From: Sulfitobacter sp. HGT1
GTDB lineage: Bacteria > Pseudomonadota > Alphaproteobacteria > Rhodobacterales > Rhodobacteraceae
DNA length: 64,000 nucleotides
Direction: 5' to 3'
Assembly (NCBI RefSeq): GCF_013282155.1
Contig: NZ_BLWI01000001.1
Coordinates: forward strand, 62,001 to 126,000
In this document: one piece after another, positions 1 through 64,000 of the stretch
Position numbering within the stretch: position 1 is the first letter of the stretch
Layout of the letters: each line of letters begins with the position of its first letter
Translations under genes and position numbers: made by a program
The notes under the pieces: generated by a model
The model's input: only the letters and a program-made list of their open reading frames with translations
Told to the model about the DNA's origin: nothing
Database searches by the model: none

Positions 1-437
1 ACGGAAACGCGGCTCAGGTCATCCCAGCTGACGTTATCGGCCACGGTGACCGGCAAGAACCGTTCGGCGGCTTTTACCTCGGCAATGGCGCGGTCCCGCG
101 CTTCGGGGTCCAGCCGGAGGACTTTGGCCAGCCGGTGCATCACCTCTTCGACATCGCCGACTTCCTCGCGGACCATGACAATGCGGTAGGACGGGACGTT
201 CTGGGCCAGTTGCACACCATTGCGGTCGAAAATTTCGCCGCGTGTCGGAGGGATCAGGCGGATGTTGATCCGGTTTTCTTCGGCCAGCAGCAAATATTGA
301 TCGGCCTGATCGACCTGGAGATAGTTCATGCGTGCAGCAAGGCCGCCCATGAACAGCAATTGCACGCCGCCCAACAGTGCGGCACGGCGGCTCAGCTTGG
401 CTTGGCTGGCGTCTGATTCTGCTCTGCTGCGTCTCAT
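1..437 (-). CDS. mrdA: Penicillin-binding protein 2, N-terminal part (cut by window edge)
   Basis: Peptidoglycan DD-transpeptidase of the elongasome, anchored in the inner membrane with a periplasmic catalytic domain. Only about 145 residues are visible, from the ATG at 435-437. The start MRRSRAESDASQAKLSRRA is followed by a hydrophobic anchor near residues 20-37. The class B PBP N-terminal region then includes PPTRGEIFDRNGVQLAQNVPSYR, shown in part as RGEIFDRNG, the conserved R1 motif of PBP2/PBP3 proteins. The catalytic SxxK lies outside the window. An SD (GGAG) sits just upstream. The gene follows mreD by 10 nt as the last visible member of mreB-mreC-mreD-mrdA; rodA would be expected next. 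Identity is firm; the partial state is due to the window edge. Confidence 0.93.
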   Translation of the reverse strand, partial: MRRSRAESDASQAKLSRRAALLGGVQLLFMGGLAARMNYLQVDQADQYLLLAEENRINIRLIPPTRGEIFDRNGVQLAQNVPSYRIVMVREEVGDVEEVMHRLAKVLRLDPEARDRAIAEVKAAERFLPVTVADNVSWDDLSRVS

Positions 438-447
438 TCCAGTCTCC

Positions 448-1080
448 TCACGCGCGGCCGCCGATGCTGTCGAAATCGCCCGGTGTCGCTTTGCGCACGC
501 CCATGAAAACATGGGTGATCAAAACCACAACGGGATAGATCAAAACCGTCAATGCCAGCTCGATCAGGCTTAGCTTCAGGTCGGGCCGCGGGACCAGTAC
601 CAATGATAGCACTATGCGGTTCAACAGCAAAATCGCGAAAAGCCAAATTGTCACTGCCACCCATTCAGGCCCAAAGCTACTGTCGCGCAATGTTCGCCCG
701 CGCAGCTTCAGGTTCTCGCACGCGATCAACGCCAGCAAGGCCCAAAGCCCCGGGGGGCGTTGAAGCAGCAGATCGGTCAGCAAAAATATGGCACACAGCA
801 AGACCGCAGGCACATAATCAGGCCGCCGCACGGACCATGCAAAGGCAAAGGCGATCAGAAAATCAGGCGCAATAAGGTACCGCGCGCCGCTTTGGTTCAG
901 CAAATCGCGCAACCGCGCCTCGGCGGGGTCGATGCTGGCCAGTGGCGGCAGCAGATCAACCTGAAACAAGGCCACAGGTTGGGTTTCAATCGGCAAAAGG
1001 TGGAAAAACAACAAGATCAACGCAAGCAGCAAGAACACCGCGCGCATCATCCACAGGCGAAGAGGCGACAGCGTATCCAT
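448..1080 (-). CDS. mreD: Rod shape-determining protein MreD
   Basis: Inner-membrane component of the rod complex that links MreC to the lateral wall synthases. The 210-residue protein is almost entirely hydrophobic, with about five to six membrane segments. It begins MDTLSPLRLWMMRAVFLLLA and contains the polar loop HLLPIETQPVALFQVDLLPPLASIDPAE, visible in part as LLPPLASIDPAE. Sequence conservation in MreD is low, so the call rests on hydrophobicity, length and above all position. Its start codon overlaps the mreC stop (TAATG), which implies translational coupling, and mrdA follows 10 nt later. Confidence 0.9.
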   Translation of the reverse strand: MDTLSPLRLWMMRAVFLLLALILLFFHLLPIETQPVALFQVDLLPPLASIDPAEARLRDLLNQSGARYLIAPDFLIAFAFAWSVRRPDYVPAVLLCAIFLLTDLLLQRPPGLWALLALIACENLKLRGRTLRDSSFGPEWVAVTIWLFAILLLNRIVLSLVLVPRPDLKLSLIELALTVLIYPVVVLITHVFMGVRKATPGDFDSIGGRA

Positions 1081-1985
1081 TATTCGCCAGGGGGCACGGG
1101 GATAGCCGGAGCCACGGCGGGCAAACGACCATCCAGAATGACAGAGCCCCCTTCGGTCACCGTTTCGGCACCGTGATCGCGCAACACCCGCAAGAATTCC
1201 AGCCGCTCAAAGTCGGCAGCAAGCCGCACGCGCAACCGCCCTCCGGGATCAGCCGCAACTTGGCCGATCAACAGACCCGCGGGAAAAACACCCCCGTCGC
1301 CCGAGCTGATTACACGGTCGCCGGGACGCACAAGATCGGGGTTTTCCAGAAAATCAATCGGCGGTGCCGAGGAGTTATCGCCCGCAATGATCGCGCGTTG
1401 GCCCGAAGGCTGGATCGTTGCGGGGATACGGCTGGACGTGTCGGTTACCAGAATGACCCGTGCGGTGTCTTGCCCGACCCCCGATATCCGCCCGACAAGG
1501 CCGATGCCATCAACAGTGGCCCAGCCTTCGACGATGCCGTCCCGTGCGCCGACGTTCAGCAATACCGATTGCCGGAAAGGCGAGCCGGAATCGGCCAGCA
1601 CCACGCCGGTGATATAGGTCAAACGCGGATCAAGCCGCACCTTGTTCAGGTCCAGCAAGCGCGCGTTTTCCTGTTCAAGCTGAAGGGCGGCTTCCTTCCA
1701 AGTCTGCATCTTGCGCAGTTCGGACCGCAGTTCCTGGTTTTGCACAGTCAGCCGCTGATAGCTTTGATAGTCGCGCAGCAGGTTCACGGCACCGGTTACC
1801 GGGGCCATGGCCCAATCCAGATTGGGCACGATCCTGTCAGTGATTTGTGCGCGAAACCGCTCAACACGCGGGCTGTCTATCCGCCACAAAAGGAACACGC
1901 CAAACAGCAGCAAAATCAGCACAGCCATCATGATCCGGCGCAAGGGCCGGCCAAAATCGTTGGAGGATGATCTGTCTATGGCCAT
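1080..1985 (-). CDS. mreC: Rod shape-determining protein MreC
   Basis: Periplasmic scaffold of the elongasome that dimerises and activates PBP2/RodA. The 301-residue protein has a cytoplasmic N-terminus (MAIDRSSSNDFGRPLRRI) and one transmembrane helix near residues 17-34. A coiled coil follows at about 65-110 (LTVQNQELRSELRKMQTWKE). The beta-rich MreC core comes next, with VVLADSGSPFRQSVLLNVGA and GLVGRISGVGQDTARVILVTD, both family hallmarks. The C-terminal tail is proline-rich and poorly conserved. It lies 72 nt downstream of mreB and overlaps mreD by one base. Confidence 0.96.
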   Translation of the reverse strand: MAIDRSSSNDFGRPLRRIMMAVLILLLFGVFLLWRIDSPRVERFRAQITDRIVPNLDWAMAPVTGAVNLLRDYQSYQRLTVQNQELRSELRKMQTWKEAALQLEQENARLLDLNKVRLDPRLTYITGVVLADSGSPFRQSVLLNVGARDGIVEGWATVDGIGLVGRISGVGQDTARVILVTDTSSRIPATIQPSGQRAIIAGDNSSAPPIDFLENPDLVRPGDRVISSGDGGVFPAGLLIGQVAADPGGRLRVRLAADFERLEFLRVLRDHGAETVTEGGSVILDGRLPAVAPAIPVPPGE

Positions 1986-2057
1986 GTCGTGACGTGTATC
2001 CTGCCTGTTGGGCAGGGCCGTCCTGCCGCTGGTCGGGCTTTGGTAAACTGTGCCTGA

Positions 2058-3263
<1,206 letters not shown>

Positions 3264-3277
3264 TCAGGGGAAAGAAA

Positions 3278-3859
3278 ATGCAGAAAATCCAAGTACTCGG
3301 GGTCCATCACATCACGTTGATGGGGGCGGACCGTCAGACAAGCATTGATTTCTGGGAAGGGCTGCTGGGGATGCCGTTCATCTTTGACCAACCCAATCTG
3401 GACAACCCCGAAGAGGGGCATTTGTATTTCGATCCCGGCGACGGGCGCTTGATCACGATCTTCAGCAATGAAAACCGCAAGCCTGTTCACAGCCGCACCC
3501 CCACCGATGCGGGTTGCGTGCATCACGTTGCATTCGAGGTGGACCGCGCCATGTTCGATCAAGTGCTGGAGCGGCTCAAAGAACGCGGCATCGGCAATTC
3601 AGGCATCAAGGATCGCGGCTTTATGCATTCGATCTATTTCAAAGACCCGCTTGGGTTCCTGATCGAACTGGCCTGCTATACCTTCATCCCGCCGCGCGGA
3701 TCGTCCCATGCCGAGGTGATGCTGGAGGCGCATAAACTGCGCGTTGCCCGTGGGGACCACCACATCGAACGCCAGCATCTGGCCGATGCAACGGTGATGA
3801 TCGTGGAGCGGTCGCAACGGTCGCTGTCGGACGACCGGACGCCAAAAAACCCATACTAA
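3278..3859 (+). CDS. VOC superfamily (glyoxalase/extradiol dioxygenase-like) protein
   Basis: Small cytosolic metal-dependent enzyme of the vicinal oxygen chelate fold; the substrate is unknown. The 193 residues contain two beta-alpha-beta-beta-beta modules. Candidate metal ligands are His10/His11 (GVHHITLMG), His82/His83 (GCVHHVAFEV) and Glu130 (DPLGFLIELACYT). That spacing fits type I extradiol dioxygenase or glyoxalase-like proteins. The last 45 residues are extra to a single VOC unit and look charged and unstructured. It stands alone, divergent from mreB and convergent with leuA across a shared terminator. SD: GGGGAAAG before the ATG. Confidence 0.85.
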   Translation: MQKIQVLGVHHITLMGADRQTSIDFWEGLLGMPFIFDQPNLDNPEEGHLYFDPGDGRLITIFSNENRKPVHSRTPTDAGCVHHVAFEVDRAMFDQVLERLKERGIGNSGIKDRGFMHSIYFKDPLGFLIELACYTFIPPRGSSHAEVMLEAHKLRVARGDHHIERQHLADATVMIVERSQRSLSDDRTPKNPY

Positions 3860-3860
3860 A

Positions 3861-3890
3861 AGAAAAAGGCAGGGTCGAAACCCTGCCTGA
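3861..3890. terminator. Bidirectional terminator between the VOC gene and leuA
   Basis: Perfect 8-bp stem GGCAGGGT / ACCCTGCC with a CGAA loop at 3868-3887. On the minus strand it is followed by a T-rich run (complement of AAAAGAAAAA), so it fits best as the leuA terminator. It can also end the convergent VOC transcript. Confidence 0.8.
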
Positions 3891-3895
3891 TCTTA

Positions 3896-5464
3896 TCAAC
3901 CAGCGTCTTTATAGCTGATTTCGCGTTTGTCGGTGCCGCCTCTTTCGCGGCGCACCAGCAAACGGTTGAGCGCGTGAATATAGGCTTGGGCTGAACTGAC
4001 GACTGTATCCGTGTTGGCGGCCTGCCCGGTCACGATGCGCCCGTCTTCCTCAAGCCGGACGGACACGGTCGCCTGCGCATCGGTGCCTTCGGTGACGGCG
4101 TGCACTTGATACAGTTGCAGGCGGGCGTTGTGATCAACCAAGGCTTTGATGCATTTGAACGACGCATCAACGGGGCCATCGCCGGTCTGTTCGGTGCTGA
4201 GTTCGGCCCCATCCACGGTCAGGGTCATCTTGGCCACGTTCGGCCCCTCGGTGCCGCAGACAACATGCATCGACTTCAGCTTGATCCGGTCGCTTTCAGG
4301 GTCTGCCGCTGTGCGCATCAAGGCAATCAGGTCTTCGTCATAGATTTCCTTTTTGCGATCGGCGAGTTCCTTGAACCGTACAAAGACGTCCTTGAGCTGG
4401 TTGTCGCCCAATTCGTAGCCAAGGTTTTCGAGCTTGGAGCGCAACGCGGCGCGGCCCGAATGTTTGCCCATGACGATATTGGTTTCGGTCAGGCCCACAT
4501 CTTCGGGGCGCATGATCTCGAATGTTTCGGCGTTTTTCAGCATCCCGTCCTGGTGGATGCCGCTTTCGTGGGCAAAGGCGTTCTTGCCGACGATGGCCTT
4601 GTTGAACTGCACCGCAAAGCCCGACACGGTCGCAACACGGCGCGAGATGTTCATCAGCTTGGTGCTGTCCACGCCCGTCTGATAGGGCATGATGTCGTTG
4701 CGCACCTTCATGGCCATCACGACTTCTTCCAGCGCGGTGTTGCCAGCGCGTTCGCCAAGCCCGTTGATGGTACATTCGATCTGACGGGCACCCGCCTCGA
4801 CGGCGGCAAGGCTGTTGGCGGTCGCCATACCAAGGTCGTTGTGGCAATGGGTAGCAAAGATGATCTCGTCCGCGCCGGGCACGTTTTCCAGCAGCTTGCG
4901 GATCAATTCGGCGCTTTCGCGCGGCGCGGTATAGCCGACGGTGTCGGGGATGTTGATTGTGGTCGCCCCCGCCTTGATCGCGATTTCGACGGTGCGGTAC
5001 AGATAATCCAGCTCTGTCCGGGTGGCATCCATCGGGGACCATTGCACGTTGTCACACAGATTGCGCGCATGGGTGACGGTCTCGTGAATCCGCTCGGCCA
5101 TTTCATCCATGGTGAGGTTCGGAATGGCGCGGTGCAGCGGCGAGGTGCCGATAAATGTGTGAATGCGTGGTTGGGCTGCGTGCTTCACGGCATCCCAGCA
5201 GCGGTCGATATCGCCAAGCTGCGCACGGGCCAGACCGCAGATCACCGAATTCTTCGACAGTTTTGCAATCTCGCTGACGGCGGCAAAGTCACCCTCGGAA
5301 GCGATGGGGAAGCCGGCTTCGATGATATCGACGCCCATTTCGTCCAGCAGGCCGGCGATTTCGATCTTTTCGGCATGGGTCATGGTTGCACCGGGCGATT
5401 GTTCGCCATCGCGCAACGTCGTGTCAAAGATCAAGACGCGGTCTTGTTTGGTCGTATCGGTCAT
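3896..5464 (-). CDS. leuA: 2-isopropylmalate synthase
   Basis: First committed step of leucine synthesis: acetyl-CoA plus 2-oxoisovalerate gives 2-isopropylmalate. The 522 residues match the long bacterial LeuA form. The DRE-TIM barrel starts with the signature FDTTLRDGEQSPGATMT. The metal-binding HCHNDLGMATANSLAAVEAG and the GNTALEEVVMAM segment follow. The C-terminal third is the leucine-binding regulatory domain (CGTEGPNVAKMTLTVDG onwards), so feedback inhibition is expected. The gene is monocistronic here. Upstream is a leader peptide with a leucine run and alternative hairpins, so transcription is probably attenuated by leucyl-tRNA supply. Confidence 0.97.
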   Translation of the reverse strand: MTDTTKQDRVLIFDTTLRDGEQSPGATMTHAEKIEIAGLLDEMGVDIIEAGFPIASEGDFAAVSEIAKLSKNSVICGLARAQLGDIDRCWDAVKHAAQPRIHTFIGTSPLHRAIPNLTMDEMAERIHETVTHARNLCDNVQWSPMDATRTELDYLYRTVEIAIKAGATTINIPDTVGYTAPRESAELIRKLLENVPGADEIIFATHCHNDLGMATANSLAAVEAGARQIECTINGLGERAGNTALEEVVMAMKVRNDIMPYQTGVDSTKLMNISRRVATVSGFAVQFNKAIVGKNAFAHESGIHQDGMLKNAETFEIMRPEDVGLTETNIVMGKHSGRAALRSKLENLGYELGDNQLKDVFVRFKELADRKKEIYDEDLIALMRTAADPESDRIKLKSMHVVCGTEGPNVAKMTLTVDGAELSTEQTGDGPVDASFKCIKALVDHNARLQLYQVHAVTEGTDAQATVSVRLEEDGRIVTGQAANTDTVVSSAQAYIHALNRLLVRRERGGTDKREISYKDAG

Positions 5465-5499
5465 GTTTTGGGTTCTTTCATTCTGCTTTTCAAATCCTT

Positions 5500-5550
5500 G
5501 GCGCGCTGCACATCCCTCTGAGCGGGCGCGCCGGATGGCACGCTCAGAGG
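5500..5550 (-). promoter_or_regulatory. leuA attenuator: two mutually exclusive hairpins
   Basis: On the minus strand, arm CCTCTGAGCG (5550-5541) pairs perfectly with CGCTCAGAGG (5524-5515). Alternatively GGCGCGC (5532-5526), in the loop of the first hairpin, pairs perfectly with GCGCGCC (5506-5500). The two structures cannot form together. A further GCGCGCC lies inside the leader peptide near 5585-5600 and could compete for the same arm. Neither hairpin has a U-tract, so control may act by another route than a classical intrinsic terminator. Confidence 0.65.
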
Positions 5551-5630
5551 CGGATTAGCAGGAGTAGGTTTGCACACAGCGACGGCGCGCTGGCGCGCGT
5601 CAGGGTCGGTGTATGATCAGCATAAGTCAT
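5544..5630 (-). CDS. leuL: Leucine leader peptide of the leuA attenuator (28 aa)
   Basis: A short frame, ATG at 5628-5630 and TGA at 5544-5546, encodes 28 residues ending SLCANLLLLIRL. It has four consecutive leucine codons (CTA CTC CTG CTA) and another Leu just before the stop; CTA is a rare codon in this GC-rich DNA. The stop lies inside the 5-prime arm of a 10-bp hairpin, and an alternative pairing follows. This is the layout of a ribosome-stalling amino acid attenuator. No SD precedes the ATG. A TATAAC -10 candidate ends 7 nt upstream, so the transcript may be leaderless. The symbol is by analogy with leuL; the peptide reading is direct, the mechanism inferred. Confidence 0.8.
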   Translation of the reverse strand: MTYADHTPTLTRASAPSLCANLLLLIRL

Positions 5631-5637
5631 GGGGCAC

Positions 5638-5667
5638 GTTATACTGCTGCGAACCCAAATGGGAAGA
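5638..5667 (-). promoter_or_regulatory. Candidate promoter of the leuL-leuA transcript
   Basis: TATAAC at 5643-5638 is a good -10 box; the -35 region (CTTCCC/TTCCCA around 5661-5666) is weak. A start 6-8 nt after the -10 box would fall on the A of the leader ATG, giving a leaderless mRNA. Confidence 0.4.
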
Positions 5668-5729
5668 GTTTTTTGGCTCGTTTCGATTGGCGATATTGAA
5701 GGGCGCAGTTTGCCTGCTACTTGAGGTCT

Positions 5730-6395
5730 ATGAAACAGATTTTGATTATTGGCGCGTCAGGCGGGGTCGGATCGGCTCTGGCGGCTGCATATACGGCACG
5801 TGGTGATCAGGTGACGGGCCTGTCGCGGTCGGTTGACGGATTGGACCTGACGGACGAGGCGAGCGTCGAGGCGCATATCGGCGCGCTGGATGGCCCCTTT
5901 GATGTGGTCATCGTCACGTCTGGCGCGCTTGAGATTGACGGGGCAGAGCCGGAAAAGACCATCAAATCCATCACTCAAAAGGCGATGATGGACCAGTTTG
6001 CGCTGAACGCGGTTGGCCCTGCGCTGGTCTTGCGCCATGCGCCCGACCTTTTGCGCCGCGACGGGCGTGGCGTTTTTGCGGTGCTGTCGGCACGGGTTGG
6101 GTCGATTGGCGACAACAGGATCGGTGGTTGGATCAGCTATCGCAGCGCCAAGGCGGCGGTGAACCAGATTGTGCATACCAGCGCCATCGAACTGGCGCGG
6201 TCGCACAAGCAAAGCATTTGCGTGGCGCTGCATCCCGGAACGGTCAAGACGCCATTCACCGAAAAATACCTTGCCCGCCATCCTGCGGTCGCAGCATCGG
6301 AGGCGGCGGAAAACCTAATGTCGGTGATCGACGGTTTGACGCCTGAACAGACGGGTCAGTTCTTTGACTGGGCCGGAAAGGTAGTGCCATGGTAG
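5730..6395 (+). CDS. Short-chain dehydrogenase/reductase (C-factor/CsgA-like)
   Basis: NAD(P)-dependent oxidoreductase of the SDR superfamily, cytosolic, substrate unknown. The 221-residue protein begins MKQILIIGASGGVGSALAA, giving the Rossmann GxxxGxG motif at once. Catalytic residues are Ser in LSARVGSI and the SYRSAKAAV Tyr-x-x-x-Lys. A TTG at 5721 would add three residues, but the ATG at 5730 has GAGG at good spacing. It overlaps the photolyase gene by 7 nt and is co-transcribed with it, an arrangement that suggests a light or stress context. Confidence 0.88.
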   Translation: MKQILIIGASGGVGSALAAAYTARGDQVTGLSRSVDGLDLTDEASVEAHIGALDGPFDVVIVTSGALEIDGAEPEKTIKSITQKAMMDQFALNAVGPALVLRHAPDLLRRDGRGVFAVLSARVGSIGDNRIGGWISYRSAKAAVNQIVHTSAIELARSHKQSICVALHPGTVKTPFTEKYLARHPAVAASEAAENLMSVIDGLTPEQTGQFFDWAGKVVPW

Positions 6396-7918
6396 CGCGG
6401 CTGGTTCTGGTCCTTGGTGACCAACTGTCGGAAGGGCTGAGCGCGCTGCGCGCGGCAGATAAGGCTCGCGACACCATCGTCATGGCCGAGGTCACGGACG
6501 AGGCCAGCTATGTCAAACACCACCCCAAAAAGATCGCGCTGATCTTTGCCGCGATGCGCAAATTCGCCCGCGCGCTGGAGGAGGACGGCTGGACAGTTGC
6601 CTATACGCAGCTGGATGATACGGAAAATGCAGGCTCTATCGTGGGGGAATTGCTGCGCCGTGCCGAACAGACCGGCGCGACCGAGGTGCTGGCGACAGAG
6701 CCGGGCGAATGGCGGCTGATCGACAAGCTGAAATACGCGCCCCTGAAGGTCGAGGTTCTGCCCGACGATCATTTTTTGGCATCACATTCGGAATTCGAAG
6801 GATGGGCAGACGGGCGCAAAGCGCTGCGGATGGAATATTTCTACCGCGAGATGCGGCGCAAGACCGGCCTTTTGATGGAGGGCGACAAGCCCGCTGGCGA
6901 CAAGTGGAATTTCGACCACGACAACCGCAAGGCCGCGCCGGATGATGTTACCGTCGATGGCCCCCTGCAATTTGAACCTGACGCCATCACCCGCGAGGTG
7001 CTGGATCTGGTGGCGGCGCGTTTCGGCGATCACTTTGGCGATCTGGAGCCGTTCTGGTTTGCCACAACGCGGGCCGAGGCATTGCAGGCGCTGGATCATT
7101 TCATCGAACACGCGTTGCCCCGGTTCGGCGACTATCAAGACGCGATGCTGAACGAGAACCAGTTTCTGTACCATGCCGTCATTTCGCCCTACCTGAACAT
7201 CGGCCTGCTTGGCCCGCTCGAGGTGTGCGAGGCGGCAGCGGCAGCCTATGCAAAGGGCAACGCGCCGATCAACGCCGTCGAAGGGTTCATCCGGCAGATC
7301 ATCGGCTGGCGCGAGTATGTGCGCGGCATCTATTTCCTTGAGGGGCCTGACTACACGCAGCGCAATGTGCTGGGCCACACGCGCGACTTGCCGTGGTTCT
7401 ATTGGGGCGGCGAAACGCGCATGAACTGTGTTTCAAAGGCTGTGGCACAGACCAAAAGCCAAGCCTATGCGCATCATATCCAGCGGCTGATGGTGACCGG
7501 CAATTTTGCCTTGCTGGCGGGGATTGATCCGCATCAGGTGCATGAATGGTATCTGGCGGTCTATGCCGATGCGTTTGAATGGGTCGAGGCCCCCAATACC
7601 GTGGGGATGAGCCAATTCGCCGATGGCGGTGTCATCGCGTCAAAGCCCTATGTGTCGTCGGGGGCCTACATCAACCGGATGTCAGACCACTGCAAGACGT
7701 GCCACTATTCTGTCAGCGCCAAGACAGGGGAAAAGGCCTGTCCGTTCAACCTGCTTTACTGGCATTTTCTGGACCGGCACAGGGACCGGTTTTCGGGCAA
7801 TGCGCGGATGGGGAATATGTACCGGACGTGGGACCGGATGGCTGCCGAAAAGCGCGAGACGGTTCTGGCGGAAGGGGATGCGCTGTTGAAGCGGCTGGAC
7901 GCGGGCGAGGTGATCTAG
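6389..7918 (+). CDS. phrB: Prokaryotic (6-4) photolyase, iron-sulfur FeS-BCP/CryPro type
   Basis: Flavin-dependent DNA repair enzyme that splits UV (6-4) photoproducts using blue light. The 509 residues match the FeS-BCP class: an N-terminal photolyase-related domain (RLVLVLGDQLSEGLSALR) and a C-terminal FAD-binding helical domain (FIRQIIGWREYVRGIYFLEG). The 4Fe-4S cysteines typical of the class are visible: the Cys in MNCVSKAV, two in DHCKTCHYS and one in EKACPFNLLYWHFL. The class is best known from Agrobacterium PhrB and Rhodobacter CryB. It follows the SDR with a 7-nt overlap. A terminator-like repeat element lies downstream. Confidence 0.93.
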   Translation: MVARLVLVLGDQLSEGLSALRAADKARDTIVMAEVTDEASYVKHHPKKIALIFAAMRKFARALEEDGWTVAYTQLDDTENAGSIVGELLRRAEQTGATEVLATEPGEWRLIDKLKYAPLKVEVLPDDHFLASHSEFEGWADGRKALRMEYFYREMRRKTGLLMEGDKPAGDKWNFDHDNRKAAPDDVTVDGPLQFEPDAITREVLDLVAARFGDHFGDLEPFWFATTRAEALQALDHFIEHALPRFGDYQDAMLNENQFLYHAVISPYLNIGLLGPLEVCEAAAAAYAKGNAPINAVEGFIRQIIGWREYVRGIYFLEGPDYTQRNVLGHTRDLPWFYWGGETRMNCVSKAVAQTKSQAYAHHIQRLMVTGNFALLAGIDPHQVHEWYLAVYADAFEWVEAPNTVGMSQFADGGVIASKPYVSSGAYINRMSDHCKTCHYSVSAKTGEKACPFNLLYWHFLDRHRDRFSGNARMGNMYRTWDRMAAEKRETVLAEGDALLKRLDAGEVI

Positions 7919-7944
7919 GCCGATGGTGTTCCGGAAGAGATTTT

Positions 7945-7985
7945 TGCGCTCCGCGCAGGGGATATTTAAGAGCCAGAGAAGGGGG
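7945..7985 (+). repeat. Intergenic terminator-like repeat element, copy 1
   Basis: Hairpin TGCGC-TCC-GCGCA followed by GGGGATATTTAAGAGCCAGA and GAAGG. The same plan recurs at 12989, 16866, 29992 and 32425. It follows phrB and probably ends that transcript. Confidence 0.6.
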
Positions 7986-7996
7986 ACCGGTACGGT

Positions 7997-8347
7997 TCAG
8001 GCAGGGTCGTGGAGAGCGCGGCTGTCTGTGGGGGCCTCGTCGCGGTCGAACATGCCGTAGTCGCGCATGACATGGGCGATGCGAATGCGGTAGTCTTTGA
8101 AAATGGTGTCGCGGCCCGCTTTTTGTGCGCCACGATGTGCCGTGAGTTCGCGCCATTCATCAAGCGAAGCCTCGTCGCGGAAGAAGGATATCGACAGCAA
8201 CTTGTCTGGGTTGGTGAGCGACTGGAAGCGTTCGACGGAGATGAAGCCGTCGATCCTGTCCACCAAGGGCCGCATCTTGGCGGCCATATCAAGGTAGTCG
8301 GCGCGTTTGTCGGCGTGGGGCGAAACCTCGAAGATGACGGCAATCAT
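7997..8347 (-). CDS. Antibiotic biosynthesis monooxygenase (ABM) family protein
   Basis: Small dimeric ferredoxin-like-fold protein of 116 residues, MIAVIFEVSPHADKRADYLD onward, with the family pattern IDGFISVERFQSLTNPDKLL. ABM-fold proteins include quinol monooxygenases and heme-degrading enzymes, and many have no assigned reaction. The ATG at 8345-8347 overlaps the MORN gene stop (ATGA), so the two are translationally coupled. The longer frame to 8509 reads through the MORN gene in another frame and was not used. The substrate cannot be told. Confidence 0.82.
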   Translation of the reverse strand: MIAVIFEVSPHADKRADYLDMAAKMRPLVDRIDGFISVERFQSLTNPDKLLSISFFRDEASLDEWRELTAHRGAQKAGRDTIFKDYRIRIAHVMRDYGMFDRDEAPTDSRALHDPA

Positions 8348-9735
8348 TCGGACAAGGCCCCGTTGACCCAGTTGCCGGTTGCCTCTTCGCCCGTGTGATA
8401 GCGCATGGTGCCGGTGCCTTGGCGTTTGCCGTCCAGGAACGTGCCTTGGTAGACATCGCCATTGGCATAGGTGGCCGTGCCCTGACCCGAGATCACACCG
8501 CCGGCCCATTCCCCCTCGTAGGTGAAGCCGTCGGCCATGGTGATCTTGCCCATACCTTCGCGTTTGCCATTGGCAAAGCTGCCCTCATAGACGGTGCCAT
8601 CGGGGTAGGTCGCCGTGCCTGCGCCGTGGCGCTGGCCGTCTTTCCAGCCGCCTTCATAGCGGTAGCCGTCGGCATAGGTCATTGTGCCCATCCCGTCGTT
8701 GCGCGCGTTTTTGAAGTCACCCTCGTAGACGATCCCGTTGGGATAGGTCGCAATGCCGCGTCCTTCGATAACGCCGACGGCCCATGACCCTTCGTAGCTG
8801 GAGCTGTCGGGATAGGTGATCTTGCCCTGACCATCTGCCAGATCATCGCGGAAGCTGCCCGTATAGACGGACCCGTCAGGATAGGTCACCTGACCTTCGC
8901 CTTCGATTTGGCCGGCCACCCAGGACCCTGTGTAGGTATAGCCGTCGGTGCCGGTAAATGTTCCCTGGCCGTCGCGGCGGTCATCCTTGAATTGACCATC
9001 ATAGACATCGCCATTGGCATAGGTCACCTTGCCCTTGCCCTGACGTTGGCCCGCAACCAGATCACCCTCGTAAATGTCGCCATTGGGTTGGGTCAATCTG
9101 CCTGTGCCATCAATCTGCCCGTCTTTCCAAAGCCCGACATAGGTGAGCCCGTCGGGCATTGTCAGCGTGCCCGTGCCGTTGCGTTCGCCATTCTGGATTT
9201 GGCCATCATAGACGGCACCATCGGGATAGGTGATCTTGCCCACGCCCTGCTTGACCCCGTCGACCCAATCGCCCTGATATTCATATCCGCCGGGGGATTG
9301 CATCACCCCTTTGCCGTGGTGTTTGGCATTGCGAAACGCCCCTTCGTAGCGGACACCATTGGCATAGATGGCGATGCCCTGGCCCATGATCGCGCCGCCC
9401 TGCCACTCACCTTCAAAGGTGCCGCCATCGGCAAAGGTGATCTTGCCAACACCGTCAGGTTTGCCTTTGGCGAAACTGCCTTCGTATATGGACCCGTTGG
9501 GAAAACGTGCGATACCTGTGCCTTTGATTTCGCCATCGGCCCATTCGCCGGAATATTCATAGCCATTGGGCAGGGTGTAGGTGCCCGTGCCATGCTGGAC
9601 CCCGCCGCGGAATGTCCCTTCGTAGATGCCGCCATCGTCATATTGCTTGCTCAGCACCGATCCGTCTTGGGCCAGCGCAGAGAACGGCAGCAGGCTTAGG
9701 CACAGGATCAGGGGGGTAACGGTTAACCGGGACAT
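8344..9735 (-). CDS. Secreted MORN-repeat protein (18 repeats)
   Basis: 463 residues. A Sec signal peptide (MSRLTVTPLILCLSLLPFSA then LAQ) is followed, from about residue 38 to 452, by 18 uninterrupted 23-residue MORN repeats of type YEGxFxxGxxxGxGxxTYPDG. The short tail is EEATGNWVNGALSE. MORN repeats form an extended beta-meander; in bacteria they are usually extracytoplasmic with unknown partners. Repeats largely alternate between a YEGSF form and a YEGEW form, so the real unit may be 46 residues. The start at ATG 9733-9735 was chosen because it gives a clean signal peptide; the frame stays open upstream to 10008. Divergent from nadE, coupled to the ABM gene. Confidence 0.9.
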   Translation of the reverse strand: MSRLTVTPLILCLSLLPFSALAQDGSVLSKQYDDGGIYEGTFRGGVQHGTGTYTLPNGYEYSGEWADGEIKGTGIARFPNGSIYEGSFAKGKPDGVGKITFADGGTFEGEWQGGAIMGQGIAIYANGVRYEGAFRNAKHHGKGVMQSPGGYEYQGDWVDGVKQGVGKITYPDGAVYDGQIQNGERNGTGTLTMPDGLTYVGLWKDGQIDGTGRLTQPNGDIYEGDLVAGQRQGKGKVTYANGDVYDGQFKDDRRDGQGTFTGTDGYTYTGSWVAGQIEGEGQVTYPDGSVYTGSFRDDLADGQGKITYPDSSSYEGSWAVGVIEGRGIATYPNGIVYEGDFKNARNDGMGTMTYADGYRYEGGWKDGQRHGAGTATYPDGTVYEGSFANGKREGMGKITMADGFTYEGEWAGGVISGQGTATYANGDVYQGTFLDGKRQGTGTMRYHTGEEATGNWVNGALSE

Positions 9736-9907
9736 ATTACTGCTTTCGACTAAAAGGGGCACCGGATCGGGGTTGGCGCTTTTTGTTACGTCCAAGACTA
9801 AGCAATGGGCACCAAGGGGGCAATCGTCTTTTGCGAGACGGGCAAGACCCTTTCCCTTGGCGCATGATCTGCTACATCCAACGCGGACAATATCGAAGGA
9901 TCGCCAT

Positions 9908-11566
9908 ATGACATCGCGTTTTCGCATCACGCTGGGACAGTTGAACCCGACCGTCGGGGATTTGGCCGGGAATGCCGACCTTGCCCGCGATGCATGGGCC
10001 AAGGGCAAAGCTGCAGGTGCCGATCTGGTCGCGCTGCCCGAGATGTTTATTACCGGCTATAATGCGCAGGACCTGGTGATGAAGCGCGCCTTCCAGCTGG
10101 ATGCGATGACCCATATCGACGCGCTGGCGGCAGATTGTGCCGATGGCCCCGCATTGGCAATCGGCGCACCCTGGGTCGAGGGGGCAGAGCTGTATAACGC
10201 CTATCTGATCCTTAAGGACGGTAAAATCGCCAGCCGCGTTCTAAAGCACAATCTGCCGAACGAGACGGTGTTTGACGAAGTCCGCATTTTTGACAGCGGC
10301 CCGTTGGGCGGGCCGTATTCCGTCGGAAATACCCGCATCGGCAGCCCGATCTGCGAAGATGCCTGGCATCCTGATGTAGCTGAAACCTTGGCGGAAACCG
10401 GGGCTGAATTCTTGTTGGTGCCCAATGGATCGCCTTACTATCGCGGCAAGTTCGATACGCGGCTGAACAATATGGTCGCCCGCGTGATCGAGACCGAACT
10501 GCCGTTGATTTACCTGAACATGGTCGGCGGTCAGGATGACCAGGTGTTCGACGGGGCCAGCTTTGGCCTGAACCCAAGTGGCAAGCTGGCGTTCCAGATG
10601 CCGACATTCGATAGCGAAATCGCACATGTCGATCTGCAAAAGGGGCCTGATGGCTGGCGTATTGTGGATGGCCCCAAGGTACGTCTGCCGTCGGAATACG
10701 AGCAAGATTACCGCGTCATGGTTCTGGGTCTGCGCGATTACATGCGCAAGACCGGCTTTAAAAAGGTGCTGCTGGGCCTGTCGGGCGGGATCGATTCGGC
10801 GATTGTCGCGGCGATTGCCGTGGATGCGCTGGGCGCAGACAACGTGCGCTGTGTGATGCTGCCCTCTGAATACACCTCGCAGGCGTCGCTGGATGATGCC
10901 GAGGCCGTCGCAGAGGCGTTGGGCTGTCGCTATGACTATGTGCCGATCAAGCAGGGGCGCGCGGCGATCACCGACACGCTGGCACCGCTGTTCGAGGGCA
11001 CAAAGCCCGACCTGACAGAGGAAAATATCCAGTCGCGTCTGCGCGGTTTGCTGCTGATGGCGATGAGCAACAAATTCGGCGAGATGCTGCTGACCACGGG
11101 CAATAAATCCGAGGTCGCCGTGGGCTATGCCACGATCTATGGCGATATGGCGGGCGGGTATAACCCGATCAAGGACCTGTATAAAACCCGCGTGTTTGAA
11201 ACCTGCCGCTGGCGCAATGACAATCACCGCGACTGGATGATGGGGCCTGCGGGCGAAGTCATCACGCCGCGTATCATCGACAAGCCACCCACGGCGGAAC
11301 TGCGCGAAGACCAGAAAGACAGCGACAGCCTGCCCGATTACCCCGATCTGGACGCGATGCTGGACATTCTGGTGGATCAGGACGGATCAATCGCCGACTG
11401 CGTCAAGGCGGGCTTTGACCGCGATGTGGCCAAGAAGGTCGAGCACCTGATCTATATCAGCGAATATAAACGGTTCCAGTCCGCCCCGGGGCCGCGCCTG
11501 ACCAAGGGCGCGTTCTGGCTGGACCGGCGCTATCCTATCGTGAACCGCTGGCGCGATCCCAGCTGA
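9908..11566 (+). CDS. nadE: Glutamine-dependent NAD(+) synthetase
   Basis: Converts deamido-NAD to NAD with ATP and glutamine-derived ammonia. The 552 residues hold two domains. The N-terminal nitrilase-type glutaminase (about 1-260) has Glu45 in LVALPEMFITGYN, Lys in VLKHNLPNETVFDE and Cys in GSPICEDAWHPD. The C-terminal ammonia-dependent synthetase has the PP-loop LLGLSGGIDSAIVAAIA and TTGNKSEVAVGYATIYGDMA. The ATG at 9908 was preferred over the frame that is open back to 9626, because MTSRFRITLGQLNPTVGD is the conserved family start. nadD lies elsewhere in this window at 42 kb. Confidence 0.96.
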   Translation: MTSRFRITLGQLNPTVGDLAGNADLARDAWAKGKAAGADLVALPEMFITGYNAQDLVMKRAFQLDAMTHIDALAADCADGPALAIGAPWVEGAELYNAYLILKDGKIASRVLKHNLPNETVFDEVRIFDSGPLGGPYSVGNTRIGSPICEDAWHPDVAETLAETGAEFLLVPNGSPYYRGKFDTRLNNMVARVIETELPLIYLNMVGGQDDQVFDGASFGLNPSGKLAFQMPTFDSEIAHVDLQKGPDGWRIVDGPKVRLPSEYEQDYRVMVLGLRDYMRKTGFKKVLLGLSGGIDSAIVAAIAVDALGADNVRCVMLPSEYTSQASLDDAEAVAEALGCRYDYVPIKQGRAAITDTLAPLFEGTKPDLTEENIQSRLRGLLLMAMSNKFGEMLLTTGNKSEVAVGYATIYGDMAGGYNPIKDLYKTRVFETCRWRNDNHRDWMMGPAGEVITPRIIDKPPTAELREDQKDSDSLPDYPDLDAMLDILVDQDGSIADCVKAGFDRDVAKKVEHLIYISEYKRFQSAPGPRLTKGAFWLDRRYPIVNRWRDPS

Positions 11567-11632
11567 ACGCCGCCTCATTTTCTGGACAATCTGGCCGTGC
11601 TGTGACAAGCCAGCGGCCAACAGGAGAACCCA

Positions 11633-12958
11633 ATGACCATCACCCGCTTTGCCCCATCCCCCACCGGTTATATCCACGTCGGCAACCTGCGCACGGCGCT
11701 GATGAACTATATGATTGCCCGCAAGAATGGCGGCACCTTCATCCTGCGCATCGACGACACAGATCCGATCCGCAGCAAGGAAGAATATGTCGAAGGGCTG
11801 AAAGAAGACCTGACATGGCTGGGCCTGAAATGGGACCGGGTTGAGCGTCAGTCCGAACGGTTGGACAAATACCGCGCTGCGGCCGACAAGCTGCGCGAGA
11901 TGGGCCGTTTCTATGAAGCCTGGGAAACGCCCACAGAGCTGGACCTGAAGCGCAAGAAACAGCTGAACATGGGCAAGCCGCCGGTCTACGACCGTGCGGC
12001 ACTGAACCTGACCGAAGCCGAAAAGAACAAACTGCGCGAAGAGCGTGGCCCCGGTGTCTGGCGCTTTAAGCTGGATCAGGAACGCATCGAATGGAATGAC
12101 GGCATTCTTGGCGATATCTCGATTGATGCGGCGTCGGTTTCCGACCCTGTGCTGATCCGTGCTGACGGGCAGATTTTGTACACGTTGGCGTCGGTCGTCG
12201 ATGATACCGAAATGGGCGTAACCAATGTGGTGCGCGGATCGGATCACGTGACCAACACGGCGACGCAAATCCAGATCATGCAGGCGCTTGGCGGGGCTGT
12301 CCCCGAGTTTGCGCACCATTCGCTGCTGACCGGCCCGCAAGGCGAAGCGCTGTCCAAACGCCTTGGCGTTTTGGCCCTGCGCGATCTGCGTGCGCGCGGT
12401 GTTCAGCCCTTTGCGTTGCTGAGTGTGCTGGCACGGATCGGGTCGTCTGACCCGGTAGAGCTGCGCACGACCATGGAAGAACTGATCGAAGGATTCGACA
12501 TCAGCCACTTCAGCTCAGCCCCGACCAAGTTCGACGTCGAGGACCTGTTCCCGATGACCGCCCGCTATTTGCAGACCTTGCCGCTTGAGGCTGTCGCTGA
12601 GGACATCGCAGCGATCGGGGTGCCCGACGACAAGGCGGCACTGTTCTGGCAGGTCACGCGTGAAAACATCACCACGCTGCAAGACCTCAAAGGCTGGTGG
12701 GACATGTTCAGTCAGGGGGCGGAGCCTGTGATCGCCGACGAGGACAAAGAATTCATCGCCGAGGCCATGGCAATGCTGCCCGAGGGCGCGTTCGACGAGA
12801 CGACATGGAGCACCTGGACAACGGCGGTCAAGGAAAAGACCGGACGCAAAGGCAAAACCCTGTTCATGCCGCTGCGTCTGGCGCTGACCGGACAGGCGCG
12901 CGGCCCCGAGATGGCCGCGGTGCTGCCGCTTTTGCAAGTTGTGAAGGCGCGCGGATGA
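11633..12958 (+). CDS. gltX: Glutamyl-tRNA synthetase
   Basis: Charges tRNA-Glu; class I aminoacyl-tRNA synthetase. 441 residues, slightly shorter than the E. coli enzyme (471), as is common for one of the two alphaproteobacterial GltX paralogues. The HIGH signature appears as TGYIHVGNLRTAL (His15) and the KMSKS loop as GEALSKRLG near residue 240. RIDDTDPIRSKEEYVEGL is the usual tRNA acceptor-binding region. A strong SD (AGGAG) lies before the ATG. A second gltX outside the window is possible, in which case this copy might differ in tRNA specificity. Confidence 0.94.
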   Translation: MTITRFAPSPTGYIHVGNLRTALMNYMIARKNGGTFILRIDDTDPIRSKEEYVEGLKEDLTWLGLKWDRVERQSERLDKYRAAADKLREMGRFYEAWETPTELDLKRKKQLNMGKPPVYDRAALNLTEAEKNKLREERGPGVWRFKLDQERIEWNDGILGDISIDAASVSDPVLIRADGQILYTLASVVDDTEMGVTNVVRGSDHVTNTATQIQIMQALGGAVPEFAHHSLLTGPQGEALSKRLGVLALRDLRARGVQPFALLSVLARIGSSDPVELRTTMEELIEGFDISHFSSAPTKFDVEDLFPMTARYLQTLPLEAVAEDIAAIGVPDDKAALFWQVTRENITTLQDLKGWWDMFSQGAEPVIADEDKEFIAEAMAMLPEGAFDETTWSTWTTAVKEKTGRKGKTLFMPLRLALTGQARGPEMAAVLPLLQVVKARG

Positions 12959-12988
12959 TCGGGCGGGGGCATCCGGGCGCAAGTTCGG

Positions 12989-13025
12989 GAGCCTTCGGCG
13001 AAAGTTTATTTGGCAAAATGAATAG
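12989..13025 (+). repeat. Intergenic terminator-like repeat element, copy 2
   Basis: Short hairpin GCC-TTC-GGC followed by GAAAGTTTATTTGGCAAAAT, a diverged form of the element at 7945. It lies between gltX and the MATE gene. Confidence 0.45.
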
Positions 13026-13039
13026 AGGGCGCGCGTGTC

Positions 13040-14437
13040 ATGGCTGACGGGCGCGCCAAATTTTTGTCGGGCAACCTTTTTGGTCATGTGGCGACCATGT
13101 CGCTGATGGCGTCAGTCGGACTGGTTGCGGTTTTTCTGGTCGATTTTGTCGACATGATTTTCATCTCGATGTTGGGCAAGGCCGAGCTGGCGGCGGCTGT
13201 TGGCTATGCCGGTGCGATCTTGTTTTTCACCACGTCCTTTGGAATTGGTCTGGGGATTGCGGCGGGGGCTTTGGTCGCGCGGGCCTTGGGGCAGGATGAT
13301 ATGGCTTTGGCCCGCGAGCGGACCACCCATGCGCTGTGTTATGGCGCGATCTTCGGGATCGTGTTTGCGGTGTTGGTGTTTCTGGCGCTGGACTGGCTGG
13401 TGCATCTGGTCGGCGCACAGGGGGAAACGGCGGATCTGGCCGTGCATTTCTTGCAGATTGTTGTGCCATCGGTACCGTTCTTGATGTTGGGCATGATGGG
13501 CAGCGCCATTTTGCGGGCTCACGGGGATGCGCGCCGCGCGATGATGGCGACAATTGCTGGCGGGATCGTCAATGCGATCCTTGATCCGATCCTGATCTTT
13601 GGCTTTGACCTTGATCTGACCGGGGCGGCACTTGCGTCTTTTGTGGCACGGGTGGTGATTGCCTATACCGCGCTGATGCCGATCGTGCGCCATTATGGCG
13701 GGATCGCCCGGCCCAGGTTGGGCGGCATGTGGCGCGATCTGTTTCCGGTGCTTGCGATTGCGGTGCCGGCGATCTTGACCCAGGTCGCGACCCCTGTGGG
13801 GCAGGCCTATGTCACCCGCGCGATGGCGGCTTATGGCGAAGAGGCCGTGGCAGGTATGGCGATTGTCAGCCGCATGATGCCGGTGGCTTTTGCGGTGATA
13901 TTCGCGTTGTCGGGGGCGGTGGGGCCGATCATCGGGCAAAACTTTGGTGCAGGGGATATCGGGCGGGTCAAGCGGACCTATAATGCGGGTATCCTGTTTG
14001 CCGCGATTGTCATCGTCACGATTTCGGTCGTTTTGTTTTTGACGCGGGGGCCGTTGGCGGCGTTGTTTGATGCGGATGGCATCACGATGACGCTGATCTT
14101 TTTGTTCTGCGGGCCGCTGTCGCTGGCGTTTTTCTTTAACGGGGTGTTGTTCGTGTCGAACGCGGCCTTCAACAATATGGGGCATCCCTATTATTCCACC
14201 TTCACCAACTGGGGGCGCAACACGGTTGGCATGGTGCCGCTGGTATGGCTGGGCAGCGTCCTGTTCGGCGCGCCGGGGGTATTGATCGGGCAGGCGGCGG
14301 CGGGCGTCTTGTTCGGCGGATTTGCATGGGTGCTGGCACTGCGGATGATCGCGAATGGCGGCCAGCCCAAGGGTCCGCGCCCCGAGGTGTTTGGCCGCGA
14401 GGGCCGGTTGATGTCGTTACTTCACCTGCGCCGCTAG
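13040..14437 (+). CDS. MATE family multidrug/cation efflux transporter
   Basis: Inner-membrane antiporter, 465 residues with about 12 transmembrane segments in two similar halves, as expected for MATE proteins. Visible family features are FVDMIFISMLGKAELAAAVGYA in the first helix pair, shown in part as DMIFISMLGKAELAA, and GAVGPIIGQNFGAGD in the second half, the recurrent GQNxGAG motif. The substrate is unknown. Gene order suggests no specific role. It runs convergently into the GGCT-like gene, overlapping its 3-prime end by 21 nt. Confidence 0.92.
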   Translation: MADGRAKFLSGNLFGHVATMSLMASVGLVAVFLVDFVDMIFISMLGKAELAAAVGYAGAILFFTTSFGIGLGIAAGALVARALGQDDMALARERTTHALCYGAIFGIVFAVLVFLALDWLVHLVGAQGETADLAVHFLQIVVPSVPFLMLGMMGSAILRAHGDARRAMMATIAGGIVNAILDPILIFGFDLDLTGAALASFVARVVIAYTALMPIVRHYGGIARPRLGGMWRDLFPVLAIAVPAILTQVATPVGQAYVTRAMAAYGEEAVAGMAIVSRMMPVAFAVIFALSGAVGPIIGQNFGAGDIGRVKRTYNAGILFAAIVIVTISVVLFLTRGPLAALFDADGITMTLIFLFCGPLSLAFFFNGVLFVSNAAFNNMGHPYYSTFTNWGRNTVGMVPLVWLGSVLFGAPGVLIGQAAAGVLFGGFAWVLALRMIANGGQPKGPRPEVFGREGRLMSLLHLRR

Positions 14438-14971
14438 ACGGTACAGGTTGTCGTCAACGAGGGCTTTTTCCTGCACGGTCAGGGATTGATGGCGGGGATA
14501 GAGCGGTGCGGCGCGGTCGTTTCGCACCGGCGTGTCCCAGCCGCGGGTGGTATCGAAAAAGCGCGTGACGCCTTGGGTGCCGTATTCGCGCAGAAACCCC
14601 TGAACCACCACATCAAGATAGCTGAGCAGGATCGCGTGATCGCCGCCGTGTTTCTGGTTTTCGGGGGCGATGGAGTAATGCGCCATGTCAGGGGCGGGCA
14701 GGATATCGTGTCGCACACCATTGCCGGAGTTGATCCGGTCATAGCCGGTTTCACGGGCGTCCAGGGCCTCCCAATCCGCCCCCGGCACGGCAGCGATCAA
14801 CCCGTCGACAGTGGTCTGCGGGTCCGGTTCAACGCTGAGGAAAACCAGATCGCGTTCTGCGGTGCGCACCCAGACCCGACGCCACCCCTGCAACTGCGCG
14901 GGGCGCGCATCGGGGTAGGTGTGGGTGCTGCGGTTTACGAGGCTGCCATAGCCGAAGAAATAAGGTGTCAT
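14417..14971 (-). CDS. Gamma-glutamylcyclotransferase-fold protein
   Basis: 184 residues beginning MTPYFFGYGSLVNRSTHTYP. The FGYGSL motif at residues 6-11 is the substrate-binding loop of the GGCT/AIG2 fold. Glu74 in LDARETGYDRI is the likely general base. Known members release 5-oxoproline from gamma-glutamyl substrates, but many bacterial relatives are uncharacterised. The ATG at 14969-14971 gives the conserved start; the open frame continues upstream through the gcv riboswitch region and was rejected there. It lies divergent from the gcv operon. Confidence 0.8.
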   Translation of the reverse strand: MTPYFFGYGSLVNRSTHTYPDARPAQLQGWRRVWVRTAERDLVFLSVEPDPQTTVDGLIAAVPGADWEALDARETGYDRINSGNGVRHDILPAPDMAHYSIAPENQKHGGDHAILLSYLDVVVQGFLREYGTQGVTRFFDTTRGWDTPVRNDRAAPLYPRHQSLTVQEKALVDDNLYRLAAQVK

Positions 14972-15075
14972 GGCAGCTTTTTCGCCGATGGCGGTCGCGA
15001 TGTCCACTGCCGCTGGCGGTTTGCCTGAACAAGAGGCATTGCGAAAAACAATCGTCACCATCGGTGTGACGTCAC

Positions 15076-15104
15076 TTGACGCTGCGCCATCTTCCGGCAT
15101 AGCA
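15076..15104 (+). promoter_or_regulatory. Candidate promoter of the gcv operon
   Basis: TTGACG at 15076-15081 and ATAGCA at 15099-15104 with a 17-nt spacer, placed about 10 nt before the riboswitch starts. Confidence 0.45.
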
Positions 15105-15113
15105 ATAGCCACC

Positions 15114-15268
15114 GTAACGGGAGAACTGGGGAAACCCGGTGCCGAAGGAGCAACCGCCCCGGAAACTCTCAGGCAAATGGACCGTTGCGTGACCGAAAAA
15201 CTCTGGAGAGTGGTGCCACATGCACCCGCCGAAGGGATAACGATCTCAGGCGAAAGGACAGAGGGGGC
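15114..15268 (+). ncRNA. Tandem glycine riboswitch (two aptamers)
   Basis: Aptamer 1 (about 15118-15186) has CGGGAGAAC, GCCGAAGGAGCAACC, AAACTCTCAGGCAAATGGACC. Aptamer 2 (about 15199-15267) has CTCTGGAGAG, CGCCGAAGGGATAACG, ATCTCAGGCGAAAGGACAG. These are the conserved blocks of the gcvT glycine RNA, and the two aptamers are joined by a short linker as usual. It sits in the 5-prime UTR of gcvT-gcvH-gcvP, where glycine binding normally turns the operon on. Confidence 0.97.
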
Positions 15269-15317
15269 ATTTTGTTGGGCGCATTTTTGCGGCCTGCTTA
15301 GTGCCAGTTTGGTCGAT

Positions 15318-15345
15318 GGCCTTCTGGATTTGAAAAGAAGAGGCC
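15318..15345 (+). promoter_or_regulatory. Possible SD-sequestering helix of the glycine riboswitch
   Basis: GGCCTTCT (15318-15325) can pair, with one wobble and one mismatch, with AGAGGCC and flanks (15338-15345), covering the gcvT SD (AGAAGAGG). No T-run terminator was seen between aptamers and gene, so translational control is the more likely output. Confidence 0.4.
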
Positions 15346-15352
15346 TGTGACC

Positions 15353-16477
15353 ATGAGCGATCTGCACCAAACCCCGTTATACGAACTGCATTTGGAATTG
15401 GGCGGTAAAATGGTGCCCTTTGCGGGGTATTCGATGCCCGTGCAATACCCGATGGGCGTGATGAAAGAACACCTGCACACGCGCAGCCAGGCGGGCCTGT
15501 TTGACGTCAGTCACATGGGGCAGGTGATGCTGTCTGGTGCGTCCTGGGAGGCCGTTGCGGCTGCGTTTGAAACGCTGGTGCCGATGGATGTGCTGGGGCT
15601 GGCAGACGGGCGGCAACGCTATGGGTTGTTCACCAATGACACGGGCGGGATCGAGGATGACCTGATGTTCGCACGGCGTGGCGATGACCTGTTTGTCGTG
15701 GTCAATGCCGCCTGCAAGGGCGCGGATATCGCGCGGATGAAAGCCGCTCTTGAACCTGAAGTAACGGTGACACCGATCACCGATCGCGCATTGATCGCGG
15801 TGCAAGGGCCAACGGCCGCAGCGGCGGTTGCGTCGCTGGATGCGGCGGCGGCGGATATGCGGTTTATGGATTTTGGCACTTTGAACCTGGACGGGATCGA
15901 GGTCTGGGCATCGCGGTCCGGCTATACCGGCGAAGACGGGTTCGAGATTTCAGTGGCTGATGCGGAGGCCGAAACGCTTGCGCGGCGGTTGCTGGCGCTG
16001 GACGGCGTCGAGGCGATCGGATTGGGCGCGCGGGATTCCCTGCGGCTTGAGGCGGGCCTGTGCCTGTATGGCAATGACATTGACGCCCAGACCAACCCGG
16101 TCGAGGCGAGCTTGACCTGGGCGATCCAAAAGGTGCGCCGTAAGGGTGGCGACCGCGAAGGTGGCTATCCGGGGGCCGACGCGGTGCAAAAGGCGTTCGA
16201 GGGCGGTGTGGCGCGCAAGCGTGTCGGGCTGGCCCCGCAGGGCCGCGCGCCGATGCGCGAAGGCACGCAGCTATATGATGCCGAAGACGGCGGTCGGCTG
16301 GTGGGCAGTGTTACCTCGGGCAGTTTCGGACCGACTTTGGGCGGGCCTGTTGCCATGGGCTATGTCGGTGATGAATATGCCAGCGTGGACACCGCGCTGT
16401 GGGGCGAGGTGCGCGGCAAGCGGTTGCCTGTCCGTGTGGCCAAGCTGCCCTTTGTGGCGGCGAATTTTAAGCGATAA
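15353..16477 (+). CDS. gcvT: Glycine cleavage system T protein (aminomethyltransferase)
   Basis: Transfers the methylene group from the aminomethyl-lipoyl H protein to tetrahydrofolate, releasing ammonia. 374 residues, the usual size. The N-terminal folate-binding domain shows TPLYELHLELGGKMVPFAGY and GLFDVSHMGQVMLSG; the C-terminal barrel ends with GGPVAMGYVGDEYAS. The start MSDLHQTPLYE at 15353 has SD AGAAGAGG nine bases away; a GTG six bases upstream is less likely. First gene of gcvT-H-P, behind the glycine riboswitch. Confidence 0.97.
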   Translation: MSDLHQTPLYELHLELGGKMVPFAGYSMPVQYPMGVMKEHLHTRSQAGLFDVSHMGQVMLSGASWEAVAAAFETLVPMDVLGLADGRQRYGLFTNDTGGIEDDLMFARRGDDLFVVVNAACKGADIARMKAALEPEVTVTPITDRALIAVQGPTAAAAVASLDAAAADMRFMDFGTLNLDGIEVWASRSGYTGEDGFEISVADAEAETLARRLLALDGVEAIGLGARDSLRLEAGLCLYGNDIDAQTNPVEASLTWAIQKVRRKGGDREGGYPGADAVQKAFEGGVARKRVGLAPQGRAPMREGTQLYDAEDGGRLVGSVTSGSFGPTLGGPVAMGYVGDEYASVDTALWGEVRGKRLPVRVAKLPFVAANFKR

Positions 16478-16495
16478 TCAACAAGGGACGAAAAG

Positions 16496-16855
16496 ATGAA
16501 ATTTACCGAAGAACATGAATGGCTGCGCGTTGAAGGCGACGAAATCACCGTAGGCATCACCATTCACGCGGCCGAGCAATTGGGCGATGTAGTGTTTGTG
16601 GAACTGCCCTCGGAAGGGACCGTGGTGAGCAAGGATGACGAGGTCGTTGTGATCGAATCCGTGAAAGCGGCATCCGACATTCTGGCCCCGATTGATGGCG
16701 AGATCATCGAGGTGAACAGTGCCCTGACCGACAACCCGGCGATGGTGAATGACGACCCGCAGGGCGAGGCGTGGTTTTTCAAGATGAAAGCGTCTGATCC
16801 AAGCCAGATGGACGAATTCATGGATGAAGCCGCCTATCAAAAATTCATCGGGTAA
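16496..16855 (+). CDS. gcvH: Glycine cleavage system H protein
   Basis: Lipoyl carrier of the glycine cleavage complex. 119 residues from [20 protein letters not shown]. The lipoylated lysine is Lys57 in [11 protein letters not shown]. The protein ends LMKF-like as YQKFIG. It lies 18 nt after gcvT with a GGGACG SD region. An intra-operon hairpin element separates it from gcvP. Confidence 0.97.
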
Positions 16856-16865
16856 ACCGATTTGC

Positions 16866-16909
16866 CCCCGTCGGAGCCTCCGGCGGGGATTTTAAACCAT
16901 TTGGAATGA
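16866..16909 (+). repeat. Intra-operon hairpin repeat element, copy 3
   Basis: Stem CCCCGTCGG / CCGGCGGGG (one G-T pair) with loop AGCCT, followed by ATTTTAAACCATTTGGAAT. The tail AACCATTTGGAAT is repeated exactly in copy 4. Lying between gcvH and gcvP it may attenuate gcvP or stabilise the gcvTH mRNA. Confidence 0.6.
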
Positions 16910-16922
16910 GGGGCGTTGCGCC

Positions 16923-19766
16923 ATGGTTTTCAAGCCAACCGAATATTTGCCGTATGATTTTGCCAACCGCAGACATATCGGGCCGTCTCCGGCGGAAATG
17001 TCGGATATGCTCAAGACTGTGGGGGCGCAAAGCCTTGCGGCGTTGATTGACGATACAATGCCCGCCAAGATCCGCCAGAAACAGCCGCTGGATTTTGGCA
17101 AGCCCATGTCGGAGCGCGAAGTGCTGGAGCACATGCGCGTGGTGGCGGGCAAGAACAAGGTGCTGACCTCGCTGATCGGGCAGGGGTATCACGGGACGGT
17201 CACGCCGCCTGCGATCCAGCGCAATATCTTTGAGAACCCCGCCTGGTACACGGCCTATACGCCGTATCAGCCCGAGATCAGCCAGGGCCGGCTTGAGGCG
17301 TTGTTGAACTTTCAGACCATGATCAGTGATTTGACCGGGCTTGAGATCGCCAATGCGTCCTTGCTGGACGAGGCGACGGCTTGTGCCGAAGCGATGACCA
17401 TGGCGATGCGGGTTGCGAAGTCGAAGGCCAAGGCGTTTTTCGTGGACCGCGATTGCCATCCGCAGAATATCGCCGTGATCCAGACCCGTGCAGCCCCGTT
17501 GGACATCGAAGTGATCATCGGGGACCCCGACAAGATGGATGCGAGCGCCGTCTTTGGGGCGTTGTTCCAGTATCCCGGCACTTACGGCCATGTGCGTGAT
17601 TTCACATCGCATATCGCAGCGTTGCATGATGCCGGTGCGTTGGGGATTGTGACCGCTGACCCGATGGCGCTGACTTTGCTGAAGGAACCCGGCGCGATGG
17701 GGGCCGATATCGCTGTGGGTTCAACCCAGCGGTTTGGTGTGCCCGAAGGCTACGGTGGCCCGCATGCGGCTTATATGGCGTGCAAGGACGCCTATAAGCG
17801 GGCGATGCCGGGGCGGATTGTGGGTGTGTCGATTGATGCCCATGGCAACCGCGCCTACCGCCTGTCGCTGCAAACCCGCGAGCAACATATCCGCCGTGAA
17901 AAGGCGACATCGAACGTATGTACGGCGCAGGCGTTGCTGGCCGTGATGGCGTCGATGTATGCGGTGTTCCACGGGCCCGAGGGGTTGAAAGCCATCGCAC
18001 AGCGCATCCACCGCAAGACCGTGCGGCTGGCGAACGGGCTGGAGGAAGCCGGGTTCAAGGTTGATCCGCAGGCGTTCTTTGACACAATTACCGTTGACGT
18101 CGGCCCGTTGCAGGCGGCCGTGATGAAATCAGCGGTGGACGAAGGCATCAACCTGCGCCGCGTTGGCGAAACCCGCGTTGGTATTTCGCTGGACGAGCGG
18201 AGTGTGTCTGCGACCATCGAAGCGGTCTGGCGTGCCTTTGGCATCGTCAAAAGCGACGAGAAATTCGAGGCGCAGTACCGGTTCCCCGAAAAGATGATGC
18301 GCGAGAGCGAGTATCTGACCCACCCGATTTTCCACATGAACCGTGCCGAGACCGAGATGATGCGTTACATGCGCCGCCTTGCCGACCGTGATCTGGCCTT
18401 GGACCGCGCAATGATCCCGCTGGGGTCGTGCACAATGAAGCTGAACTCGGCTGCGGAAATGATGCCTGTCAGCTGGCGAGAATTTTCGATGATCCACCCG
18501 TTTGTGCCGCAAGATCAGGCGCTTGGGTACAAACACATGATCGACGATCTGTCGGCCAAGCTGTGCGATATCACCGGCTATGACGCGATTTCCATGCAGC
18601 CCAATTCGGGTGCGCAGGGGGAATATGCGGGCCTGCTGGCGATTGCCGCCTATCACCGCGCCAATGGCGAAGCGCACCGCAACATCTGTCTGATTCCGAT
18701 GTCGGCCCATGGTACAAACCCCGCCAGCGCCAATATGGTCGGCTGGAAGGTCGTCGTGATCAAAACCGCCGCCAATGGTGATATCGATCTGGAGGACTTC
18801 CGCGAGAAGGCCGAAAAGCATAGCGAAAATCTGGCCGGTTGCATGATCACCTATCCGTCGACCCACGGGGTGTTCGAGGAAACGGTAACCGAAGTCACGC
18901 GCATCACCCATGATCATGGCGGTCAGGTCTATATCGACGGGGCCAATATGAACGCGATGGTCGGGCTTGCCCGGCCCGGTGATGTGGGCGGCGATGTCAG
19001 CCACCTGAACCTGCACAAGACGTTCTGCATTCCCCATGGCGGCGGTGGCCCCGGCATGGGCCCGATTGGTGTCAAATCGCATCTGATCCCCTATATCCCC
19101 GGCCATCCGAATGGCGGTGAGGGGGCGGTTTCTGCGGCACCTTACGGGTCGCCATCCTTGTTGCCGATTTCATGGTCGTACTGCCTGATGATGGGCGGCG
19201 ACGGGCTGACACAGGCGACGCGGGTTGCTATTTTGAACGCCAACTACATCGCCAAGCGGCTCGAAGGGGCCTATGACGTGCTGTACAAAGGGCCGACGGG
19301 GCGCGTCGCGCATGAATGTATCTTTGACGTGCGTCCGTTTGAGGAAAGTGCAGGCGTTACGGTCGATGACGTCGCCAAGCGCCTGATTGATGCGGGTTTC
19401 CACGCCCCGACGATGAGCTTCCCTGTGGCGGGCACGCTGATGGTGGAGCCGACGGAATCCGAGACCAAAGCCGAGCTGGACCGTTTCTGCGATGCGATGC
19501 TGGCGATCCGCGAGGAAATCCGTGCGATTGAAAACGGTGATATGCCGCGTGAGAATAACGCGCTGAAAAATGCGCCGCACACGGTCGAGGATCTGGTGGG
19601 CGATTGGGACCGGCCCTACACGCGCGAGCAAGGGTGTTTTCCCCCCGGTGCGTTCCGCGTCGATAAATACTGGCCGCCGGTTAACCGCGTGGACAATGTG
19701 CATGGCGACCGCAACCTGATCTGCACCTGCCCGCCGTTGTCGGATTACGCAGAAGCGGCAGAATAA
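16923..19766 (+). CDS. gcvP: Glycine dehydrogenase (decarboxylating), P protein
   Basis: PLP enzyme that decarboxylates glycine and loads the aminomethyl group on GcvH. 947 residues in the fused (alpha plus beta) form, starting [20 protein letters not shown]. The PLP lysine is Lys699 in [33 protein letters not shown] and [16 protein letters not shown] are further hallmarks. Third gene of the riboswitch-controlled operon; only lpd, shared with other complexes, is missing locally. A hairpin at 19773 ends the operon. Confidence 0.98.
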
Positions 19767-19772
19767 ATGCGA

Positions 19773-19803
19773 GCCTGCGCGTGGGTGACCCCCGTGCGCA
19801 GGC
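19773..19803. terminator. Hairpin after gcvP
   Basis: Stem GCCTGCGC / GCGCAGGC with a GC-rich loop, followed by GCTTTGCTATT. Lies between the convergent gcvP and FtsX-type permease genes; a weak T-run makes it a moderate terminator. Confidence 0.55.
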
Positions 19804-19873
19804 GCTTTGCTATTCGCTAAGGCACGCGGATAGCTTTTTCAGGCGGTTCCATTCAAAGGCTCTAACGCGGGTA

Positions 19874-22402
19874 TTATTCCCGTGCGCGCAGCACCTGTGC
19901 CGGACGGGCATTCAATGCTTTGACGGCAAACCCGAGCGATGCCAGGACAGATGCCAATGCGCCCCCGATGATGATCAGTATCGCCGAGGACCACACAACG
20001 CTAAAGTCTGTTTCCATCACAAAGCGGCTGACGGCCCAGCCCCCCAAGATGCCAGCAAGCAGGGCCACTGCCCCGGCGAACAGGCCCAAAAGCGCTGCAC
20101 GCAGCAGGAAGCTGGTTGCGATGGCGCGGCGGGATGCGCCGAGCGTTTTCAGCAATGCGGCCTCGTAACGGCGTGCATCGGCACCCGCCGCCGCAGCACC
20201 GATCAGCACCAGAAACCCCGTCAACAGGGTCGCCGCTGCGCCGTATGATGTGGCGGCGGCCAACCCTGCCAGCACGGCGGCCACGCGATCAATGGCATCG
20301 CGCACCCGAATGGCTGTGATGTTGGGATAAGCTGTCGCGATATCGCGCAGGATCGCGGCTTCGGCCTCGGGTTCGGCATAGACAGTCGAGATAAAGGTAT
20401 GCGGTGCACCTTCGAGTGCCGAGGGGTTCATGGTCAGGATAAACCCGATGCCAGCGGTGGAAAAATCCACCTCTTGAAAGCTGGCGATCGTGCCGGTGAC
20501 GTCGCGCCCTAGCACGTTGATGGTCAGGGTATCGCCAAGGCTCAGACCGATTTCCTCGGCCTCTTCGGCGGCAAAGCTGATCAGGGGCGGGCCTGTGTAA
20601 TCTGCTGCCCACCATTCACCGGCGGTGATGTTTGCCTCTTTGCCCGGTTCGGCGGCATAGGTCACACCACGATCACCGCGCACGACCCAATGGTCGCCTG
20701 CCACATCCTTGGCCGGGCGACCGTTAATCTGGGTCACCACGCCGCGCAGCATCGGCGCGCTATCGATGCGGCTGACAGCGGGGTCATCGGTCAACCGCTT
20801 GGTGTAACCGTCGATCTGGTCTTTCTGGATATCGACAAAGAAATAGGAAGGCGCGATTTCCGGCAGATTGCCCGAGATGGCCTGCCTTAAATTGCCATCA
20901 ATCTGTCCGACTGCGGCCAGAACCGACAGACCAAGCCCAAGTGACAAAACCACAGCGCTGGCCCCTTCGCCATTGCCGCCAATGGCGGTGAGCGCCCAAC
21001 GGACCTGCGGATACCCGCGTGCCAGATGCGCGGCGCGCTGCGCCAGAAAACGCACGATCAAGGCGGCGAGGGTCAGGATCAACAGCGCGCCAGCGATGCC
21101 GCCCAGCGTCCACAGGGTCAGCATCCAGCTGCCGTTGAACCACCCCGCCAATGTGATCAGCAGCGCAACGGTCAGCGCGATGACGGCGATATAGCGCGGT
21201 GCCGGAAAACGGGCGGCTCCGTCCCAAGCATCGCGGAACAGCGTCGCGGCGCGGATGTTTTCACTGCGGGCCAACGGCCAGAGGGTAAAGGCAAAGGCGG
21301 TCAGCAGCCCGTAAATGCCCGCCTCGATCAGAGGGCCGGGATAGATGGAAAAGGCTGCGGGAATAGGCAGGCGGGCCGAAATAAGCGGCGCAAAAACCAG
21401 CGGCGCGATGGCCCCAAGGATCACACCAATCGCAACGCCAAGCAAAGACAGCAGCCCGATCTGGATAAAATAGGTCTGGAAGATGGTGGCGCGGTCCGCA
21501 CCAAGGGCACGCAGGGTCGCGATGACTTCGGTCTTGCCGTTCAGATAGGACCGCACGGCCGCCGATACGCCCACGCCCCCTACGGCAAGGCCCGACAAAC
21601 CCACCAGCACCAGAAACGCCGTCAGACGTTCGACAAAACGCGACACGCCGGGGGCACCGTTGCGGGCGTCGGTCCAGCGCATGCCGCTGTTTTCAAACCG
21701 CGATTGCGCGGCGTTTTTCAACTGGTCGAGTTCGGTCTCGGCTGGCAAAAGCATCCGGTATTTTGAATTGAACAACGTGCCGGCAGACAGCAGGCCCGCG
21801 TTGTCCAGACTGTCAGTGCGCAGCAAGGTGCGTGGCCCAAGGGCAAAGCCGCTGGCAGCGCTGTCGGGTTCGCGCCAGATCAGGGCGGTCAGGCGAAATT
21901 CCTTGGTGCCAAGTTTGAACACGTCACCGGGGGACAGGCCCAGCCGGTCCGACAATGCGCGTTCCATCACCGCGCCGGACATGCCATCACTGTCGGCAAG
22001 TGCCTGTTCCAGGGGCATGTCAGGTTCCAGCAGCACGGTACCGACGAGGGGGTAAAGGTTATCCACCCCCTTGATCTGGGTCAGCGCGCGGTCTGCGGCG
22101 CTGCCATCGCCAACGACTGCCATCGACCGGAATTCAACAATCTCTGACACCTTGGTCGCTTGGGCATCAATCCATGCGCGTTCGTCCGCGGTGGCAAACC
22201 GGTAGGTAAAATCAAGCTCGGCTGTGCCGCCAAGCAACGCGGCACCTTCGCGCTGCAAGCCGCCTTCGATCGCGGATCGCACGGACCCAACGGCAGCAAT
22301 CGCCGCCACACCAAGGGCAAGGCAGGCCAGAAAAAGACGAAACCCCCGCAGCCCCCCACGCATTTCACGACGGGCAAAGCGGGTCGCAAGAGAAAGGCTC
22401 AT
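19874..22402 (-). CDS. FtsX-family ABC transporter permease (YbbP-like)
   Basis: Large inner-membrane permease of the type VII (MacB/LolC-like) ABC class. 842 residues with two FtsX domains and about ten membrane segments: one near the N-terminus (RLFLACLALGVAAIAAVGS), a cluster at about 260-460, and three at the C-terminus. Long periplasmic domains lie between. It overlaps the ATPase gene by 4 nt. ATPase, permease and divergent GDSL esterase together match the E. coli YbbA-YbbP-TesA set, suggesting mechanotransmission or extraction of hydrophobic molecules from the membrane. Confidence 0.9.
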   Translation of the reverse strand: MSLSLATRFARREMRGGLRGFRLFLACLALGVAAIAAVGSVRSAIEGGLQREGAALLGGTAELDFTYRFATADERAWIDAQATKVSEIVEFRSMAVVGDGSAADRALTQIKGVDNLYPLVGTVLLEPDMPLEQALADSDGMSGAVMERALSDRLGLSPGDVFKLGTKEFRLTALIWREPDSAASGFALGPRTLLRTDSLDNAGLLSAGTLFNSKYRMLLPAETELDQLKNAAQSRFENSGMRWTDARNGAPGVSRFVERLTAFLVLVGLSGLAVGGVGVSAAVRSYLNGKTEVIATLRALGADRATIFQTYFIQIGLLSLLGVAIGVILGAIAPLVFAPLISARLPIPAAFSIYPGPLIEAGIYGLLTAFAFTLWPLARSENIRAATLFRDAWDGAARFPAPRYIAVIALTVALLITLAGWFNGSWMLTLWTLGGIAGALLILTLAALIVRFLAQRAAHLARGYPQVRWALTAIGGNGEGASAVVLSLGLGLSVLAAVGQIDGNLRQAISGNLPEIAPSYFFVDIQKDQIDGYTKRLTDDPAVSRIDSAPMLRGVVTQINGRPAKDVAGDHWVVRGDRGVTYAAEPGKEANITAGEWWAADYTGPPLISFAAEEAEEIGLSLGDTLTINVLGRDVTGTIASFQEVDFSTAGIGFILTMNPSALEGAPHTFISTVYAEPEAEAAILRDIATAYPNITAIRVRDAIDRVAAVLAGLAAATSYGAAATLLTGFLVLIGAAAAGADARRYEAALLKTLGASRRAIATSFLLRAALLGLFAGAVALLAGILGGWAVSRFVMETDFSVVWSSAILIIIGGALASVLASLGFAVKALNARPAQVLRARE

Positions 22403-23067
22403 ACGATGCGCCCGTCGGTCAGGGTCACGACACGGTCACAGCGGGCGGCCAGTTCGTCAGAGTGGGTGACAAGCACAAGGGTCGCCCCGTGTTTTCCGCG
22501 CAGATCAAACAGTAGATCCATGATTGCGGCACCGTTGGTGCTGTCCAGATTGCCGGTCGGTTCATCGGCCAGCAAAATCGCAGGGCGCGGGGCAGAGGCG
22601 CGGGCAAGGGCGACACGCTGCTGTTCACCGCCTGACATCTGCGCAGGATAGTGGTTCAGTCGGTGCCCCAGCCCGACAGCGATCAATTCGGCCTCGGCCC
22701 GATCGAATGCATCGGCGACGCCGTTCAACTCCAGCGGGGTGGCGACATTTTCCAGCGCGGTCATGGTGGGGATCAGATGGAACGACTGAAACACGATCCC
22801 CATACGCCCGCGCCGGAACTTGGCTAGACCGTCCTCGCTCATTGCGGTCAGGTCCTGGCCCAAGGCGCACACTGTGCCGCCTGTGGCTTTTTCCAGCCCG
22901 CCCATGACCATCAGCAGCGATGACTTGCCTGAACCGGAGGGACCGGTAAGCGCGACCGTGTCGCCTTGTGCAACGTTCAAAGTGATCCCATGTAGGATAT
23001 CTACTTGTCCGGCATTGCCATTCAGTTTCAGGGACGCATCTTGAAGTTGGAACACCGGGTCGGTCAT
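22399..23067 (-). CDS. ABC transporter ATP-binding protein (YbbA-like)
   Basis: 222 residues, the ATPase partner of the downstream FtsX permease. Walker A is LTGPSGSGKSSLL, the signature is MSGGEQQRVALARA and Walker B is AILLADEPTGNLD; the lineage resembles LolD/MacB. The ATG at 23065-23067 (MTDPVFQLQDASLKLNG) has an AAGG SD. The open frame extends 19 codons further but overlaps the divergent esterase start. The starts of the two divergent genes are about 50 bp apart, so their promoters must overlap the coding starts. Confidence 0.93.
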   Translation of the reverse strand: MTDPVFQLQDASLKLNGNAGQVDILHGITLNVAQGDTVALTGPSGSGKSSLLMVMGGLEKATGGTVCALGQDLTAMSEDGLAKFRRGRMGIVFQSFHLIPTMTALENVATPLELNGVADAFDRAEAELIAVGLGHRLNHYPAQMSGGEQQRVALARASAPRPAILLADEPTGNLDSTNGAAIMDLLFDLRGKHGATLVLVTHSDELAARCDRVVTLTDGRIV

Positions 23068-23115
23068 TGGGCTGCCTTTTTGTTGGTAGTTCCTGTTGGA
23101 TATGGAGGTTTCGCA

Positions 23116-23763
23116 ATGATGCACAAGGTTTTAGCTGGCATTGTTCTGGTTTTTGCAGGGCCCGTCGCGGCGGAGCCTGTTGTAATAGCGGCATTGGGTG
23201 ACAGTCTGACGCAGGGGTACGGTCTGCCTGCCGAGGACGGTTTGGTGCCACAACTGCAAACTTGGCTTGATCAGAACGGTGCTGAGGTCACGCTGATTAA
23301 TGCGGGTGTGTCAGGCGATACGACGGCGGGCGGGCTTAGCCGTGTCGGTTGGACGCTGACGCCGGATGTCGACGGGATGATCGTGGCGCTTGGCGGGAAT
23401 GACCTGCTGCGCGGGCTGGACCCTGCGGTAAGCCGCGCCAATATCGACGGTATTCTCAACGCCGCACAAGCCGCTGACGTCGAGGTGTTGCTTGTCGGGA
23501 TGACCGCGCCGGGCAATTACGGGCCTGACTATAAATCATCATTCGATGCGCTCTATCCCGAACTGGCTGAACAATACGAGGCGGAATTTTTATCGAGCTT
23601 TTTCGCCGGATTGGCGGTGGATGGAAAGCTGCCCGAGCTTTCCCAGGCGCAGTCGTTTTTCCAGCCAGACGGGGTGCATCCGAACAAGGAAGGCGTGGCT
23701 AGAATCGTGATGGCGATGGGGCCAAAGGTCTTGGACCTGATCGAAGATATCAAAGCACAATAA
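23116..23763 (+). CDS. tesA: TesA-like SGNH/GDSL esterase (arylesterase/lysophospholipase)
   Basis: Periplasmic hydrolase of the SGNH fold. 215 residues with signal peptide MMHKVLAGIVLVFAGPVAA. Catalytic blocks are ALGDSLTQGYG (Ser), a Gly in NAGVSGDTTAGG, GGNDLLRG (Asn) and the Asp/His of QPDGVHPNKEG. The start is ATG 23116 with GGAGG eight bases upstream. E. coli TesA hydrolyses acyl thioesters and lysophospholipids. The divergent YbbAP-like transporter is its known genomic partner. Confidence 0.92.
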   Translation: MMHKVLAGIVLVFAGPVAAEPVVIAALGDSLTQGYGLPAEDGLVPQLQTWLDQNGAEVTLINAGVSGDTTAGGLSRVGWTLTPDVDGMIVALGGNDLLRGLDPAVSRANIDGILNAAQAADVEVLLVGMTAPGNYGPDYKSSFDALYPELAEQYEAEFLSSFFAGLAVDGKLPELSQAQSFFQPDGVHPNKEGVARIVMAMGPKVLDLIEDIKAQ

Positions 23764-23792
23764 AAAACGGGCACCTAGATGCCCGCATTTAT
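23764..23792. terminator. Bidirectional terminator between tesA and the cold-shock gene
   Basis: Stem CGGGCA / TGCCCG (23768-23773 / 23780-23785). An A-run lies on the left (T-run for the minus strand) and CATTTATCTT on the right. Confidence 0.75.
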
Positions 23793-23813
23793 CTTGAAAC
23801 TGGTTTGCCAGAT

Positions 23814-24020
23814 TTAGGCGAGGGCGATGTTGCCAGCGCTTTCGCGCCCGTCACGACCTGCTTCGATGTCAAAGGTCACCTTTTGGTTGTCTGCCAGACC
23901 TGTTAGGCCTGCGCGTTCAACCGCCGAGATGTGAACAAAGATGTCCTTGCCGCCGCCATCAGGCGCGATAAAGCCATAACCTTTTGTGGTATTGAACCAT
24001 TTTACGGTGCCAGTTGCCAT
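23814..24020 (-). CDS. Cold-shock-domain protein, copy 1
   Basis: 68-residue single-strand nucleic-acid chaperone starting [21 protein letters not shown]1 is KGYGFIAP and RNP2 is DIFVHISAV. The ATG at 24018-24020 follows an AGGAGAAA SD; the frame is open 11 codons further but that would precede the SD. It differs from the copy at 36 kb at only four of 68 positions (Tyr15/Phe, Gly24/Ser, Ile27/Val, Gly63/Ser), so the two are recent or constrained paralogues. Confidence 0.95.
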   Translation of the reverse strand: MATGTVKWFNTTKGYGFIAPDGGGKDIFVHISAVERAGLTGLADNQKVTFDIEAGRDGRESAGNIALA

Positions 24021-24232
24021 GCTCCGTTTCTCCTGTCTTTGGGCTGCCCGCATTATGCGGCAGCGTGGCTCGGTCAGAACTTGATCGCACCGTGGCCAAA
24101 GCCGAAGAGGTCGAAAGTCTTTCGCGTCGCACCAGAAATATTGGCAGCCGCCTTTTCAAAATCAAGAGTTTTTATGTCGGAACGCCTGATCGGCGGGCAG
24201 TTGCGCACGATATTTCATAACTTTGAAATAAT

Positions 24233-24248
24233 TTTACCAGTTGATAAA
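24233..24248. promoter_or_regulatory. RutR-type operator in front of preT
   Basis: TTTACCAGTTGATAAA, an imperfect palindrome with one mismatch to TTTACCA-N2-TGGTAAA. It resembles the E. coli RutR site TTGACCA-N2-TGGTCAA. It lies 56 nt before the preT ATG, where a bound repressor could block the promoter. Confidence 0.65.
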
Positions 24249-24304
24249 AAAATCATTCCGTTGCACCGTTGGAACAACAGCAGGTGACAGCAGAGGTTTT
24301 ATCA

Positions 24305-25627
24305 ATGTCGCAGAAAATGTTTGAGCCGGGTATCACGGCAGGGCGGCTCGAGGCTTCGGCCTATGCCGATCAGTTTTCCGATCTTCATCCCCCCCTTGAC
24401 CCCCACGAGGCCCTGGTCGCCGCGGATCGGTGTTATTTCTGCCATGATGCCCCCTGCATCACGGCCTGTCCGACAGACATCGATATTCCGTTGTTTATCC
24501 GGCAGATCGCAACGGGCACACCGGATGCTGCTGCGAAAACCATTCTTAGCCAGAACATCATGGGCGGCATGTGTGCTCGCGTTTGTCCGACCGAACAGCT
24601 GTGCGAACAGGCCTGCGTTCGCGAGGCCGCCGAAGGTAAGCCGGTGAAAATCGGAGAGCTTCAGCGCTTCGCCACCGATCATCTGCAACAGCAAGGCAAA
24701 CATCCCTTTGAGCGAGCGACCCCGACGGGCAAGCGTGTTGCGGTAGTTGGGGCCGGTCCGGCCGGGCTGTCTTGTGCGCACCGTCTGGCGATGATGGGGC
24801 ATGAAGTGGTTGTGCATGATGCACGCCCCAAACCCGGCGGGCTGAACGAATATGGCATTGCAACCTATAAGACGACCAACGGTTTCGCACAGGCCGAAGT
24901 CGACTGGCTGATGCAAATCGGCGGGATTACGTTGCAGACGGGATCAGCCTTGGGTGCCGACATTACCCTTGAGGGGCTGAAGGCGGATTATGATGCCGTG
25001 TTCCTTGGCATGGGTCTGGGCGGGGTGAACGCCTTGGGTGCGGATGGCGAGGATAAGACCGGCGTCTTGGATGCCGTCGATTTCATCGCAGACCTGCGTC
25101 AGGCCGGTGATGTGGCGCAGGTGCCGATCGGGCGTGATGTGGTTGTGATCGGTGGCGGCATGACCGCGATTGATGCGGCTGTTCAGGCCAAGCTGCTTGG
25201 CGCGTTAAATGTCACGCTGGTTTACCGTCGCGGTCGCGACCGGATGAATGCAAGTGTGTTCGAACAAGATCTGGCGGCCTCAAAAGGGGTGCGCATTGTG
25301 AACCATGCGGTGCCTGTCGCGGTTCATGGCAATGGCGCGGTGCGCGAGATCGAATTCGAATATGTCGATGCCGATATGAAAGGCACTGGCCAGATGCTGC
25401 GCCTTGCTGCGGATCAGGTGTTCAAGGCCATCGGCCAGACGCTGCAAGGTGACGCGCTGCCCGCACTGGAAGGGCGCAAGATCAAGGTGGATGGCACAGG
25501 GCGCACCAGCGTTGATGGCATCTGGGCCGGGGGCGATTGCGCCAGCGGTGGCGATGATCTGACCGTGACTGCCGTTGCCGAAGGGCGCGATGCGGCGATG
25601 GATATTCACATGACATTGGTGGGCTAA
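24305..25627 (+). CDS. preT: NAD-dependent dihydropyrimidine dehydrogenase, PreT subunit
   Basis: Electron-input subunit of the enzyme that reduces uracil and thymine to their dihydro forms. 440 residues. An N-terminal Fe-S domain has CYFCHDAPCITACPTDIDI and MCARVCPTEQLCEQAC. An FAD-binding site follows (VAVVGAGPAGLSCAHRL), then an NAD(P)-binding site (VVVIGGGMTAIDAAVQ) and a second FAD loop (GIWAGGDCASGGDDLTV). The layout matches the GltD-like half of mammalian DPD. Start: ATG 24305 with GAGG; a TTG at 24269 is less likely. preA follows 22 nt later, and a RutR-like operator precedes it. Confidence 0.94.
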   Translation: MSQKMFEPGITAGRLEASAYADQFSDLHPPLDPHEALVAADRCYFCHDAPCITACPTDIDIPLFIRQIATGTPDAAAKTILSQNIMGGMCARVCPTEQLCEQACVREAAEGKPVKIGELQRFATDHLQQQGKHPFERATPTGKRVAVVGAGPAGLSCAHRLAMMGHEVVVHDARPKPGGLNEYGIATYKTTNGFAQAEVDWLMQIGGITLQTGSALGADITLEGLKADYDAVFLGMGLGGVNALGADGEDKTGVLDAVDFIADLRQAGDVAQVPIGRDVVVIGGGMTAIDAAVQAKLLGALNVTLVYRRGRDRMNASVFEQDLAASKGVRIVNHAVPVAVHGNGAVREIEFEYVDADMKGTGQMLRLAADQVFKAIGQTLQGDALPALEGRKIKVDGTGRTSVDGIWAGGDCASGGDDLTVTAVAEGRDAAMDIHMTLVG

Positions 25628-25649
25628 ACCACCCGACGGGAGAACGCAG

Positions 25650-26951
25650 ATGGCGGATCTAAGAAGCGAATTCGTGGGCATCAAAAGCCCAAACCCTTTC
25701 TGGCTGGCCTCTGCGCCGCCAACCGACAAGGAATACAACGTGCGCCGCGCCTTTGAGGCCGGCTGGGGCGGTGTGGTCTGGAAAACGCTGGGTATCGACC
25801 CGCCGGTGGTCAACGTCAACGGCCCGCGCTACGGCGCGATCTACGGGGCTGATCGTCGGTTGCTGGGACTGAACAACATCGAATTGATCACCGACCGTCC
25901 TTTGGCCTTGAACCTGCAAGAGATTAAATCGGTCAAGCGTGACTATCCGGACCGCGCCATGGTCGTTTCGCTGATGGTGCCTTGCGAGGAAGAGCCGTGG
26001 AAATTCATCCTGCCCTTGGTCGAAGAAACCGGCGCTGACGGGGTCGAACTGAACTTTGGCTGCCCGCACGGGATGTCGGAACGCGGTATGGGCGCGGCCG
26101 TGGGCCAGGTGCCCGAATACATTGAAATGGTCACACGTTGGGTCAAGGCCAGCACACGGATGCCGGTGATCGTCAAGCTGACGCCGAACATTGCCGACAT
26201 TCGCAAACCCGCCGAGGCAGCACAGCGCGGGGGTGCCGATGCGGTTAGTCTGATCAACACGATCAATTCGATCACATCGGTTGATCTGGACCTGTTCGCT
26301 CCGGAACCCACAATTGACGGCAAAGGGGCGCATGGCGGGTATTGTGGACCTGCGGTCAAGCCGATTGCCTTGAATATGGTGGCCGAGATCGCGCGCGACC
26401 CTGGGCTGTCGCAAATCCCGATCAGCGGGATTGGCGGTGTGACAACGTGGCGTGACGCGGCCGAATTCATGGCGCTTGGCGCTGGAAACGTGCAGGTCTG
26501 TACGGCGGCCATGACCTATGGGTTCAAGATCGTTGAGGAAATGATCAGCGGCTTGTCCGAATACATGGACGGCAAAGGCATGACATCGGTCGATCAACTG
26601 GTGCGCAAGGCGGTTCCGAACGTGACCGACTGGAACCAGCTTAACCTGAACTACATCGCCAAGGCCAAGATCAACGAAGACCTGTGCATTTCCTGTGGTC
26701 GTTGTTTTGCTGCCTGCGAGGACACGTCGCACCAGGCAATCGCAATGAGCGAGGACCGCACGTTTTCGGTGATCGACGAGGAATGCGTTGCCTGCAACCT
26801 GTGCGTCAATGTGTGCCCCGTCGAAAATTGCATCACAATGGAAGCAATGACCCCCGGCACAACTGACCCGCGTACCGGCAAGGTTGTTGAAGCGGATTAT
26901 GCCAATTGGACAACGCACCCGAACAATCCTGCTGCGACTGCGGCTGAATAA
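25650..26951 (+). CDS. preA: NAD-dependent dihydropyrimidine dehydrogenase, PreA subunit
   Basis: Catalytic FMN subunit of bacterial dihydropyrimidine dehydrogenase. 433 residues. A dihydroorotate-dehydrogenase-like TIM barrel (IKSPNPFWLASAPPTDKEYN; GVELNFGCPHGM; VIVKLTPNIADI) is followed by two C-terminal 4Fe-4S motifs, CISCGRCFAACEDTSHQAI and CVACNLCVNVCPVENC. Together with PreT it forms the equivalent of fused eukaryotic DPD. SD GGGAG before the ATG. It faces a convergent hypothetical gene. Confidence 0.96.
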   Translation: MADLRSEFVGIKSPNPFWLASAPPTDKEYNVRRAFEAGWGGVVWKTLGIDPPVVNVNGPRYGAIYGADRRLLGLNNIELITDRPLALNLQEIKSVKRDYPDRAMVVSLMVPCEEEPWKFILPLVEETGADGVELNFGCPHGMSERGMGAAVGQVPEYIEMVTRWVKASTRMPVIVKLTPNIADIRKPAEAAQRGGADAVSLINTINSITSVDLDLFAPEPTIDGKGAHGGYCGPAVKPIALNMVAEIARDPGLSQIPISGIGGVTTWRDAAEFMALGAGNVQVCTAAMTYGFKIVEEMISGLSEYMDGKGMTSVDQLVRKAVPNVTDWNQLNLNYIAKAKINEDLCISCGRCFAACEDTSHQAIAMSEDRTFSVIDEECVACNLCVNVCPVENCITMEAMTPGTTDPRTGKVVEADYANWTTHPNNPAATAAE

Positions 26952-26957
26952 TCGACC

Positions 26958-27428
26958 CTAGTAAGGCCCGCTTTTCTTGAACTTCAGCAGAATATCTGCG
27001 GTCGGGATAGGCAGCGGGCCTTCGGCTTTGCGCAGCCCATTGTCTGCGTCTGCCTGCGCGTCCGTGGGCGCATTCGCCTTATCAAGCATTTCTGACCAGG
27101 CGGAGCTCGCTCTTTCCTCCGGCACCGAAGGGGGCTCCGTTTCGATGCTTGATCGTTTTCCGGCCTCTGTTTTCGCATTGACCACAGATTGTGCGGATGC
27201 GCCGGACAGCGCCCGGCCTTTGGACCCGAACCATGCCCGAGGATCGCCGGACGACCCGCCGCCAGCCCCGGAATCGCCATCCGTGGATGAGCCGCTGTTC
27301 CCGTTTGAGGAGGCCGTCGCAACCGGCGCGATGCCAGCAGTCGGGTTGGCCGCACTCACAGCGCTTTGAGGTGGTGTTGCATGGTGCTGGGCGGGCAGTA
27401 AAGTGCTCACGAGAGAGATAGATGCCAT
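26958..27428 (-). CDS. Hypothetical low-complexity protein
   Basis: 156 residues from MASISLVSTLLPAQHHATPP, with SD GGAG eight bases upstream. The first 80 residues are Ala/Ser/Gly/Asp-rich and probably disordered (SSNGNSGSSTDGDSGAGGG). The C-terminal 70 are charged, with a possible helix around SSAWSEMLDKANAPTD and a conserved-looking end PTADILLKFKKSGPY. No signal peptide or membrane segment is convincing. Not recognised. It sits between preA and rutR on the opposite strand to preA, but nothing links it to pyrimidine breakdown. Confidence 0.6.
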   Translation of the reverse strand: MASISLVSTLLPAQHHATPPQSAVSAANPTAGIAPVATASSNGNSGSSTDGDSGAGGGSSGDPRAWFGSKGRALSGASAQSVVNAKTEAGKRSSIETEPPSVPEERASSAWSEMLDKANAPTDAQADADNGLRKAEGPLPIPTADILLKFKKSGPY

Positions 27429-27540
27429 TTTGATACTCCGATAAAACAAAGTTTAAGAAGCCCGCCACCACGCAGTTAACTGACTGTCAGCCTGTCTTAA
27501 TCAGCCCTCAAAATCATCTGTTATTTGCCAAGTCGGTTAA

Positions 27541-28164
27541 TCAACCCTTGACGGAAAGCATCGTCCCGAACAGCGCCCGCAAATGTTGGGAGGCGGCTTC
27601 GTGGGGGTCTGTGTTTTCGCCCAGCAGGACCGTCACCTGGGTTTCGAAATCCGCGTAATGCTGCGTTGTCGCCCAGATGGAAAAGATCAAATGCTGCGGA
27701 TTGAGGGGCGCAATTTTGCCGGCCTTGATCCACCCTGCGATAACGGCGCATTTTTCATCGAACAAGGGTTTCAGATCACTTTCCAGATGCGGCCCCATGC
27801 GCGGCGCACCTTGCAAGATCTCTCCGGCAAATAGGCGGCTTTCACGGGGTAGATCACGCGCCATATCAAGCTTGCGCTGGACGTAATCCAGGATTTCAGT
27901 CTTGGGATCACCCTCGGGGTCCAGCTCGACCAACGGGTCCAGCCATGTCTCCATCAATTGGCTTAGCAGGGTCAGGTGGATGTCTTCCTTGCCTTGAAAA
28001 TAATAAAGTATGTTGGGTTTGCTTAATCCGGCCTCGGTGGCGATTTGATCAAGGGTAGCCCCCCGATATCCGTGCTGGGAAAAAACATTTAGCGCTGCAT
28101 CAAGGATAACACGGCGGTTGCGCATCTGGATCCGGCTTGGTTTTTTTTGGACACCGTCGGGCAA
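27541..28164 (-). CDS. rutR: RutR-family TetR regulator of pyrimidine catabolism
   Basis: 207-residue TetR/AcrR-type repressor. The N-terminal helix-turn-helix is visible at about 33-55 (ATLDQIATEAGLSKPNILYYF). The ligand domain resembles E. coli RutR closely: DLPRESRLFAGEILQGAP and CAVIAGWIKAGKIAPLNPQHLIFSIWATTQHYADFETQV, shown here in part as PQHLIFSIWATTQHYADF. RutR senses uracil or thymine and leaves its operator when bound. Two matching palindromes nearby, at 24233 and 28274, support local regulation of preTA and the amidohydrolase operon. Divergent from the amidohydrolase. Confidence 0.9.
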   Translation of the reverse strand: MPDGVQKKPSRIQMRNRRVILDAALNVFSQHGYRGATLDQIATEAGLSKPNILYYFQGKEDIHLTLLSQLMETWLDPLVELDPEGDPKTEILDYVQRKLDMARDLPRESRLFAGEILQGAPRMGPHLESDLKPLFDEKCAVIAGWIKAGKIAPLNPQHLIFSIWATTQHYADFETQVTVLLGENTDPHEAASQHLRALFGTMLSVKG

Positions 28165-28273
28165 GGTGGACCCCTTTCTGCATCTGTGCCTGAAAAATCA
28201 TCATGCAGGGTCGCATAGGTAGATTCTATTGAAAGCATTTCTTGACAGATACAAGACTAGCCGCAATCGTGGA

Positions 28274-28289
28274 TTTACCAAATGGTAAA
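28274..28289. promoter_or_regulatory. RutR-type operator between rutR and the amidohydrolase
   Basis: Perfect palindrome TTTACCAAATGGTAAA in the divergent intergenic region. It matches the RutR consensus architecture (ACCA-N2-TGGT core). It is placed to control the amidohydrolase and possibly rutR itself. Confidence 0.75.
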
Positions 28290-28333
28290 ATTTCTGCGAG
28301 ATGCAAAAGCCGAATTGAATGAAGGAGCCCCCT

Positions 28334-29584
28334 ATGGCCGCGCCCGGTGAAAACCTGAAGATCAACCCTGACCGCTTGTGGGACAGTCTGATGGAGATGG
28401 CCCAGATCGGCCCCGGTGTGGCGGGCGGCAATAACCGCCAGACGCTCACCGACGAGGATGCCGAAGGCCGCGCCCTGTTCCAGAAATGGTGTGAGGATGC
28501 GGGCTGCACCATGGGGCTTGACCAGATGGGCAATATGTTCGCGCAGCGCGACGGCACCGATCCGGATGCCTTGCCCGTCTATGTGGGGTCGCATCTGGAT
28601 ACGCAGCCGACGGGCGGCAAATATGACGGTGTCCTTGGCGTGCTTGGCGGGTTGGAAATTCTGCGCACCATGAATGATCTGGGGATCAAGACCAAACATC
28701 CCGTCGTGGTGACCAACTGGACGAATGAGGAAGGCACGCGCTATGCGCCTGCAATGCTGTCTTCGGGGGTCTTTGCGGGCATTCACACCCAGGACTGGGC
28801 CTATGCCAAAACCGATGCGAAAGGTCTGGCGTTCGGGGATGAGTTGAAGCGGATCGGATGGCGCGGCGAAGAGGAAGTCGGCACACGCAAAATGCACGCA
28901 TTCTTTGAGCTGCATATCGAGCAGGGCCCAATTCTTGAGGCGGAAGGCAAGGACATCGGCGTTGTGACCCACGGTCAGGGGCTGTCGTGGACCCAGGTCA
29001 CTGTGACGGGCAAAGATGCGCATACCGGGTCGACCCCGATGCCGCTGCGCAAGAATGCAGGACTGGGGATGGCGCGTATTTTGGAAGCCGTGGACGAGAT
29101 CGCATGGGCACATGCGCCCCACGCTGTTGGGGCCGCGGGGCATATAGACGTCTATCCCAATTCGCGAAACGTTATCCCGGGGAAGGTCGTGTTTACCGTT
29201 GATTTCAGATCACCCGACCTGCTGGTGATCGAGGAAATGGAAGCACAGCTGCGGATCAAAGGCCAGAAGATCGCAGATGATATGGGGCTGGACGTTGCGT
29301 TTGAAAAGGTCGGCGGATTTGACCCCGTCACCTTTGATGAAACATGTGTGACGGCGATACGGTCGGCCGCAGAGCGGTTGGGCTATAGCCATATGGACCT
29401 GATTTCGGGTGCGGGGCATGATGCCTGCTGGATCAACCGGGTCGCCCCCACTGCGATGGTGATGTGCCCTTGCGTGGGTGGCCTGAGCCATAACGAGGCA
29501 GAAGAGATCACCAAGGATTGGGCAAAGGCAGGGGCGGATGTTTTGCTGCATGCGGTCTTGGAGACAGCGGAGATCATCGGGTGA
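28334..29584 (+). CDS. Zn-dependent amidohydrolase, probable beta-ureidopropionase
   Basis: M20-family carbamoylase of 416 residues; probable role is hydrolysis of N-carbamoyl-beta-alanine to beta-alanine, CO2 and ammonia. Metal ligands are visible: VGSHLDTQPTGGKYDGVLGV (His87, Asp98) and TNWTNEEGTRYAPAM (Glu132/133). Also present are FELHIEQGPILE and, near the end, ISGAGHDACWIN. Relatives include N-carbamoyl-L-amino acid hydrolase and allantoate amidohydrolase, so the substrate is taken from context (preTA, dihydropyrimidinase, RutR site). The ATG at 28334 follows AAGGAG by 6 nt; an ATG at 28319 lies before that SD. Confidence 0.87.
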   Translation: MAAPGENLKINPDRLWDSLMEMAQIGPGVAGGNNRQTLTDEDAEGRALFQKWCEDAGCTMGLDQMGNMFAQRDGTDPDALPVYVGSHLDTQPTGGKYDGVLGVLGGLEILRTMNDLGIKTKHPVVVTNWTNEEGTRYAPAMLSSGVFAGIHTQDWAYAKTDAKGLAFGDELKRIGWRGEEEVGTRKMHAFFELHIEQGPILEAEGKDIGVVTHGQGLSWTQVTVTGKDAHTGSTPMPLRKNAGLGMARILEAVDEIAWAHAPHAVGAAGHIDVYPNSRNVIPGKVVFTVDFRSPDLLVIEEMEAQLRIKGQKIADDMGLDVAFEKVGGFDPVTFDETCVTAIRSAAERLGYSHMDLISGAGHDACWINRVAPTAMVMCPCVGGLSHNEAEEITKDWAKAGADVLLHAVLETAEIIG

Positions 29585-29593
29585 TGCGGGATC

Positions 29594-29636
29594 GTTTTCT
29601 TACAAAGAAAACGGGCCGGAATTTTCGAAAATTCCG
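29594..29636 (+). terminator. Two adjacent perfect hairpins after the amidohydrolase
   Basis: GTTTTCTT-ACA-AAGAAAAC (29594-29612) is followed directly by the 20-nt perfect palindrome CGGAATTTTCGAAAATTCCG (29617-29636). They begin 10 nt after the stop codon. No long T-run follows, so they may act in mRNA stability or partial termination. Confidence 0.5.
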
Positions 29637-29648
29637 TGGCTGCATGTG

Positions 29649-29972
29649 ATGCTGGAGCGGGATCTTTCGATTGGCGAACGTATTACGGGTATGATCCAGG
29701 CCGAATTGGATGAGGCGCTGCAAAGTCGTGATCAGGTAGTCCGGCGCACGGCGGAAGCGTTTCGGGAAACATTGCGACCGCCTCGTGAAATCACGGTGAA
29801 TTTCAGCGGGGGGCTTATGCAGACCTGTTGGTCGGTCTCTCGGGGGGATGGGACGTATCGGGTCGTTTATATGCCCCGGGCGGGATATTTCTCGCTTTGT
29901 GTGGAGAGCGATTTTGGACCGTTGGACATTGGGGTACATGGTCCGGCATTGGGGTGCTTCGGGTCGGTTTGA
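29649..29972 (+). CDS. Small uncharacterised protein inside the pyrimidine cluster
   Basis: 107 residues from MLERDLSIGERITGMIQAEL, with no strong SD; GTG at 29646 is an alternative. An amphipathic helix (about 1-45, AELDEALQSRDQVVRRTAEA) is followed by a beta-rich part ending VHGPALGCFGSV. No signal peptide is visible. Family not recognised. Codon use resembles the neighbours. It lies between the amidohydrolase and dihydropyrimidinase genes, all on one strand, so it may be co-expressed, but no function can be stated. Confidence 0.5.
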   Translation: MLERDLSIGERITGMIQAELDEALQSRDQVVRRTAEAFRETLRPPREITVNFSGGLMQTCWSVSRGDGTYRVVYMPRAGYFSLCVESDFGPLDIGVHGPALGCFGSV

Positions 29973-29991
29973 CGTGTCGCCGGGGCGTGCA

Positions 29992-30035
29992 TGGGGGCCA
30001 GCCCCCACACCCCCGGGATTTGAACCATTTGGAAT
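29992..30035 (+). repeat. Intergenic hairpin repeat element, copy 4
   Basis: Palindromic TGGGGGCCAGCCCCCA followed by CACCCCCGGGATTTG and AACCATTTGGAAT. The last 13 bases are identical to the tail of copy 3 in the gcv operon. It lies 25 nt before the dihydropyrimidinase start. Confidence 0.6.
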
Positions 30036-30059
30036 ATGATATGGGACGGGAGTTTTGAG

Positions 30060-31520
30060 ATGAGTAAGGTAATCAAGGGCGGCATGGTGTGCACGGCGGA
30101 TCGCACGTGGAAGGCGGATGTGCTGATCGAGGGCGAGATCATCAAGCGTATCGGCGAGGATCTGGTCGGGGATGAATATATCGACGCCGAGGGGGCCTAT
30201 GTCATTCCCGGCGGTATTGATCCGCACACCCATCTGGAGATGCCTTTCATGGGCACCACTGCTGCCGAGACATTCGAGAGCGGGACTTGGGCTGCGGCTG
30301 TCGGTGGGACCACGATGATTGTGGACTTCTGTCTGCCCGGGGAAGACGGGTCCATCAAGAATGCGATCAACGAGTGGCATCGCAAGTCGGCACCGCAGAT
30401 TTGTTCTGACGTCGGGTATCACATGGCGATCACCGGTTGGAACGAGAATGTTTTCAACGAGATGAAAGACGCCGTGGATATGGGCGTCAATTCGTTCAAG
30501 CATTTCATGGCCTATAAGGGCGCGTTGATGATCGAGGATGACGAGATGTTTGCGTCGTTCAAGCGCTGTGCCGAGTTGGGGGCGCTTCCGATGGTGCATG
30601 CTGAAAACGGTGATTTGGTTGCCGAGTTGCAGCAAAAATATTTCGACCAGGGCATCACGGGGCCTGAGGGTCATGCCTATTCCCGGCCTCCGGAGTTGGA
30701 GGGCGAGGCGGCAAATCGTGCGATTACCATCGCGGATACTGCCGGTGTTCCGCTGTATATCGTGCATGTGTCTTGCGAGCAGACCCACGAGGCGATCCGG
30801 CGCGCGCGGCAGAAAGGAATGCGGGTTTACGGGGAGCCGTTGATCCAGTTTCTGACGCTGGATGAATCGGAATATTTCAACAAGGATTGGGACCATGCGG
30901 CGCGGCGGGTGATGTCGCCGCCCTTCCGGTCAAAGGACCATCAGGACAGTCTGTGGGCCGGTTTGCAATCTGGATCCTTGCAGGTTGTCGCAACGGACCA
31001 TGCCGCATTTTCAACAGCGCAAAAGCGAGCGGGCAAGGATGATTTCCGGATCATTCCAAACGGGTCGAACGGCCTGGAGGAGCGTCTTGCGGTTTTGTGG
31101 ACCGAAGGGGTTGAAACGGGGCGTTTGACGCCGAACGAATTTGTCGCCGCGACGTCGACCAATGTGGCAAAGATCCTGAACATTTATCCGCGCAAGGGGG
31201 CGATTGTTGAGGGAGCCGATGCCGATATCGTGGTTTGGGATCCCAAGATCAGCAAGACGATTTCGCCGGCGAACCACCATTCTGTTCTGGATTACAACGT
31301 ATTCGAGGGTTTCAACGTCACCGCGCAAAGCCGCTATACGTTGAGCCGGGGCGAGGTGATCTGGGCCTGGGGGCAGAATTCGCAACCAAACCCCGGACGT
31401 GGCCGGTTTGTTCCGCGCCCTGCTTTCCCTTCTGCTAATGTTGCACTTAGCAAGTGGAAAGAGCTTACTGCGCCCAAGATGATCAAGCGCGATCCGTTGA
31501 ATATTCCTGCCGGTATCTAA
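30060..31520 (+). CDS. hydA: Dihydropyrimidinase (hydantoinase)
   Basis: Opens dihydrouracil/dihydrothymine to N-carbamoyl-beta-amino acids, the middle step of the reductive pathway. 486 residues of the cyclic amidohydrolase family. The binuclear zinc ligands are all present: His56 and His58 (DPHTHLEMPF), carboxylated Lys147 (FKHFMAYKG), His180 (MVHAENGD), His236 (YIVHVSCEQ) and Asp313 (VATDHAAFST). The ATG at 30060 (MSKVIKGGMVCTADRTW) has GGGAG upstream; the eight extra in-frame residues before it were rejected. The importer genes follow after a hairpin. Confidence 0.95.
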   Translation: MSKVIKGGMVCTADRTWKADVLIEGEIIKRIGEDLVGDEYIDAEGAYVIPGGIDPHTHLEMPFMGTTAAETFESGTWAAAVGGTTMIVDFCLPGEDGSIKNAINEWHRKSAPQICSDVGYHMAITGWNENVFNEMKDAVDMGVNSFKHFMAYKGALMIEDDEMFASFKRCAELGALPMVHAENGDLVAELQQKYFDQGITGPEGHAYSRPPELEGEAANRAITIADTAGVPLYIVHVSCEQTHEAIRRARQKGMRVYGEPLIQFLTLDESEYFNKDWDHAARRVMSPPFRSKDHQDSLWAGLQSGSLQVVATDHAAFSTAQKRAGKDDFRIIPNGSNGLEERLAVLWTEGVETGRLTPNEFVAATSTNVAKILNIYPRKGAIVEGADADIVVWDPKISKTISPANHHSVLDYNVFEGFNVTAQSRYTLSRGEVIWAWGQNSQPNPGRGRFVPRPAFPSANVALSKWKELTAPKMIKRDPLNIPAGI

Positions 31521-31539
31521 GCCAGAGACCCCGGAGCGG

Positions 31540-31564
31540 GACGCGGCAGGTTTTCTGCCGCGTC
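31540..31564 (+). terminator. Hairpin after dihydropyrimidinase gene
   Basis: Perfect 10-bp stem GACGCGGCAG / CTGCCGCGTC with a GTTTT loop, followed by A-rich rather than T-rich DNA. Probably a processing or stability element between hydA and the ABC transporter genes. Confidence 0.5.
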
Positions 31565-31631
31565 AAAGAAAAAGAAGAAAGAGGCCAGCCGTGATGCGAG
31601 CAAAGAATAAGACAGTCAAAGGGCGGGTTCT

Positions 31632-32414
31632 ATGACATCCGCGCCTGTAATTTCTGCGAAAAGCCTATCCCTGACATTCGAGACCAATGACGGCCCGGTA
31701 CATGCTTTAAAGGATGTCTCGCTGGATATCGAGAAGGGTGACTTTGTCAGCTTTATCGGGCCATCCGGCTGCGGCAAGACCACATTTCTGCGGTGTATGG
31801 CGGATTTGGAGCAACCCACGGGCGGGTCGATGACGGTGAACGGTGTGAGTGCCGCTGATGCAAGGATGGCGCGGGCCTATGGCTATGTGTTTCAGGCTGC
31901 GGGGCTTTATCCCTGGCGCACGATTGGCGGGAACATCCGGTTGCCGCTTGAGATCATGGGCTATTCCAAAGCCGATCAGGCGGCGCGTGTGGCGCGGGTG
32001 CTGGAGCTTGTGGAGCTATCGGGGTTTGAAAATAAATTCCCCTGGCAGCTGTCCGGTGGGATGCAGCAGCGGGCGAGCATTGCGCGGGCTTTGGCGTTTG
32101 ATGCGGATATCTTGTTGATGGATGAACCCTTTGGCGCGCTGGACGAGATTGTGCGCGATCACCTGAACGAGCAGTTGTTGCGGCTATGGGCGCGAACGGA
32201 AAAGACGATTGCCTTTGTGACGCATTCTATTCCCGAAGCCGTGTATCTGAGCACAAAGATCGTTGTGATGAGCCCCAGACCGGGCCGGATTACAGATGTG
32301 ATCGAGAGCACATTGCCCAAAGAGCGGCCCTTGGAAATTCGCGAAACGCCGGAGTTTCTGGAGATTGCGCACCGTGTACGCGAAGGATTGCGGGCGGGGC
32401 ATGCAGATGACTGA
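31632..32414 (+). CDS. ABC transporter ATPase, NitT/TauT type (pyrimidine-related import)
   Basis: 260-residue ATPase of an importer in the nitrate/sulfonate/thiamine-precursor subfamily. Walker A is SFIGPSGCGKTTFLR, the Q-loop GYVFQAAGLYPWRT, the signature LSGGMQQRASIARAL, Walker B ILLMDEPFGALDE, and the switch His lies in IAFVTHSIPEA. The next genes encode two permeases and a binding protein in the same direction. Context in the pyrimidine cluster suggests uptake of pyrimidines or related rings; the exact substrate is inferred. Confidence 0.92.
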   Translation: MTSAPVISAKSLSLTFETNDGPVHALKDVSLDIEKGDFVSFIGPSGCGKTTFLRCMADLEQPTGGSMTVNGVSAADARMARAYGYVFQAAGLYPWRTIGGNIRLPLEIMGYSKADQAARVARVLELVELSGFENKFPWQLSGGMQQRASIARALAFDADILLMDEPFGALDEIVRDHLNEQLLRLWARTEKTIAFVTHSIPEAVYLSTKIVVMSPRPGRITDVIESTLPKERPLEIRETPEFLEIAHRVREGLRAGHADD

Positions 32415-32424
32415 GCGCGGGTGC

Positions 32425-32469
32425 AGGGCCAGCCGGCCCTTCGGGGAGGATATTTTTGGGCCAGAGAAG
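32425..32469 (+). repeat. Intergenic terminator-like repeat element, copy 5
   Basis: Stem AGGGCC / GGCCCT followed by TCGGGGAGGATATTTTTGGG and CCAGAGAAG. It shares GGATATTT and GCCAGAGAAG with copy 1. It lies inside an operon, 15 nt before the start of the first permease, so it cannot be a full terminator there. Confidence 0.6.
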
Positions 32470-32483
32470 CGGGGGGGCGTGTT

Positions 32484-33350
32484 GTGAGGCAGAGCTTTTT
32501 CCCTGTTCTGACCGTTGTCGGGTTGCTGTTGGTCATCTGGTACGCGGCGGCCGTCTGGCTGAATGCGGATTGGACCTATGACAAGGCGACGCGGTCGGGG
32601 GAGGTGGTTACGACCACGTCCTTGATCCAAGATACATGGGCGCAAAAAAAGCCGAAACTGCCCGCGCCCCATCAGGTCGCCGCCGAGATCTGGAGCACCA
32701 CGGTTGAAAAGAACATCACGTCAAAGCGGTCGCTGATCTATCATTCTTGGGTCACGTTGAGTGCGACATTGCTGGGGTTCGGATTGGGCACTGTTTTAGG
32801 GACATTGCTGGCTGTGGGCATCGTGTTTAACCGCACGATGGACATGTCGGTGATGCCCTGGGTGATCGCCAGTCAGACCATCCCCATTCTGGCGATTGCG
32901 CCGATGATCATTGTCGTGCTGAATGCTGTCGGGATTTCGGGGCTGTTGCCCAAGGCGATGATCAGCATGTATCTGTCGTTCTTTCCGGTCGTCGTTGGCA
33001 TGGTCAAGGGCTTGCGCAGCCCTGACCAGATGCAGTTGGATCAGATGCGGACCTGGCATGCGAGCGCTGCGCAGACATTCTGGCGGCTGCGGTTGCCTGC
33101 GTCGATGCCGTATTTCTTTACGTCGCTCAAGATTGCAATGGCGGCATCCCTGGTCGGTGCCATCGTGGGGGAGCTTCCCACCGGGGCGGTTGCCGGTTTG
33201 GGTGCGCGTCTGCTGGCGGGTAGTTACTATGGTCAGACAATCCAGATCTGGAGCGCGCTGATTATGGCTGCGGCACTGGCTGCGTTGTTGGTCGGGATCA
33301 TCGGATTGATCCAGCGCGCGACCTTGAAACGTATGGGGATGGCACAATGA
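32484..33350 (+). CDS. ABC transporter permease 1 (NitT/TauT type)
   Basis: 288-residue inner-membrane permease with about six transmembrane segments. It starts with GTG at 32484 (MRQSFFPVLTVVGLLLVIWY) after a G-rich SD. A periplasmic loop of about 60 residues follows the first helix. The binding-protein-dependent permease EAA-type loop is seen as DQMRTWHASAAQTFWRLRLP. The upstream frame back to 32421 runs through repeat copy 5 and is rejected. It overlaps permease 2 by ATGA. Confidence 0.88.
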   Translation: MRQSFFPVLTVVGLLLVIWYAAAVWLNADWTYDKATRSGEVVTTTSLIQDTWAQKKPKLPAPHQVAAEIWSTTVEKNITSKRSLIYHSWVTLSATLLGFGLGTVLGTLLAVGIVFNRTMDMSVMPWVIASQTIPILAIAPMIIVVLNAVGISGLLPKAMISMYLSFFPVVVGMVKGLRSPDQMQLDQMRTWHASAAQTFWRLRLPASMPYFFTSLKIAMAASLVGAIVGELPTGAVAGLGARLLAGSYYGQTIQIWSALIMAAALAALLVGIIGLIQRATLKRMGMAQ

Positions 33351-34186
33351 TCTGGTTGGTCTTTGCCACCGTTGCGTGGGCGTTCGGGTTCTGGGTGAAT
33401 GTGCGGCTCTCGCGGTTGCGGCCTTCACGTGGCGCGGCCTTGGCGGCACCGCTGATTTTCGGCGCGACATTGATCGCCGTCTGGGAAGGCGTTGTGCGCG
33501 GGTTCGAGATTTCGCAGGTGTTGCTGCCGGCCCCGTCGGTCATTGCCGTGCGCTTTGCCACATCGCTGGACATCCTTTGGGTCGACTTTGTGCAGACCGT
33601 GCTAAAAGGGGCGCTGTCCGGCTATGTCATCGGCTGTGGGGCTGCGTTTGTGATCGCGGTGGCGATTGACCGGTTCCCATTCCTGCAACGGGGGTTGTTG
33701 CCTGTCGGTAACTTTGTGGCGGCGCTACCTGTGATCGGCATGGCCCCGATTCTGGTGATGTGGTTCGGTTTCGACTGGCAGTCAAAGGCCGCTGTTGTGG
33801 TTGTCATGGTGTTTTTCCCGATGCTGGTGAACACTGTGCAAGGGTTGCAGGCCACAGACAGCATGCAGCGCGATCTGATGCGGACCTATGGCGCGAATTA
33901 CTGGGCCACGCTTTTCAAGCTGCGCTTGCCTGCTGCTATGCCTTTCGTGTTCAATGGGCTTAAAATCGGCACGACATTGGCGCTGATTGGCGCGATTGTT
34001 GCTGAATTTTTCGGCTCTCCTGTCAGGGGGATGGGGTTTCGTATCTCGACCTCGGTGGGACAGCTTGCGCTTGATCTGGTCTGGGCCGAGATTGTCGTGG
34101 CAGCCATTGCAGGATCGGCGTTCTATGGTGCCATGTCATTGATCGAACGGGCAGTGACGTTCTGGCACCCAAGCCAACGTAGATAA
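33347..34186 (+). CDS. ABC transporter permease 2 (NitT/TauT type)
   Basis: 279-residue second permease of the same importer, ATGA-coupled to the first. Membrane segments cover most of the chain; the EAA-type cytoplasmic loop is visible as DLMRTYGANYWATLFKLRLP, strongly similar to the loop of permease 1. A heterodimeric channel is implied. The binding protein gene follows 34 nt later. Confidence 0.9.
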   Translation: MIWLVFATVAWAFGFWVNVRLSRLRPSRGAALAAPLIFGATLIAVWEGVVRGFEISQVLLPAPSVIAVRFATSLDILWVDFVQTVLKGALSGYVIGCGAAFVIAVAIDRFPFLQRGLLPVGNFVAALPVIGMAPILVMWFGFDWQSKAAVVVVMVFFPMLVNTVQGLQATDSMQRDLMRTYGANYWATLFKLRLPAAMPFVFNGLKIGTTLALIGAIVAEFFGSPVRGMGFRISTSVGQLALDLVWAEIVVAAIAGSAFYGAMSLIERAVTFWHPSQRR

Positions 34187-34220
34187 TTAAAACCAAACCA
34201 ACCAAGAGGGAGTCTATAAA

Positions 34221-35210
34221 ATGAAAAATCTGACAAACTATATCGCCGGTGCTGCTGTCGGCCTGATGGGTACGATGGCCCATGCGGCCGATGATGTGAC
34301 CTTGCAGCTGAAATGGGTCACGCAGGCCCAGTTCGCGGGCTATTATGTCGCGCTGGACAAAGGGTTCTACGGCGAAGAAGACCTGAACGTTACAATCAAA
34401 CCCGGCGGCCCTGACATTGCGCCGACACAGGTTCTGGCTGGCGGCGGTGCCGATGTGACGGTTGAATGGATGCCTGCGGCTTTGGCTGCGCGCGAAAAAG
34501 GTCTGCCGATGGTGAACATCGCCCAGCCTTTCAAATCCTCCGGTATGATGCTGACCTGCCGCAAGGATGCGGGCATTGAAACCACAGACGACTTTAAGGG
34601 CAAGACCCTTGGCGTTTGGTTCTTTGGCAACGAATTCCCTTTCCTCAGCTGGATGAGCAAGCTTGAGCTGGCAACCGATGGCAGCGAAGGCGGCGTGACG
34701 GTGCTGAAGCAGGGTTTCAACGTTGACCCGCTGTTGCAGAACCAGGCGGCTTGCGTATCGACCATGACCTATAACGAATATTGGCAGGTGATTGATGCGG
34801 GTCTGACACCCGAGGATCTGACCGTCTTTAAATACGAAGACCAAGGCGTCGCGACGCTGGAAGACGGGCTGTATGTTCTGGAAGACAAGCTGGCTGACCC
34901 TGCGTTCGAAGACAAGATGGTGCGCTTTGTGCGGGCGTCGATGAAGGGTTGGAAATACGCCGAAGCAAACCCTGATGAAGCGGCCGAAATCGTTCTTGAG
35001 AATGATTCCTCCGGTGCGCAGACCGAAGAGCACCAAAAGCGTATGATGGGCGAAGTCGCCAAGCTCACAGCAGGCAGCAACGGCGCGCTGGATGAGGCGG
35101 ATTATCAGCGCACAGTTGAATCGCTTTTGTCAGGTGGGTCTGATCCGGTGATCACAGCAGCACCAACAGGCGCATGGACACATGCGATCACGGACAAAGC
35201 GTTGAACTAA
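34221..35210 (+). CDS. ABC transporter substrate-binding protein, THI5/NMT1-like
   Basis: 329-residue periplasmic protein with signal peptide MKNLTNYIAGAAVGLMGTMA ending HAA. The mature start DDVTLQLKWVTQAQFAGYYV is typical of the NMT1/THI5-like family (ThiY, pyrimidine-precursor binding). The binding-site region GGPDIAPTQVLAGGGADVTV is also family-like. Thiamine-pyrimidine and formyl-aminopyrimidine binding proteins share this fold, so a pyrimidine-type ligand fits both family and context. No TPP riboswitch was found upstream, which argues against a thiamine-salvage role. A strong terminator follows. Confidence 0.9.
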   Translation: MKNLTNYIAGAAVGLMGTMAHAADDVTLQLKWVTQAQFAGYYVALDKGFYGEEDLNVTIKPGGPDIAPTQVLAGGGADVTVEWMPAALAAREKGLPMVNIAQPFKSSGMMLTCRKDAGIETTDDFKGKTLGVWFFGNEFPFLSWMSKLELATDGSEGGVTVLKQGFNVDPLLQNQAACVSTMTYNEYWQVIDAGLTPEDLTVFKYEDQGVATLEDGLYVLEDKLADPAFEDKMVRFVRASMKGWKYAEANPDEAAEIVLENDSSGAQTEEHQKRMMGEVAKLTAGSNGALDEADYQRTVESLLSGGSDPVITAAPTGAWTHAITDKALN

Positions 35211-35233
35211 GTTCGAACATGCGTTGAGAATAG

Positions 35234-35266
35234 AAAAAGGGCCGGTGGAAACACCGGCCCTTTTTT
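35234..35266 (+). terminator. Strong intrinsic terminator of the importer operon
   Basis: Nine-bp stem GGGCCGGTG / CACCGGCCC with loop GAAA, flanked by an A-run on the left and TTTTTT on the right. Bidirectional; also serves the convergent L,D-transpeptidase gene. Confidence 0.92.
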
Positions 35267-35290
35267 CGTGATTGCATTAACTATCCAGAA

Positions 35291-35842
35291 TCAGAGAACG
35301 GTTACAGTCGTGCCGATCGGCACCCGTTCGTACAGGTCTTTGACGTGTTCGTTGATCATGCGGATGCACCCGTTTGACACAGACCGCCCGATGCTGCTGG
35401 GCTGTGTGGTGCCGTGGATGCGGAAATACGTGTCTTTGCCATTCTGGAAAAGATACAAGGCGCGCGCGCCCAGAGGGTTATCCGGACCACCCGGCTGGGC
35501 TTCTGTGTTGCCGACGAAACGCGCATAGGCCTTGGGATCGCGTTCGATCATTTCGTCCGTAGGGCGCCAGGTAGGCCACTCTTTCTTCACGGAAATCGTT
35601 GCGCTACCGGTGAATTCCAAGCCTGCCTTGCCGACGCCCACGCCATAGCGCATTGCCTTGCCGGGTTCGGTAACCAGATACAAATAGTGGCTCCGCGGGA
35701 GTATGAGCATCTGACCAACGCTGTACTGGCTCTTGATGGAGACCAATTGCGGGGTCGGATCATAGGCAGCGTTTTGGGCGAAAAGGGCTTGGGGAAATGC
35801 GAGAGCAGCCAAAGAGCCTGCAATAAAAGAACGGCGGCGCAT
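35291..35842 (-). CDS. L,D-transpeptidase (YkuD domain)
   Basis: Periplasmic enzyme that forms 3-3 peptidoglycan cross-links or attaches proteins to the wall. 183 residues with a Tat-like or Sec signal (MRRRSFIAGSLAALAFPQAL). The catalytic block is HGTTQPSSIGRSVSNGCIRM, with Cys in SNGCIRM and His in RIHGTTQ. A single YkuD domain occupies the rest, with no LysM. Monocistronic between two terminators. Confidence 0.93.
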   Translation of the reverse strand: MRRRSFIAGSLAALAFPQALFAQNAAYDPTPQLVSIKSQYSVGQMLILPRSHYLYLVTEPGKAMRYGVGVGKAGLEFTGSATISVKKEWPTWRPTDEMIERDPKAYARFVGNTEAQPGGPDNPLGARALYLFQNGKDTYFRIHGTTQPSSIGRSVSNGCIRMINEHVKDLYERVPIGTTVTVL

Positions 35843-35910
35843 GTGATGTTCCTAATTAGCTTCTGTTATGTCTATTTTGCTGGTTGATTGGTTTAAAGCA
35901 ACCCTGAGGC

Positions 35911-35949
35911 CATAAAAAAACCGGCTGTCCCATATGGATCAGCCGGTCA
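35911..35949 (-). terminator. Terminator of the second cold-shock gene
   Basis: Stem ACCGGCTG / CAGCCGGT (35920-35927 / 35940-35947), followed on the minus strand by a run of seven T. Confidence 0.88.
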
Positions 35950-35980
35950 ATTCTTTGTGTAGGCCGGGGCCTAGCTTGGC

Positions 35981-36187
35981 TTACGCCAGTGCGATGTTCG
36001 ACGCAGATTCGCGACCGTCACGGCCAGCTTCAATGTCGAATGTCACTTTCTGGTTGTCGGCCAGACCGGTCAGGCCTGCGCGCTCAACAGCGGAGATGTG
36101 TACGAATACATCTTTGCTGCCGCCATCGGGTGCGATAAAGCCGAAGCCTTTTGTTGTGTTGAACCATTTTACGGTGCCAGTGGCCAT
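35981..36187 (-). CDS. Cold-shock-domain protein, copy 2
   Basis: 68 residues, [18 protein letters not shown], with RNP1 KGFGFIAP and RNP2 DVFVHISAV; 64 of 68 positions equal copy 1 at 23.8 kb. The start is fixed by GAGGAGAC a few bases before the ATG at 36185-36187. The frame is open upstream to 36409, but that stretch has no cold-shock similarity and is probably the 5-prime UTR. It ends at a strong terminator and is monocistronic. Confidence 0.95.
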
Positions 36188-36572
36188 ATCCGTAGTCTCC
36201 TCTAGTGTACCATCCGCATCGTGCGATGGCTTGGCGTTGTCGGTCTGGATCGAAGTCTGAACGCCGTATAAGGAGACAGTGGGTCGAAAAAGAATAACGT
36301 TTGCACCGACCGTATGCCAGAGGCGAGAGATTCGCGCAAGGGGGTCGACTTTGGCGGGATAATCATAGCGAAATGCCGCCGATATGTGCACATTCTGGCC
36401 ATATTCCAAGGGGCGATTTCGCGTAACCCCCCTGCTTTATTGACTTCTACCATTGCGAGTATTTGGCGTTATGACGCGGTGCGGCACCACAAAAATGCCA
36501 GATATTCTTGCCAAGATGGGTTTCGTTAATTGGTGTGTGGGTCCTGGCCCTGTAAATTGAGCAAGAGATAGT
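36188..36572. other. 385-bp divergent intergenic region, cold-shock gene / response regulator
   Basis: No credible gene. It should hold the promoter and a long 5-prime UTR of the cold-shock gene (minus strand) and the promoter of the response-regulator gene (plus strand). TTGACT near 36440 is a possible -35 for the latter but no convincing -10 box follows. A long UTR is common for cold-shock mRNAs; no defined RNA thermoswitch could be folded by eye. Confidence 0.5.
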
Positions 36573-37526
36573 ATGAAAATTCTAGCCGTAGATGACGACC
36601 CAACAATCCTCGAAATGTTGAGCAATTGCCTGACCGCCCGACATGGGTTTGATCTGGTCTGCGCGGTGCATGCGGAACAAGCGCTTGCCTTGTTAGACGA
36701 CAGTGAGACTGATTTTGACTGTTTCTTGCTGGATATCATGTTGCCGGGCATTGACGGGATCGCGCTGTGCGCCAAATTGCGCAGTCTGCAAAAACACCGG
36801 CAGACGCCGATCCTGATGATTACAGCGAGCACGACAGCTGATTTGATGAACCGGGCCTTTGAGGCCGGTGCGACCGATTTCATCTATAAACCGCTGAATG
36901 GTGTCGAACTGGGGGCCCGTATCAACACCGCGGGCTTGCTGAACGACAGCCTGCGGCGCGAACGGGTTGCGCATCATTCACTGGCAGAACTGACCGATTT
37001 GATGAAGATCAGGCCAGAGGAAAGTTTTGATCTGGGGGTTCCGGATGTCCATGATCTGAACGGGTTTGAGAACCGGCTGCTGCGGTTGCCCGAAGGGTGC
37101 TATGCGATGAACCTGATCGCGATCAAACTGCCTCAGGTCCGCAATATATTTGACACGCTGACACCGGCCGAATTTTGTCGTCAGATGGTGCGCGTCGCCG
37201 AGGCGTCGGTCGAGGCGCTGCAAGATCAACGCTGCATTCTGGGCTATGCAGGTAATGGTGTTATGGTGGCTGCCATATTTGCCCGCAGCCGGATTGATCC
37301 GCTAGGTGTTCAACGCCTTGTTCAACAAAACCTGACCCAAAGCAGACAGCCATCAGATGCCGGTGGCGATCTTGCCGAGGATGTGGCCGTGAAATCGCTG
37401 ACCAATCAGCGGCTTTGGACCGCGCGATCGGCCTGCGGCAAGGTCCGCGAGTATGTCGGGCAAAATGCCCCGAGAGAGCAAGCGGCAGCCGATGACGGCG
37501 ACAGTTTGTTTTCGTTTGAAATCTGA
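36573..37526 (+). CDS. Response regulator with a GGDEF-like degenerate C-terminal domain
   Basis: 317 residues. The receiver domain (1-125) has all key positions: Asp7-Asp8-Asp9, phospho-acceptor Asp54 (FLLDIMLPGID), Thr84 (LMITAST) and Lys106 (FIYKPLNG). The C-terminal part (about 150-260) has no helix-turn-helix. The pattern NLIAIKLPQVRNIFDTLTP followed by LGYAGNGVMVAAIFARS recalls the fold of a nucleotidyl-cyclase/GGDEF domain, but lacks GGDEF catalytic residues. Output is therefore unknown, perhaps protein-protein. No histidine kinase lies next to it. SD: AAGAGATAG. Confidence 0.8.
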   Translation: MKILAVDDDPTILEMLSNCLTARHGFDLVCAVHAEQALALLDDSETDFDCFLLDIMLPGIDGIALCAKLRSLQKHRQTPILMITASTTADLMNRAFEAGATDFIYKPLNGVELGARINTAGLLNDSLRRERVAHHSLAELTDLMKIRPEESFDLGVPDVHDLNGFENRLLRLPEGCYAMNLIAIKLPQVRNIFDTLTPAEFCRQMVRVAEASVEALQDQRCILGYAGNGVMVAAIFARSRIDPLGVQRLVQQNLTQSRQPSDAGGDLAEDVAVKSLTNQRLWTARSACGKVREYVGQNAPREQAAADDGDSLFSFEI

Positions 37527-37537
37527 ACCGAAATGAA

Positions 37538-37569
37538 AAACGGGGGCACCATTTGATGTCCCCGTTTTC
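37538..37569. terminator. Bidirectional terminator, response regulator / ettA
   Basis: Nine-bp stem AAAACGGGG / CCCCGTTTT, giving T-rich ends on both strands, between convergent genes. Confidence 0.85.
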
Positions 37570-37589
37570 CGTCATTCCGTCGCGTTTGT

Positions 37590-39245
37590 TTAGCGCGAGA
37601 ACTTCTTGTGCTTCAGGCGCTTGGGTTCCAAAGCATCGGCACCAAGGCGGCGCTGCTTGTCTTCTTCATAATCCGAGAACCCGCCTTCGAACCATTCGAC
37701 ATGCGCGTTGCCCTCAAAGGCCAGGATATGCGTACAAATCCGGTCAAGGAAGAAACGGTCGTGCGAGATGACCACGGCGCAACCGGCGAAATCCACCAGC
37801 GCGTCTTCGAGGGCGCGCAAGGTTTCAACGTCGAGATCGTTGGTCGGTTCATCGAGCAGCAGCACGTTGCCGCCTTCTTTCAACAAGCGCGCCATGTGGA
37901 CGCGGTTGCGTTCACCACCTGACAGCAACCCGACTTTCTTCTGCTGATCGCCACCCTTGAAGTTGAACGCGCCGCAATAGGCGCGGGAGTTCACTTCGGC
38001 GTCACCCAGTTTGATGATCTCGGCACCGCCCGAAATCGCCTGCCAGACGTTGTCGTCAGGGTTCAGGTCGTCACGCGACTGGTCGACATAGGACAGATCA
38101 ACCGTATTGCCCAAGGTAATGGTACCGTTGTCGGGTTGTTCGTTGCCGGTGATCATCTTGAACAAGGTCGATTTACCGGCACCGTTGGGGCCGATGACGC
38201 CGACGATACCACCGGGTGGCAACGAGAATTCAAGGTTTTCGATCAAGAGCTTGTCGCCCATTGCTTTGGACAGGCCTTCGACCTCGAGCACTTTGCTGCC
38301 CAAGCGGGGACCGTTGGGAATAACGATCTGGGCACGGGTCAAGCGTTCGCGCTCTGAACTGTCGGCCATTTCGTTATAGGACTTGATCCGCGCTTTGGAT
38401 TTCGCCTGACGGGCCTTGGCCCCCTGACGCATCCATTCAAGTTCGCGCGACAATGTCTTTTGCTTGGACTTGTCTTCGCGGGCTTCCTGCTCAAGCCGTT
38501 TGGCTTTCTGGTCGATCCAGTTGGAATAGTTACCCTCGTAGGGGATGCCATTGCCGCGGTCCAATTCGAGAATCCAGCTGGTGATGTTATCCAGGAAGTA
38601 ACGGTCGTGGGTAACGATGAGGATCGTGCCTTTGTAGTCGATCAGGTGCTGTTGCAGCCAGGCGATGGTCTCCGCGTCCAAGTGGTTGGTCGGTTCATCG
38701 AGCAGCAGCATTTCTGGCGCTTCAAGCAGCAGTTTGCACAAAGCAACGCGGCGGGCTTCACCGCCCGAAAGGGTCGTCACGTCTGCGTCGTCGGCGGGGC
38801 AGCGCAATGCTTCCATCGACACGTCGATCTGGCTGTCGAGATCCCACAGGTTTTCCGCATCGATCTGGTCTTGCAGTGCTGCCATCTCGTCTGCGGTTTC
38901 ATCCGAATAGTTCATCGCCAGTTCGTTGTAGCGATCCAGGATGTCCTTTTTCTTTTTCACACCCAGCATGACGTTTTCACGCACGGTCAGGGCAGGGTCC
39001 AGATAGGGTTCCTGCTCGAGGTAGCCAACTTTGGCACCCTCGGCGACCCATGCCTCGCCCGAGAAATCCTTGTCTTGGCCAGCCATGATCCGCATCAAGG
39101 TGGATTTACCCGATCCGTTCACACCGACCACACCGATTTTCACGCCGGGAAGGAAGTTGAGGTTGATGTTGTCGAAACACTTCTTGCCGCCCGGATAGGT
39201 CTTTGAGACACCGGACATGTGATAGACATATTGAAAGGCGGCCAT
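37590..39245 (-). CDS. ettA: Energy-dependent translational throttle protein EttA (ABC-F)
   Basis: Ribosome-associated ABC-F ATPase that gates the first elongation step by energy level. 551 residues (E. coli 555). Two ABC domains: Walker A VGVNGSGKSTLMR and IGPNGAGKSTLFK; signatures TLSGGEARRVALCK and LLSGGERNRVHMARL. The linker region with ELEWMRQGAKARQAKSKARI is characteristic. The start MAAFQYVYHMSGVSKTYPGG at 39245 is the family N-terminus; upstream in-frame residues are ignored. Confidence 0.96.
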   Translation of the reverse strand: MAAFQYVYHMSGVSKTYPGGKKCFDNINLNFLPGVKIGVVGVNGSGKSTLMRIMAGQDKDFSGEAWVAEGAKVGYLEQEPYLDPALTVRENVMLGVKKKKDILDRYNELAMNYSDETADEMAALQDQIDAENLWDLDSQIDVSMEALRCPADDADVTTLSGGEARRVALCKLLLEAPEMLLLDEPTNHLDAETIAWLQQHLIDYKGTILIVTHDRYFLDNITSWILELDRGNGIPYEGNYSNWIDQKAKRLEQEAREDKSKQKTLSRELEWMRQGAKARQAKSKARIKSYNEMADSSERERLTRAQIVIPNGPRLGSKVLEVEGLSKAMGDKLLIENLEFSLPPGGIVGVIGPNGAGKSTLFKMITGNEQPDNGTITLGNTVDLSYVDQSRDDLNPDDNVWQAISGGAEIIKLGDAEVNSRAYCGAFNFKGGDQQKKVGLLSGGERNRVHMARLLKEGGNVLLLDEPTNDLDVETLRALEDALVDFAGCAVVISHDRFFLDRICTHILAFEGNAHVEWFEGGFSDYEEDKQRRLGADALEPKRLKHKKFSR

Positions 39246-39334
39246 TGGGAATCCTCGGATAAGCTGCATTTTTAGTTTGTTGTGCAATATCGCCCAAACC
39301 GGGCAAGATCAAACACTCAATATATGGGGTGCTG

Positions 39335-39802
39335 ATGGCGGATTTGAAGGCATTGATTGCAGGTTATGCGCAGTCGGGGCAGGTGACGTGGATCGGCCTG
39401 CGTGCGCAAAGGCGCGTCGACATGCAGCCGGTCCCGCAGATTATGGTGCATGACAGCGGGTTAGAGGGCGACCATGCACGGCCTGGAAAACGCGCCGTGA
39501 CCCTTATTCAGGCAGAGCATCTGGCGGTGATTGGCGCAATGTTGGGGCGCGACGCAGTGCCGCCTGACATTCTTCGGCGCAATCTGGTGGTGGCGGGTAT
39601 CAATCTGTCCGCGCTCAAGGGACGGTTGGTGCGCGTCGGGCAGGCGGTGCTGTCTTTTGACGTAATATGTGCCCCGTGTAGCCGCATGGAAGAGGCGTTG
39701 GGTCGCGGCGGTTATTCCGCCGTTCGCGGGCATGGCGGGTGGTGTGCATCGGTGCATACGTCCGGTCTGATCCGCCTGGGCGACAGCGTTTCACCGATCT
39801 GA
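39335..39802 (+). CDS. MOSC domain protein
   Basis: 155 residues from ATG 39335. The MOSC (molybdenum cofactor sulfurase C-terminal) fold shows GLEGDHARPGKRAVTLIQAE and the conserved cysteine in CAPCSRMEEALG. Small MOSC proteins are predicted sulfur carriers or act on N-hydroxylated compounds (YiiM/YuaD types); the substrate is unknown here. Divergent from ettA; no linked molybdenum genes in the window. Confidence 0.87.
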   Translation: MADLKALIAGYAQSGQVTWIGLRAQRRVDMQPVPQIMVHDSGLEGDHARPGKRAVTLIQAEHLAVIGAMLGRDAVPPDILRRNLVVAGINLSALKGRLVRVGQAVLSFDVICAPCSRMEEALGRGGYSAVRGHGGWCASVHTSGLIRLGDSVSPI

Positions 39803-39998
39803 GTCGTTAATGCGCATCGCAATAACTGTCCGAATTGTCGTGAAATCGTAGAAAAAACGGCGAATTCGGCTTCAGTTGGCGCAATAATGAGGCGAATATT
39901 TTTCGTTTTGTCCGTTATCGTTCTTTGATCCGGGGTCAATTTCAGGCCCCGGTAACGCGACCCGCAAGAGGCCGCGCCGCAACACGAGGGACAAAACA

Positions 39999-40439
39999 AT
40001 GACAACATCTACTATCGTCGTCGGGCTTGACGGGGGTGAGGCTGGCAATCGTGCGCTGGCTTTCGCGACCGCTCAGGCCAAGCTGATCGGGGACTGCACC
40101 CTAAAGCTGGTCTATGTGATTGAATGGTCGCCGTTCAGTTTCCAGACCCCGGAAGAAAACGAACAGCGCCATGTACGCCGCGAAGAAGAGCTTAGCTTGG
40201 CGCGTGAGCGGATCATGGAGCCGGCGCTTAAGAAAGCCGCAGAAGATGGAATATCGGTCAATGGTATCGTCAAACATGGCGATGTCGCGGATATTCTGGA
40301 CGATATCGCCAAAGAGAGCAAAGCGCAGCAAATCGTGGTGGGCCGTGTCGGCTTGCGCGGTCTGAAAGAGCGGATGTTCGGTGGCGTTACAGGCCGCCTG
40401 GCCGTCGCATCCAGCGTTCCAGTCACGATCATTCCATAA
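39999..40439 (+). CDS. Universal stress protein (UspA family)
   Basis: 146 residues, MTTSTIVVGLDGGEAGNRAL. The ATP-binding signature G-2x-G-9x-G is present as GRVGLRGLKERMFGGVTGR, so it is of the ATP-binding class. It lies 10 nt before a sodium/alanine symporter gene, so the two are co-transcribed; UspA domains often accompany transporters as regulators. Upstream AT-rich DNA (39803-39998) likely holds the promoter. SD GAGGGACA. Confidence 0.93.
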   Translation: MTTSTIVVGLDGGEAGNRALAFATAQAKLIGDCTLKLVYVIEWSPFSFQTPEENEQRHVRREEELSLARERIMEPALKKAAEDGISVNGIVKHGDVADILDDIAKESKAQQIVVGRVGLRGLKERMFGGVTGRLAVASSVPVTIIP

Positions 40440-40449
40440 GGGGCATATA

Positions 40450-42003
40450 ATGAACAAGTTTCTTTCAACTGGGCTTGGCGCGGCTGCAATCTCTGCTTTG
40501 CCGGCCATCGCATCGGCCCAAGACGCCGTTGGCATGGATCAACGCATTAATGATATCTTCGCCGGGGCGACGGGTTGGTTCGTCAACCTGATCTTTATGT
40601 CGCTGCCGGGGACCAACTTTCCCTGGATCGTGATGTGGCTGGTTGTGGCTGCTTCGGTCTTTACGATCTATTTCGGCTTCGTGCAGTTCAAGGCCTTCGG
40701 CCATGCGATTTCTTTGGTCAAAGGGGATTACTCCGACCCCAATGACGCAGGCGAGGTCAGCCACTTCCAGGCCTTGACGACAGCGCTGTCCGGTACCGTC
40801 GGTTTGGGCAATATCGCGGGTGTTGCTGTTGCTGTTGGCATCGGTGGCCCCGGCGCGACATTCTGGATGATCCTTGCGGGTCTGTTGGGGATGGCGTCAA
40901 AGTTCACCGAATGTACGCTGGGTGTGAAATATCGCAACGAATACCCAGATGGCACGGTTTCCGGTGGTCCGATGTATTACATGACCAAAGGCTTTAAGGA
41001 ACGTGGCCTGCCGATGGGCGGTTTTCTGGCTGTTGTATTCTCCATCTTTACGATCGGTGGTGCATTGGGCGGCGGGAACATGTTCCAGGCCAACCAGGCA
41101 CATGCGCAGATTTCCGGTATCGTTGGGGATTACCCCGGCTGGATCACGGGCATCATCTTTGCCGCTGTCGTGTTCGCGGTTATCGTGGGCGGGATCAAAT
41201 CCATCGCGCAGGTGACGGAAAAGGTCGTGCCATTTATGGGCATCCTTTATGTTGCTGCGGCACTGGTCATTCTGATCGTCGAATATGACAAAATCGGTTG
41301 GGCTTTCGGTCAGATCTTTGATGGTGCCTTTACCGGTCTTGGGGTTGCGGGCGGCTTTGTCGGCGCGTTGATCCAGGGCTTCAAACGCGCTGCATTCTCG
41401 AACGAAGCGGGCGTCGGGTCGGCTGCGATTGCACACTCTGCCGTGCGCACCAAGGAACCGGTAACCGAAGGTATTGTGTCGCTGCTTGAGCCGTTTATCG
41501 ACACGGTTGTGATCTGTACGATGACGGCTTTGGTCATCACGATCTCGGGCGTTTTGGTGATGGACCCTGCAACAGGTCAGTTCGTTCTGAACGAGGCAGG
41601 TACGTCGATCAAAACCATCGACGGTTCCAGCGGTGTTCAACTGACGTCGGCGGCCTTCGCCACCGGCTTTAGCTGGTTCCCCTATGTACTGGCAGTCGCA
41701 GTGATCCTGTTCGCTTTCTCGACGATGATCAGCTGGTCCTACTACGGTCTGAAGGCGTGGACCTATCTGGTTGGCGAAGGCAAAAACAAAGAGATCGTGT
41801 TCAAGGTCATCTTCTGCTTCTTCATCATTGTGGGGGCTGCGGCCAATCTGGGCGCTGTCATCGATTTCTCTGATGCGATGATCTTTGCCATGGCAGTTGT
41901 GAACATCACGGCGCTGTATTTCCTGATGCCTATCGTCAAGCGCGAGATGAACAGCTATTTCAGCCGCCTGAAATCCGGCGAGTTGAAGAAGTTCATCAAG
42001 TAA
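40450..42003 (+). CDS. Sodium:alanine (AGCS family) symporter
   Basis: 517-residue inner-membrane amino acid carrier with about 11 transmembrane segments. The family signature appears as GLGNIAGVAVAVGIGGPGA. Start: ATG 40450 after GGGGCAT (MNKFLSTGLGAAAISALPAI); this N-terminus resembles a cleavable signal peptide ending ASAQ, as in some longer AGCS members. Probable substrates are alanine and glycine with Na+. Operon with the UspA gene. Confidence 0.93.
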   Translation: MNKFLSTGLGAAAISALPAIASAQDAVGMDQRINDIFAGATGWFVNLIFMSLPGTNFPWIVMWLVVAASVFTIYFGFVQFKAFGHAISLVKGDYSDPNDAGEVSHFQALTTALSGTVGLGNIAGVAVAVGIGGPGATFWMILAGLLGMASKFTECTLGVKYRNEYPDGTVSGGPMYYMTKGFKERGLPMGGFLAVVFSIFTIGGALGGGNMFQANQAHAQISGIVGDYPGWITGIIFAAVVFAVIVGGIKSIAQVTEKVVPFMGILYVAAALVILIVEYDKIGWAFGQIFDGAFTGLGVAGGFVGALIQGFKRAAFSNEAGVGSAAIAHSAVRTKEPVTEGIVSLLEPFIDTVVICTMTALVITISGVLVMDPATGQFVLNEAGTSIKTIDGSSGVQLTSAAFATGFSWFPYVLAVAVILFAFSTMISWSYYGLKAWTYLVGEGKNKEIVFKVIFCFFIIVGAAANLGAVIDFSDAMIFAMAVVNITALYFLMPIVKREMNSYFSRLKSGELKKFIK

Positions 42004-42048
42004 TCAACGCTTAACGCGATTGACAAAGAGAGCATGCTGCTCTCCTTT

Positions 42049-42079
42049 CGGCCCCTGATGCAATTCGGGGGCCGTTTTT
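42049..42079 (+). terminator. Intrinsic terminator after the symporter, abutting nadD
   Basis: Stem CGGCCCC / GGGGCCG (42049-42055 / 42068-42074) followed by TTTTT. The T-run ends one base before the nadD GTG start, and the G-run of the 3-prime arm is the only SD-like sequence for nadD. A second hairpin GAGAGCA/TGCTCTC lies just upstream. Confidence 0.85.
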
Positions 42080-42691
42080 GTGGGCTATCCATTTCCTTAT
42101 GCGGCACCGGGTCAGGTGATAGGGCTTTTGGGCGGATCATTTGATCCCGCCCATCAAGGGCATGCACATATCACACGCGAGGCGCTCAAGCGGTTCGGGC
42201 TGGATCGTGTCTGGTGGATGGTCAGCCCGGGTAATCCGCTCAAGAACCATGGGCCAGCGCCCCTTGCGCAGCGGATGGCGCATGCCCGCGAAGTGATGCA
42301 GCACCCGAATGTGCAAATCACGGATATCGAGACCCATCTTGGCACGCGCTATACGGCCCAGACCCTGGCGGCACTGCGCGCGTGCAACCCTGGTGTCCGG
42401 TTCGTGTGGTTGATGGGGGCGGATAATCTGGCGCAGTTTCATCTGTGGCAAGACTGGCGGCAGATCATGGAAACGGTGCCGATCGGCGTTCTGGCGCGGC
42501 CGGGGCAGCGCATTTCGGCGCGGATGAGCAAGGCTGCCGCACTTTATGCCCGCTACCGCATCCCCGCGCGGCAAAGCCAGCTTTTGGGGCATGCGGATGC
42601 GCCTGCATGGTGTTTCGTGAATGTCCCGATGATGGATGTCAGTTCAAGCGCGATCCGTGCGGCCGGCAAGTGGTCAGCGCAACCTGGTTGA
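42080..42691 (+). CDS. nadD: Nicotinate-nucleotide adenylyltransferase
   Basis: Makes deamido-NAD from nicotinate mononucleotide and ATP, upstream of NadE. 203 residues with GTG start ([20 protein letters not shown]), matching the N-terminal extension seen in Rhodobacterales NadD. The nucleotidyltransferase motif is [14 protein letters not shown] (HxGH) and the C-terminal motif [12 protein letters not shown] (SSTxIR type). [16 protein letters not shown] is a further family block. It starts directly at the end of a terminator T-run. It overlaps the convergent EamA gene by 18 nt. Confidence 0.95.
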
Positions 42692-43498
42692 GGCGATGCC
42701 CGCGCTTAGGATCACGGCAAGGCCGACCCAGGTCATCAGATCGGGCAAAGCATCAAACAACAGCCAGCCCAAAGCGACAGCCGACAGCAGCTGGAAATAG
42801 ATCATCGGCGCGATCTTGGTCGCGGGGGCGATCCTGTAGGCATAGAGCATCAGAAGGTTGCCCAGCATCGAACAGGCCGCGCTGGTGACTGTCAGTGCCG
42901 CGATGGGGGCTGTGAATTCGGGAAGATGCATCAGGCCAAAGGGCAACAGTAATCCTGTGCTGATGACCAGTTGCGAAAACGAAAGCTGCAAAGGCGATGC
43001 CAGCCCGGACAGCCAGCGCGACATGGTCAGAAACACGCCATAGAAAGTGCCTGCCGCCAGCGCCCAGAGCAGCCCAATGCTGACATCGACGCCGGGGCGC
43101 ACCACCACGATAACGCCAGCAAATCCGATCAGGATCAATGTGGTACGCAAAAGCGTGATCGGTTCGCGAAGGAAAATCGCGGCAAGAAGGTAGCTGAGCA
43201 AAGGGCCGATAAAAAAGGCGGCAAAGACATTTGCAACGTCTTCGGTCTGGAGGGCTGTCTGGATACATGTGATGCCGCCACAGATCATCGCTGCGCGTAT
43301 CCAGATGCGCCAATTGCCAAACAGCGCGCGCGTATTGGCGGGGATGAGCGGGATCAGGAGCAAAGTGCCGATTGCGAAGCGGGACCATGCAACAAATACC
43401 GGAGCGGCCCCAAGCTGTGATGTCAAAATCTTGCCTGCACTGTCCCCGGCGGGGATCAGGGACATGGCGATAAACATGATGAAGATTGCCCGCTGCAT
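42674..43498 (-). CDS. EamA/DMT family transporter
   Basis: 274-residue inner-membrane protein with ten predicted helices in two EamA repeats. [20 protein letters not shown] begins the first. The second repeat includes [20 protein letters not shown]. Drug/metabolite superfamily members export amino acids, purines or other small molecules; no substrate can be assigned. ATG at 43496-43498. Its 3-prime end overlaps nadD by 18 nt on the other strand. Confidence 0.88.
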
Positions 43499-43587
43499 GG
43501 GCAAACGGGTAGCACGGGTGTTTACCCATGAAAATGTGAAAGAGAGATGCTTGAATAGCGGCGCATCGTCGGCTTTAACGTTTCATT

Positions 43588-45084
43588 ATGACACAGCAAT
43601 TTTCACGACGGTTCTTTCTGGGGTCGGTTGCGGCAGGCGTGGTTGCACCCGCAGCATTTGCCGCACCGCCTGACACATCACTGCGCCCCGTTCTGCGGGG
43701 GGACGACCTGTTCCGTCAGGCCATCCCGACCGCCAAGGAACTTATCGAAAAGGCCAACCTGAAAGGGCAGGTCGCGTTCATCGTTGCGGATGCCAAGACG
43801 GGGACCGTGCTTGAGGAAATGGCACCCACGATGGGGCTGTTGCCCGCAAGCGTGACCAAGGCCATTACGGCGCTTTATGCGCTTGATACCTTGGGTGGGG
43901 ACCATCGGTTCGAGACACGGATCGCAGTGACGGGCGAGGTGGTCGAAGGCGAGGTTCAAGGCGATCTGATCCTGGTCGGTGGCGGCGACCCTACGCTGGA
44001 CACCAATATGCTTGCCGCGATGGCGGGGCAGCTCCAGGACGCGGGCATTCGCAGCATAAAGGGCGGCTTTAAGGTCTATCAGGGGCATCTGCCGGTCCTA
44101 AGCCGGATCGACCCGGACCAGCCCGACCATGTGAGCTATAACCCTGGTATCAGTGGCGTGGCGTTGAACTTTAACCGTGTTCATTTCGAATGGAAGCGCG
44201 GCAATAACGGCTATGCTGTGACGATGGATGGCAGGTCTGACAAATACCGCCCCGAAGTTGCAATGGCGGTGATGCAGGTTCAGGACCGCGCAAGCCCTTT
44301 GTACACGTATCGCGAAGAAACTAAGCGCGACAACTGGACGGTCGCAAAGCCCGCATTGGGGCGTGGCGGATCGCGGTGGTTGCCGGTGCGCAAGCCCGGC
44401 CTTTATGCCGGTGATGTGTTTGCGACGATGGCGGGGGCAAACGGGATCAGGTTGCGCGGGCTTGAGGTTATCACGGAGATGCCCGCGCACACAAAGGTGG
44501 TGGTTGCCCAGCAAAGTGCGCCGCTGCGCGATATTTTGCGCGACATGCTGAAATTTTCGACCAACCTGACGGCAGAAATGACCGGTTTGGCGGCCACGAT
44601 GGCGCGGGGCAAGACGCCTGCAACGCTGCAAGAGTCAGCGGCAGAGATGAACTTGTGGGCCATAGCCAAGCTGGGTTTGAAGAATCCTGCGCTGGTTGAT
44701 CACTCGGGTCTGGGAGAAGCCAGCAGGATTTCTGCAAGTGACATGTTGAAGGCTTTGGTCAGCGTCAACGGGACCGAGGGCTTGAAGCCCATTCTGAAAA
44801 AAATCACGCTGCGGGACAGTAAGGGCAAGCCCTTGCCGGATCACCCGATCAAGGTTGATGCGAAAACCGGAACTTTGAATTTTGTCTCGACGCTGGCCGG
44901 GTTTATGCAGGCCCCGAACGGGCGTGAAATGGCGTTTGTGGTGTTTTCGGCGGATGAACCCCGCAGGTCAAAGCTGAGCAGGGCGCAACGCGAACGCCCC
45001 GACGGCGGCAGCGCATGGAACGCGCGTGCGAAACGCTTGCAGCAGGGATTGATCGAACGCTGGGGCGCGTATCACGTCAGCTGA
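43588..45084 (+). CDS. dacB: D-alanyl-D-alanine carboxypeptidase/endopeptidase (PBP4 type)
   Basis: Periplasmic low-mass penicillin-binding protein, peptidase family S13, which trims or cuts peptidoglycan cross-bridges. 498 residues. A Tat-type signal (SRRFFLGSVAAGVVAPAAFA) leads. Active-site motifs are SxxK in PASVTKAITALYAL, SxN in FSTNLTAEMTG and KTG in VDAKTGTLNFVSTL. Stands alone; together with the mre operon and the L,D-transpeptidase it is one of several wall genes in the window. Confidence 0.94.
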   Translation: MTQQFSRRFFLGSVAAGVVAPAAFAAPPDTSLRPVLRGDDLFRQAIPTAKELIEKANLKGQVAFIVADAKTGTVLEEMAPTMGLLPASVTKAITALYALDTLGGDHRFETRIAVTGEVVEGEVQGDLILVGGGDPTLDTNMLAAMAGQLQDAGIRSIKGGFKVYQGHLPVLSRIDPDQPDHVSYNPGISGVALNFNRVHFEWKRGNNGYAVTMDGRSDKYRPEVAMAVMQVQDRASPLYTYREETKRDNWTVAKPALGRGGSRWLPVRKPGLYAGDVFATMAGANGIRLRGLEVITEMPAHTKVVVAQQSAPLRDILRDMLKFSTNLTAEMTGLAATMARGKTPATLQESAAEMNLWAIAKLGLKNPALVDHSGLGEASRISASDMLKALVSVNGTEGLKPILKKITLRDSKGKPLPDHPIKVDAKTGTLNFVSTLAGFMQAPNGREMAFVVFSADEPRRSKLSRAQRERPDGGSAWNARAKRLQQGLIERWGAYHVS

Positions 45085-45116
45085 GGGGCCGTTTTATTCG
45101 GGGAAATTCCCGCGGA

Positions 45117-45539
45117 TTACGTGAGGTGGCGGGCCCGCGCACCACGTTCGATTGCGGCGGCGTGAAGGCGGTCGAGATCCAGTTCGTAGCGGATTTCTTC
45201 AAGGAGACGCAGTTCCGCCTCTTCCAGCGTTCCATCGGCAGCCGCGACATCGCAGGCCAGCGCATAGGCAGTTTCGTTTAGCCGGTCCGGCAACGCGCCT
45301 TTGATGAGCCCGAACAGGGCATCCAATCCGTCTTCTTGCTCAAACAAGTCAAACACCATCTGGCTGACGGTGCTGATGCGATCATTGTCGTAGTTCGAAA
45401 AAATCGGCAGAATATTGACGGAGGTCTGAATTTTGATCAGCTCAGTCGTGCGAATGTCTTCGTCTGACGCGGAGACTGCGATCATCAGCGCGACAAGGCA
45501 ATCTTGTGCGCTTAGTGTCAGGGACGTGTCTTCGGTCAT
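45117..45539 (-). CDS. TerB-like (tellurite resistance/DjlA N-terminal fold) protein
   Basis: 140 residues, all-helical, cytosolic. Paired acidic motifs typical of TerB appear as VSASDEDIRTTELIKI and DVAAADGTLEEAELRLLEEI, both resembling metal-binding turns. Single-domain TerB proteins are widespread and have no firm role; no other ter genes are present, so a tellurite function should not be assumed. Convergent with dacB. Confidence 0.85.
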   Translation of the reverse strand: MTEDTSLTLSAQDCLVALMIAVSASDEDIRTTELIKIQTSVNILPIFSNYDNDRISTVSQMVFDLFEQEDGLDALFGLIKGALPDRLNETAYALACDVAAADGTLEEAELRLLEEIRYELDLDRLHAAAIERGARARHLT

Positions 45540-45657
45540 TGGAATATCCTATATGACAAGCTCATGAAGGCCAGATTATTGACGCCCCGTGGGGGACGCA
45601 ATAGGAACAGCCTGCTTGTGTACATAGGGTGACAGGCAAAATTGATGGATTTTAAAG

Positions 45658-47238
45658 ATGTCGCAGATGCGTGAAGCCGCCTTAACCAGCAAAGCATGGC
45701 CTTTTGAAGAGGCGCGCCGGGTGTTGAAACGCTATGCAAACAAGGCCCCCGAGAAGGGGTATGTCTTGTTCGAGACCGGATATGGCCCATCAGGTTTGCC
45801 GCATATCGGGACCTTCGGCGAAGTTGCGCGCACCACGATGATCCGGCGCGCTTTTGAACTGATTAGTGACATTCCTACCCGCTTGATCTGCTTTTCAGAT
45901 GATTTGGACGGCATGCGCAAGGTGCCCGGCAATGTTCCGAACCCCGAAGCGCTGGCAGAGCACTTGCAGCGTCCGCTGACGTCTGTGCCTGATCCGTTCG
46001 GGACGCACGACAGTTTTGGTGCCCATAACAACGCCATGTTGCGTCGGTTTCTGGATACATTCGGGTTTGAGTACGAATTTATCTCGGCCACGGAGTTTTA
46101 CAGATCGGGGCAATTCGACGAGATACTTTTACGCGCTGCCGAAAAATACGACGAGATCATGGCTGTGATGCTGAAATCCTTGCGCGAAGAGCGTCGCCAG
46201 ACCTATTCGATCTTTTTGCCGATCCACCCCGAAACCGGCCGTATTTTGTATGTGCCGATGAAAGAAGTGAACGTCAAAGAGGGTACAGTTACTTTCGACG
46301 ATGAAGATGGCACCGAGATGACCCTGCCGTTGACCGGCGGCAATGTGAAATTGCAGTGGAAGCCCGATTTCGGCGCGCGTTGGGCGGCCTTGGGGGTCGA
46401 TTTCGAGATGTATGGCAAGGACCATTCAACCAATACGCCGATCTACGATTCGATCTGCCGGATTCTGGGCGCGCGTGCGCCTGAGCATTTCACCTATGAA
46501 TTGTTCCTTGATCAGGACGGCCACAAGATTTCGAAGTCATCGGGCAATGGCCTGACGATTGATGAATGGTTGACCTATGCCAGCGCTGAATCGCTGTCGT
46601 ATTTCATGTATCTCAAGCCCAAGACGGCAAAGCGGATGTATTTCGACGTGATCCCGAAGGCTGTGGATGAATATCACCAGCAGTTGCGTGCCTATGAGAC
46701 ACAGGATGACAAGGGCAAGTTGAACAACCCGGTCTGGCATATTCACGGCGGCGATGTGCCCAAGTCGGATATGATCGTGCCCTATTCGATGTTGCTGAAC
46801 CTTGCGTCTGTTTCCTCGGCCGAGGAAAAATCCCAGCTGTGGGGTTTCATCCAGCGTTATGCGCCGGATGCGACGCCCGAGGGTAACCCCGGTATGGACG
46901 CGGCGGCCGATCATGCGGTGCGGTATTACAACGACTTTGTGAAGCCGACCAAAGTGTTCCGCGCACCCAGCTATCTGGAGCGCGAGGCATTGGAAGATCT
47001 GCGCGATCAATTGAAAGCATGGGATGGCGGGCTGGATGCCGAGGCGCTTCAGACGATGGTTTTCGCTGTTGGCAAAGAGCGTTTCGATCCGTTGCGCGAT
47101 TGGTTCACGGCGCTTTACGAGGTGCTGTTGGGGGCCAGCCAGGGCCCACGTTTCGGCGGGTTCATCGCGCTGTACGGTGTGGATGAAACCATCGCGTTGA
47201 TTGATGATGCTTTGGCAGGGAAACTGGTCGCAGCCTAA
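45658..47238 (+). CDS. lysK: Lysyl-tRNA synthetase, class I
   Basis: Charges tRNA-Lys with the class I architecture found in archaea and many alphaproteobacteria instead of class II LysS. 526 residues. HIGH-like motif [15 protein letters not shown] (His49) and KMSKS loop [12 protein letters not shown] (Lys290). [14 protein letters not shown] is a class I LysRS hallmark. A strong terminator follows. It is the only lysyl synthetase visible. Confidence 0.97.
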
Positions 47239-47302
47239 AGCGTTTGCCTTGCAGCGACGGTAACCGCGTGTGGGTCTGCTGTTCACTGTGCCAAAGAAAT
47301 AA

Positions 47303-47352
47303 TGCGCCGCTTGTCCGCCTTGGTTGGTGTGGCAAGCGGCGCATTTTTGTTT
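47303..47352 (+). terminator. Strong terminator after lysK
   Basis: Perfect stem of about 11 bp, ATGCGCCGCTTG-type left arm with CAAGCGGCGCAT right arm, followed by TTTTTGTTTT. Confidence 0.9.
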
Positions 47353-47481
47353 TCAGCGTTCGGTCCCCTTAGCGCCGGTTAACGACCCGTAACTATCCAG
47401 ATGCGCATGCCGGCAATTCGCCGGGGTTTCGCAACAGATGGGCCGTGGGGCATATGCCGCGGTTTCCGAAAGGGGATAGTG

Positions 47482-49770
47482 ATGAACAAGGCGATTACGG
47501 ACGGGCTTGTCCTGACACCAGCAATCTTTGCCAACGGGTTGGATGTGTATTCAAGCGGCGATGGAACCGCCGGATCGGATACCTATGCCAATGCGATCAA
47601 CGCAGCATTCATCCCCGCAGATCAGGATTTCGGCGGCGCGCTGGAGCTGATCAAGACCCAAAGCACGCAAAAGCTGCGCTATATGGGGCAGACGCCGCTG
47701 CTGCCGGGGTGCTATTTGCGCATAACGGCCAAGGTAAAAGCGATCAGCGGCAATCTTCCCGCTGTGCGGATTGCGGGGTATCCGGCGCTTGGGAACGGCA
47801 GTCGCGCAGGAGGGCTGGTTGAATCCGGCCCATCCGTGCAACTGACCAGCTATGGCGAAGTTGTCGAGGTGAGTGCCATCGTTGGATCAGGCCAGCGCGG
47901 TGGTGTCGACATGGTATGGGGGACGGACCCGGTTTACGGGCATTTCGGTCTGGATTTGACGGGCCAGAATGGCGGCGTGGTTCGCATTGATGATCTACAG
48001 ATCGAAGACATCACCAGCGCGTTTCTGGTGGATATGCTGGCCCAGATTGATGTGCGTGATTTCGGTGCGGTTGGGGACGGGGTCACTGATGATACCGCTG
48101 CATTTAATGCGGCAAATGCGGCGGCTGACGGTCGACGGGTCCTGATCTCGAAGGGGACGTATCTGCTGAACGGTGATGTCACGTTTGATACCGAAACCCT
48201 GTTTGAGGGCAAAGTGACCATGCCCGCGACAGCGATCCTGCAACTGCGTCACAACTTTGATCTGCCAAATTATATCGATGCCTTCGAGACCGAGGAACTC
48301 GCCTTTCGCAAGGCGTTTCAGGCGTTGTTGAACAATGCCGATCACGAGTCGCTAGATATGGGCGGGCGCAAAGTCTATGTCACCGGGCCGATTGATATGC
48401 AGGCCGCCACGCCAGAGCGGACAAGCTATGCCACCCGCAGGATCATTCGCAACGGTCAGTTTGAAGCTGCCAGCAATGGCGATTGGGATACGGTCACGGT
48501 TACCTCGCAAGGCACGTATTCCCCGTCCAATGCGCGCAAGCTGACCAATGTCACCAACATTGCCAATATTCCGGTTGGTGCCCATGTATCGGGTACCGGG
48601 GTCGGGCGGGAAATCTATGTTCGGGACAAGAATGTCGCGACCCAAGAAATCACCTTGAACGCGCCGTTATATGACGCGGCTGGCACGCAGAATTTCAGCT
48701 TTTCGCGGTTCCAATACATGCTGGATTTCAGCAACTTCGCATCGCTTAGCAAGTTCGTGCTGTCCGACATCGAGATCCAGTGCAACAACGTGGCAAGCGG
48801 TGTGAACCTTGCCCCGTCGGGAGTAACCTTTCACATGCGCGACTGCTTTGTCTCGCGCCCCAAAGATCGCGGGATCACGTCTATTGGTGGCGGATGTCAG
48901 GGCATGTTTATCGACCGCTGTCAGTTCCTGTCGTCAGAGGATGGTTTGAATGTCGCGGATCGCACCAGCATTGCCATCAACTGCAACGCCAATGATGTGA
49001 AAATTCGTGACAACCGCGCGACACGTTTCCGGCATTTCGCGCTGGTTGCGGGGCAGAATAATATCATAACCGGCAACCACTTTTTCCAGGGGGATACGGT
49101 GCCCAATGGGATACGTTCTGCCGGTTTGATCATTGCTGCGCAGCACACGGGGTCAGTGGTGCAGGGGAATTACATCGACAATTGTTTTATCGAGTGGACG
49201 AACGAGCAGGATCAGGCCCCCGATTACAGCAGCGAATATTCGTTCAGTTCATTGTCGATTACCGGCAATATCTTCCTGTCGGGGGAAGTTGCCCCCTGGT
49301 TCAGCTATATCGTGATCAAGCCTCATGGCAGTGGTCACGTGATTAACGGTTTAACCATTAATGATAACCGGTTTCGCAGCCTGAACGGCCCGATTGATCG
49401 TGTGGAACGGATTGATACCAGTTTTGCCGATATGGATTTTTCGCGGATGCGCAATATCGAGATGACGGGGAATTCGTTTCATGGCGTGAACTTTCCTGTT
49501 GCGAACCCGGTGCAGGTTGAACATTCGCAATCCAGCCTTGCGCAAACCTGGGTCGTCGATATTTCGGAACGCCTACCTTTTCAGGGCTGGGCAATCGCGG
49601 TGGACAGCATTGCGATGGACGGGCCTGTGCGGAATACATCGAATGTTGCGCAATTCACGGTGCCTTATGTGCTGACGGATCAAGGGCCGGATCGCGATTT
49701 GTTTCATCTGGTCTGGAGCACGAGCGTGAAGGGCTCCATCTTTATGCAGGCGCGTATGGACAAGCGTTAA
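47482..49770 (+). CDS. Right-handed beta-helix protein (pectate-lyase-3 / GH28-related)
   Basis: 762 residues from ATG 47482 (SD AGGGGAT). Residues about 35-185 form a beta-sandwich-like carbohydrate-binding or jelly-roll region. The pectate-lyase-superfamily entry motif then follows, VRDFGAVGDGVTDDTAAFNA (near 190-215). A long parallel beta-helix comes next, with recurrent ITGN/ISGN-type turns (NIITGNHFFQG; LSITGNIFLSG; GLTINDNRFRS; NIEMTGNSFHG). No signal peptide is seen, so secretion would need another route, or the protein is a spike-like adhesin. The substrate is unknown; polysaccharide is the usual ligand of this fold. Flanked by terminators, so monocistronic. Confidence 0.8.
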   Translation: MNKAITDGLVLTPAIFANGLDVYSSGDGTAGSDTYANAINAAFIPADQDFGGALELIKTQSTQKLRYMGQTPLLPGCYLRITAKVKAISGNLPAVRIAGYPALGNGSRAGGLVESGPSVQLTSYGEVVEVSAIVGSGQRGGVDMVWGTDPVYGHFGLDLTGQNGGVVRIDDLQIEDITSAFLVDMLAQIDVRDFGAVGDGVTDDTAAFNAANAAADGRRVLISKGTYLLNGDVTFDTETLFEGKVTMPATAILQLRHNFDLPNYIDAFETEELAFRKAFQALLNNADHESLDMGGRKVYVTGPIDMQAATPERTSYATRRIIRNGQFEAASNGDWDTVTVTSQGTYSPSNARKLTNVTNIANIPVGAHVSGTGVGREIYVRDKNVATQEITLNAPLYDAAGTQNFSFSRFQYMLDFSNFASLSKFVLSDIEIQCNNVASGVNLAPSGVTFHMRDCFVSRPKDRGITSIGGGCQGMFIDRCQFLSSEDGLNVADRTSIAINCNANDVKIRDNRATRFRHFALVAGQNNIITGNHFFQGDTVPNGIRSAGLIIAAQHTGSVVQGNYIDNCFIEWTNEQDQAPDYSSEYSFSSLSITGNIFLSGEVAPWFSYIVIKPHGSGHVINGLTINDNRFRSLNGPIDRVERIDTSFADMDFSRMRNIEMTGNSFHGVNFPVANPVQVEHSQSSLAQTWVVDISERLPFQGWAIAVDSIAMDGPVRNTSNVAQFTVPYVLTDQGPDRDLFHLVWSTSVKGSIFMQARMDKR

Positions 49771-49778
49771 CGATGCTA

Positions 49779-49813
49779 GGGGCCTTTTGCCGGATGCGCT
49801 TGCGAAAGGCCCT
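49779..49813. terminator. Bidirectional terminator, beta-helix gene / outer-membrane gene
   Basis: Stem GGGCCTTT / AAAGGCCC with a longer partly paired loop, between convergent genes; followed by TAAAAT on the plus strand and a short T-stretch context on the minus strand. Confidence 0.65.
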
Positions 49814-50483
49814 AAAATTCCCGCCAGAATGATATCTTGAACGCTGGGTTTTTCGCTTTTCCCAGTTCCGTTTCCCCGCCGATTTGCAGCCTGATATTCG
49901 GTTTGCTTTTGATCGGTTTGACAAGGAATGAAGGGGCGATTGAGGTGGCGGTGCTATTGGCGGTATGCGCGTGAAAAACCTGTATCATGCCGGAAAACCG
50001 GTCGTTGAAATTCAGCCCAACGGTGCTGTCGATCTTGAGCGTATGGCTTGCGTCATACACATCAAGCTTGATTGCCCCGTCAACGGCCATCCACCCGTTC
50101 AATTGTTTAAGCTGGTAGCCACGGCCCCATGAAAGGGCAGCCCGAACATTGGCGCGCACGGAAGCGTCGGACCAATCAGCACCGATGCCCAACTCATAGG
50201 CCCAAACGCTTGGTCGGTCTTTTTTCCCAATGGGGCGGCGCAAAAAGACCATGCCCGACCCTGACTGGGCACCGGACGCAAAGGTGAAAAAGGCGGCTTC
50301 CACGCCCAGCGTCAGGTCGTCCCGAACGCCATATTCCCAGTATGTGGTTTCGGCGAAATCCCGCGAAAGGGTGCCTTTGGTCGTAACCGACGAAAAACCG
50401 GTACCCTTTTCGCGCAGCCACGCGCCTGCTGTGGCGGTGCTAACATCAAGCAGAAAAAACAAGATCGCCAATCTAGGAAGCAT
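49812..50483 (-). CDS. Probable outer-membrane beta-barrel protein
   Basis: 223 residues with signal peptide MLPRLAILFFLLDVSTATAG. The rest alternates polar and hydrophobic residues in about ten strands (TYWEYGVRDDLTLGVEAAFF; SVWAYELGIGADWSD). It ends in SFWREF, with the terminal aromatic typical of proteins inserted by the BAM complex. No named family was recognised. Start: ATG 50481-50483; a TTG two codons earlier is less likely. Convergent with the beta-helix gene. Confidence 0.65.
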   Translation of the reverse strand: MLPRLAILFFLLDVSTATAGAWLREKGTGFSSVTTKGTLSRDFAETTYWEYGVRDDLTLGVEAAFFTFASGAQSGSGMVFLRRPIGKKDRPSVWAYELGIGADWSDASVRANVRAALSWGRGYQLKQLNGWMAVDGAIKLDVYDASHTLKIDSTVGLNFNDRFSGMIQVFHAHTANSTATSIAPSFLVKPIKSKPNIRLQIGGETELGKAKNPAFKISFWREF

Positions 50484-50563
50484 GTCCAATATACCGCCCT
50501 TTCGCGGAAAACATGCTTAATGAAACTTAATAAAACGCTTACGGTTTGAAATGAAATTTCCGC

Positions 50564-50596
50564 AAAAAAAAGGACCGGCAGAGTGATCTGCCAGCC
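50564..50596 (-). terminator. Terminator of the small membrane protein gene
   Basis: Stem GGCAGA / TCTGCC extended by further pairs, followed on the minus strand by eight T. Confidence 0.85.
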
Positions 50597-50618
50597 CTTT
50601 GTCTGTCGTAAGACCGAT

Positions 50619-50804
50619 TTAGACGCGCACTGTGCCGCCACGTGGGCCAGCCAGCAGCCACACGATAAAACCAACAACCGGGAATGCCAGGATGCCCACG
50701 ACCCACAGAATTTTCGCAAGAGTTGATGCGCCGGAGCCGATGACTTTGACGATAGCGTAGATGTCGGCGATCAAGATAATTAGTCCAAGAATACCATATT
50801 CCAT
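50619..50804 (-). CDS. Small PLDc_N-type membrane protein
   Basis: 61 residues, MEYGILGLIILIADIYAIVK, with two transmembrane helices. The turn KILWVVGILAFPVVGFIVWL matches the phospholipase D N-terminal (PLDc_N) domain that occurs alone in many bacteria. It ends LLAGPRGGTVRV. SD AGGAGAAC is strong. Function unknown; free-standing copies are often stress-induced. Confidence 0.85.
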   Translation of the reverse strand: MEYGILGLIILIADIYAIVKVIGSGASTLAKILWVVGILAFPVVGFIVWLLAGPRGGTVRV

Positions 50805-50922
50805 TGTCGTTCTCCTAATGAGTTGTTCTGGGAGATCAACTTGCCAATGTGCGATTTTGTTCCCACTCCCGTGAGAGGATCTTCAATTTTTTGCGAGGAG
50901 GGGCGGTCAAGGGGGGCTGTTG

Positions 50923-50953
50923 GCGCAGGGATAAAGCGTGAATACCCCTGCGC
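50923..50953 (-). terminator. Hairpin after uvrB
   Basis: Stem GCGCAGGG / CCCTGCGC with a 15-nt AT-rich loop, about 14 nt past the uvrB stop. No T-run. Confidence 0.5.
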
Positions 50954-50966
50954 GAAGTTTGACTGC

Positions 50967-53183
50967 CTAGCGCTTTTTCCCGCCATAACGCGACTTGCCG
51001 CCACGCATGCCGCCACGCCCGCCGGTAGACCGGCCCGATGCCTTATGCGCGTCATCGACGGCTTTCTCGACCGCGTATTGCCGCGCCATCGGGTCGTCTG
51101 CGATTGCCAGATCGACGGCCTCAAGCCGCTTCACCTCGTCACGCAAACGCGCGGCTTCTTCGAATTCAAGGTTCTCAGCCGCCTTGCGCATATCGGTGCG
51201 CAGTCCTTCCAGAACGGTCTGAAGATTGCCGCCTGCCAGTGGATTGTCGATCTTGGCGGTGACGCGGATCATGTCCACATCGCCCTTGTAGAGCCCGGCA
51301 AGAATATCATCGACGTTCTTTTTCACCGTCGTTGGCGTGATGCCGTGCAACTCGTTATAGGCGACCTGCTTGGCGCGGCGGCGGTCGGTCTCGCCCATCG
51401 CGCGTTCCATCGAACCGGTGATGCGGTCGGCATACATGATCACGCGGCCTTCGGCGTTACGCGCGGCGCGGCCAATCGTCTGGATCAGGGATGTCTCAGA
51501 GCGCAGGAAGCCTTCTTTGTCGGCATCAAGAATGGCCACCAGCCCGCATTCGGGGATGTCCAAACCCTCGCGCAGAAGGTTAATGCCGATCAGCACGTCG
51601 AATGCTCCCAAACGCAGATCGCGCAGGATTTCGATCCGTTCGATGGTGTCGATATCACTGTGCATATAGCGCACGCGGATGCCCTGTTCGTGCATGTATT
51701 CGGTCAGGTCTTCGGCCATGCGTTTGGTCAATACGGTGCAGAGCGTCCGGAAACCGTCGGCGGCGACCTTGCGGACCTCGTCCAGCAGATCGTCGACCTG
51801 CATTTCAACGGGGCGGATTTCGATCATCGGGTCGATCAGACCGGTCGGCCGAATGATCTGTTCCGTAAACACCCCGCCGGTTTGTTCGATTTCCCACGCA
51901 GCAGGGGTGGCAGATACGAACACCGATTGCGGGCGCATGGCGTCCCATTCCTCGAACTTCAGCGGGCGGTTATCCATGCAGGACGGCAGTCGGAACCCAT
52001 GTTCGGCCAGCGTGAATTTGCGCCGATAGTCGCCTTTGTACATCCCGCCGATCTGCGGCACGGAAACGTGGCTTTCATCTGCGAAAACAATCGCATTATC
52101 AGGAATGAATTCGAAAAGGGTGGGGGGCGGTTCGCCCGGCGCACGCCCCGTCAGATAGCGTGAATAGTTTTCAATACCGTTGCAAACGCCCGTGGCTTCC
52201 AGCATTTCGATGTCAAAATTGCAGCGTTGCTCAAGCCGTTGCGCCTCAAGCAGTTTGCCTTCGGAAACAAGCTGGTCCAGCCGCATCCGCAGCTCTTTCT
52301 TGATGCCGATCACTGCCTGATTCATCGTCGGTTTCGGCGTGACATAGTGACTGTTGGCGTAAACGCGAATCTGGTCGAACGTGCCGGTTTTTTCTCCGGT
52401 CAGCGGGTCGAACTCGGTGATGCTTTCCAGTTCCTCGCCAAAGAACGACAGTCTCCATGCGCGGTCTTCAAGGTGGGCGGGGAAAATCTCGAGCGAATCG
52501 CCGCGCACCCGGAACGTACCGCGCTGGAACGCGGCATCGTTGCGTTTATACGCCTGCGCGATCAGATCGGCGATGACTTTGCGCTGGTCATAGGATGTGC
52601 CGACTTTAATATCCTGCGTCATCGCGCCATAGGTTTCGACCGAACCGATACCATAGATGCATGACACGGATGCGATGATGATCACATCATCACGTTCCAG
52701 CAGAGATCGGGTGGCAGAGTGGCGCATCCGGTCGATCTGTTCGTTGATCTGCGATTCTTTTTCGATGAAGGTGTCAGACCGTGCGACATAGGCTTCGGGC
52801 TGGTAATAGTCATAATAGCTGACGAAATATTCGACAGCGTTGTCGGGAAAAAAACCTTTGAATTCGCCATAAAGCTGGGCCGCCAATGTCTTGTTCGGGG
52901 CCAGAATGATGGCGGGGCGCTGTGTTTCCTCAATGACCTTGGCCATCGTGAATGTCTTGCCCGTGCCTGTCGCGCCCAACAGCACCTGATCGCGTTCACC
53001 TGCGCGCACGCCTTCGGATAGCTCTTTGATTGCAGTCGGCTGATCGCCCGCAGGTTCAAATTCTGTTGACAAAACAAACCGTTGACCACCTTCAAGCTTG
53101 GGGCGGCTGCGCACATCGGGTGCCGGATTTGATAGGAACGCTTCCTTGCGTTCTGGCAAACTGTCAGAGTGGGCGTAGGCCAT
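50967..53183 (-). CDS. uvrB: Excinuclease ABC subunit B
   Basis: Damage-verification helicase of nucleotide excision repair. 738 residues, longer than E. coli (673) because of an N-terminal extension ([20 protein letters not shown]) and a Gly/Arg/Lys-rich tail. Walker A is [13 protein letters not shown] (residues 70-77), with the beta-hairpin [19 protein letters not shown] and DExx box IVFADESHV. The C-terminal UVR motif lies near [25 protein letters not shown] before the ATG. Monocistronic; a second UV-repair gene in the window beside phrB. Confidence 0.97.
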
Positions 53184-53271
53184 GGCAAAGTCCTTTGGGG
53201 GGGTCGCCCCTTAAGGTGTCATGTTTTGGCGCAGGTTCAAGGGGTAGGCGGGCAAACGACTGCCCAGCCGC

Positions 53272-53556
53272 CTATTTCGTAAGCCGCTTGCGGTTGGCGC
53301 GTACTCTCTTGCTGACCGGAGCCATCGCCGCAGTCATGATCTGGTCGGGGCTACCGCCGGACAGCGCAGCATGGGTCGCCGCCTTATAGGCTCGGGCCAT
53401 TGCCGGCCCTTTTTCCTTAAACATGCGTGAGTTTTCACCGCTGGCATGTGGCAACGCGCCCGCCATCCCCAGCATGCGCAGGGTCATAACGGCTTGGGTA
53501 TCAATCATCAGGGAGGTGAATTGGGCGTTTAAGGCCAATAATTTCAGGGGATTCAT
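53272..53556 (-). CDS. Small phasin-like/antifreeze-annotated helical protein
   Basis: 94 residues, MNPLKLLALNAQFTSLMIDT, helical and Met/Ala-rich, ending in a basic tail (SKRVRANRKRLTK). Similar small proteins in Rhodobacterales are often labelled antifreeze protein, without experimental support known to me; composition is closer to phasins. SD GGAG. Monocistronic, upstream of the divergent NDUFS4-like gene. Confidence 0.7.
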   Translation of the reverse strand: MNPLKLLALNAQFTSLMIDTQAVMTLRMLGMAGALPHASGENSRMFKEKGPAMARAYKAATHAALSGGSPDQIMTAAMAPVSKRVRANRKRLTK

Positions 53557-53694
53557 GGCAATGCTCCAGTGGGGTTCCCCAAAGTGATGCTGCGCCGCAG
53601 CATTTGCAAGCTGTTTTATCTACAAATGCCTGTGATAGCTTGATACCTTGGTTCAAATGCCCGATATATACGCCACCACAGCGGAGAATGACCC

Positions 53695-54006
53695 ATGCGC
53701 GCTCGCATTTACCAACCGGCACGAACAGCAATGTCATCTGGCACAGCCAAAACGCACGTCTGGCTGCTTGAGTTCGATCAAGAAAGCGCACGCGAGGTTG
53801 ACCCTTTGATGGGCTGGACGTCATCCAGCGACACGCAAACGCAGGTCAAGCTTCGGTTCGAGACCAAGGAAGACGCTGTCGAATATGCCCGCGATCACGG
53901 CATTGATGCGATGGTCCAAGAGCCGCACAAACGCCGTGCGAACATCCGCCCCGGCGGCTACGGCGAGAATTTCGCGACGGCGCGGCGCGGGTCGTGGACC
54001 CACTAA
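53695..54006 (+). CDS. NDUFS4-like accessory subunit of respiratory complex I
   Basis: 103 residues, [20 protein letters not shown]. Family ETC complex I subunit: [20 protein letters not shown] and [20 protein letters not shown], shown separately, are the conserved core; [17 protein letters not shown] is the end. It binds the peripheral arm of NADH:quinone oxidoreductase near the N-module. Alphaproteobacterial genomes commonly encode it away from the nuo operon, as here. Confidence 0.94.
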
Positions 54007-54048
54007 GCCTGAATGTTTTGAACGGTCACATCTGCCGAAGACTGCTCT

Positions 54049-54606
54049 TTAATACAGATAGTTGATGCCGAACAAGAACATGTTCGGCGGCGCAAAAAGC
54101 AGCCGTGCCTCAAGTTTCTCCGTAATCTGGTAATACGGGGACGCGATAACATAGGGGTTCAGGTTGCCTTCAAAAAGCGGCCGCAGGACATGGGGAGCGA
54201 TTGGGCCGAGCTCCCCCCGATATCCGACCATCAAGCCGAAAGAATAATCCAAGCCGATACGGTTGTTCAGAAAAAGTGTTCTGGAGAACCCGAGGCTCCA
54301 TGTTCTGTCCCCAAAGGAATTGATAAAAGTAGAGCCGCTGATGCCGTTTTTTGTCAGCGAAACAAAATGGTTCATGGAAATACTATCGGTGCTAAAGCTA
54401 TCGCTGGGGTGCCATCCAAAGGGCAGATACATAAAACCGTCGGCGGCTTTTTCCCCACGGGTAAATGCAAACGCCCTGCTTGCAACAGAGTGCGAAGCTG
54501 CGCCCGTCTGCTGTTCTGGTGAACCCAGGGGGGGCAAAACCGATGAGGTTTGAGCGAATGGCGCGCTGCAGGCCAGGCACAGAATGAGCGTTAGAATGTG
54601 CCTCAT
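54049..54606 (-). CDS. Probable outer-membrane barrel, weakly PagP-like
   Basis: 185 residues with signal peptide MRHILTLILCLACSAPFAQT. The mature part has a polar linker and then about eight strands (GDRTWSLGFSRTLFLNN; RIGLDYSFGLMVGYRGELGP) and ends FGINYLY. Length and the pattern of an aromatic-rich barrel with a proline-rich HVLRPLFEGNLNP turn loosely recall PagP lipid A acyltransferase; catalytic residues could not be matched, so this is only a hint. Start ATG 54604-54606. It neighbours the sulfotransferase/capsule export genes on the same strand. Confidence 0.6.
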   Translation of the reverse strand: MRHILTLILCLACSAPFAQTSSVLPPLGSPEQQTGAASHSVASRAFAFTRGEKAADGFMYLPFGWHPSDSFSTDSISMNHFVSLTKNGISGSTFINSFGDRTWSLGFSRTLFLNNRIGLDYSFGLMVGYRGELGPIAPHVLRPLFEGNLNPYVIASPYYQITEKLEARLLFAPPNMFLFGINYLY

Positions 54607-54759
54607 GAAACAACCCTGTATTTTCGAAATCAAATGAACGCGCGCAGTTAACTTTTTTTGTAAGTAGCCGGTGACAAAACCACAATATAGACGGTTCGGG
54701 TGCGCAACATGTGCCATGCCGTTCCGGTTCTTGCGCTGACGCGAAGGGTACCTGTTTTG

Positions 54760-55674
54760 TTATTCGTATGTATCCCGCCAAACGGCAACCCGTTTCGGGA
54801 ACAGGTGTTCCAATTCTTTATAGACGGGCGATAAGTGCGAGTAGAGCTTGGTGCGCAGATCGCGCGAAGGTTGGTACGAAGGCCCCTTATTTACTTTTGC
54901 AGAGAGGATTTCGGGATCGACGCCCGCCCTTTGTGCGCCGACAAAGTCGCAAATATCTTGGAACAGATCCGCAGGTCTGCTTGCAATATCATCAAAGAAA
55001 AAAACGCCAAGCCTGTCTTCCCCGAACACTTTTGCGAATTTTCCGATGTGGTTATGCCCGTTGCAAAAAGAAAGCTGCATAGGGTGAAGCGCTTCCTTGA
55101 ACAGAAGGTCTTCGCTATTGGGCTGGTCGATTGTTTTTAAAACCATACGGGCACCAGACAGCAGCCGCTCGACCGGATCCCGAAGCATGTAAACGATCCG
55201 CGCATCGGGGGCGATCTCGCGCATTTTGCGGACCCGCTCTATCGGTTGAATACAGTATTGCGGTGTCAGTTCGCCAACAACCGGCTCTTTGAGCTGACCG
55301 AAAACCCGCAAATATGCAGGGATGCCACCGTATAAAAGGCGCAACTCGGTTGCCACGCGTTCCAGGAAATCGGGGCGAAGTGGCGCGTTGCGGGGGTCTT
55401 CGAAAAACTCTTTTGCTGCTCTGAAATGGTGCGGGTCAAAGGTTCGGGACTGATTGAACATCCGAAGCTCTTTGGTCGCGGGGACGCCGATGTTGGGGTG
55501 GTATTTCATCGAATGCCACAACCAGGTTGTCCCGGCTTTTTCCGTGCCGATACACAGAAAATCGGGCCTGCGTTCTGGTCCGATCTCGTCGACAAGGTTG
55601 GGTGTGCCTTCAGTATCTGGCCAGAGGTGCCTGATGGTAACGCCCTGTTGCTGTCCGATTGGTTTTATTCCCAT
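54760..55674 (-). CDS. Sulfotransferase family protein
   Basis: 304 residues. The PAPS 5-prime-phosphosulfate loop is CIGTEKAGTTWLWHSM (43-52) and the 3-prime-phosphate region is RIVYMLRDPVERLLSG. It resembles heparan/carbohydrate-type sulfotransferases more than aryl types. The start ATG 55674 (MGIKPIGQQQG) follows TTGGAG; the upstream ATG-like frame is not used. It lies 36 nt after the capsule export gene kpsD on the same strand, so a role in sulfating the exported glycan or polyketide is a reasonable inference. Confidence 0.88.
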   Translation of the reverse strand: MGIKPIGQQQGVTIRHLWPDTEGTPNLVDEIGPERRPDFLCIGTEKAGTTWLWHSMKYHPNIGVPATKELRMFNQSRTFDPHHFRAAKEFFEDPRNAPLRPDFLERVATELRLLYGGIPAYLRVFGQLKEPVVGELTPQYCIQPIERVRKMREIAPDARIVYMLRDPVERLLSGARMVLKTIDQPNSEDLLFKEALHPMQLSFCNGHNHIGKFAKVFGEDRLGVFFFDDIASRPADLFQDICDFVGAQRAGVDPEILSAKVNKGPSYQPSRDLRTKLYSHLSPVYKELEHLFPKRVAVWRDTYE

Positions 55675-55710
55675 CGATAACTCCAATCCTTAGACGGTCT
55701 TGTCTGAGGT

Positions 55711-56868
55711 TTAATTCACAAGATTTGTGATGCTTGTCCCTGTGACAGCACCCAAACCGAACAGGCTAAGTGCTTTGCGCAGCGCGATAGCGGAAGCGTT
55801 CGCGACATAAATTGCATCCCCATCCCGCATCTGGATTGTCTGGGCAAGGAAAAGCGCTTTTGGCGCACTGAAATCCAAGACGTACACCGTTGGCACGCTT
55901 TCGCCTTTTCCACCCCACCACGGTTTTCTGGCTACGCCGTGGGCACTCAAGACACCTTGTTGTTCGCGACGATACAAAAAGACATTCCCTGAATCCGCGC
56001 GCACATCCAGCAGACCGCTTGCCTTGCCAATCGCTTCGAGCAACGTGATCGACGGTTCGCTGAAGGGGACGTCACCGGGGCGGTTGACCGATCCCATTAT
56101 GGTATAGCTTTCCGGATTGTGCAGAACGGTGACGGTGTCATCGCTGCGCAACGCGATATCCTGGCGTGAATCCGTTTGGATGCGCTCCAACGAGGCCGTT
56201 GACGTTTGCCCCCTGCGCGTGATTTTCACCGAAATCTCGTGGGCAGGGTTGCGTGCGCCGCCGGCAGCAACCAGTGCCGCAGAAAGCCGCTCTCCGCGCA
56301 GGTTCATCTGTAGTTTGGTGGGACGTACGACAGCCCCCATGACCGTAACGCTGTTGTTGGCATTCAGCGCTATCTCGACGGTTGCCTGTGGTTCAATTGC
56401 CTTGCCCTGAAGTGACGCAACGATCTCTTGCTCGATCTTTCGGGGTGTTTGACCTCTGGCCTGGATCGTCCCGACATAGGGCAGCGATATCAGCCCGTCC
56501 GGTCCAACCGTCACGTTTGGCAAGCTGACGGTACCGTTGCCGGTATCGTTACTGAAAAGCCCGCCACGGCCCGCTTCGAAGATACGGATGTTCAGCCGGT
56601 CCCCTACGCCAACAACAAGGTTGGACGTCAGCACCGGTGCGTTCAAAAAGGCGGCTGAAAATCCGTGACGTCCCGCAGCTGAAAGGCGTTTGGCAACATC
56701 ATCCGTGATAGGGACAAGCTCGTAGCCCTGCACTTCTGCTTGCTCCAGAACCTCTTGGGCAGACGGGCCTTGTGCCGGCAACGAACAGTTCGCCAAAACG
56801 GTCAAACCTAACGCCAGCGCGAGATACCTCACTGAGGTTTGGCATATACAAAGGGTCGGGTATTTCAC
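55711..56868 (-). CDS. kpsD: Capsule/polysaccharide export outer-membrane lipoprotein (KpsD/Wza type)
   Basis: 385 residues, GTG start at 56866-56868. Lipoprotein signal with lipobox LTVLANC (Cys28). The Poly_export domain appears as VGVGDRLNIRIFEAGRGGLF and GLISLPYVGTIQARGQTPRK; soluble ligand-binding beta-grasp (SLBB) repeats follow (VTVMGAVVRPTKLQMNLRGE; YTIMGSVNRPGDVPFSE). It forms the outer-membrane channel for surface polysaccharide. Second-last gene of the kps-like operon, 14 nt after kpsE. Confidence 0.92.
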   Translation of the reverse strand: MKYPTLCICQTSVRYLALALGLTVLANCSLPAQGPSAQEVLEQAEVQGYELVPITDDVAKRLSAAGRHGFSAAFLNAPVLTSNLVVGVGDRLNIRIFEAGRGGLFSNDTGNGTVSLPNVTVGPDGLISLPYVGTIQARGQTPRKIEQEIVASLQGKAIEPQATVEIALNANNSVTVMGAVVRPTKLQMNLRGERLSAALVAAGGARNPAHEISVKITRRGQTSTASLERIQTDSRQDIALRSDDTVTVLHNPESYTIMGSVNRPGDVPFSEPSITLLEAIGKASGLLDVRADSGNVFLYRREQQGVLSAHGVARKPWWGGKGESVPTVYVLDFSAPKALFLAQTIQMRDGDAIYVANASAIALRKALSLFGLGAVTGTSITNLVN

Positions 56869-56882
56869 GTCTGTTCCAGTTT

Positions 56883-58115
56883 CTACGAGCTATGTTCGCG
56901 GACGACGTACACAAGCATGACGCCAATCGACCAGAGCATTGTCGCAAACGCAATGAAGATTAAGATATTTGAGGTTCTTTTGGGATAGAGCGATTTTTCC
57001 GGCAGGCTGGGCTGAACAAACGCGGCCAGGTAACGCTGCATACGATCTGCCTCGATTCGGGCGGCCTCTCGTGATGCTAGTGCCGTAAAATAAGCCCTTT
57101 GCAGGAAATCCAGGTCCACGACCAAGTCTTCGTAGACCCCGATCTGAGAGGTAAGCGTGGGGCCGGTGCCTTGTGTCGCTCCTCCGTTTTGTGTTCCTGA
57201 TCCCATTTTCGCGCGCTGGCTTTCCAGCTCTTGCCCCATCGCTGCGATCTGTCTTTTCAGGCTTTTCACACTTGGCGATTCGTCGTCAAGCACGCCTGCC
57301 AACGCGCCCAATTGGGCCCTCGTGGCTGCCATTTTCCCTTCGAGATTGCCCAAAAGCTGGATCTGTTGACCTGCGGCCGCAGTCGGGTCTACCTCCTGTT
57401 GGGATTGCCGGAAGGCTGCGATCTTTTCACGGTGTGCGGCAAGTTGCAGTTCAACACGGGCGACTTCACCTTCGGCGCTGCGCATCGTGTCCTGACGCGC
57501 GCGTTCCGAAATGGTGTTCACCAGTTCATCACAGATATCGAGGATCGCAGCAGATATCCGTTGGGCGTCTTCGGGCGAGAATGCCTGCACCTGCAACGTC
57601 ATAATTTGCGAAGACGTATCAAAATATATCGAAATAACCCGTGCCAGATATTTCACCACATCTTCTTTGGTGCTGTCTGCCTCTAGGCGCATCAACGGGT
57701 CGATTGTTTCCTGACTGTACATGGCGCGCAGATCCAGCCGGGCTTCCAATTGGTCAACCAGATCGCGACTTTCGATGAAATCTACGATCATGTAGCTGTC
57801 GCTGATTGTCGAAGACGCGGTCGACACGCTCGACATGATGCCAAGCAAGTCCGTCGGGGCCGATGCCCCCGGTGATTTGATCGCGAATTTGCTTTCCACC
57901 ACATAGCGGTCAACAGCAACTGCGAGGTAGTAATAGGTCACAACCCCCGTTGGCAGGATTACAAACAGTACAAAACTGAGAATTGTCAGAAGTCGCCTGA
58001 AACGCTGCGCCCGATGTGACCGTCTATTGATCTCTCCGGCGTTCAAAACGTGGATTTTCTGAGCGGACTTATCCTTGGGTGAAGCTGCTTCTAATGATGG
58101 CGCATCCGCTGACAT
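56883..58115 (-). CDS. kpsE: Capsule export inner-membrane/periplasmic adaptor (KpsE type)
   Basis: 410 residues. N-terminal cytoplasmic tail, membrane helix near 38-60 (LSFVLFVILPTGVVTYYYLA), long periplasmic coiled-coil region (SAEGEVARVELQLAAHREKI; LKRQIAAMGQELESQRAKMG) and a second helix at the C-terminus (ILIFIAFATMLWSIGVMLVY). This is the PCP-3/Wzz-like plan of KpsE/BexC/CtrB proteins that bridge KpsMT and KpsD. Start ATG 58113-58115; SD is weak. Confidence 0.92.
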   Translation of the reverse strand: MSADAPSLEAASPKDKSAQKIHVLNAGEINRRSHRAQRFRRLLTILSFVLFVILPTGVVTYYYLAVAVDRYVVESKFAIKSPGASAPTDLLGIMSSVSTASSTISDSYMIVDFIESRDLVDQLEARLDLRAMYSQETIDPLMRLEADSTKEDVVKYLARVISIYFDTSSQIMTLQVQAFSPEDAQRISAAILDICDELVNTISERARQDTMRSAEGEVARVELQLAAHREKIAAFRQSQQEVDPTAAAGQQIQLLGNLEGKMAATRAQLGALAGVLDDESPSVKSLKRQIAAMGQELESQRAKMGSGTQNGGATQGTGPTLTSQIGVYEDLVVDLDFLQRAYFTALASREAARIEADRMQRYLAAFVQPSLPEKSLYPKRTSNILIFIAFATMLWSIGVMLVYVVREHSS

Positions 58116-58192
58116 GTTATCGTCCAAAAGTAGAGTAAGGTTAATATATGCGAAAATGCAAATTTGAGCAATGGTCCGCAAAGTGAGAGGTC

Positions 58193-58867
58193 TTAGGCGT
58201 TGAGTGCCCGGTAATGTTCGATCGCGCCTTCCAGTTCTTCATAGTAGATAAGATTGCCGTCATCGACAATCAGACCGGATTGGCAGTGCTCGCGCAGGGC
58301 CGGCATCGAATGGGACACCATGATCACCCTTGCCGTCGGTAGCCGGTCACTAAAGGCGCGCTTTGACTTGCGTTGAAACCGCTCGTCACCAACCGCCATC
58401 ACTTCATCAATCAAAAACACTTCGAAATTGATCGCCATGCTTAATCCAAAGGCAAGGCGCGCCCCCATACCGCTAGAGTATGTCTTGAACGGTTCATAGA
58501 AAAACTGCCCGAGTTCGGCAAAGCTTTCTACTTTATCAATGACCTCTTCGGTGTTCTGGCGATAGATCCGGGCGACAAAGCGGACATTTTCGATGCCGCT
58601 TAGCTCGTGGTGAAAGCTGCCCCGAAAACCGATCGGCCAGGAAATCGTTTTGTGGCGGGATGTTGTGCCGGTGTCGGGCTTTTCGATGCCCGCAATCAGC
58701 CTCAGAAGCGTCGATTTTCCTGCACCGTTGCGGCCAAGTATCGCGGTGTTGCGCCAGGGAAGCGAAATGGTCGCCCCCTTCAGGATGACCTTTCTTCCGG
58801 TCCGCAAGGGATAGGTCTTGGACACGTTGTTTAGGTCAATCATACGCTCCGAAAACGTGTCAGCCAT
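58193..58867 (-). CDS. kpsT: Capsule export ABC ATPase (KpsT type)
   Basis: 224 residues. Walker A ILGRNGAGKSTLLRL, signature TYSSGMGARLAFGLSMAI (the SSGM form of polysaccharide ABC-2 exporters), Walker B EVFLIDEVMAVGD. Short form without a C-terminal carbohydrate-binding domain, as in group 2 capsule KpsT. Its first 28 nt overlap the end of kpsM. Confidence 0.94.
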   Translation of the reverse strand: MADTFSERMIDLNNVSKTYPLRTGRKVILKGATISLPWRNTAILGRNGAGKSTLLRLIAGIEKPDTGTTSRHKTISWPIGFRGSFHHELSGIENVRFVARIYRQNTEEVIDKVESFAELGQFFYEPFKTYSSGMGARLAFGLSMAINFEVFLIDEVMAVGDERFQRKSKRAFSDRLPTARVIMVSHSMPALREHCQSGLIVDDGNLIYYEELEGAIEHYRALNA

Positions 58868-59598
58868 TCACCCACCAATCCAAAAAAGTTCAACACAACA
58901 ACCCATGTAAACAGGTAAAACAAGTCAACATCGGCATCATGATAGCCATGATAGTACCCTGAGCGGAACCCTTCGATACCATGTACGAGCGGGTTCCAGA
59001 CCAGAACACTTCGATAAAGTGTCGGTACAGTGGAAATCGAAAAGAAGACGCATGATACAAAGAACGCAGGCCCCATGATGACCATGTAAACATTTGAAAT
59101 GGAGGGCATGAAACGGCGGATGACGGCCAGACTTACACCTGCTCCAAACGCCATCATGAGCAGAAAAAACAACGTCAGAAACATCAGCGGAATATTGTCG
59201 GGTGGCGGAGCGCCAAGCGCGAAAATCTGGAAACAAAGAACCAGGGTAATGACAACAGCATGGGTCGACCCATCAAGGACCAGCCGCGCCAATGCCGCAT
59301 CCATCGGCTTGACCATCGGATAGTTGAACAAGGGGCGGTTTTGATCGAACGACATGCTGATGTAGCTCGAGGTATTTCGGAAGAGCTGGAAGGATAAGAC
59401 GCCCGTGGCAAAGAAGAGCGCAAAGTCGCTGCGCCCTCCGGTTCCGATCAGTTGAAACAGAAACGTCAGAATGGAGATCAGCAAGACCGGTTCAATGATC
59501 GCCCAAGTATAGCCGATGCGTGCCCGTCCATGCCTTACACGCGCTTCTCGGAGCACCAGTGCAAATATGACGCTAATATGAGTGACGAGTGGCGACAT
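58840..59598 (-). CDS. kpsM: Capsule export ABC-2 permease (KpsM type)
   Basis: 252 residues from ATG 59598 (MSPLVTHISVIFALVLREAR), with a GAGA SD. Six transmembrane segments of the ABC-2 membrane domain. The motif VLREARVRHGRARIGYTWAI near the N-terminus and NPLVHGIEGFRSGYYHGYH near the C-terminus are typical of KpsM/BexB. The frame is open to a TTG at 59637, which would add 13 residues. First gene of kpsM-T-E-D-sulfotransferase; about 415 bp separate it from the divergent PKS. Confidence 0.93.
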   Translation of the reverse strand: MSPLVTHISVIFALVLREARVRHGRARIGYTWAIIEPVLLISILTFLFQLIGTGGRSDFALFFATGVLSFQLFRNTSSYISMSFDQNRPLFNYPMVKPMDAALARLVLDGSTHAVVITLVLCFQIFALGAPPPDNIPLMFLTLFFLLMMAFGAGVSLAVIRRFMPSISNVYMVIMGPAFFVSCVFFSISTVPTLYRSVLVWNPLVHGIEGFRSGYYHGYHDADVDLFYLFTWVVVLNFFGLVGEWLTRFRSV

Positions 59599-60012
59599 CT
59601 GTCTCACTAACGTGTTGCGAAAACGGGCATTTGACAAGCGGCTCTAGCGATAGTCGCCGCTGTGAGGGAGACAGTCAAATAATTGACCGACTGGCGCAAG
59701 GGGAATCTGGCGCATCTGAAAGGTTGCCTGTGCTGCTTGTCCATATGCAGGGCCCTGAAATCAGCGGCGTTCAAAGCTGGAATTTCTGCAGTAGGGTTTC
59801 TGAAAAGAGAGCTGAAAAAAACAGCGCGACGCAGCGACCCGCGAACCGATATGGGGTATTGACGGCATGACCTGCGCAATGAAGCGTAAGCGCGGCGTTA
59901 ACTGTTTGCTGCTTGCGTTCCATGGGGTTATCCACTTGCTGACAGTTAGTTAACCTTTCGGCAACTCAGGGCGGCACAGACAAAAGCGGCAACCATCAAA
60001 GAGATCATTATT
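59599..60012. other. Divergent intergenic region between kpsM and the polyketide synthase
   Basis: 414 bp without a credible gene. AT content rises toward the PKS (GTTAACTG, GTTAGTTAACC). It must carry both divergent promoters; no operator, riboswitch or terminator was recognised. Its length leaves room for a shared regulator site. Confidence 0.5.
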
Positions 60013-63000
60013 GTGGATACGAGTACATATGTGATTGGCCAGGCTTGTCGTCTGCCGGGCGCAAAAGATGCCAAAGCTTTTCGGTCGCTTCTGCGTGAAG
60101 GAAAGTGTTCTGTTACCTCTGTTCCACAGGACCGCTGGAACCATGATCTTTTCCTTCATCCCAAGCCCGGGACGCAGGGCAAATCCTATACTTTCGCCGC
60201 AGGTGTATTGGACGATATCTGGGGCTTTGACCTGTCTGCCTTCAACCTCTCGCCCCGCGAGGTCATCTTACTAGACCCGCAGCAGCGCCTGTTGATGCAA
60301 GTTGTGTTCGAAGCACTTGAGGATGCCCATATTGATCCTGCAAGTTTGGCGGGGCAGCGGGTCGGGGTCTATGTCGGCGCATCCAGCATGGACCACGGCA
60401 CCATCCTGGGCCGCGATCCTTCCTTGACAGACGCCTATATGATGACGGGCAACACCCTGTCTTTGGTGGCGAACCGGATTTCGCACGCTTTTGATTTGCG
60501 CGGCCCAAGCTTTGTCGTCGATACGGCGTGTTCATCGTCTCTTGTTGCGCTGGACGTCGCAAGCAAGGCGTTGTCCTCGGGCGAGATCGATACCGCGATT
60601 GTTGGCGGGGTTAACCTTTTGCTGAACCCCAGCAGCTTTGTCGGTTTTTCCGCCGCTCATATGTTGTCGCAGGTGGGCAGGTGCCAGTCATTTTCCGACA
60701 GTGCAGACGGGTATGTGCGCGCAGAGGGCTGCGTTGCCGTTGTTTTGCAGCGTTCCGATGTTGTGCCGCGCCGCGCCCGCGCGGTTGTGCTGGATACAGA
60801 CGTAAACGCAGATGGTCAGACGATGAACGTCGCACTCCCCTCAGAGGAGGGGCAGTTCAGTTTGCTGTCAGGACTGTATCAGCGGGCCGGGCTTGACCCG
60901 AACGCGCTGTCCTTCATCGAGGCACATGGCACAGGTACGCTTGTGGGGGACCCGATCGAGGCGCGCGCATTGAGCCGTGCGATTGCGCAACAGCGCGACG
61001 CGCTTTTGCCAATCGGGTCGTCCAAGTCCAACGTCGGGCATCTTGAACCCGCTTCGGGTCTTGTGGGGCTGCTCAAGACGTTGGTTGCGTTTGAAGATCG
61101 GGTTCTGCCTGCGTCGTTGCACGCGGGAAAACTGAACCCGAATATTGATTTTGACGCGTTGAACCTTGTCGTCGTTCGCGACGCGCTAAAGCTGCCAGAG
61201 ACGGGAACTCTGCTTGCGGGGGTCAGTTCTTTTGGTTTCGGTGGCGTGAATGCGCATTGCATTGTGCAATCGGTCGAAGCGCCTGCCGAAGCTGCGGGCC
61301 CGGTACGGCAAGACAGGCTGGTGGTGACGTCGGCATTTTGCGAGGGCGGGTTGAAAGAGCTTGCCGCAGCCTATGCTGAGAAATCAGATCACCCGCAGGC
61401 ATTTTGCCAAGGCGGGCTGGTTGATCAGATGTGGGCCGGACGGGGCTTGCACCAAAAGCGCCTCGCGGTTCTGGCCGACGGGGCGGAGGCTATGAAGGAA
61501 GCGCTGCAAGCTTTCGCAAAAGGGCAACCGGACCATAGGCTTGTGCAGGTGGAGTCGCGGCGCGCTGGTCTGCCAACGGTGTTTGCCTATTCTGGCAACG
61601 GTGCCCAATACGGGGGCATGTGCCGTCTGGCATTGGAAACCGACCCGACCTATCGCCGTGTGTTCGAACGTATCGACGCGGAATTCAACCAGATCGCCGG
61701 TTGGTCGCTTATGGACAGCGTAAACGGGGATGCGCTGACCACCCCCAGCGGTGATATCGCACAATGCCTGTTGTTCGCAGATCAAATCGCCCAGACTGAA
61801 TCCTTGGCCGAAAAAGGGCTAAAGCCTGCTGCCGTGATGGGCCATAGTGGCGGTGAGATTGCGGCGGCTCACGCAAGCGGTGCGCTATCGCTGGGGCAAG
61901 CAGTTTCACTGATTGTCCATCGTTGCGCCAATCAAAAACATATCCAAGGCAAAGGGAGCATGGCCGCCTTGCAGGCAGGTGCTGCCGAGGCCGAGGCGGC
62001 TTTGGCAGTCTTCGACCACGCCGACCCTGATTTTCCGATTGCGATTGCGGCCATCAACAGCGCGCGCAGCGTCACACTGACCGGACCGAAACCCGAGCTA
62101 CAGCGCTTTGGCAAATGGGTAAGAAAAACCTATCGTTTTGCATGTGTACAGCTTGATCTGGATTCCCCTTACCATTCGGTCTTGCTGGACCCTTACGAGG
62201 CGCAGTTTCGTCATGCCTTGGGGGATTTTCAGCCGTCGGACGCTTTGGTCCGCTATTTCTCGTGCACCAGAGGGTACGAAGTGGCCGGAGCCGACTTGGG
62301 GGCCGGATATTGGTGTGACAATCTGCGGCAACCCGTCTTGTTCCAATCCGCTGTTGAAAGCGCGATTGCGGCTGGCTTTGATTGTTTCCTTGAAATCGGT
62401 GCCAGCCCTGTTTTGGCAAGCTACATCAGCGATAGCGCAAAAGCTGCGACAGGCGATGTCGTGGTCACCCGCACGCTTTCAAAAACAGACCCCAAGGGGG
62501 TGAACCCCGTTGCGCGGGCCTTTGCGCGCGCGGTCCTGAGCGGCTGCGCGTTTGACGAAAGCAAAAGCTTTGCCCCCCTCAAGGGTCCGGCCATCGACCT
62601 GCCACGCTATCCTTGGCAAAACACCCAGCTCAGGGCGACCGACAGCCCTGAAATCCAACGGCAGCTGGGGTTGAACAGCAGCTATCACACCCTTCTCGGG
62701 GCTTCGGTTGCGTCTGATATCGGGGTGTGGCGACGTGATCTGGATGAACACGTCATACCCGCCTTGAAGGATCATAAACTGGGCGAGACCGTTTTGTTAC
62801 CAGCCACTGCCATGGCAGAGATGGCCATTGCCGCAGCGCGTCAGGTTTCGGGCAATTCCTTGGTTGAGATCACGGATCTGGATCTGGTTGCGCCCGTGAT
62901 TTTGTCAGGTGGCCAAGGGATTGAACTGCAAATGACCGCCAACCGCTCCACAGGTCAGATCGCGCTGCACTCTCGGGCACGGTTCAGTCAGGAACCGTTC

Positions 63001-64000
63001 AGGGAAAATATGCGGGCGCGGTTTTCTGTGCTTTCTACCGCACCCACGCCACCAAGCGCGCGCGCGCCGTTGCCCGTCACAGACGCCGAGAACCGGGGCC
63101 GTTTTATCTATGAAAACGCGGCGCGGTGTGGTCTGAATTATGGCCCCGCCTTTCAAGGCATCGCTGCTGTGCGTGTCGGCAATGGCATGGCCGAGGTGGT
63201 CTTGGCGGAGGGATTAACCCTGCGTCCCGGTTTTGTCCCGATCGGGGTCGATCCTGTCCAGATGGATTGTTTGCTTCATGGCATTCTTGAGATCAGCGGG
63301 ATTGGCCGGGGGTCGGATTTCGACCGCGCCGCGATGGGATTTGTGCCGATCCGTGTGGAGCGGATAAAAGTATTTGCGCCCGGCGAAGCGCTCAGCACAG
63401 GACGTATTGAGGTGCGCACGGTCGGCACCAAGTCTGCGCTTGTGGACGTCACCGGTTTTGACGCCGATGGGCAGCCGGTTGTGTGTTTTGAAGGTTTGCG
63501 CCTGCAAGCTTCGTTCTTGCTGGCACCCGTCGAATTTGACCAGCACGCCTATCATGTCACGGCCCGCCCGATCCTACCTTGTGTCGCAGCACTGGATGAC
63601 GGGGCCGTTGTGGCGTCGATTGCGCAGGCAGTGACACCTCAGGCAGAGGCCGACGATAGTAATCTGCTTTTGACCGCAGCAACGCATCAGGCAATCTGGT
63701 CTGTGGTGCGTGAACACGCAGACGACGACGGCGTTTACAAAATCGCCCACCCTCAGCATCGGGCAGAGCAAACGTTACTGGGAATGCTGGCCGCCTTGGA
63801 TCTTGCCGTTCCTGACGATGTGCCTGACCAGTGGCACCTGTCCAAGGTATCCGAGCTTCCGGAATCCAACGACATTGCCCATGGCCTATTGGAAGAACGC
63901 CCTGATCTGGTCTCCGACCTTTCCGTTTTGTTGCGTCTCCCGGATGCACTGCGACAGGTCTTGGCGACCGGGGCAGGGGCCTTGCCCGAACCTGAAACGC
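60013..64000 (+). CDS. Type I polyketide synthase, KS-AT-DH part (cut by window edge)
   Basis: 1,329 residues visible, no stop. Start GTG 60013 (VDTSTYVIGQACRLPGAKDA) with AAAGAGA eight bases before. Ketosynthase: about 5-425, with Cys173 (VVDTACSSSLVA), His305 (IEAHGTGTLVGDP) and His343 (SNVGHLEPASG), all intact. Acyltransferase: about 525-830, motif FAYSGNGAQYGG, nucleophile Ser612 (GHSGGEIAAAHA), His721 (DSPYHSVLLDP). Dehydratase: about 890-1165, His921 (DHKLGETVLLPATAM) and Asp1085 (DPVQMDCLLHG). The next 160 residues look like the start of a methyltransferase or structural region. No loading module precedes the KS, which fits an iterative or PUFA/lipid-type synthase. Divergent from the kps-like export operon. 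Confidence 0.9.
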   Translation, partial: MDTSTYVIGQACRLPGAKDAKAFRSLLREGKCSVTSVPQDRWNHDLFLHPKPGTQGKSYTFAAGVLDDIWGFDLSAFNLSPREVILLDPQQRLLMQVVFEALEDAHIDPASLAGQRVGVYVGASSMDHGTILGRDPSLTDAYMMTGNTLSLVANRISHAFDLRGPSFVVDTACSSSLVALDVASKALSSGEIDTAIVGGVNLLLNPSSFVGFSAAHMLSQVGRCQSFSDSADGYVRAEGCVAVVLQRSDVVPRRARAVVLDTDVNADGQTMNVALPSEEGQFSLLSGLYQRAGLDPNALSFIEAHGTGTLVGDPIEARALSRAIAQQRDALLPIGSSKSNVGHLEPASGLVGLLKTLVAFEDRVLPASLHAGKLNPNIDFDALNLVVVRDALKLPETGTLLAGVSSFGFGGVNAHCIVQSVEAPAEAAGPVRQDRLVVTSAFCEGGLKELAAAYAEKSDHPQAFCQGGLVDQMWAGRGLHQKRLAVLADGAEAMKEALQAFAKGQPDHRLVQVESRRAGLPTVFAYSGNGAQYGGMCRLALETDPTYRRVFERIDAEFNQIAGWSLMDSVNGDALTTPSGDIAQCLLFADQIAQTESLAEKGLKPAAVMGHSGGEIAAAHASGALSLGQAVSLIVHRCANQKHIQGKGSMAALQAGAAEAEAALAVFDHADPDFPIAIAAINSARSVTLTGPKPELQRFGKWVRKTYRFACVQLDLDSPYHSVLLDPYEAQFRHALGDFQPSDALVRYFSCTRGYEVAGADLGAGYWCDNLRQPVLFQSAVESAIAAGFDCFLEIGASPVLASYISDSAKAATGDVVVTRTLSKTDPKGVNPVARAFARAVLSGCAFDESKSFAPLKGPAIDLPRYPWQNTQLRATDSPEIQRQLGLNSSYHTLLGASVASDIGVWRRDLDEHVIPALKDHKLGETVLLPATAMAEMAIAAARQVSGNSLVEITDLDLVAPVILSGGQGIELQMTANRSTGQIALHSRARFSQEPFRENMRARFSVLSTAPTPPSARAPLPVTDAENRGRFIYENAARCGLNYGPAFQGIAAVRVGNGMAEVVLAEGLTLRPGFVPIGVDPVQMDCLLHGILEISGIGRGSDFDRAAMGFVPIRVERIKVFAPGEALSTGRIEVRTVGTKSALVDVTGFDADGQPVVCFEGLRLQASFLLAPVEFDQHAYHVTARPILPCVAALDDGAVVASIAQAVTPQAEADDSNLLLTAATHQAIWSVVREHADDDGVYKIAHPQHRAEQTLLGMLAALDLAVPDDVPDQWHLSKVSELPESNDIAHGLLEERPDLVSDLSVLLRLPDALRQVLATGAGALPEPET

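Follow-up and report, generated by a model that had tools for sequence, protein, structure and literature searches.

A regulatory leader, the LEU element, was predicted in 2005 upstream of actinobacterial leuA (Seliverstov et al., PMC1262725). It consists of a leader open reading frame (ORF) with a leucine run, a pseudoknot, a base stem between the leucine run and the leuA Shine-Dalgarno sequence (SD), and an alternative hairpin (PMC1262725). Earlier Streptomyces coelicolor mutants with changes in the leuA leader peptide did not fit classical attenuation; a binding protein was favoured for the element, and its mode of action was left open (PMC1262725). Two further systems share single traits with the leader described below. 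As far as the accessible part of the source goes (PMC10117765), trpL of Sinorhizobium meliloti is a leaderless attenuator yielding an sRNA; like the present leader, which is probably leaderless too, it is a short alphaproteobacterial ORF containing control codons, but it concerns another amino acid and gene and is an sRNA-yielding attenuator, no terminator being seen before leuA here. Mycobacterial polycysteine ORFs, amino-acid-responsive attenuators according to the title of Canestrari et al. (2020), are likewise short and, as the present leader probably is, leaderless, but concern cysteine and other operons.

The region before leuA was analysed in a window of 64,000 nucleotides from Sulfitobacter sp. 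HGT1. Its leader resembles the LEU element in position before leuA, in a leucine-run ORF, a pseudoknot, a base stem built on leucine codons and an alternative inner hairpin. It differs in looking leaderless, and in its base stem, which covers the SD in the LEU element but in the family of Sulfitobacter ends 18 nt before the start codon. The stop codon lies inside a hairpin arm (H1), whereas in a Microbacterium leader it lies in the loop. Unlike the pseudoknot of the LEU element, the pseudoknot helix is not above chance in most other Alphaproteobacteria examined. The principle is already known as an actinobacterial prediction. No alphaproteobacterial leuA leader of this kind was reported in the open literature searched; Vitreschak et al. 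(2004) and Lopatovskaya et al. (2010) may mention one. Four traits are new relative to the literature found: the spread across Alphaproteobacteria, a start that looks leaderless, the location of the stop codon within H1, and an outer helix (H3) that is shifted.

Leader peptide and promoter

The element lies at 5483-5630, upstream of leuA at 3896-5464 (Table 1). An earlier note, made from the letters of the window, had proposed a leucine leader-peptide attenuator here; its observation was confirmed and its interpretation partly supported. The 28-codon frame that it described is present, with the translation MTYADHTPTLTRASAPSLCANLLLLIRL-stop and the C-terminus ANLLLLIRL. The identity of leuA was established by profiles above their cut-offs, and the leader is conserved in relatives. 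The codon CTA, which occurs twice in the run, makes up 1.9% of the leucine codons (26 of 1343) across 32 long window frames, but 128 of the 536 leucine codons within the last eight codons of 111 leaders.

Table 1. Features of the leuA leader region, in window coordinates
Feature	Position	Strand	Basis
-35-like CTTCCC	5661..5666	-	17 nt before -10 box; sequence
-10 box TATAAC	5638..5643	-	ends 7 nt before leader ATG; sequence
Leader ORF, 28 codons, ending LLLLIRL-stop	5544..5630	-	probably leaderless
Leucine codon run CTA CTC CTG CTA	5556..5567	-	sequence; codon counts
H3 5' arm CUGCUAAUCC, last two codons of the leucine run and Ile codon	5552..5561	-	predicted fold; own-versus-other pairing
H1 5' arm CCUCUGAGCG, stop codon (UGA) inside	5541..5550	-	10 bp in 99/104 leaders; covariation
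GCC, alternative partner (to S2) of GGC (5532-5530)	5537..5539	-	98.2% of cells paired; predicted fold
S2 (pseudoknot helix) 5' arm GGCGCGC, in H1 loop	5526..5532	-	family alignment
H1 3' arm CGCUCAGAGG	5515..5524	-	covariation
S2 3' arm GCGCGCC	5500..5506	-	family alignment
H3 3' arm GGAUU (5497-5493), bulge, AGCAG (5487-5483)	5483..5497	-	ends 18 nt before leuA start
Candidate leuA ribosome site GAAAGAA	5473..5479	-	sequence; putative assignment
leuA, 2-isopropylmalate synthase	3896..5464	-	NF002087, NF002086, TIGR00973, all above cut-offs

The -10 box stands exactly where the earlier note had placed it. For counts of its spacing in relatives, whichever in-frame ATG lay closest to a point 27 codons ahead of the stop was taken as the leader ATG. 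Among 111 distinct leaders, the best TATAAT-like hexamer ended 5-9 nt before this ATG in 96 (exactly 7 nt in 67), against 112 of 1110 shuffled upstreams at 5-9 nt. The motif CTTnnC at a spacer of 17 was found in 77 of the 100 family leaders having a -10 box, counted without a shuffle control. An SD-like motif preceded the leader ATG in 3 of the 111. The leaderless start that had been suggested thus gains strong but indirect support from the conserved spacing, and the leader ORF is probably leaderless.

Three further observations concern short frames and repeats at this locus. Many leader peptides start with MTxxxHI or similar (5613-5630, minus strand, in the window, and in relatives; MTH in 24 of 111, HI judged by eye), and this start is shared despite the expectation that the start of a leader peptide drifts freely. 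The heptamer GCGCGCC occurs twice within the leader ORF (5584-5590 and 5592-5598, minus strand); since it is identical to the S2 3' arm, these copies might compete for the H1 loop. A six-codon ORF (5461-5481, minus strand, MKEPKT-stop) overlaps the start codon of leuA (ATGA); it was discounted, since on visual comparison it is retained in the closest relatives only.

Conservation in the family

The family set comprised 121 leuA upstream regions, from 40 same-genus genomes, 80 named loci and the window. The named loci were nearly all from Rhodobacteraceae, with a few near relatives or unplaced Alphaproteobacteria, and some genomes occur twice among the 121. A filter for an ORF ending in a leucine-rich run found a leader in 112 regions (104 once identical leaders were removed), and all nine misses were matched by a covariance model (R1), so that the element was found upstream of leuA in 121 of 121 regions. 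Five of the nine lay at the usual place; in L063, L066, L076 and L100 the R1 match lay 400-500 nt upstream of leuA. A small gene, cupin-like by eye, lies between element and leuA in L076 (L076:1123-1479, plus strand, 118 aa), and the other three carry stretches that resemble it by eye, which suggests an operon of leader, small gene and leuA in some genera.

An independent scan required at least three leucine codons among the last nine before a stop, with the stop inside a hairpin arm of at least 7 bp. It picked out 116 of the 121 family upstreams; the corresponding figures were 10 of 363 for dinucleotide-shuffled sequences and 18 of 121 for the reverse strand. The earlier note had suggested aligning leuA upstream regions; in the alignment, the leucine run and the pairing are conserved, and compensatory changes are seen in H1 and, in small number, in S2.

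The distance from leader stop to leuA has a median of 79 nt and is occupied by conserved structure. This spacing bears on a reading in which the leader, without sensing leucine, serves mainly to boost leuA translation through reinitiation or ribosome delivery. A general hypothesis of that kind is found in the accessible part of PMC4833913, but a structured gap of such length, and a conserved leucine run for which reinitiation has no need, make it very improbable here.

Stop-codon hairpin and pseudoknot

The 10-bp hairpin with the stop codon in one arm, as described in the earlier note, is exact in the window. Of 104 leaders, 99 have an H1 of 10 bp; in the other five it measures 5-8 bp. In an alignment of 77 leaders, from which rows with a short H1 were excluded, every H1 cell of the 76 distinct rows pairs, and two pairs show double changes. 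In 60 leaders taken class-wide, 98.0% of H1 cells pair, a figure biased because these leaders were picked by a scan demanding a pairing stop-codon arm; 7 of the 10 pairs change on both sides. Double-change cells numbered 46, against 12.9 in shuffles, and slid partners paired in 26-56%. The stop codon covaries with its partner in H1 (UGA with UCA, UAG with CUA).

The second, 7-bp GC helix (S2) that had been reported is also exact in the window, but the claim that it and the 10-bp hairpin exclude each other did not hold. S2 lies between the H1 loop and the RNA 3' of H1, so the two can form together, in an H-type pseudoknot topology that is kept in the family. Mutually exclusive hairpins were therefore set aside as the switch. 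An inner GCC:GGC pairing nonetheless competes with S2; 98.2% of its cells pair, with one-sided changes only. The six core pairs of S2 are paired in 97.3% of family cells; one pair switches from CG to UA in 5 rows, and the flanking pair shows 9 double changes. The S2 pairing score in the family was 19.8 for own arms, 13.1 for shuffled and 18.1 for cross-species arms; since the cross-species score is close to the own score, S2 reflects mostly sequence conservation. As a class-wide feature S2 was not supported, its scores in 44 leaders from other families not being above chance (own 13.1, shuffled 13.5, cross 13.3).

Within the family, H1, its loop and S2 are very strongly conserved in sequence. 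This speaks for reading the pseudoknot as a protein-binding site, as proposed for the LEU element (PMC1262725), with the leader peptide secondary. Such a site does not call for the leucine run, the leaderless spacing and the H3 pairing at the leucine codons, all of which are kept, and S2 falls to chance level outside the family; we consider this reading improbable.

Pairing of the leucine codons

The earlier note did not mention a third helix, H3, in which the leucine codons pair with a stretch preceding the leuA ribosome site. Its helix score in the family was 15.7 for own arms, 12.5 for cross-species and 11.6 for shuffled arms. Exact 6-mer complements were concentrated on the leucine codons (for example 15 against 1.6 expected) and vanished beyond them. 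Matching pentamers changed on both sides: leaders with CUUAG had a downstream CUAAG in 11 of 27 cases, and leaders with CUAAG had CUUAG in 4 of 7. In the other pentamer classes the exact partner was found for CUAAU in 3 of 40, CUAGC in 0 of 10, CUAAC in 0 of 7 and CUUAC in 0 of 5.

When positions 5570-5450 were folded, H3 was predicted around H1 without being forced (z -2.5), with GCC:GGC included; a fold from the leader ATG gave z -2.8 and a different outer pairing. H3 ends at a tight distance from the leuA start (median 18 nt in 58 leaders with a clear H3). In the window this base stem lies upstream of the likely leuA SD and has the median distance, whereas in several other Alphaproteobacteria the SD itself is covered.

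Leaders beyond the family

R1 was run over 385 alphaproteobacterial genomes and matched 18, of which 13 belong to other families; this strict first look may miss weak leaders. LeuA is encoded downstream at all 18 loci, with a further coding stretch between at two (L127, L129). A class model, R2, matched at E <=0.001 64 of 84 leuA loci outside the family, these loci having been fetched by LeuA protein. With the 28 loci used to build R2 excluded, and also L152, L164, L166 and L170, whose genomes were already in R2, 32 of 52 matched. When R2 was run over 397 genomes of the phylum it matched 95, namely 94 Alphaproteobacteria and one weak match elsewhere (E 0.005), the match positions being mostly unchecked; of the 36 genomes from the same family, 34 were matched. 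Of 93 loci outside the family, 13 of which had entered the set through R1, the scan for a leucine run with its stop in a hairpin picked out 48; among shuffles it picked out 13 of 279.

Outside the family the leader peptide often ends in LRLxxP or LLLLIRP. In several of these leaders H3 falls on the leuA SD itself, as in L217, where UGGUCCUUCG pairs with CGAAGGACCA. H3 scores in 44 such leaders were 19.8 (own), 16.4 (shuffled) and 16.0 (cross); 12 of the 44 exceeded the 95th percentile of cross pairs, and 11 of the 44 that of shuffles. CUCCUU-like leucine codons complement AAGGAG, so sensing and repressing would share nucleotides.

There is a second leuA type, TIGR00970, whose cut-off is passed by Corynebacterium glutamicum; of 30 alphaproteobacterial loci with this type, R2 matched 2 at E <=0.001. 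Leaders of the same kind stand before leuA of this type at L244:1367-1436 and L252:3232-3291, so the two leuA families share the leader. In Actinobacteria, R2 matched 2 of 5 leuA loci, at 19-20 bits. H1 (10-12 bp) and S2 (5-7 bp) were rebuilt in leaders of Nonomuraea, Nocardia and Microbacterium (records from a plasmid collection, without shuffle control), and an H3 covering the SD was rebuilt in two of them, pairing GCUCCUU with GAGGAGC in Nonomuraea and GCUUCUUCUU with GAGAAGAAGC in Microbacterium. Among these actinobacterial leuA leaders, H3 was unconvincing in Nocardia, and in Tsukamurella the leucine run was not located. Common descent of the alphaproteobacterial and actinobacterial leaders appears likely.

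Termination and access to the ribosome site

A terminator scan listed nothing on the minus strand of 5300-5800. In relatives, TTTT within 15 nt occurred after H1 in 2 of 104 leaders and after S2 in 3 of 104. These results bear out the remark in the earlier note that neither hairpin has a U-tract, and for lack of U-runs an intrinsic terminator was set aside. The leader had no match in Rfam 15 in the window, whether the gathering cut-off or a looser limit of E 5 was applied. From the enteric leu attenuator (leuL; Leu leader in Rfam) the window leader differs in having no Rfam match and no U-tract terminator, in a leucine run directly before the stop and in a leaderless-looking start. That the switch may differ from the enteric one, as had been suggested, agrees with the missing Rfam match and the rarity of TTTT after both helices. 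Elsewhere in the window, a glycine riboswitch aptamer (RF00504, 60 bits) lies at 15108-15194 on the plus strand, 153 nt before a 376-aa frame (15347-16477) that by eye resembles the glycine cleavage T protein; a 947-aa frame (16923-19766) is glycine dehydrogenase-like by eye.

Access to the leuA ribosome site was modelled by folding without pseudoknots, with the full leader compared with leaders masked at two stall positions. In 39 leaders outside the family, mean access was 0.39 for the full leader and 0.56 and 0.50 for the stalled ones; at the first stall position 13 of the 39 gained more than 0.2 and none lost that much. In 95 family leaders the means were 0.673 (full), 0.674 and 0.694 (stalled); changes above 0.2 were gains in 4 or 10 leaders and losses in 7 or 4, depending on the stall position. 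Modelled access in the window fell on stalling from 0.92 to 0.77 or 0.84. Real family leaders were slightly more open (0.67) than those with the ORF tail shuffled (0.62). The fold model thus supports masking of the site in other Alphaproteobacteria but not in Rhodobacteraceae, so for the latter we infer the masking step. Direct masking of the leuA ribosome site in the window species, which the model does not support, was retained only as blocking beside the site or via the pseudoknot.

Control-codon leader peptides in proteobacteria usually act on transcription. The main rival explanation is leucine-responsive transcription attenuation, in which the same leader peptide would set premature termination via Rho or a U-tract-independent terminator. 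The unchanged ribosome site in the family fold model leaves room for control before translation. Against it stand the empty terminator scan, the scarcity of U-runs (of 104 leaders, 102 have none after H1 and 101 none after S2), and the pairing, elsewhere in the class, of leucine codons with the leuA SD itself. On balance, transcription attenuation is judged rather unlikely.

Discussion

The most likely reading, with a little better than an even chance, is a leucine-responsive leader of the LEU-element type whose main effect is on the translation of leuA. What was observed is the peptide, the spacing of the promoter, the helices with their conservation, compensatory changes (in H1 and H3, and rarely in S2) and a missing U-tract; the leucine response, its direction and the action on translation we infer. 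In the window bacterium and its relatives, the leader probably raises LeuA output when leucine is short.

The architecture would comprise a leaderless leader peptide, the stop-codon hairpin H1, the pseudoknot helix S2 and an outer H3 built on the leucine codons. Transcription would start at the leader AUG or within a nucleotide or two of it, and the short ORF would be translated immediately. With ample leucyl-tRNA, the ribosome would reach the stop codon inside H1 and depart; H3, H1 and S2 would then fold into a compact knot right beside the leuA ribosome site and hold leuA initiation low. With scarce leucyl-tRNA, the ribosome would stall on the leucine codons, where it would cover part of H1 together with the 5' arm of H3; the knot would fail to close, and leuA would be translated.

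This translational reading is favoured by the conservation of the leader in every family region and at 64 of the 84 loci outside, by the promoter spacing, by the covariation of H1, stop codon included, by the pairing evidence for H3 and its tight distance from leuA, and by the rarity of U-runs. Outside the family, the frequent placement of H3 on the leuA SD and the modelled rise in access on stalling are consistent with it. It is opposed by the fold model in the family, in which access is not predicted to rise, by the position of H3 in the window, beside rather than on the ribosome site, by the scarcity or lack of exact pentamer partners in the remaining H3 classes, and by the S. coelicolor mutants that do not fit classical attenuation (PMC1262725). 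A wider proposal, which we put forward tentatively and at somewhat less than an even chance, is that one terminator-free leucine-sensing leader is common to Alphaproteobacteria and Actinobacteria and to two leuA types. The leucine codons would themselves be the anti-ribosome-site strand, a leaderless ORF would bring the sensing ribosome first, and in Rhodobacteraceae the knot would block beside the site.

The joint changes, of the stop codon with its partner and of the leucine codons with the stretch before leuA, point to break-and-restore experiments. If the reading is true, the actinobacterial prediction of 2005 would extend to another phylum and to easily tested organisms, and a leader unmatched by Rfam 15 would set leucine synthesis in Rhodobacteraceae and in many of the Alphaproteobacteria that share this LeuA.
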